A DNA stretch of 20,012 nt from a virus, in IMG/VR virus record IMGVR_UViG_3300037585_004319, positions 1 through 20,012 of that record; one strand, written 5' to 3'. This document shows positions 1 through 20,012 of this stretch, piece after piece (the first letter of the stretch is position 1; each line of letters opens with the position of its first letter). The position numbers and the translations under genes were made by a program. Under the pieces are notes generated by a model, which saw nothing but the letters and a program-made list of their open reading frames with translations, was not told the origin of the DNA and made no database searches.

Positions 1-125
1 TTTGCCCCTTCGGCGCATTGCAGGCCCGCACCCACTGGATGAGCGGTTGGCGCGAGGGCCGCACGAATCAGGTACAAGGCATGGTCGGCGTGGCCGGCAT
101 CCAGAATTTGAAAGACGTCACCTAA
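1..125 (+). CDS. rmf: Ribosome modulation factor, C-terminal part (host gene, cut by window edge)
   Basis: The reading frame beginning at base 3 is open for 40 codons and ends with TAA at 123-125. The visible peptide starts CPFGALQARTHWMSGWREGR and goes on about 20 residues more. It matches the C-terminal half of RMF, whose hallmark is Cys-Pro-aromatic, a spacer ending in Arg-x-x-Trp, then a Gly-Trp-Arg-Glu block. RMF is a small basic protein that binds 70S ribosomes in stationary phase and promotes their dimerisation into inactive 100S particles. The tail after GWREGR is longer than that of E. coli RMF as I remember it, which I associate with Pseudomonas/Marinobacter-type RMF. The N-terminus is outside the window. 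It is a chromosomal, not a phage, gene, so it marks the bacterial side of the prophage boundary. A terminator follows at 202-227. Confidence 0.85.
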   Translation, partial: CPFGALQARTHWMSGWREGRTNQVQGMVGVAGIQNLKDVT

Positions 126-201
126 TCTTTATTTCGCGTTAAGAGGACATTGTAAAAAACCTGTTTTCGATCAGCGCCGGCGCTTCGCGCGTCGACCCCA
201 C

Positions 202-227
202 AGGGCCCCTCCCGGGCCCTTTTCTTT
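202..227 (+). terminator. Intrinsic terminator downstream of rmf
   Basis: A 7-bp perfect stem (AGGGCCC pairing with GGGCCCT) encloses a CTCCC loop and is followed by TTTCTTT. It lies 77 bases after the rmf stop codon and is the natural end of that transcript. The core GGGCCC is itself palindromic, so the stem is very stable. Confidence 0.8.
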
Positions 228-308
228 ACCTATACATCAATCACTTACAGCACATCGGGCGTAAATCAGGCGTAACGGCTCCCGGTTTCGCGCTGCTCTC
301 CGTGTCTT

Positions 309-330
309 TATACTGTCCGCATGTCCAGTA
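309..330 (+). promoter_or_regulatory. Probable LexA (SOS) operator overlapping a -10 box and the start codon
   Basis: Bases 311-330 read TACTGTCCGCATGTCCAGTA. The gammaproteobacterial LexA consensus is TACTGT, eight mostly A/T bases, then ACAGTA. Here the left half-site matches 6 of 6 and the right half-site 5 of 6, with the correct 8-base spacer, although the spacer is GC-rich rather than AT-rich. A -10-like TATACT lies at 309-314, overlapping the operator; no good -35 box is seen at 16-18 bases upstream. The geometry suggests a promoter directly repressed by LexA. The match is strong by eye but was not scored against a weight matrix. Confidence 0.6.
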
Positions 331-629
331 TCTCCCTCACCATCAAACAACAGTGGGCCGGCTGCCTCGTCGTCCACCCGTGGAGCCGCGCCCAGATCGG
401 CGTGCGGCGCAAAGGCGGCGGGCTGCGGTACGTCCCTTTCGGCGGCCTGCTCCACAAATCCTGGCTCCCCCTGTGGGTCACGCCCGTGGCCCTGGCGGTC
501 ACCGGCTGGAACTACTCTGACGCCCATCAATCGGACCAGCGGCACATCATGTCCGGGTTCGTGGTGGGCGCCCTGATCGAGCAGCGGGCCTTCGTCGTGC
601 TCTATGACGGACGCCCGAAAGAGGTCTGA
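321..629 (+). CDS. Hypothetical 102-aa protein, possibly SOS-induced and leaderless
   Basis: This ORF runs from ATG at 321 to TGA at 627-629 and is the only gene I accept between rmf and the end of the phage operon. I do not recognise the family. The product has a basic N-terminal half and a hydrophobic stretch near residues 48-62 (WLPLWVTPVALAVTGW) that could be one membrane helix or a buried core strand. It ends in a charged GRPKEV tail. No Shine-Dalgarno sequence precedes the ATG. Instead a -10 box (309-314) ends only six bases before it, so the transcript would begin at or near the A of the AUG. The start codon also lies within the LexA-like operator. It could be a prophage accessory gene or a host gene. 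A longer minus-strand ORF across the same bases (237-776) is less credible because it runs out of frame through the end of the gene at 733-933. Confidence 0.5.
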   Translation: MSSISLTIKQQWAGCLVVHPWSRAQIGVRRKGGGLRYVPFGGLLHKSWLPLWVTPVALAVTGWNYSDAHQSDQRHIMSGFVVGALIEQRAFVVLYDGRPKEV

Positions 630-672
630 GCCTACGCCACCTGTCCGCTCTGGCCTACAGACAGCCCTGATC

Positions 673-714
673 GGCCGCCCTGCCCTGGCATTGTCCGCCG
701 TCGGCAGGGAGGCC
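673..714. repeat. Inverted repeat between convergent genes, possible bidirectional terminator
   Basis: GGCCGCCCTGCC (673-684) can pair with GGCAGGGAGGCC (703-714): 11 of 12 positions are complementary around an 18-base loop. It sits in the 103-base gap between the + strand gene ending at 629 and the minus-strand operon ending at 733. That is where a shared terminator would be expected. There is no U-tract on either side, so ordinary intrinsic termination is not supported by the sequence alone. It could also be part of the phage-host junction. Confidence 0.4.
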
Positions 715-732
715 AGCGACCAAGAGTCAGCG

Positions 733-933
733 TTACTCGGCGGGCAACCGATCCCGAACCAGCGCCACGAATTCATCGTCGGTGGAATACAGGTTAGCCC
801 CCACCGCTGTGAACTCGATGCCGTGGCGCGTCGCCGAGCCCCGAACCGTGATGTGGCCGGCGTCGTCGATCATCCCGCCCACCGCCTCAACAGCGGCCGT
901 GATCCGTTCCCGGCTCCCGTACAGCTCGATCAT
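733..933 (-). CDS. Small hypothetical phage protein, 66 aa, last gene of the operon
   Basis: The product begins MIELYGSRERITAAVEAVGG and ends DRLPAE. I place the start at the ATG at 931-933, which overlaps the TGA of the preceding gene as ATGA, rather than the GTG two codons upstream. A GGGG stretch lies about six bases before this ATG. The composition is that of a small soluble alpha/beta protein with no membrane segment or signal. I do not recognise a family. Its position at the end of the tail operon after the fibres, with tight coupling to the 116-aa gene, suggests a tail-associated or accessory protein. No function is claimed. Confidence 0.65.
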   Translation of the reverse strand: MIELYGSRERITAAVEAVGGMIDDAGHITVRGSATRHGIEFTAVGANLYSTDDEFVALVRDRLPAE

Positions 934-1280
934 GCGCACCCCGCGTATTTGACCTGTGGTGTATCCGGCTCAGGGTCCAGCAGCACGTCTGCCAGCGCGG
1001 CGCGGTAGGCCGCCTCATGGTCAGGGTGCACCAGTACGTTGACGTGGTATCCCGGCACCGGGGCCATCTCCGGGTACTCGAAGCCCTCACCATCGGTCAG
1101 CGTCTCGCCGGTGGGCTCGTGGAGCGCAGGCAGCACGGTTACGCGGATGCGGAACGGATCGCCGCCGATGGTTTGGTCACCGGTCTCGGGGTCGGCGCCG
1201 ATCAGTCCGGCGGCGTCCAGGGCGTCCATCATTGCCGCTTCGTCGGCAGCGCGCAGGTAGATCGGTTGCCATTGGCTCAT
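930..1280 (-). CDS. Hypothetical phage protein, 116 aa, downstream of the tail fibre gene
   Basis: The product begins MSQWQPIYLRAADEAAMMDA and is acidic and soluble, with no signal peptide or membrane segment. The start ATG (1278-1280) overlaps the stop of the tail fibre gene as ATGA and has AGGAG about eight bases upstream. Its own stop overlaps the start of the 66-aa gene the same way. It is therefore part of one translationally coupled string: fibre, 116 aa, 66 aa. The N-terminal half has the look of a phage family often found just after tail-fibre genes, but I cannot name a domain. A fibre chaperone or an accessory role are both possible and neither is shown. Confidence 0.7.
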   Translation of the reverse strand: MSQWQPIYLRAADEAAMMDALDAAGLIGADPETGDQTIGGDPFRIRVTVLPALHEPTGETLTDGEGFEYPEMAPVPGYHVNVLVHPDHEAAYRAALADVLLDPEPDTPQVKYAGCA

Positions 1281-2176
1281 GACGTTAGCTCCTGAATTTT
1301 GTCGAGCATTTCAGAGTCGGACAGATAATTTTTGCCAAATGACAAGTGTCCTAATTCAACCGTCATATCATCAACGGCGATATTGAAATTTGAGATTCCG
1401 GAGAAAGACCCGTTATAGCTGGATGAAACAACAGACCCTCCATCAGCCAGAATTTTAAACGTGCCTTGAGGTGTCGACCATGTAACAATCCCGGCTGTTG
1501 GGGCATCAACGCACGGGACACCAGAGTTTAAAATACTCGTTCCATCATACGACAACAAAACGCCGCTGGAATCTGTATACATGACAAAGCGCACCCCGCC
1601 GCCTGACAACAGAAGCAGCGTAGCATTTCCACCTACCTGTCGCATCCCGTCAAACTGTACCCGCGCCCAGCCTTCACTCGCTCCCCACCACTCCGCCGTA
1701 TCCACGTTTTGAATTGTCGCAACGTCATCGGCTCGGGTTACAGCACTGCCCGTGGTTTCAATGGGCGATGTTGCTGCGCTACCCGTCTCAAGCTGGAACA
1801 CATCCAGAGTGCCAGTCACTGTAACAGTCACGCTGGTGCCAGTGGTAGCGAAAGTCAGCGGGGAGCCATCCGTTGCCGTGCCAGAGCCCCCGGCTGTAAT
1901 CTCTGCCGACCCGGAGCCGTAAACGCTGAGGGTATACGTCGTGGCATCGCTGACGCTCACGGCCTGGGTGGCAGGGGCAAAGCTATTAAGGAGAACGTTG
2001 GTCGCGCTGGCCTCCACCCGCTGCCCCAGGGACTGGCCGGTGACCGGATCGTGATCGAATGCAGGCTGCCCGGCTGGCACCTCGACAAGCTGCCCCTGGG
2101 CGTTCCACACCCACTTCGGAGACGGCGCGGACAGCGTGAACATGTCCTCATAGGGGACCGTTTTCATGTTGCGCAT
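1277..2176 (-). CDS. Tail fibre / receptor-binding protein with a divergent C-terminal domain
   Basis: The 299-aa product has three parts. Residues 1-60 carry a head typical of phage fibre and spike proteins (FDHDPVTGQSLGQRVE, then a TNVLL-type motif). Residues 60-140 form a Thr/Ser/Gly-rich beta domain ending in QLETGSAATSPIETTGSAV, a motif common at the end of carbohydrate-binding-like domains in phage fibres. Residues from about 150 look like a separate lectin-like beta sandwich. I chose the ATG at 2174-2176 (TGATG overlap with the upstream stop; GGAGG about seven bases before it); a GTG one codon earlier is the alternative. The DNA for the C-terminal half is clearly AT-richer than the rest of the operon (bases 1321-1380 are 23/60 GC). 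This is what a recently exchanged receptor-binding module would look like. The receptor is unknown. Confidence 0.7.
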   Translation of the reverse strand: MRNMKTVPYEDMFTLSAPSPKWVWNAQGQLVEVPAGQPAFDHDPVTGQSLGQRVEASATNVLLNSFAPATQAVSVSDATTYTLSVYGSGSAEITAGGSGTATDGSPLTFATTGTSVTVTVTGTLDVFQLETGSAATSPIETTGSAVTRADDVATIQNVDTAEWWGASEGWARVQFDGMRQVGGNATLLLLSGGGVRFVMYTDSSGVLLSYDGTSILNSGVPCVDAPTAGIVTWSTPQGTFKILADGGSVVSSSYNGSFSGISNFNIAVDDMTVELGHLSFGKNYLSDSEMLDKIQELTS

Positions 2177-2808
2177 CACGCCACCTCCAGAACGAACGAT
2201 TGGGCTTTAAAGTCGGCGTAGAGGCTGGTCTCGCCGAACTCAGGGTGCAGGCTGCCGATCAAGGCGAGAATGCGGCTTTCCTGGCTGTTGAGGGCGTCCA
2301 CCGCGTCGGCCAGGGTCTGGCTGTTGGGGTAGTCGCCCTGCTCCACGGCCGTGCCGTTGTCGTTCTGGTACAGCCTCAGGCCGCCAGCATCCGGCACCCA
2401 GAAGAACTCGGTGTCTGAGGTGCCCGCGATGCCGGCCGCTGTGTCGCCGTAGGTGGGCGCGCCGTTTGCCGCCACGCCGGTGATCAGGTTCAGGCGCGAC
2501 TGAATCTTCCGCATCGCCCGGGTGAATATCGTCGCGGTCTCGATGTCGCCCTGGGCCATCTCGGGGATGCCGTCGGCAGTGAAATCGCGCTGGATGGCGT
2601 AGGCGCCCGACCGATCCGCGCCCTTGTACGGGACGGTCAGGGTCAGCTGCGTATCGCCGTCCACGCTGGCGATGTCGTAAACGACGCCCGTGCCGGCCAT
2701 GACGAAGCTGTCCCCGGCGCTGACGTTCGCCAACCACGCCGTGCCGGTGCCGGACACAACGGCGCCATCCTGAACCGCCGACGCGGTTCCGGTTCTGTAC
2801 TGTGACAT
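2176..2808 (-). CDS. Tail fibre connector-type protein, 210 aa
   Basis: The N-terminus (MSQYRTGTASAVQDGAVVSG, then GTGTAWLANV and GDSF) is a recognisable phage fibre domain found at the base of many siphovirus side or central fibres. It usually attaches the fibre to the tail tip. The middle (about residues 75-100) is helical and begins ADGIPEMAQGDIETA. The C-terminal 70 residues contain a short coiled-coil-like stretch (LADAVDALNSQESRILALIG). The gene starts 14 bases after the J-like gene, with GGAG six bases before the ATG, and its stop overlaps the start of the next fibre gene. The arrangement suggests this protein joins the distal fibre (1277-2176) to the hub. Assignment rests on the N-terminal motif and on position. 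Confidence 0.65.
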   Translation of the reverse strand: MSQYRTGTASAVQDGAVVSGTGTAWLANVSAGDSFVMAGTGVVYDIASVDGDTQLTLTVPYKGADRSGAYAIQRDFTADGIPEMAQGDIETATIFTRAMRKIQSRLNLITGVAANGAPTYGDTAAGIAGTSDTEFFWVPDAGGLRLYQNDNGTAVEQGDYPNSQTLADAVDALNSQESRILALIGSLHPEFGETSLYADFKAQSFVLEVA

Positions 2809-2821
2809 GGGGTTCTCCGGG

Positions 2822-5800
2822 TTAATCGGAATTAAATACTGCTGGGTCTTTCTGAAGGTATCTCGCCTCGCCGATGTAAAGGGTCTGAAGCTGACTGGAT
2901 GTTCCAGGGCAATAAAGCGAAGCCGCCGGAAACCGAACCGAGGTTGTATTGGTTGGCACGGGCAGGTTGGTGGTTATGGTCGCAACCAAAGACCTGTCGA
3001 CATAGTATTCAATCCTGTCGCTGTATTGGCGACAGCCAAGCCTAATCTGGAAGGATGGGTCGGTAGCCAATTCAACAGCCGTATATGAGGGGGAGCCTGT
3101 GTATTGAGATGACCAGGCATAAAGCTTTGCCCCTGATGCGCCAGAATCCTGAAAATACCTAAACCCAAAGGCATCCAGGATGCCTCCATGCACGCCGCCT
3201 TTGCCGATAAACCAATCCGCGTCACCATCGTCAGAGCCAAGGAACCGCGCCATGACCTCAAAAGATAGCCTCGCCTGGAAGGTGGACCACTCTTGAAAAG
3301 ATAGACCGTCTACATCCGGTGAAAGCCGGGCGATTTTGTCATTAACCCCGCTTTCCACCGTCATCTTTATTGAGCCGGGCTTGGCAAAGACATCGCCGTC
3401 GGCGGGCGTGAGGAAAACGATTGACGTGCCCGCCTCAGTAAGCTGGTTATATTCCTGCTCCAGATGGGAAACGATGTACCGGCTGTAATCCAGGGAGTTG
3501 AAGTTGGCGAAACCCCTGAAATCGGTTTCCTCGCCGATCACAAGATCGCCGGACACTTTCTGGATATACTTTTCTCCGCCGTCGCCGAAATAGAAATCGC
3601 CGTTATCGTCGATGTAGGCGGTCCAGCTCGCACCGTCGTAATACCCCAGGTGGGTCGGTGTCACATTCAGGCCCGCAACCGGGTCGCCAGAAAGGTTGGC
3701 CGTGGCGCCACCGGCCCCAGGGATCGTCAGCGAGCCGATCATCTCCACTGAGCCGTCTGAGAAAACCGAGAACAGCGGCACACCGCTATACTCGTAGCTG
3801 ATCAGTCCCGTGCGGTTCCCGATGGTTTTCGGCCCCAGCGTCGCCACCGCATCGCCCACCACGCTTTCCACCTGCCCTTCCACGCTGATCTTCTCGGTGG
3901 CGGCCAGGGTGCCGGTGACGATCTTGGAGGCGGTAAGCTTGACGATCTTGGTGCTGTCGATGGCGTCATCCGCCAGATTGGCGTCGATGAACGCGCGGTC
4001 GGCGTCGGTGACCGTGGCCCACGGACTCAGGCCCTCCACCTCACCAGCGGCCAGGGAGGGCGTGGTCACCGTGAACTGGCTGCTGATCGTGCCCTGGCCG
4101 AAGGCGTCATAGGTGGCAAACCGCAGGTAGTAGGTGCTGTTGTCGGTGAGACCGGACAGCACTACCGGCCCGCCGTACTGCTGGGCCACCAGATTCTCGG
4201 GGCCGGGGGTGAAGCCGGTGCTCTGGCTCATCCATACCCGGGAATCGCGGTAATCCAGGTCTTCCGGCGGCTCGAAATCAATCTGCGCGCTGCGGAAGCC
4301 GGCGGAGATGGTCAGGGTGCCCGGCAGGGGCGGAGCCACGTTCTCCACGCTGAGCCGCGCCGCCTGGGCGCTGATCTGGTTCTGCCGGCCCCGGCAGTAC
4401 ACCCGGACCTCAAACGCCCGCCACGCGCCCGCTGAGCCGGTCTCGCGAGCATGGTCCTCGGCGCTCTTCTCGTAGGTGTAGACGAATTGGGGGTCATTCA
4501 CCCATTCGGTGCGCACCAGGGACAGGGTGCCGTCCACGTCCGCCCAGACCTCGACCTGATAATCCCGGAAGTACAGGTCCAGACCGCCACTACCGGCGCC
4601 CTGCTCGCCCTCCTGGCCCATCTCGAACCATTCGGTGACGCTGGTCTTGCGCCAGACGAACTTGGCGTCGCGGCCGCCGAAAACGGTGTCGTTGCCCTGC
4701 TCGAACAGCTCCAGGCCGTTGACCGGCGGGGCCGGCACCACCTTGTTCGGGTCGTCCTCCGGCTCCTCGCTCACGTCGCCGGGCGAGCGCACATAGGTGG
4801 TGGCGATCTCCGCCACGGTGCCGTCCTGGTTCACCTTGCCGCGCAGGGAGACGCCCCGGACCTGGACCTCGTAGGTCTTGCCGTCGCTGGGCACCACAAA
4901 CGTGGCCTCCGGCGAGGCCGGGCCGACCTCGAACCAGCCCGCCTGCCCCTTCTCGCGGTACTCCACCAGGCCGTAGGCGTAGTTGCTCACGCTCGGCGGC
5001 TGGACGCCCACCTCGATTGTGGAAAGGTTCGCGTTGGCGCTGCGAGGGGTGTTGGTGGCTTCCTGCAGGGTGACCGAAGTGGGGTTTTCGGTGTTCTCGG
5101 GCAGGTCCGGGGTGGGCGCTATCTCGCCCGCCAGCGCCTGGACATAGAAACTTGCAGCCCAGCGGTTTTCAACCGGGGTGCCGCCACCGGATTGCCCATA
5201 CCCGCCAGGCAGGAGCGGCGACCCATTCGGCAGGCCGCCCATGCCCGTCAGCAATGGATAGGAGGAAGACGGCGAATCTGTCGTGTAAACGGGATCACCC
5301 TGCACGGTGAAATTCGTCAGGGCCTGCCCTTGGACATCCAGCGCCCCGATTTCCGCCTTGAAGGTGGAGCCTTCGATTGTGGGGCGGGTGGCCGTGGTCC
5401 CGTCGAGGGCGAAAAGCAGGCCGCCGGGGCCGCCGCCGGCGCCGCTGCCGGAGTAGGCGCCAAGCCCGGAGCTTGGAGCGGGATCGTAAAGGGTGCCCCG
5501 ACCACCAAGCTCACCGCTAAGGTCGATGTAGCCGGTGCCGCCTATCTCCGCCCCTCGGCAGATCACGGCAAGGCCAGCGCCGCCGCGGCCACCGTCGCCA
5601 CCGGTCGCAGCGTTGACAAGATTCGTGCCGGAGAGGCCGACCACAGGGCCACCCCCGGGTCCGCCGGAGCCTCTCAGGTCAGCCGGCAGCCCAGCAAGAG
5701 CGCCGTCTTCAATCTGGAGACTGAGGGCCGGGAACTTAACAAAGCGGCCGCCAGAGCGCATCGAGTTGCCCTTGTGCTTGTAGAGGGCATGATAGAACAC

Positions 5801-8041
5801 CGAGCCGCTATTGAAGCAGCCCAGCTGGGGCACCACGTCCGCCTGCAGGTAGCCATCTTGCCCCAGGTTGGCCTCCTGCCATTCATAGGAAAGGTGAGGG
5901 CCTACCCTGGACGCGCCGACCGGAACCGGGGCGGTTTGAGCCTGCACCCCCTGCCCGCCAACCAAGCCAAGACCGCGCCCATTTATCACGGCATTATTCT
6001 GGAAGAACCCGCGAACGCGCAGCTGCACGTTATCCGTAACCGTTACGGTAACGCCGCCGGCAAGCGTGAGATCCTCCCCGCACCAATAAATGCCGTCCGA
6101 AAGCGTCTCGCCGCCAGTGAGGGTGATGTCGCTTTCGACGGTGGTGATGCCGCCGGAGCTAGAAACGGCACCGGGGAAATTCGCCGCACTGATCTCGGTG
6201 CCCTCGGACTCATACCAGCTGTTGGGTATTGGCGCCCCGCTTTCCTCCGGTGGCAGTGCGCTGGCCGGCTGGGAGCTGCCAAACAGCTCAACACGCACCT
6301 CCCCGGTGCGCCAGTCGGTCTGGACTCGCTGGACCTCGAAATTTCGGTCGAGGTGGCCGTCAACGGTCTCCCCGGTGTAGTCCTTCACCTGGTCCAGTAC
6401 GACGCGGACGATGTCGCCCACTTCCAGGTCATTCTGATCAGGGGTGAGCGTGAGCGTCAGCCGAAGCGGCGGGCCGGCGTATCGATCCCGGAAGCTGTCG
6501 AGAACCCCCTTGATTGTGGGATAGGCGACCCGGGAACCGGACAGGCCGCGAAACTCCAGCTCTTTCTGGTCAGACTCGCCGTGCTGGGCGATGGAGTCTG
6601 GGTCGATCAAAACATTAACCCGGGTGAAGCCGCCCCGCTCCAGGCTGTAATTCCAGATCACAACGATCTGGTTAATTACGGCACCCATGTCATGGGTGAG
6701 ATCGGAGTAGCTGGCCACGTTCGTGGCGTTGAGCTCACGGGCAAAGCCGCCCCGAGACACGACCGCAGACATCCGGCGCAGGCCAATCTGGCCATCCGCG
6801 TAGATCGGGGCGTAGCACCCCATCATTCTGAAAATCTGCTCCTCGATGAACTGCTTGCCGTCCGTGCCATCCAGGCCGAGGAACTGGGCGGGCAGGCCGA
6901 CATCGAAGTTATCCAGATTCCAGAGATCCTCACCGATGCCAATGTACTCACTGGTGCGGATGTACTCGGCGGCGATCCCAAGGTGCCAGTGGTCCGGCAG
7001 GTACTCGCCGGGATAGCCGTAAATGGCACCGGTCAGCAGGGCATAGGCCAGCATCGGGGCCGGCATTTCCAGGTAAACGAACTCCTCCACCTTGGGGGCG
7101 TTGTCCTGATCTGAGCCGTCCCGGATCTCAACCGCAGCGGGCCGGGTGCCGAACATCCCGCGCCCGTAGGCATCGAGAACCTCGGCGCCAGGCTCCGCCG
7201 CAGGGACGCTCGAGCAGTTGACCAGCGTATTCCCGCTCTTCCCGCCCCAGCGGAACGCCTGGCCGTCAATCTGTCCGTAGCCGGTCTCTCGGAAAGCGGA
7301 TGCGTCGGTCAGGGTCACAGATGAGGCGTTCGCCTGGGTGGCTTGAGCGAGCGCCGACGAGCGGCTGGCGACCTCAAACTCGGAGCCGGTAGTGCCGGTG
7401 TACATCACCACCTCAAACTCATCGTTATCGCCGTCGATACGCACAAAGCCGACCTTCATGCCCGGCGCCACCGTGATGCCTGTCGGTGACTCCGGCTGCC
7501 AGACTCGCTCAAAGCCGGAGGTTGTGACCACGCGGATGCGGCTATCGGCTACACCAAGGGACGTGGTTAGCGACGTCTCCTTGATCTCAAAGATCTTCTT
7601 CCGCATCTGCCGCTGGATGTCGGCACACTTGAATTTGTAGGCGCGGTCGCGATAACTGACGTCGTCGATGATCTGCGTGGTAGCGCGAATATAGCTCGAC
7701 CAGTCCAGCGCCTCGGAGCCAACATAGAACTCCACGCGCTTGCCTTTCAGGCCCTTTCCCTCTGCCAGCTTTTCTCGCTGCAGATCGGTAAGCCCCTGGT
7801 CCAGGACGGTGAAGCTGATTGAGCCGATCTCGCTGTTGGCCTTATCGGGATTGAGGCGCTGCGACGTGCCGGAGGCGGTCACAAGCACGCCCTCGATCAC
7901 GTTTTCGCCTGTCAGGCCGGTTACCGGATGCGAAGTCAGGAAATAAACATCATCAGCGCCGAAGTCTACCGAGAACACGAACCGCGGCTCCCGGGCCTGC
8001 GCCTGATTTTCGACGTTGAACGCCTGATTATCGATTCTCAT
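2822..8041 (-). CDS. Very large tail-tip hub and host-specificity protein (lambda gpJ-like), 1739 aa
   Basis: This is the largest gene of the cluster. Approximate domains: residues 1-610, a tail-hub region (MRIDNQAFNVENQ start; EEQIFRMMGCYAPIYADGQI near 400) that would cap the tube; 640-960, a beta/glycine-rich region with runs such as GSGGPGGGP, GGDGGRGGAG and GSGAGGGPGG; about 985-1090, 1100-1235 and 1237-1330, three fibronectin-III-like domains; 1345-1400, a helix containing ASKIVTGTLAA, typical of J proteins before their central fibre; 1410-1500, short beta repeats; 1600-1739, a lectin-like beta sandwich (FIGKGGVHGG) probably binding the receptor. At 1739 aa it is much longer than lambda gpJ (about 1130). 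The start ATG overlaps the previous stop as ATGA. Its role is tail-tip assembly, host recognition and probably DNA passage. DNA for the last few hundred residues is lower in GC than the rest. Confidence 0.85.
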   Translation of the reverse strand: MRIDNQAFNVENQAQAREPRFVFSVDFGADDVYFLTSHPVTGLTGENVIEGVLVTASGTSQRLNPDKANSEIGSISFTVLDQGLTDLQREKLAEGKGLKGKRVEFYVGSEALDWSSYIRATTQIIDDVSYRDRAYKFKCADIQRQMRKKIFEIKETSLTTSLGVADSRIRVVTTSGFERVWQPESPTGITVAPGMKVGFVRIDGDNDEFEVVMYTGTTGSEFEVASRSSALAQATQANASSVTLTDASAFRETGYGQIDGQAFRWGGKSGNTLVNCSSVPAAEPGAEVLDAYGRGMFGTRPAAVEIRDGSDQDNAPKVEEFVYLEMPAPMLAYALLTGAIYGYPGEYLPDHWHLGIAAEYIRTSEYIGIGEDLWNLDNFDVGLPAQFLGLDGTDGKQFIEEQIFRMMGCYAPIYADGQIGLRRMSAVVSRGGFARELNATNVASYSDLTHDMGAVINQIVVIWNYSLERGGFTRVNVLIDPDSIAQHGESDQKELEFRGLSGSRVAYPTIKGVLDSFRDRYAGPPLRLTLTLTPDQNDLEVGDIVRVVLDQVKDYTGETVDGHLDRNFEVQRVQTDWRTGEVRVELFGSSQPASALPPEESGAPIPNSWYESEGTEISAANFPGAVSSSGGITTVESDITLTGGETLSDGIYWCGEDLTLAGGVTVTVTDNVQLRVRGFFQNNAVINGRGLGLVGGQGVQAQTAPVPVGASRVGPHLSYEWQEANLGQDGYLQADVVPQLGCFNSGSVFYHALYKHKGNSMRSGGRFVKFPALSLQIEDGALAGLPADLRGSGGPGGGPVVGLSGTNLVNAATGGDGGRGGAGLAVICRGAEIGGTGYIDLSGELGGRGTLYDPAPSSGLGAYSGSGAGGGPGGLLFALDGTTATRPTIEGSTFKAEIGALDVQGQALTNFTVQGDPVYTTDSPSSSYPLLTGMGGLPNGSPLLPGGYGQSGGGTPVENRWAASFYVQALAGEIAPTPDLPENTENPTSVTLQEATNTPRSANANLSTIEVGVQPPSVSNYAYGLVEYREKGQAGWFEVGPASPEATFVVPSDGKTYEVQVRGVSLRGKVNQDGTVAEIATTYVRSPGDVSEEPEDDPNKVVPAPPVNGLELFEQGNDTVFGGRDAKFVWRKTSVTEWFEMGQEGEQGAGSGGLDLYFRDYQVEVWADVDGTLSLVRTEWVNDPQFVYTYEKSAEDHARETGSAGAWRAFEVRVYCRGRQNQISAQAARLSVENVAPPLPGTLTISAGFRSAQIDFEPPEDLDYRDSRVWMSQSTGFTPGPENLVAQQYGGPVVLSGLTDNSTYYLRFATYDAFGQGTISSQFTVTTPSLAAGEVEGLSPWATVTDADRAFIDANLADDAIDSTKIVKLTASKIVTGTLAATEKISVEGQVESVVGDAVATLGPKTIGNRTGLISYEYSGVPLFSVFSDGSVEMIGSLTIPGAGGATANLSGDPVAGLNVTPTHLGYYDGASWTAYIDDNGDFYFGDGGEKYIQKVSGDLVIGEETDFRGFANFNSLDYSRYIVSHLEQEYNQLTEAGTSIVFLTPADGDVFAKPGSIKMTVESGVNDKIARLSPDVDGLSFQEWSTFQARLSFEVMARFLGSDDGDADWFIGKGGVHGGILDAFGFRYFQDSGASGAKLYAWSSQYTGSPSYTAVELATDPSFQIRLGCRQYSDRIEYYVDRSLVATITTNLPVPTNTTSVRFPAASLYCPGTSSQLQTLYIGEARYLQKDPAVFNSD

Positions 8042-8463
8042 ACGAAACGCCGCACATTAAAGGAATATCGGTAGTAGCCAACACTATTGACCAGGGATTC
8101 GGTTACATCGCCCTTTAGGGTCACGCTCACGGGCTGACCGGGGGTCTCGGGGGTACCGAAAGGATCGATCTGAAACACCTCTCCAGCCTGGACGGAGTCT
8201 TCCCACTCCCGGAGCTGCTCAACCAGGTCGGCGTCCGCTGGTTCGACTTGACCGATTGCGTCGAGCGGCACGGTGCCCACGCTCCATAGGCGATCTTTAC
8301 GGTGGAAGGTCTGAAACTGCTTGCCGTCCAGCGAGGTGACCTCCTCGGTTACCCGCTCCCGCCGAGGCGTCCAGTCCTCGATAGGAACTACCAGGCTGTA
8401 TTCCTGCCCCGCGACATGCCCGGCCACAAGGCTGCGCTTGGCGATATAGGTGATCGTTGCCAT
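8038..8463 (-). CDS. Tail-tip / minor tail protein, 141 aa
   Basis: The product begins MATITYIAKRSLVAGHVAGQ and ends YRYSFNVRRFV, with alternating hydrophobic residues typical of a beta sandwich. I do not recognise a named family. It lies between the tape measure region and the J-like hub and is joined to the hub gene by an ATGA overlap. In that slot siphoviruses encode distal tail or minor tail proteins such as lambda gpM/gpL or Dit. The ATG has GGAG about seven bases upstream (TTTCTGGAG leader), directly downstream of a terminator-like hairpin at 8481-8502. A ring-forming distal tail protein is the most likely role, inferred from position. Confidence 0.65.
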   Translation of the reverse strand: MATITYIAKRSLVAGHVAGQEYSLVVPIEDWTPRRERVTEEVTSLDGKQFQTFHRKDRLWSVGTVPLDAIGQVEPADADLVEQLREWEDSVQAGEVFQIDPFGTPETPGQPVSVTLKGDVTESLVNSVGYYRYSFNVRRFV

Positions 8464-8480
8464 TCAGGGCTCCAGAAACG

Positions 8481-8502
8481 AAAAAACCGCCTCTCGGGCG
8501 GT
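8481..8502 (-). terminator. Intrinsic-terminator-like hairpin before the 141-aa tail gene
   Basis: On the minus strand ACCGCC pairs with GGCGGT around a 5-base CGAGA loop, followed by TTTTTT (the last stem base pair overlaps this run). It lies after the stop of the small membrane-protein gene (8526) and only 18 bases upstream of the next start codon. The sequence after the U-tract is CGTTTCTGGAG, which supplies the ribosome-binding site for that gene. Confidence 0.75.
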
Positions 8503-8525
8503 CTTGGTGGCGAAGGGCTCAGCTT

Positions 8526-8726
8526 CTACAGGGCGGTGATAAGAGCTGCGACAGCACACACGAACTGGGCGCCGGCCCATATGCCGGCTGCGCCAATGGC
8601 TCCCCAGGCCAGCCACAAAATCGCGGGGCTCCGGGCGGGTCCGCGCTTCTTCGGCAGCGTGACAAAGGGCGTAGCATCAATACGGGCCTTGAGGTCTCCG
8701 GCCACTTGATCGCCAATTTCGCTCAT
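8526..8726 (-). CDS. Small membrane protein, 66 aa, unknown function
   Basis: The N-terminal 33 residues are soluble with a basic patch (LPKKRGPARS). The last 33 residues are almost entirely hydrophobic (PAILWLAWGAIGAAGIWAGA, then QFVCAVAALITAL) and could form one long or two short transmembrane helices, with the basic segment in the cytoplasm. The ATG has GGAG seven bases upstream. The gene is bracketed by terminator-like hairpins on both sides (8743-8767 and 8481-8502) and sits beside a predicted lipoprotein gene. A tail structural role is unlikely for such a protein. A holin-like, superinfection-exclusion or other membrane role is possible, but none can be assigned from sequence. Confidence 0.6.
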   Translation of the reverse strand: MSEIGDQVAGDLKARIDATPFVTLPKKRGPARSPAILWLAWGAIGAAGIWAGAQFVCAVAALITAL

Positions 8727-8742
8727 AAATACTCCAGAAACG

Positions 8743-8767
8743 AAAAAGCCCCGCCGGAGCGAGGCTT
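8743..8767 (-). terminator. Intrinsic-terminator-like hairpin after the lipoprotein gene
   Basis: On the minus strand AAGCCTCGC pairs with GCGGGGCTT (nine pairs, one a G-U wobble) around a 4-base loop, then TTTTT (overlapping the last pairs). It lies 17 bases past the lipoprotein stop and is followed by CGTTTCTGGAG, the ribosome-binding site of the small membrane protein. Confidence 0.75.
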
Positions 8768-8783
8768 GATTTATCGGGTGCGT

Positions 8784-9347
8784 CTACTGATAGATATGGT
8801 CGGCCTCGGAGGCCGGCATGCTCCCAGAGGCAAAGCGAACGAGCACACCTCTCAGCCTTTCGGCGCCTTCGCGGTCAAAGTAGAAGCGATCGCTCGCCTT
8901 GTTTGCTCCCAGGCAGCTCATGGAGCAGGGCGTGATGGCCAAAAAGTGCCGCGACGGACTGCCGCTGTGAAAATCGGCTTTGTAGGTTATGCCTTCGCCT
9001 CCCTTTACGGTGGCGATCTCCTTATTGATCTGATCGCCCCTCTCCATGGCTATCTGAGCCCAATCATCGTACTTGGCGATGGCCCGGATAAGCCCTTCGG
9101 CCCCTTTCTTGGTTATGAAAAGATCGCCAGCCTCCGGCCCATACCGGTCAGCCCGTATCTGGAGCATGCGCTCCGCTCCGTACCGCTCGCGCAAGGAGAC
9201 GAATGTTGGCCGTGGTGAGTATTGGTCGCGCAGGTCGTTATACTCAAGCACCACCACGTTACTTTGAATCCGCGTTTCGCCTCCCGGTTTCCATGTCCCG
9301 CACGCGGCCAAGCTCAAGCAGGTCAGCACCAAAGTTACCCACTTCAT
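8784..9347 (-). CDS. Predicted lipoprotein inside the tail cluster, 187 aa
   Basis: The start is the ATG at 9345-9347, with AAGGAG six bases upstream. From there the product has a lipoprotein signal peptide (MKWVTLVLTCLSLAAC; lipobox Leu-Ala-Ala-Cys with Cys16 as the lipidated residue). An in-frame start 21 codons upstream would bury the signal and is rejected. The mature part is soluble, with an amphipathic stretch (AIAKYDDWAQIAMERGDQIN) and a Cys-Ser-Met-Ser-Cys pair later on. I do not recognise the domain. It starts 60 bases after the tape measure gene and is followed by a terminator-like hairpin. Lipoproteins are not virion parts in well-studied siphoviruses. Phage-encoded ones often block superinfection at the cell surface, so this may be an exclusion or lysogenic-conversion gene. 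Export is well supported; function is inferred. Confidence 0.75.
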   Translation of the reverse strand: MKWVTLVLTCLSLAACGTWKPGGETRIQSNVVVLEYNDLRDQYSPRPTFVSLRERYGAERMLQIRADRYGPEAGDLFITKKGAEGLIRAIAKYDDWAQIAMERGDQINKEIATVKGGEGITYKADFHSGSPSRHFLAITPCSMSCLGANKASDRFYFDREGAERLRGVLVRFASGSMPASEADHIYQ

Positions 9348-9406
9348 ATTTTTCTCCTTCCGTGTGGTCACCTGAATCCTATGTGACCCGGCCCACAGCG
9401 TCCAGA

Positions 9407-11590
9407 TCACCCGCCCCTGAGTATCTGGCCGTTCCGGCTGTTCGCCTCAACCAGCACGAAGTCGGTGGTATCGACCATATCCTTCACAGCGGTTGCTACG
9501 TCGCGGGCCAGCTGTTCGGAATCCAATCCATTGACCGGGCCGTTGAAGCTGATTTGGAGCGTGTTTCCGGGCTGGGCTTGGCCTCCGCCGATATTGACTG
9601 GGGAGGGCGCCGCCGGGACGGTCTGAACACCACCAGATATTCCCCCGCCTCCACCGCCACCTACCGCGGCCCCGCTAAAGCTGGTGGACGCGACCTCTGC
9701 GGCCTGGGCCGCCGAAATCAGATAGGAGGCCGCCTTGAATGTCGCGGCCAGGGGCGGCCCGCCAAGTTTCATGCCCCAGCCGGCCGCGTCATGGGCCATT
9801 TCAGGGGCCTTCACTGCGATATTTGCCAGGGCCGCAGCCTTGCCGATCTCGAATAAGGCCCGGTACTTGCTCGACATGAGCCCGGACATCTGGGTGAGCA
9901 TATTGCTGGCCAGCTGGTTCCTGGCAAACATCTCGCTTTGTTTGAGGTCAGTTACGGCAGTCTCATGCCGCCGCGTCTCCGCCTCCATAAGCTGATCGTA
10001 TTTGACCTGGGTGATGTGCCCTTCTTCGCGGAAGGCCTTTATCTGCTCAATCTGCCTCCGGTGGTGCGCATCCAGCATTTCTTGCTCGGTGCGGTATTTG
10101 TCCTCGAACCGGTCAGCCCGCTCCGCACCTTCGTCCATCTCGGCGAGAATCTCGGCGGCGATACGCCGCGATTCGACGCTCGCTTCCAGAGCGGTCTGCT
10201 CGGCCTCATAGGCGTCGATCTTGCGGTAAATGGCCGCTGCCTCGGCGAGCTGGGCCGGCGTTGCGCCCTCGACCTTCAGCCGGTACAGGTCGGCTTCGGT
10301 GGCTGTCATCCGTAGGGTGTCCGCCTCCAGACGCAGCGCCTCGACGCGCTTCTGGATGGAGTCGGTGGCTTTGTCGTTGCCGCCACCGCCAAGCGGCTCA
10401 GGCGGTTCGCCGCCGCCCTGGTCCGGGTTGGTGTTGCCGAACCCCTGGTTAAAGCTCTGCTGCAAGTCGTAGGCAACCTGGAGTCGCTCCCGCACCTCTT
10501 CAATCTTGCGCTTGATCTCTTCGTCGCTGGTAAACACCAGCCCGATGTCTTTCTCCAGGAAGGAGGCATCCAGCTGCTTCTCCAGACCGGCGAGCTCGCG
10601 CTCAAGCCGCGGGATGTCGTCGGCGGCCACGCCGTTGATCTTGGAGGCCAGCTCGGCACCAAGGTATTCGGTGAAGGTCACCACCTCGCTGGCGCCGGAG
10701 GCCATGGTGCCGATCAGCGTGGCGAAGGCCGTGCCGAGTGTGACAACGCTGTCCTTGAAGTTCGGGTCGGTGACAAGTTCCCGCAGGTCATCAATGGCGT
10801 CGTTGAATCCGGAAACGTCGGTCTCGCCAAAGGTGTCGATCAGGTCGTTGCGCAGCTGCTGGAGAGACTGGCCCACGGTGCGGGGCATGTCCTGGAATTC
10901 GCGGTTGATGCTGTCCGCGCTGGACAGGAGCGCACGGGTCACCGCCGAGCCGGTCAACTGGCCCTCGGCGCCAAGGGTCCGCAGCTCGCCGATCGTCACG
11001 CCCAGGCCGTCAGCAATGGCGCGCGCCAGGCGGGGGCTGTTCTCCAGGACCGAGTTCAGCTCCTCGCCGCGCAACGTGCCGGAGGCCATGCCTTGGGAGA
11101 GCTGGAGGGTGGCGGAAGCCGCTTCCTGCGCGCTGGCGCCGGAGACCACGAACGACTGGTTAATCGCTCGGGTGACCGTCAACAACTGCTGGTTGGTCAG
11201 GTCCAGCTCTTCACTGGAGCGAGCCAGCCGGGCGTACAGGTTGATAGTCTCGCCGAGGCCGCCGCGGGTCTCCTGGGCCAACTTGTAGGCCGCCTCGTAG
11301 GTGTCGTTCAGCTCCTCCTGGCTCTCGGTCACCAGCCGCAGCTGGGAGCGCAGCTCGGAGTAGGTGTCGGACGCCTGAACAACGGCGCGGATCGCCACAC
11401 CAATGCCCACTGCGGCGAGCACATTGCGCAGGCCGCGATACGCCCCGCCCAGTTGGTCGGTGGCACGGGTGAGCCGCTCAGTTTCCTGCTCCGCCCGGCG
11501 TGACTTGTCGGTCAGGCCATCCAGGGACCGTTGGCCACGGTCGACTTCACGGCTGTCAACGGCTAGTACGAGACGCGCTGTTTCGGTCAT
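9407..11590 (-). CDS. Tape measure protein, 727 aa
   Basis: The N-terminal 230 residues are a standard tape-measure domain: helical with QETERLTRATDQLGGAYRGL, a hydrophobic helix near 60-75, then LRGEELNSVLENSPRLARAI, a motif shared by many siphovirus tape measures. A hydrophobic stretch lies near residues 280-310 (GTAFATLIGTMASGA). Long charged coiled coils cover about 320-560. The C-terminal 150 residues are Ala/Gly-rich and hydrophobic (about 570-650). The protein fixes tail length and is ejected with DNA. At about 1.5 angstrom per residue 727 aa would give a tail near 110 nm (a general rule, not measured). The ATG has GAAGG six bases upstream and lies inside the frameshifted chaperone extension, which ends at 11556, as in lambda. 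Confidence 0.92.
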   Translation of the reverse strand: MTETARLVLAVDSREVDRGQRSLDGLTDKSRRAEQETERLTRATDQLGGAYRGLRNVLAAVGIGVAIRAVVQASDTYSELRSQLRLVTESQEELNDTYEAAYKLAQETRGGLGETINLYARLARSSEELDLTNQQLLTVTRAINQSFVVSGASAQEAASATLQLSQGMASGTLRGEELNSVLENSPRLARAIADGLGVTIGELRTLGAEGQLTGSAVTRALLSSADSINREFQDMPRTVGQSLQQLRNDLIDTFGETDVSGFNDAIDDLRELVTDPNFKDSVVTLGTAFATLIGTMASGASEVVTFTEYLGAELASKINGVAADDIPRLERELAGLEKQLDASFLEKDIGLVFTSDEEIKRKIEEVRERLQVAYDLQQSFNQGFGNTNPDQGGGEPPEPLGGGGNDKATDSIQKRVEALRLEADTLRMTATEADLYRLKVEGATPAQLAEAAAIYRKIDAYEAEQTALEASVESRRIAAEILAEMDEGAERADRFEDKYRTEQEMLDAHHRRQIEQIKAFREEGHITQVKYDQLMEAETRRHETAVTDLKQSEMFARNQLASNMLTQMSGLMSSKYRALFEIGKAAALANIAVKAPEMAHDAAGWGMKLGGPPLAATFKAASYLISAAQAAEVASTSFSGAAVGGGGGGGISGGVQTVPAAPSPVNIGGGQAQPGNTLQISFNGPVNGLDSEQLARDVATAVKDMVDTTDFVLVEANSRNGQILRGG

Positions 11591-12247
11591 GCCATGCCTT
11601 CGATCTCAGGTGATCCAGATGCCGCAGCACGTCCACTTCCCACGGCAGGAGGTGGACCCGCTTCAGTGCGGCCCAGTGGTGGATCTCGGTGTAGGAGCAA
11701 TCGCCCAGCTCACAGAACCAGCCCCACAGGTAGGCGGTGCCCTCCGGTGGCGGGTCTGTTCTCAGGCTCTTGGGTTTCTTGCCGGTCTGGCGGTAAACCG
11801 CCTCAAGCTGCTGCCGGCGGCTGGCGCCGGTCTTGGGGTCCGGAATCGTGTCCCCTATTTCCGCTTCCGCCCACTCGTAGAGCCGGTGGACGGCTTCCCG
11901 AAAAAACGCGCATCGCGGGAGGCGTGGCGGTCGATCATGTCCCGAAGCTGGGGAGCTTCGCGGAGCAAGGTCTTCACGTTCTCCTCGGTGAATTCATCCG
12001 GCAGGTTCCAGCCGGCCACCAGCGTGGCGCACAGCGTCACATGGCGCTCGGTGCTGTCCACGGGCTGGCCCTTGGCGACCGCCTCCATATCCTCGCGCCA
12101 AGCGTCCTGTTTGGCCTGCTGGAAGGCGTCCGCCCACTGGGAGCGGATAACGAGGTGGTAATCGGTAGGCGTGCCATCCGGGTGGGACAGGGGCACCTCG
12201 GTGCCCTCATTCGCTTTCTCGCGGGTGAAGAACGCTTTCATGCTCAT
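11556..12247 (-). CDS. Tail assembly chaperone, -1 frameshift fusion (lambda gpGT-like), 230 aa
   Basis: Reading the upstream chaperone to codon 116 and slipping back one base at 11900-11906 gives an open frame of 114 more codons, ending in TGA at 11556-11558. The extension has no start codon of its own, so it is invisible to ordinary gene finding. It contains EGTAYLWGWFCELGDCSYTE, then a HHWAALKRVHLLPWEVDVLR block. Trp-rich text of this kind ending in an L-P-W-E-V-D motif is characteristic of gpT-like extensions next to tape measure genes. The fusion works with the short form to hold and deliver the tape measure during tail assembly and is not in the finished virion. It overlaps the tape measure gene by 35 bases. 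Confidence 0.85.
11855..12247 (-). CDS. Tail assembly chaperone, short form (lambda gpG-like), 130 aa
   Basis: The product (MSMKAFFTREKANEGTEVPL start) ends in the basic tail SGRKRK, reached only when ribosomes do not shift. The core (about residues 30-110) is helical with ADAFQQAKQDAWREDM and a LCATLVAGWNLPDEFTEENV motif that recurs in phage tail assembly chaperones. The start ATG overlaps the TAA of the major tail protein gene (TAATG), with GAGG nine bases upstream; the second Met (codon 3) is an alternative. Position between major tail protein and tape measure is the conserved place for this gene. It is expected to be made in excess over the frameshifted form. Confidence 0.88.
   Translation of the reverse strand: MSMKAFFTREKANEGTEVPLSHPDGTPTDYHLVIRSQWADAFQQAKQDAWREDMEAVAKGQPVDSTERHVTLCATLVAGWNLPDEFTEENVKTLLREAPQLRDMIDRHASRDARFFGKPSTGSTSGRKRK
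11900..11906 (-). promoter_or_regulatory. Programmed -1 ribosomal frameshift site, T TTT TTC
   Basis: In the chaperone's zero frame the codons are CGT TTT TTC GGG, so the heptamer T TTT TTC fits the X XXY YYZ rule for tandem -1 slippage. It lies 15 codons before the zero-frame stop. Slippage here opens the 114-codon extension that ends at 11556. Sites of this type are strongly conserved between the major tail and tape measure genes of long-tailed phages. Confidence 0.85.
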
Positions 12248-13185
12248 TACGCAGCACCTCGCAGGATCACGATCTGGCTTTCCTCGGTGGCGTCATAGAG
12301 GGCCTGGAAATCCATGGAGACGGTCACCTCGCCCTCACCGCTCACGTCCGGCTGGCCGGAGTTGTACTTCACGCGCGGCAGGCTGAACGTGTAGGCGTTC
12401 GTGCCGTCGCTCAGGGTGAACTCCAGGTTGGATTCGGTCTCGTTCAGGAACTTCTCGTAGAGCGCCACGCTGTCGAAGAAGGTGGTGATCGAGCCGGTCA
12501 GGTTGGAGCGGGCGATGCTCACGCAGGCCGCGCTGTCGGAGCCCACCACGAACAGCGGCGACAGGCCATTCTCCAGGGTCAGGGACAGCTCGGTGACGGT
12601 CGCAATGGCGGAGCCGCCCTCGCTGATCTCGCCGGAGAACGAATCGAACGGGCTGGTGGTGCTCGCGTCCTGATAGGTGGCGCCCGCAATCGCGGTCTGA
12701 GCCGGCGCGTCCATGGAGCGGCCCACCAGACCAAACGAACTGGTGATGATGGCGTTGGTGGAGACCGTCAGGTTCCAGGTGTTGAACTCGCAGCCCAGGT
12801 AGCGCAGGTACTGGCCGATGTCCGCAAAGTGCCGCTCGATGGTGAACGGCCGGCGAACCACGCCCGCTTTCAGCGTGTCGGTGCCGGCGGAGGGGGAATC
12901 TTCCTCCCACGTCCCGCACAGCACCGCTTCCAGCATCGGGCCGAACGCACCGCCGTAGCTTAGCTCGGTGGAGATGTCGCCGCCGACCTGCTTGTTGCCG
13001 TGGCGCATGTCGGCGATCTGCCGGTCAGCGCGCAGCTCGTTGCTTTGCAGGGCCTCTTTCGTCAGGGCCAGCGTGGTGCCAGTCTGGCGAATCGGAATAA
13101 ACGTCGGGGTTGCCGGAGTGGTGCCGGCAACGGTTTCGGCCACCAGGGCCATAGAGTGGCGTGAGCCGTTTGCAGGGCAGCCCAT
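12247..13185 (-). CDS. Major tail (tube) protein, 312 aa
   Basis: The product begins MGCPANGSRHSMALVAETVA and matches the general pattern of siphovirus tube proteins: an early GTTPATPTF strand, a LRADRQIADMRHGNKQVGGD segment, and C-terminal EGEVTVSMDFQALYDATEES. It is rich in Thr/Ser/Gly beta strands and polymerises into the hexameric ring stack of the tail tube. The region near residues 180-280 may be an extra outer domain. The ATG (13183-13185) has GGAGG seven bases upstream. The gene is preceded by the unusual 330-base non-coding region with repeated hairpins, which could regulate this highly expressed gene. Its stop overlaps the chaperone start. Confidence 0.88.
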   Translation of the reverse strand: MGCPANGSRHSMALVAETVAGTTPATPTFIPIRQTGTTLALTKEALQSNELRADRQIADMRHGNKQVGGDISTELSYGGAFGPMLEAVLCGTWEEDSPSAGTDTLKAGVVRRPFTIERHFADIGQYLRYLGCEFNTWNLTVSTNAIITSSFGLVGRSMDAPAQTAIAGATYQDASTTSPFDSFSGEISEGGSAIATVTELSLTLENGLSPLFVVGSDSAACVSIARSNLTGSITTFFDSVALYEKFLNETESNLEFTLSDGTNAYTFSLPRVKYNSGQPDVSGEGEVTVSMDFQALYDATEESQIVILRGAA

Positions 13186-13211
13186 ATCGAACCTCCATCA
13201 AGGGAATGCCG

Positions 13212-13500
13212 CGTCTCACGACGGGGCGGTTGGGACGTCTCACGACGGCCAGAAACAAAAAAGGGCCGCCGGATGGCAGCCCTTCTAAAAGGTTCCCGGA
13301 TTCTCTCACCCGGGCAGTCACACCACTCGCTACTTCGCGCTGATCAGGCGCTTTTCGCCCCAGGTGTCGGGGATTTTTGGTCCCAGTAGCTAGCTGGATG
13401 GCGCTGGTCTCTTTCTCACCCCAGTCCGCAAGGCTTCCCCCGGTGCGCGTCTCACCGGCTCGACCAAAGAAATGCACCGCGCCCCCACGTCTCACGACGG
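13212..13500 (-). repeat. Three exact copies of a 13-base hairpin repeat (CCGTCGTGAGACG)
   Basis: Copies lie at 13212-13224, 13236-13248 and 13488-13500, all in the same orientation (CCGTCGTGAGACG on the minus strand). Each can fold as a 4-bp stem CGTC/GACG capped by GTGA, a GNRA tetraloop. One copy is near the 5' end of the candidate RNA and two lie between its terminator and the ribosome-binding site of the major tail protein gene. I saw no further copies elsewhere in the window. Confidence 0.8.
13257..13284 (-). terminator. Intrinsic terminator at the 3' end of the candidate RNA
   Basis: On the minus strand AAGGGCTGCC pairs with GGCGGCCCTT (ten pairs, one G-U wobble) around ATCC, with a run of six or more T at the 3' side. 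GTTTCTGG follows, the same sequence seen after the hairpins at 8481-8502 and 8743-8767. It is the strongest terminator candidate inside the late operon. Confidence 0.8.
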
Positions 13501-13508
13501 TAGGGCGC
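13257..13508 (-). ncRNA. Candidate structured non-coding RNA or leader upstream of the major tail protein
   Basis: This gap between tail genes has no convincing CDS but folds by hand into many helices in minus-strand RNA. From 5' to 3': GCGCCC/GGGCGC (13503-13508 with 13479-13484) over a GNRA hairpin; a long-range helix UUUGGUC/GACCAAA (13462-13468 with 13376-13382) closing a junction of three hairpins: CCGGTG/CACCGG (13440-13458), CTGG/CCAG (13404-13424), CCAG/CTGG (13383-13397); CCCC/GGGG (13358-13372), whose loop ACACC can pair with GGTGT (13320-13324) as a possible pseudoknot; CCCGG/CCGGG (13295-13314); then a terminator (13257-13284). GTGAGA occurs four times here and twice just downstream, mostly in loops. 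A GTG-started ORF through it (to 13025) is rejected. It could be a free small RNA or a cis leader. I cannot match it to a named RNA family from memory. Confidence 0.55.
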
Positions 13509-13515
13509 AGCGGCT

Positions 13516-13791
13516 TTAAACGGTTCTCAGTTCCAGCTCAACGTCCACCTTGCTGATATAGCGATGAACGGATTGGCTCATGGTTGTGATCGGGGTGTTG
13601 GTCACATCCAGAGACGGAGCGCACAATCCACCTGTAGCCTGGTGAAACTCATCAACCGCCCTCTGCACTTTTGCTCTAAGGTTTTCGGCCGCTTGGTCAA
13701 AGGCATAGGTGGTAATTGGACTGGACATCTCTCTGCCAGGGTCGATTTCCAAATCCGGGTCGTGGGGACGATCGGGGTAGATAGGATTCAT
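13516..13791 (-). CDS. Hypothetical protein, 91 aa, between tail terminator and tail tube genes
   Basis: I place the start at the ATG at 13789-13791 (MNPIYPDRPHDPDLEIDPGR), which overlaps the tail terminator stop as ATGA and has AGAGG nine bases upstream. The longer ORF from 13815 lacks these features. The N-terminal 20 residues are Pro/Asp-rich and probably unstructured. The middle is helical (AENLRAKVQRAVDEFHQATG), and the end (HRYISKVDVELELRTV) looks like a beta strand pair. I do not recognise a family. The position suggests a tail or tail-completion role, but a regulatory role cannot be excluded because the gene ends just before the candidate RNA. Confidence 0.65.
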   Translation of the reverse strand: MNPIYPDRPHDPDLEIDPGREMSSPITTYAFDQAAENLRAKVQRAVDEFHQATGGLCAPSLDVTNTPITTMSQSVHRYISKVDVELELRTV

Positions 13792-14261
13792 TCTGTATAG
13801 CCTCTGCTTACCCATGCTGAGTAGAAAATCGTCATCGTGGTTCGGGACCAGTTCTCCACCCGGCGGGGCTGCTGGTAGCCGCAGGAGCGGATGAGCACCG
13901 GCAGCGGCTCCCAGACGAGGAACTCCTGAGCCTCGAAATCCGCGATCAGGGTTTCGGACAGGGCCGGGGCGTTGAAGCGCGTGCCGGCCTTGTAGCGTCG
14001 GGCGATCTGGTCGGCCAGGGTGATGGCCGGGATGTCCCCGGTGTTCAGCGGGTGATTGAGGTCGATCTGCAGGAACCCGTCATGGCGGTCCTGGCCTTCA
14101 TCCCCGCAGGTCGCCACGCCCGGCGGGCTCGGGACTACGAACAGGGCGGCCCAGGGGTCTGTATCCGGGGTGAAATCCTTGTTCGGGAGCGCCGTGGTCA
14201 GGCCGAAATCGCCGTCCAGCCAGCTCATGACCAGCGCGTTGCGAACGTCGAGGAATCTCAT
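13788..14261 (-). CDS. Tail terminator protein (DUF4128-like), 157 aa
   Basis: The product (MRFLDVRNALVMSWLDGDFG start) has the pattern of siphovirus tail terminators: an N-terminal helix, a central GFLQIDLNHPLNTGD strand region, a helix with TLADQIARRYKAG, and a C-terminal strand (TTMTIFYSAW). Such proteins (lambda gpU-like) form a hexameric ring that stops tube growth and joins tail to head. Length is normal for the family. The gene is coupled at both ends by ATGA overlaps: with the gp10-like gene before it and with the 91-aa gene after it. Confidence 0.78.
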   Translation of the reverse strand: MRFLDVRNALVMSWLDGDFGLTTALPNKDFTPDTDPWAALFVVPSPPGVATCGDEGQDRHDGFLQIDLNHPLNTGDIPAITLADQIARRYKAGTRFNAPALSETLIADFEAQEFLVWEPLPVLIRSCGYQQPRRVENWSRTTMTIFYSAWVSRGYTE

Positions 14262-14662
14262 ACGCGGTTCTTCTGAGCCTCTTCCTGGAGAATCTGCCGA
14301 AAGCGAGCCACGTTCTTGCGGACCATGCCCTCGGGCGCCTTCGTCTTGGAATAGCCCTCAAACTCGATGCGGTAGGCGTAGGGCATGTTGTTGGTCAGCA
14401 CGGTATAGCTGCCGCCCTGGATCGCGGCCACGATGGACTCCATCTCCGCCAGGGTCGCCCCGCCCTGCTTGTCGGCGCGGCCATTCTCGCCCGGGGCAGG
14501 CTTATCGGTCGTGGCTTGCCAGTCGCCACGGAGACGGCCATCAAGGACTGGTGTGTCCATGACCACGGCCCGAAACAAGCGCAGCTCCACACCCCGGGCG
14601 GTTTGCTCCAAGGAGCGACCAGCCTTCCGGGCGAACCCGGCGACATCATCACCGAAGCTCAT
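14258..14662 (-). CDS. HK97 gp10-like neck / tail completion protein, 134 aa
   Basis: The N-terminal helix (MSFGDDVAGFARKAGRSLEQ), the block VVMDTPVLDGRLRGDWQATT and the later NNMPYAYRIEFEGYSKTKAP are hallmarks of the HK97 gp10 family. This family sits at the head-tail junction and takes part in tail completion and attachment. The LDGRLRGDW motif corresponds to the conserved P-V-x-T/D-G-x-L-R-x-S/D signature. The C-terminus is basic and helical. Starts and stops overlap the neighbouring genes by ATGA. Confidence 0.8.
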   Translation of the reverse strand: MSFGDDVAGFARKAGRSLEQTARGVELRLFRAVVMDTPVLDGRLRGDWQATTDKPAPGENGRADKQGGATLAEMESIVAAIQGGSYTVLTNNMPYAYRIEFEGYSKTKAPEGMVRKNVARFRQILQEEAQKNRV

Positions 14663-15033
14663 CGGCGCACCTGCAATTCATGGAGCACGGCGGCTCCGGC
14701 GGGACTCAGGGTTTTGACGCGCATCACCGTCCAGTCGAGCCCGCCCACCGTTACGGTGTCGGTTACGACCGGATCGACCTCAAAAGCGGCGCAGAGCAGC
14801 TTTTTGTCGGTGCTCACGATGTCCACCCCAGCGGCCCGGAGATCGCCAGCTTCCTTGCCGCCGTAATTCAGCAGGATGCCGTCCGGCGTATAGGCCGTGG
14901 TGGTCTGGCCGGTTGTCTCACCGGTCAGCGGGTCATAGGTGCCGCCAGAGGTGCGCGTAATGCTCACCGGCTGGCCATAGCTCGCCAGCAGCCGCGCGGC
15001 GGTGGCGGCTGTACGGTCGTAGAACTGGCTCAT
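14659..15033 (-). CDS. Head closure / head-tail joining protein, 124 aa
   Basis: The start is the ATG at 15031-15033, which overlaps the upstream stop as ATGA; the in-frame extension upstream is shadow sequence. The product has a short N-terminal helix (MSQFYDRTAATAARLLASYG), then beta-rich sequence (QPVSITRTSGGTYDPLTGET) and a C-terminal strand (GLDWTVMRVKTLSPAG). This layout is common among small head-closure or stopper proteins that sit between the connector and the gp10-like protein. The YDPLTGET segment and the position support this, but I do not identify a named family with certainty. Confidence 0.7.
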   Translation of the reverse strand: MSQFYDRTAATAARLLASYGQPVSITRTSGGTYDPLTGETTGQTTTAYTPDGILLNYGGKEAGDLRAAGVDIVSTDKKLLCAAFEVDPVVTDTVTVGGLDWTVMRVKTLSPAGAAVLHELQVRR

Positions 15034-15527
15034 GATCGGACAGCCAGCAGGCCCCGAGTGCTGAGGTAATCGGCGAACTGGGCGCGGCTCGGGCGCTCCG
15101 GAGCAGCCCAAAGCACCTTGCCGGTGTTCTGGACCTCCTGGTACTCGACCTCGATCACGTCGACCTTCTCGCGCGTGACCGCCCCCTGACGCTGATCCGG
15201 GGGCGCCTGTTCGTCGGCATAGATTTCGGTGGCCAGAGCCATCTGGCCGTATTGGATGCGGGCCGGGATGTAATTGGAGGCGAGGTATCCGCCATCAATG
15301 CACACCCCTTCCCGGGGCCATGACAGGCTCTGATCGGCAGCGACACGCCAGCCCTTCCAGCGCATCACCTGCATCTGCAAGGCAGCCTGCCGCAGCAGGG
15401 CCTCACGCGCGGTTTCGCCTTCGGGCAGGTCTCGACCAAATCGCTCGGCATAGTCCGCCAGTTCCGCCACGGTGGCGAAGCTGTCGGCGCCAGCCACGAT
15501 GCTGCCATCCTCGATAATCAGAGCCAT
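15030..15527 (-). CDS. Head-tail connector of the DnaT-like (DnaT_2) phage family, 165 aa
   Basis: I start at ATG 15525-15527 (MALIIEDGSIVAGADSFATV). The longer ORF would begin inside the upstream terminator hairpin. The opening, a middle RWKGWRVAADQSLSWPREGV, and IPARIQYGQMALATEI resemble a phage family annotated in databases as putative DnaT-like ssDNA-binding protein. In phage gene order it holds the adaptor slot after the capsid gene, like HK97 gp6, so the DNA-binding label is probably misleading. It is expected to form a ring under the portal. GAGG lies about 11 bases before the ATG, a loose spacing. Confidence 0.72.
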   Translation of the reverse strand: MALIIEDGSIVAGADSFATVAELADYAERFGRDLPEGETAREALLRQAALQMQVMRWKGWRVAADQSLSWPREGVCIDGGYLASNYIPARIQYGQMALATEIYADEQAPPDQRQGAVTREKVDVIEVEYQEVQNTGKVLWAAPERPSRAQFADYLSTRGLLAVRS

Positions 15528-15551
15528 TGGGCCATCATCCTCGGAATTCGG

Positions 15552-15578
15552 TAAAAAGAAAGGGGGCATGCGCCCCCT
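15552..15578 (-). terminator. Intrinsic-terminator-like hairpin between capsid and connector genes
   Basis: On the minus strand AGGGGGC pairs with GCCCCCT (seven pairs) around a 4-base GCAT loop, followed by TTCTTTTTA. It begins a few bases after the stop of the 70-aa gene and ends about 25 bases before the start of the connector gene. It could reduce transcription downstream of the abundant capsid protein. Confidence 0.75.
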
Positions 15579-15581
15579 GTC

Positions 15582-15794
15582 TTACTCGGCCGCCTTCTTG
15601 GCTGGCGCCTTCTTGCCCTTCTCGGTGACCTTCGGCAGGTCCTTCTCGGGTGCGGCGTCCTTGCGTTGATCCTCCGGGACATACCGGGCATCCACGATGC
15701 GGACGGCCGCCTTGCGGGCCAGATCCTTCACGTCCTCGTTGTAGCGAGTGAAGGGGCCGGCCAGATACCACACTGGCGCTTTTTGCTTCGCCAT
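15582..15794 (-). CDS. Small Lys/Ala-rich phage protein, 70 aa, after the capsid gene
   Basis: The product starts MAKQKAPVWYLAGPFTRYNE, contains ARYVPEDQRKDAAP, and ends in a basic tail KGKKAPAKKAAE that resembles the disordered tails of histone-like proteins. AAGGAG lies about nine bases before the ATG, just past the capsid stop. I do not recognise a family. Small genes at this position can encode decoration or neck-associated proteins, and the basic tail could contact DNA or the capsid. A terminator-like hairpin follows immediately, so it probably shares the high expression of the capsid gene. Confidence 0.65.
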   Translation of the reverse strand: MAKQKAPVWYLAGPFTRYNEDVKDLARKAAVRIVDARYVPEDQRKDAAPEKDLPKVTEKGKKAPAKKAAE

Positions 15795-15807
15795 GATCCG
15801 TTACTCC

Positions 15808-16776
15808 TTACTGAGCGGCGTCGCCCACTGCGATAACGCCGGCGGTGTGTTTCACGGAGGTGGCGACCTGATCCCAGTTGGTGCCGGTAGCCAGTTCCGC
15901 GTCGGTCGGGGACTTGCCGCCGTTGGTTTCGTCCCAGGTGTAGCCCTTCAGGCCCAGGCCGAAGGTGTAGTCCACCTGCATGGTGGTCTCGATCCGGGTC
16001 TGGCCGTTGGACGTTTCGATGTTGCTGATCACGTCGCCGGCGTCGTGGACGATAGCCGCGGACTCCACCAGGCCCAGAACCTTCTGCTTGTTCGGGGTGC
16101 CAGCTTCGTACAGGGCGGGCGCGTCGGTCACCACCACCGCCTTGCCCAGGATGTCCACAACGGTCACGTTCTGGGCCTGGAACAGCTGCGGGGTGTTGGT
16201 CAGGTTCTGGCCGATCAGCTTGTGGTACACCGAACCGGTCATCACGTTGGACAGCACGTTGCCGCTGTGGTCGCCGAATTTGGCGTGCGCGTCGTTCAGG
16301 GCGTTGTAGGACAGGCCGCCGCTGGCCGATACGTCGTTGGTGGCGTCGCTGTTGTTCTCGATGGCCGCCACCAGGGCGGCGATAGCGGTGTTCAGCTGAT
16401 CCGCCATGAGCGCCTCGGCAAAGTTTCGGCTGGCCACCTCGATGCCCTCGGCGGTCGGCTTCTGCAACCAGGTCAGCTGGCCGGGCTCGAAACGGATCGG
16501 GCCAAAGCCGCCGGCAATCTTCACCGAGCTGTGCTTCAGCTGGGTCAGGTCGGTGGCGGAGGCGGACGCCTGGGAGGCGTAGCGATCCACGCGGCGCTGG
16601 GCGCTGTGAATGGCGGCGAAGAACGATTCCTGGAGGAAATCGCCGTCGAAGCCCTCGGTGGTCAGGCGGATAGTGTTACGGCTTGCGGCGTTGAACTTTT
16701 CCACCATCTGGTCCAGCGTCTCGATAGTCGCCGGCATGATGTACTGGTTGAACACCTGCATCTGTGAAAGAGACAT
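15808..16776 (-). CDS. Major capsid protein, 322 aa
   Basis: The start (MSLSQMQVFNQYIMPATIET) and the segment FNAASRNTIRLTTEGFDGDF belong to a phage coat protein family that is distant from the classical HK97 gp5 in sequence but is expected to have the same fold. The middle (MTGSVYHKLIGQNL and VTVVDILGKAVVVTDAPAL) matches the A-domain region of such coat proteins. The protein forms the icosahedral shell. The start has GAGGTG about seven bases upstream. The gene follows the scaffold and precedes the connector genes, as expected. The N-terminus is not obviously a long cleavable delta domain, fitting the presence of a separate scaffold gene. Confidence 0.87.
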   Translation of the reverse strand: MSLSQMQVFNQYIMPATIETLDQMVEKFNAASRNTIRLTTEGFDGDFLQESFFAAIHSAQRRVDRYASQASASATDLTQLKHSSVKIAGGFGPIRFEPGQLTWLQKPTAEGIEVASRNFAEALMADQLNTAIAALVAAIENNSDATNDVSASGGLSYNALNDAHAKFGDHSGNVLSNVMTGSVYHKLIGQNLTNTPQLFQAQNVTVVDILGKAVVVTDAPALYEAGTPNKQKVLGLVESAAIVHDAGDVISNIETSNGQTRIETTMQVDYTFGLGLKGYTWDETNGGKSPTDAELATGTNWDQVATSVKHTAGVIAVGDAAQ

Positions 16777-16787
16777 TTCTTGTCACC

Positions 16788-17495
16788 TCATTGATTCAAT
16801 TCAGGGAAACGGTTACGAATTGCGGCCGCACGCTCGGAGCGATCTCCGCCCATGCTGCCCTTTGAGGCGGCACCGCCACCCTTATGGCCACCACCGGCAC
16901 CGCCGCCAGAGGCCTTTGACGCAACGATCAACGGCGCAAAGGCCGGATCGCTTGCGAATTCTGCTTTCAGTTCCTCCACGGTCATGGCGCTGGGCTTGCC
17001 CTCGGCGTCCAGAACTACCGTGGTCGGCTTGCCATCGCGGATCTCCATGGAGAGACGGCTGGTCAGGTGTGGCTGAAGCGCCTTGGCGCTGCCCTGTACG
17101 GCGATGTCCGCCGCGAGGCTTGACGCCACACCGGTGACCATCTGTTCTTTGAGCCAGGCTTGGTGTTGCTCCACCTCACCTTTCAGCTCGCTTTCGCGCT
17201 TGGAGAGCTTTTCCTGCCAGCTCTTCTCCAGGGCCTCGACATCGCCCGCCTTGCGGTGCTTGTCGTCGTCCAGGCTGGCCAGCTGGTCCTCCAGCTCTTT
17301 GAGGCGCTTGGCGGCCTCCTGGCGCTCCTGCTTCGCGGTCTTGGTCTCGCCCAGCAGCTTCTCGTGATGCTCTTTCAGGCGCTCGTTTTCGGCCTTGATC
17401 TCGCTGATCTGCTCCGGGGTCAGGCTGCTACCGCCTTCACCGCCTTCGCCACCAGCCTCTTCACGGAATGCACGGGGGAGTTTGTTGATACGCAT
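16788..17495 (-). CDS. Capsid scaffolding protein, 235 aa
   Basis: Residues 25-125 are a long charged coiled coil (EIKAENERLKEHHEKLLGET, then KRLKELEDQLASLDDD). The N-terminal 22 residues are Gly/Glu-rich. About 130-195 form a more globular part containing VEELKAEFASDPAFAPLIVA. A Gly-rich linker (GGGAGGGHKGGG) leads to a basic C-terminal helix (SERAAAIRNRFPELN) that probably binds the capsid protein. This composition, and its place directly before the major capsid gene, identify a scaffold that is used for shell assembly and then released. There is no protease signature. AGAGG lies ten bases before the ATG. Confidence 0.8.
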   Translation of the reverse strand: MRINKLPRAFREEAGGEGGEGGSSLTPEQISEIKAENERLKEHHEKLLGETKTAKQERQEAAKRLKELEDQLASLDDDKHRKAGDVEALEKSWQEKLSKRESELKGEVEQHQAWLKEQMVTGVASSLAADIAVQGSAKALQPHLTSRLSMEIRDGKPTTVVLDAEGKPSAMTVEELKAEFASDPAFAPLIVASKASGGGAGGGHKGGGAASKGSMGGDRSERAAAIRNRFPELNQ

Positions 17496-17513
17496 TGGTC
17501 ACTGACCTCTTGG

Positions 17514-18596
17514 TTACCCACTGGGTTGGATTCCCGCGCGCTCGAAGGCCTGGGGCTCAAGGGCCCGCATCTCATCAAGCGTGAGGGGTTTGAAATTTCG
17601 GTCCAGCTGCAGCTCTGAGAACCGGCTGGCGGACAGCCCGCCCTGGCGCAGCAGGCGACCCCGGGCCGGGCCCAGGGTCGAATCCTGAAAGGCGGCAGGC
17701 TGCCGCTTGAGCCATTCGTAATACGTCAGGTCCGCGTTCACCGGCCCCTGCTCAGAGGAGCGGGTGGCGTCGCGATCCAGGAAGTCGAGCCCGTCATCCA
17801 GCTCGGCCACCGTGGTGGACCGGCAGCCGATGTGAATCGGCGGCTTCGGCCCTTTGCCGACCTTGAAGGTGCGCCCATCCAGGGAGCGACACTGCGCACT
17901 GGTGCGGCTATCCAGGGTGGACACCCACCGGTAGCCGGTGACGATGTCGCTGTTGCGCTCCCAGGCCTGAAAGCGGGCAACGCTGGCCACATGCTGGACG
18001 GCGGTTCGCACGACCGCCTGAGCATGCCGGCGAGTGGTCTCGAGCAGACCGTCCCGGTAGTTCAGCGCCTTGGTGCCGCGGATAGAGCGGACGATCTCGG
18101 CGTTCGTCTGGCCCTCGAAGGCGCCCTGGCGGATGCGGTTCTTGACCGCCTCGATCTCCCCGGCGCTCCAGTCTTTCAGGAATGGCTTGAGTAGCTTGCC
18201 GCCCTGGGCGCCGCGCACCGACATCGGGTCACTGGTGGCCGCCGCCCAGACGGTGGCGACCGCCGGAACGGCCAGCTGGACCCCGGAAACCACCTCCTGC
18301 AGCGCCCGCACCTCGAAACCGGCCTCGTAGTCGGCCAGATCGCGCAGATCCGCGGTGATCGCTTCCAGCTGGGCGCCGTAAAGCCGGCTGAGCAGGTCGT
18401 CGATTTCGTCGAGCAGTCGATTCAGTTTTGCCCGGCGGTAGGCGCTGATCTCAGCCCGCATCAGCAGCCGCTTGCGCAGCTCGCGGTCCGCCTGTTGGAG
18501 AAACTCGCCCATCTTGCGCGTCTCGCCGGCCTTCAGGCGCTCCAGATAGACCTGGTGGCGGACGGAGGCGTTAAGGAGTAGTTCCGGTACCGCCAT
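17514..18596 (-). CDS. Phage Mu gpF-like head morphogenesis protein, 360 aa
   Basis: The MuF domain is at about residues 190-275: ETTRRHAQAVVRTAVQHVAS, followed by STLDSRTSAQCRSLDGRTF and PPIHIGCRSTTV. The Asp-Ser-Arg-Thr-x-x-x-Cys and Pro-His-x-x-Cys-Arg signatures are diagnostic. The protein is a minor head component in many phages, possibly involved in early assembly or ejected with DNA. The N-terminal 180 residues are helical. The final 85 residues (after about 275) are a phage-specific extension with no toxin motif I recognise. The gene overlaps the portal gene by 26 bases, the usual arrangement. Confidence 0.85.
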   Translation of the reverse strand: MAVPELLLNASVRHQVYLERLKAGETRKMGEFLQQADRELRKRLLMRAEISAYRRAKLNRLLDEIDDLLSRLYGAQLEAITADLRDLADYEAGFEVRALQEVVSGVQLAVPAVATVWAAATSDPMSVRGAQGGKLLKPFLKDWSAGEIEAVKNRIRQGAFEGQTNAEIVRSIRGTKALNYRDGLLETTRRHAQAVVRTAVQHVASVARFQAWERNSDIVTGYRWVSTLDSRTSAQCRSLDGRTFKVGKGPKPPIHIGCRSTTVAELDDGLDFLDRDATRSSEQGPVNADLTYYEWLKRQPAAFQDSTLGPARGRLLRQGGLSASRFSELQLDRNFKPLTLDEMRALEPQAFERAGIQPSG

Positions 18597-20012
18597 CGGT
18601 CATATCGTCCAGGTTGAGGCCGGCGTCGTTTTGCGTTTCTTCGCGGATCTCTTCGTCGGTCTTTTCCGGATCGATCAGCCCCACCTTGCGCAGGTACGCC
18701 CACAGGTCGCCCTCGGGGATGGCGCCGCTCATCCAGGCGGCCACCAGCTCCTTGAGCATTTGCGCGTCGAGGCTGTGCTCAGTCAGGTCCTGGTTGAGCT
18801 GGTACAGGGCCTCACCGGCGGCGGCCATGAACTCGCCCACCCAGGCCAGGCACTGGCTGTAGGCTTCGGAGACGTTCGACGCAGCCAGGGACAGGATGGA
18901 ATGCTGGGTCTCGCTTTCATCCTGCGCCTGAGTGGCCGTCTTGACGGCCTGGCCGGGCTGGACCAGCCGAGCACCCAGGGCGACCATGCGTTGCTCGATG
19001 GCCTCCAGCTCTTTCTGGAGCGCCGTATCGGCGGTGACGGTCTCGATGCCGAACTGGCCGCCTTCGGGCAGCATCATGGGAGAGCGACTGCCCATCACCA
19101 CGCCCTTTTCCTCCAGCATGGCGACCCACTGCTCGGTGAGGCCGGACATCCAGGGCTGGGGCTGGCCGGCGTAAAACAGCGCGTTGTACCAATCCGCCCC
19201 CACCTGGTAGTGCTTAATGTTCAGGGTGGCCAAATCCAGCAGGGGCGCCTTGTCCACGTCGGAATCGTTGTTGCGGGCACCGACAAAGGTGAAGGGGATG
19301 CGATCCCAGGGCTGGCCATTGCCGCGCTTGGGAATGGATTCCTCATGGATCACGAACGCCCCTCCGGATTCCGGCTTGCGCCAGATGCGGACGATATACA
19401 CGCCCTCTTCAAGGGAGAGCTGGCGAAACTGCTCGATGGCCTGAAGCCCGAAGCCGTCTTCCGTTGGCTCCTCGGCATGCTCATGGATCACCACCAGGGA
19501 CAGCAAGTGGGCCCCGCCGATCTTGGTGGTGCGCCAGTTGATGATCTGCTCGGCCTCATAGCTGTTGATGGTGGCCCGGATCAGGCCGGCGGCCTGCTGA
19601 GCGCGCGAGGCCGGCGCATCGGTGGTTGGGTAGTCCACCAGCAGGCCGGCCCGGCCCTTGCCGAGAACCTGGCCGAGCACCTCCTGGCTCTGCTGGTAGA
19701 TGCTCACCCCGGCGCCGTCGGCATCGCTCTCCAGGTAATTGAGCGCGTCCGGGGCGGTAAAGGTCGGCACCTTGCGGAACACGGCGCCGATCAGGCCCTC
19801 GCGGGTGTAACCGGTGGCGTTGTAGAAGCTGGCCCGCTGCTTATAGCGGTCGTAAACCGCCTTTTTTTGGTCCGGGTTTTCCTCAACAGCGGACGGGTTC
19901 GGCAGGTACTCCTCGCCCCGCTTCTTGACGGCACGGTCGCCACGGCAAACGTCGCCCACCAGCGCCCAGTCCGGCTTGGCGTTCAGGTACTCCTGGCGTT
20001 CAAATTGCACGT
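18571..20012 (-). CDS. Portal protein (DUF4055 family), 5' end at the window edge
   Basis: The frame is open from the right edge; a GTG at 20008-20010 would give 479 aa. I treat it as slightly partial because family members usually have a few more residues before the PDWALVGDVCRGDRAVKKRG block. That block, the following EEYLPNPSAV, and the middle YQQSQEVLGQVLGKGRAGLL are typical of DUF4055 proteins, which act as portals. The dodecameric portal is the DNA entry and exit channel and connector to the tail. The last 60 residues are acidic (DPEKTDEEIREETQNDAG). It precedes the MuF-like gene; terminase genes would be expected just outside the window. Confidence 0.85.
   Translation of the reverse strand, partial: VQFERQEYLNAKPDWALVGDVCRGDRAVKKRGEEYLPNPSAVEENPDQKKAVYDRYKQRASFYNATGYTREGLIGAVFRKVPTFTAPDALNYLESDADGAGVSIYQQSQEVLGQVLGKGRAGLLVDYPTTDAPASRAQQAAGLIRATINSYEAEQIINWRTTKIGGAHLLSLVVIHEHAEEPTEDGFGLQAIEQFRQLSLEEGVYIVRIWRKPESGGAFVIHEESIPKRGNGQPWDRIPFTFVGARNNDSDVDKAPLLDLATLNIKHYQVGADWYNALFYAGQPQPWMSGLTEQWVAMLEEKGVVMGSRSPMMLPEGGQFGIETVTADTALQKELEAIEQRMVALGARLVQPGQAVKTATQAQDESETQHSILSLAASNVSEAYSQCLAWVGEFMAAAGEALYQLNQDLTEHSLDAQMLKELVAAWMSGAIPEGDLWAYLRKVGLIDPEKTDEEIREETQNDAGLNLDDMTDGGTGTTP

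Follow-up and report, generated by a model that had tools for sequence, protein, structure and literature searches.

We find that nt 321–629 of the window, the whole stretch of DNA analyzed (a virus record of 20,012 bp), probably encode an attP-proximal accessory gene of a temperate gammaproteobacterial phage, belonging to the SOS regulon of the host, with LexA acting at nt 311–330 and a message that is leaderless or nearly so. Judged from the sequence, we give this reading a probability of about 0.75. The features on which the argument draws are:

1–125, + strand: 3′ end of the host rmf gene (ribosome modulation factor), Pfam PF04957, E 1e-6

202–220, + strand: intrinsic terminator of rmf, from a terminator scan

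253–276, + strand: paired GGCGTAA repeats that probably serve as integrase arm sites in attP, as the layout in contig L007 suggests

309–314, + strand: −10 box TATACT, at the same 6-base distance from the ATG in aligned relatives

311–330, + strand: candidate LexA operator TACTGTCCGCATGTCCAGTA, which overlaps the −10 box and includes the ATG, matrix rank 1 in the window

321–629, + strand: 102-aa accessory gene of apparent SOS type, under purifying selection, probably a distant PHROG 15882 branch and leaderless or nearly so

The start region reads TTTATACTGTCCGCATGTCCAGTA. Direct reading bears out the preliminary description of this DNA, which had placed the end of the −10 box TATACT six bases (315–320) before the ATG at 321–323, and the ATG inside a 20-bp palindrome at 311–330. 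The palindrome has perfect TACTG/CAGTA arms, and its core is CTGT-N8-CCAG, with one mismatch against CTGT-N8-ACAG; CCAG also occurs in several of 20 E. coli LexA sites. The same description held that there is no Shine-Dalgarno sequence, and in fact no match of at least 4 nt is found in the window or in nine relatives. Eight of these ten sequences are without an alternative in-frame start before the upstream stop. Homologues that begin upstream with a conserved ribosome-binding site, named at the outset as evidence against the proposal, were looked for and not found. A consensus promoter scan finds no promoter at the gene start, and no good −35 is recognizable there. The missing Shine-Dalgarno sequence, the conserved spacing of a −10 box ending six bases before the start, and the absence of a better start favor the leaderless-type promoter proposed earlier.

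Scored with a LexA matrix, as had also been proposed, nt 311–330 form the top site of the window. The E. coli matrix, built from 20 sites, gives 15.1 bits; in 60 simulated windows it finds a single site of at least 13 bits and none of 15. With a hybrid matrix, in which the spacer is taken from LexA-type boxes of a host-like genome family and combined with the E. coli sites, the score is 22.0, the runner-up in the window reaches 8.2, and the maximum in 100 simulated windows is 20.7. The homologous site ranks first by the hybrid matrix in eight of ten contig sets, second in L001 and third in L004. Its sequence varies somewhat: CTGC stands in place of CTGT in L002 and L004, and the box ends in CA in L001 and L006. 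A second LexA-like site lies 103 bp upstream in L002 (4653–4672, AACTGACCAAAAAGACAGTG) and L004 (3226–3245, GACTGACCAAAAAGACAGTG), which are the two contigs with the CTGC main box. The spacer fits the host-family boxes with p 0.02 for the window, where it is not special once the ATG is taken as given (p 0.27), and with p 4.5e-5 for L006.

The closest match found to the rmf gene is in genome G209 (76%), whose family serves as a proxy for the lineage of the host. The G209 family has boxes of the TACTGTCCTTATGTACAGTA and TATACTGTCCATAAGAACAGTA types upstream of genes that, from their translations, we take to be, among others, imuA-, umuD-, integron-integrase- and coaBC-like and radical SAM genes, and TATACT is often the −10 at its LexA-type boxes. 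In most of the host-family genomes the box matches exceed those of a reversed-pattern control, and nt 311–330 are only two mismatches from a LexA-type box of host-family genome G437. The phage promoter is overlapped by a box of host type, with one core mismatch (CCAG). The LexA site on the phage thus appears to be of the kind that the host lineage itself uses, with the ATG as a natural part of its center: the consensus of this lineage happens to supply an ATG there.

The gene is intact or partial in fourteen further contigs, with only a remnant in L015 (both L014 and L015 are incomplete). The homologues form two groups, sharing 96–99% and about 75% identity with the window protein, and TATACTG, the 6-base gap, the missing Shine-Dalgarno sequence and CCAG all persist although the upstream DNA varies with the integration site. 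Because the differences in group 1 are distributed over the codon positions as 18:10:319, and dN/dS between the groups is approximately 0.16, the 102-aa ORF encodes a genuine protein that is strongly constrained by purifying selection. The gene seems dispensable from L015 860–1110, where an internal deletion has removed its 3′ part and the following spacer and where the −10 is TACACT. The window family is found only in uncultured phage contigs; no homologue turns up in collections of phages or plasmids with the E threshold at 1, in 46 genomes of the host-like family or in 369 gammaproteobacterial genomes. A match in Methylobacterium (L016) is spurious, being antisense of a sensor kinase gene.

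Window bases 3–223 share 74% identity with the rmf region of G209. Past base 223 the homology to G209 ends, related phage contigs become homologous from about 228–237, and this switch places the host/prophage junction just past the rmf terminator, at about 221–237. In L007, pairs of GGCGTAA repeats flank a core, GATTCCTCTTTCCGGCACCA, which is the 3′ end of a tRNA-Thr, and the order across attP is integrase, GGCGTAA pair, core, GGCGTAA pair, promoter, gene; this layout makes the gene the outermost one beside attP. The window prophage sits beside the rmf terminator while its close relatives use tRNA genes, and the same edge gene is retained. A gene for an SOS-response-associated peptidase (SRAP) follows directly, after a gap of approximately 10 bp, in all six group-2 contigs. 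Group 1 is without SRAP and resembles group 2 again beyond it. The rmf 3′ end, the homology switch and the SRAP neighbor in six contigs together agree with the earlier placement of a phage accessory gene at the rmf/prophage boundary.

The preliminary description assigned the 102-aa protein to an unknown family. This can be refined: it probably represents a distant offshoot of PHROG 15882, a family without an assigned function. This PHROG is weakly matched by 12 of 12 members of the window family (hmmscan E 0.0026 for the window protein, 3e-4 for the best member), and hhalign gives probabilities of 43.8% and 93.1%, the latter (E 3e-7) for the branch of plasmids and telomere phages. A Vibrio prophage protein matches PHROG 15882 strongly, and its profile matches the plasmid and telomere-phage proteins. 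The likeness to these proteins of Vibrio prophages, telomere phage HY01 and Vibrio plasmids consists of weak but consistent profile matches over residues 23–101, a frequent position at the edge of the element, and a LexA box close by in two other lineages; on the other hand, identity is only approximately 20% and the window protein is about 20 aa shorter than most. In the Vibrio prophages a box, mostly of 24.6 bits, is kept between the integrase and the gene, about 17 bp from the integrase start. It may serve the integrase instead and, being equally well placed for it, gives partial support only. On a V. coralliilyticus plasmid the gene is preceded, at 36 bp, by a 22.2-bit box with TATACTGT. 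No LexA box is found near the gene in telomere phage HY01, where it comes after a replication gene, or in several plasmids. Neither Pfam, PADLOC nor PDB provides an assignment for the window protein, NCBIfam and PDB matches are insignificant, and AlphaFold gives no usable model (pLDDT 39). For a Vibrio relative a modest all-beta model is predicted (pTM 0.65), with no convincing PDB or viral structural match. The Vibrio prophages vary after the PHROG 15882 gene (L080, 1537–4414), with annotated defense genes that include type IV restriction and Septu PtuA; this region beside the integrase is a defense hot spot.

The palindrome could in principle be an accident of a conserved −10 box meeting the likewise conserved codons for Met-Ser-Ser, in which case the gene would be expressed in lysogens without LexA control. 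Indeed, most of the left arm belongs to the −10 box and codons 2–4 form the right arm, one arm is broken in several relatives, and the serine codon AGT can arise by chance. However, the matrix rank and the simulations, the fit of the L002, L006 and L013 spacers to host-type boxes, the LexA boxes near distant homologues and the SRAP partner all argue against a coincidence, which we regard as unlikely. An inverted repeat over the promoter of a phage-borne gene could also be an operator for CI, the repressor of the phage itself, but the repeats in the ci/cro region of L096, a relative, are of the AACCGCCGGTT type and do not resemble nt 311–330, and this explanation is extremely improbable. The LexA operator proposed earlier is instead favored by conservation in 15 contigs, the matching host-related boxes and the boxes near distant homologues. 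The preliminary description is right about the anatomy and probably right about the regulation: LexA control with a leaderless or near-leaderless message is likely, and the gene is probably made only upon DNA damage in the host. In a lysogen, host LexA bound to nt 311–330 would shield both −10 box and start codon and keep the gene off. DNA damage would remove LexA, RNA polymerase would start at or beside A321, and the message would be translated without a Shine-Dalgarno sequence. In the sister phage group the same transcript would probably run on into the SRAP gene.

What the protein does is a matter for weaker inference. Because of the SRAP linkage, and because relatives occur on plasmids and, in a telomere phage, adjoin a replication gene, we suggest that it may act on DNA-damage or replication processes while the SOS response lasts, and not directly on the phage repressor. 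One alternative is an antirepressor that would inactivate the repressor of the phage, as do Tum of 186, GfoA/GftA of Gifsy and AntC of N15, whose genes are small, LexA-controlled and outside the immunity region (PMC3121763). The window gene is likewise small, outside that region and, as it appears, LexA-controlled, and the Vibrio relatives resemble 186, their CI being of the PF07022+PF16452 type and lacking an S24 peptidase. An antirepressor would go with a repressor that is not self-cleaving, but in both groups of window-type phages CI has an S24 peptidase domain, with Ala-Gly, Ser and Lys positions that we read as those of cleavable repressors (the window fragment itself does not include ci). 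With such a CI an antirepressor is not needed. Moreover, in the Vibrio phage a 23.6-bit LexA box accompanies a different small gene, and on the plasmids that carry relatives the stretches read give no hint of a phage repressor, making this role quite unlikely. An SOS-timed excisionase or integration helper bordering attP and the integrase would suit a basic protein (pI 10) whose gene is the first beside attP in the window family and lies beside the integrase in Vibrio prophages. However, the telomere-phage and plasmid relatives are not next to an integrase, the Vibrio-prophage relatives are not basic, the fold predicted for a relative is all-beta, unlike winged-helix Xis, and the Vibrio phage already encodes a Cox/Apl-like protein of its own; we consider such a role very unlikely. 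An accessory protein acting during the SOS response is thus favored over an antirepressor or an excisionase. More tentatively, PHROG 15882-like proteins could be a so far overlooked group of SOS effectors of mobile elements in marine gammaproteobacteria. They would be spread over prophages, telomere phages and plasmids, would have come repeatedly under the control of host LexA, and might work together with SRAP or target RecA or replication.

Among LexA-controlled prophage accessory genes this one is a clearly defined variant. It resembles tum of 186, gfoA/gftA with dinI of Gifsy and antC of N15 in small size, position outside the immunity region and, on our reading, direct LexA control, but differs in having no recognized sequence relation to them, a phage repressor that looks self-cleaving, and a leaderless arrangement in which the operator extends across the start codon. 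With phage-encoded SRAP/YedK (PF02586) it shares an SOS context (PMC3765255) and direct adjacency in six contigs, though the 102-aa protein is not itself SRAP and group 1 has none. If our reading is correct, the gene adds an uncharacterized protein family to the mobile-element genes switched on via the host SOS response, in a compact form where one 20-bp operator covers both promoter and start codon. The other small LexA-box gene mentioned above, in Vibrio phage PE003 (L132, 10606–10867), encodes 73 aa (PHROG 5581, unknown function) with the box just upstream, and is a candidate antirepressor for the 186-type CI of that phage.
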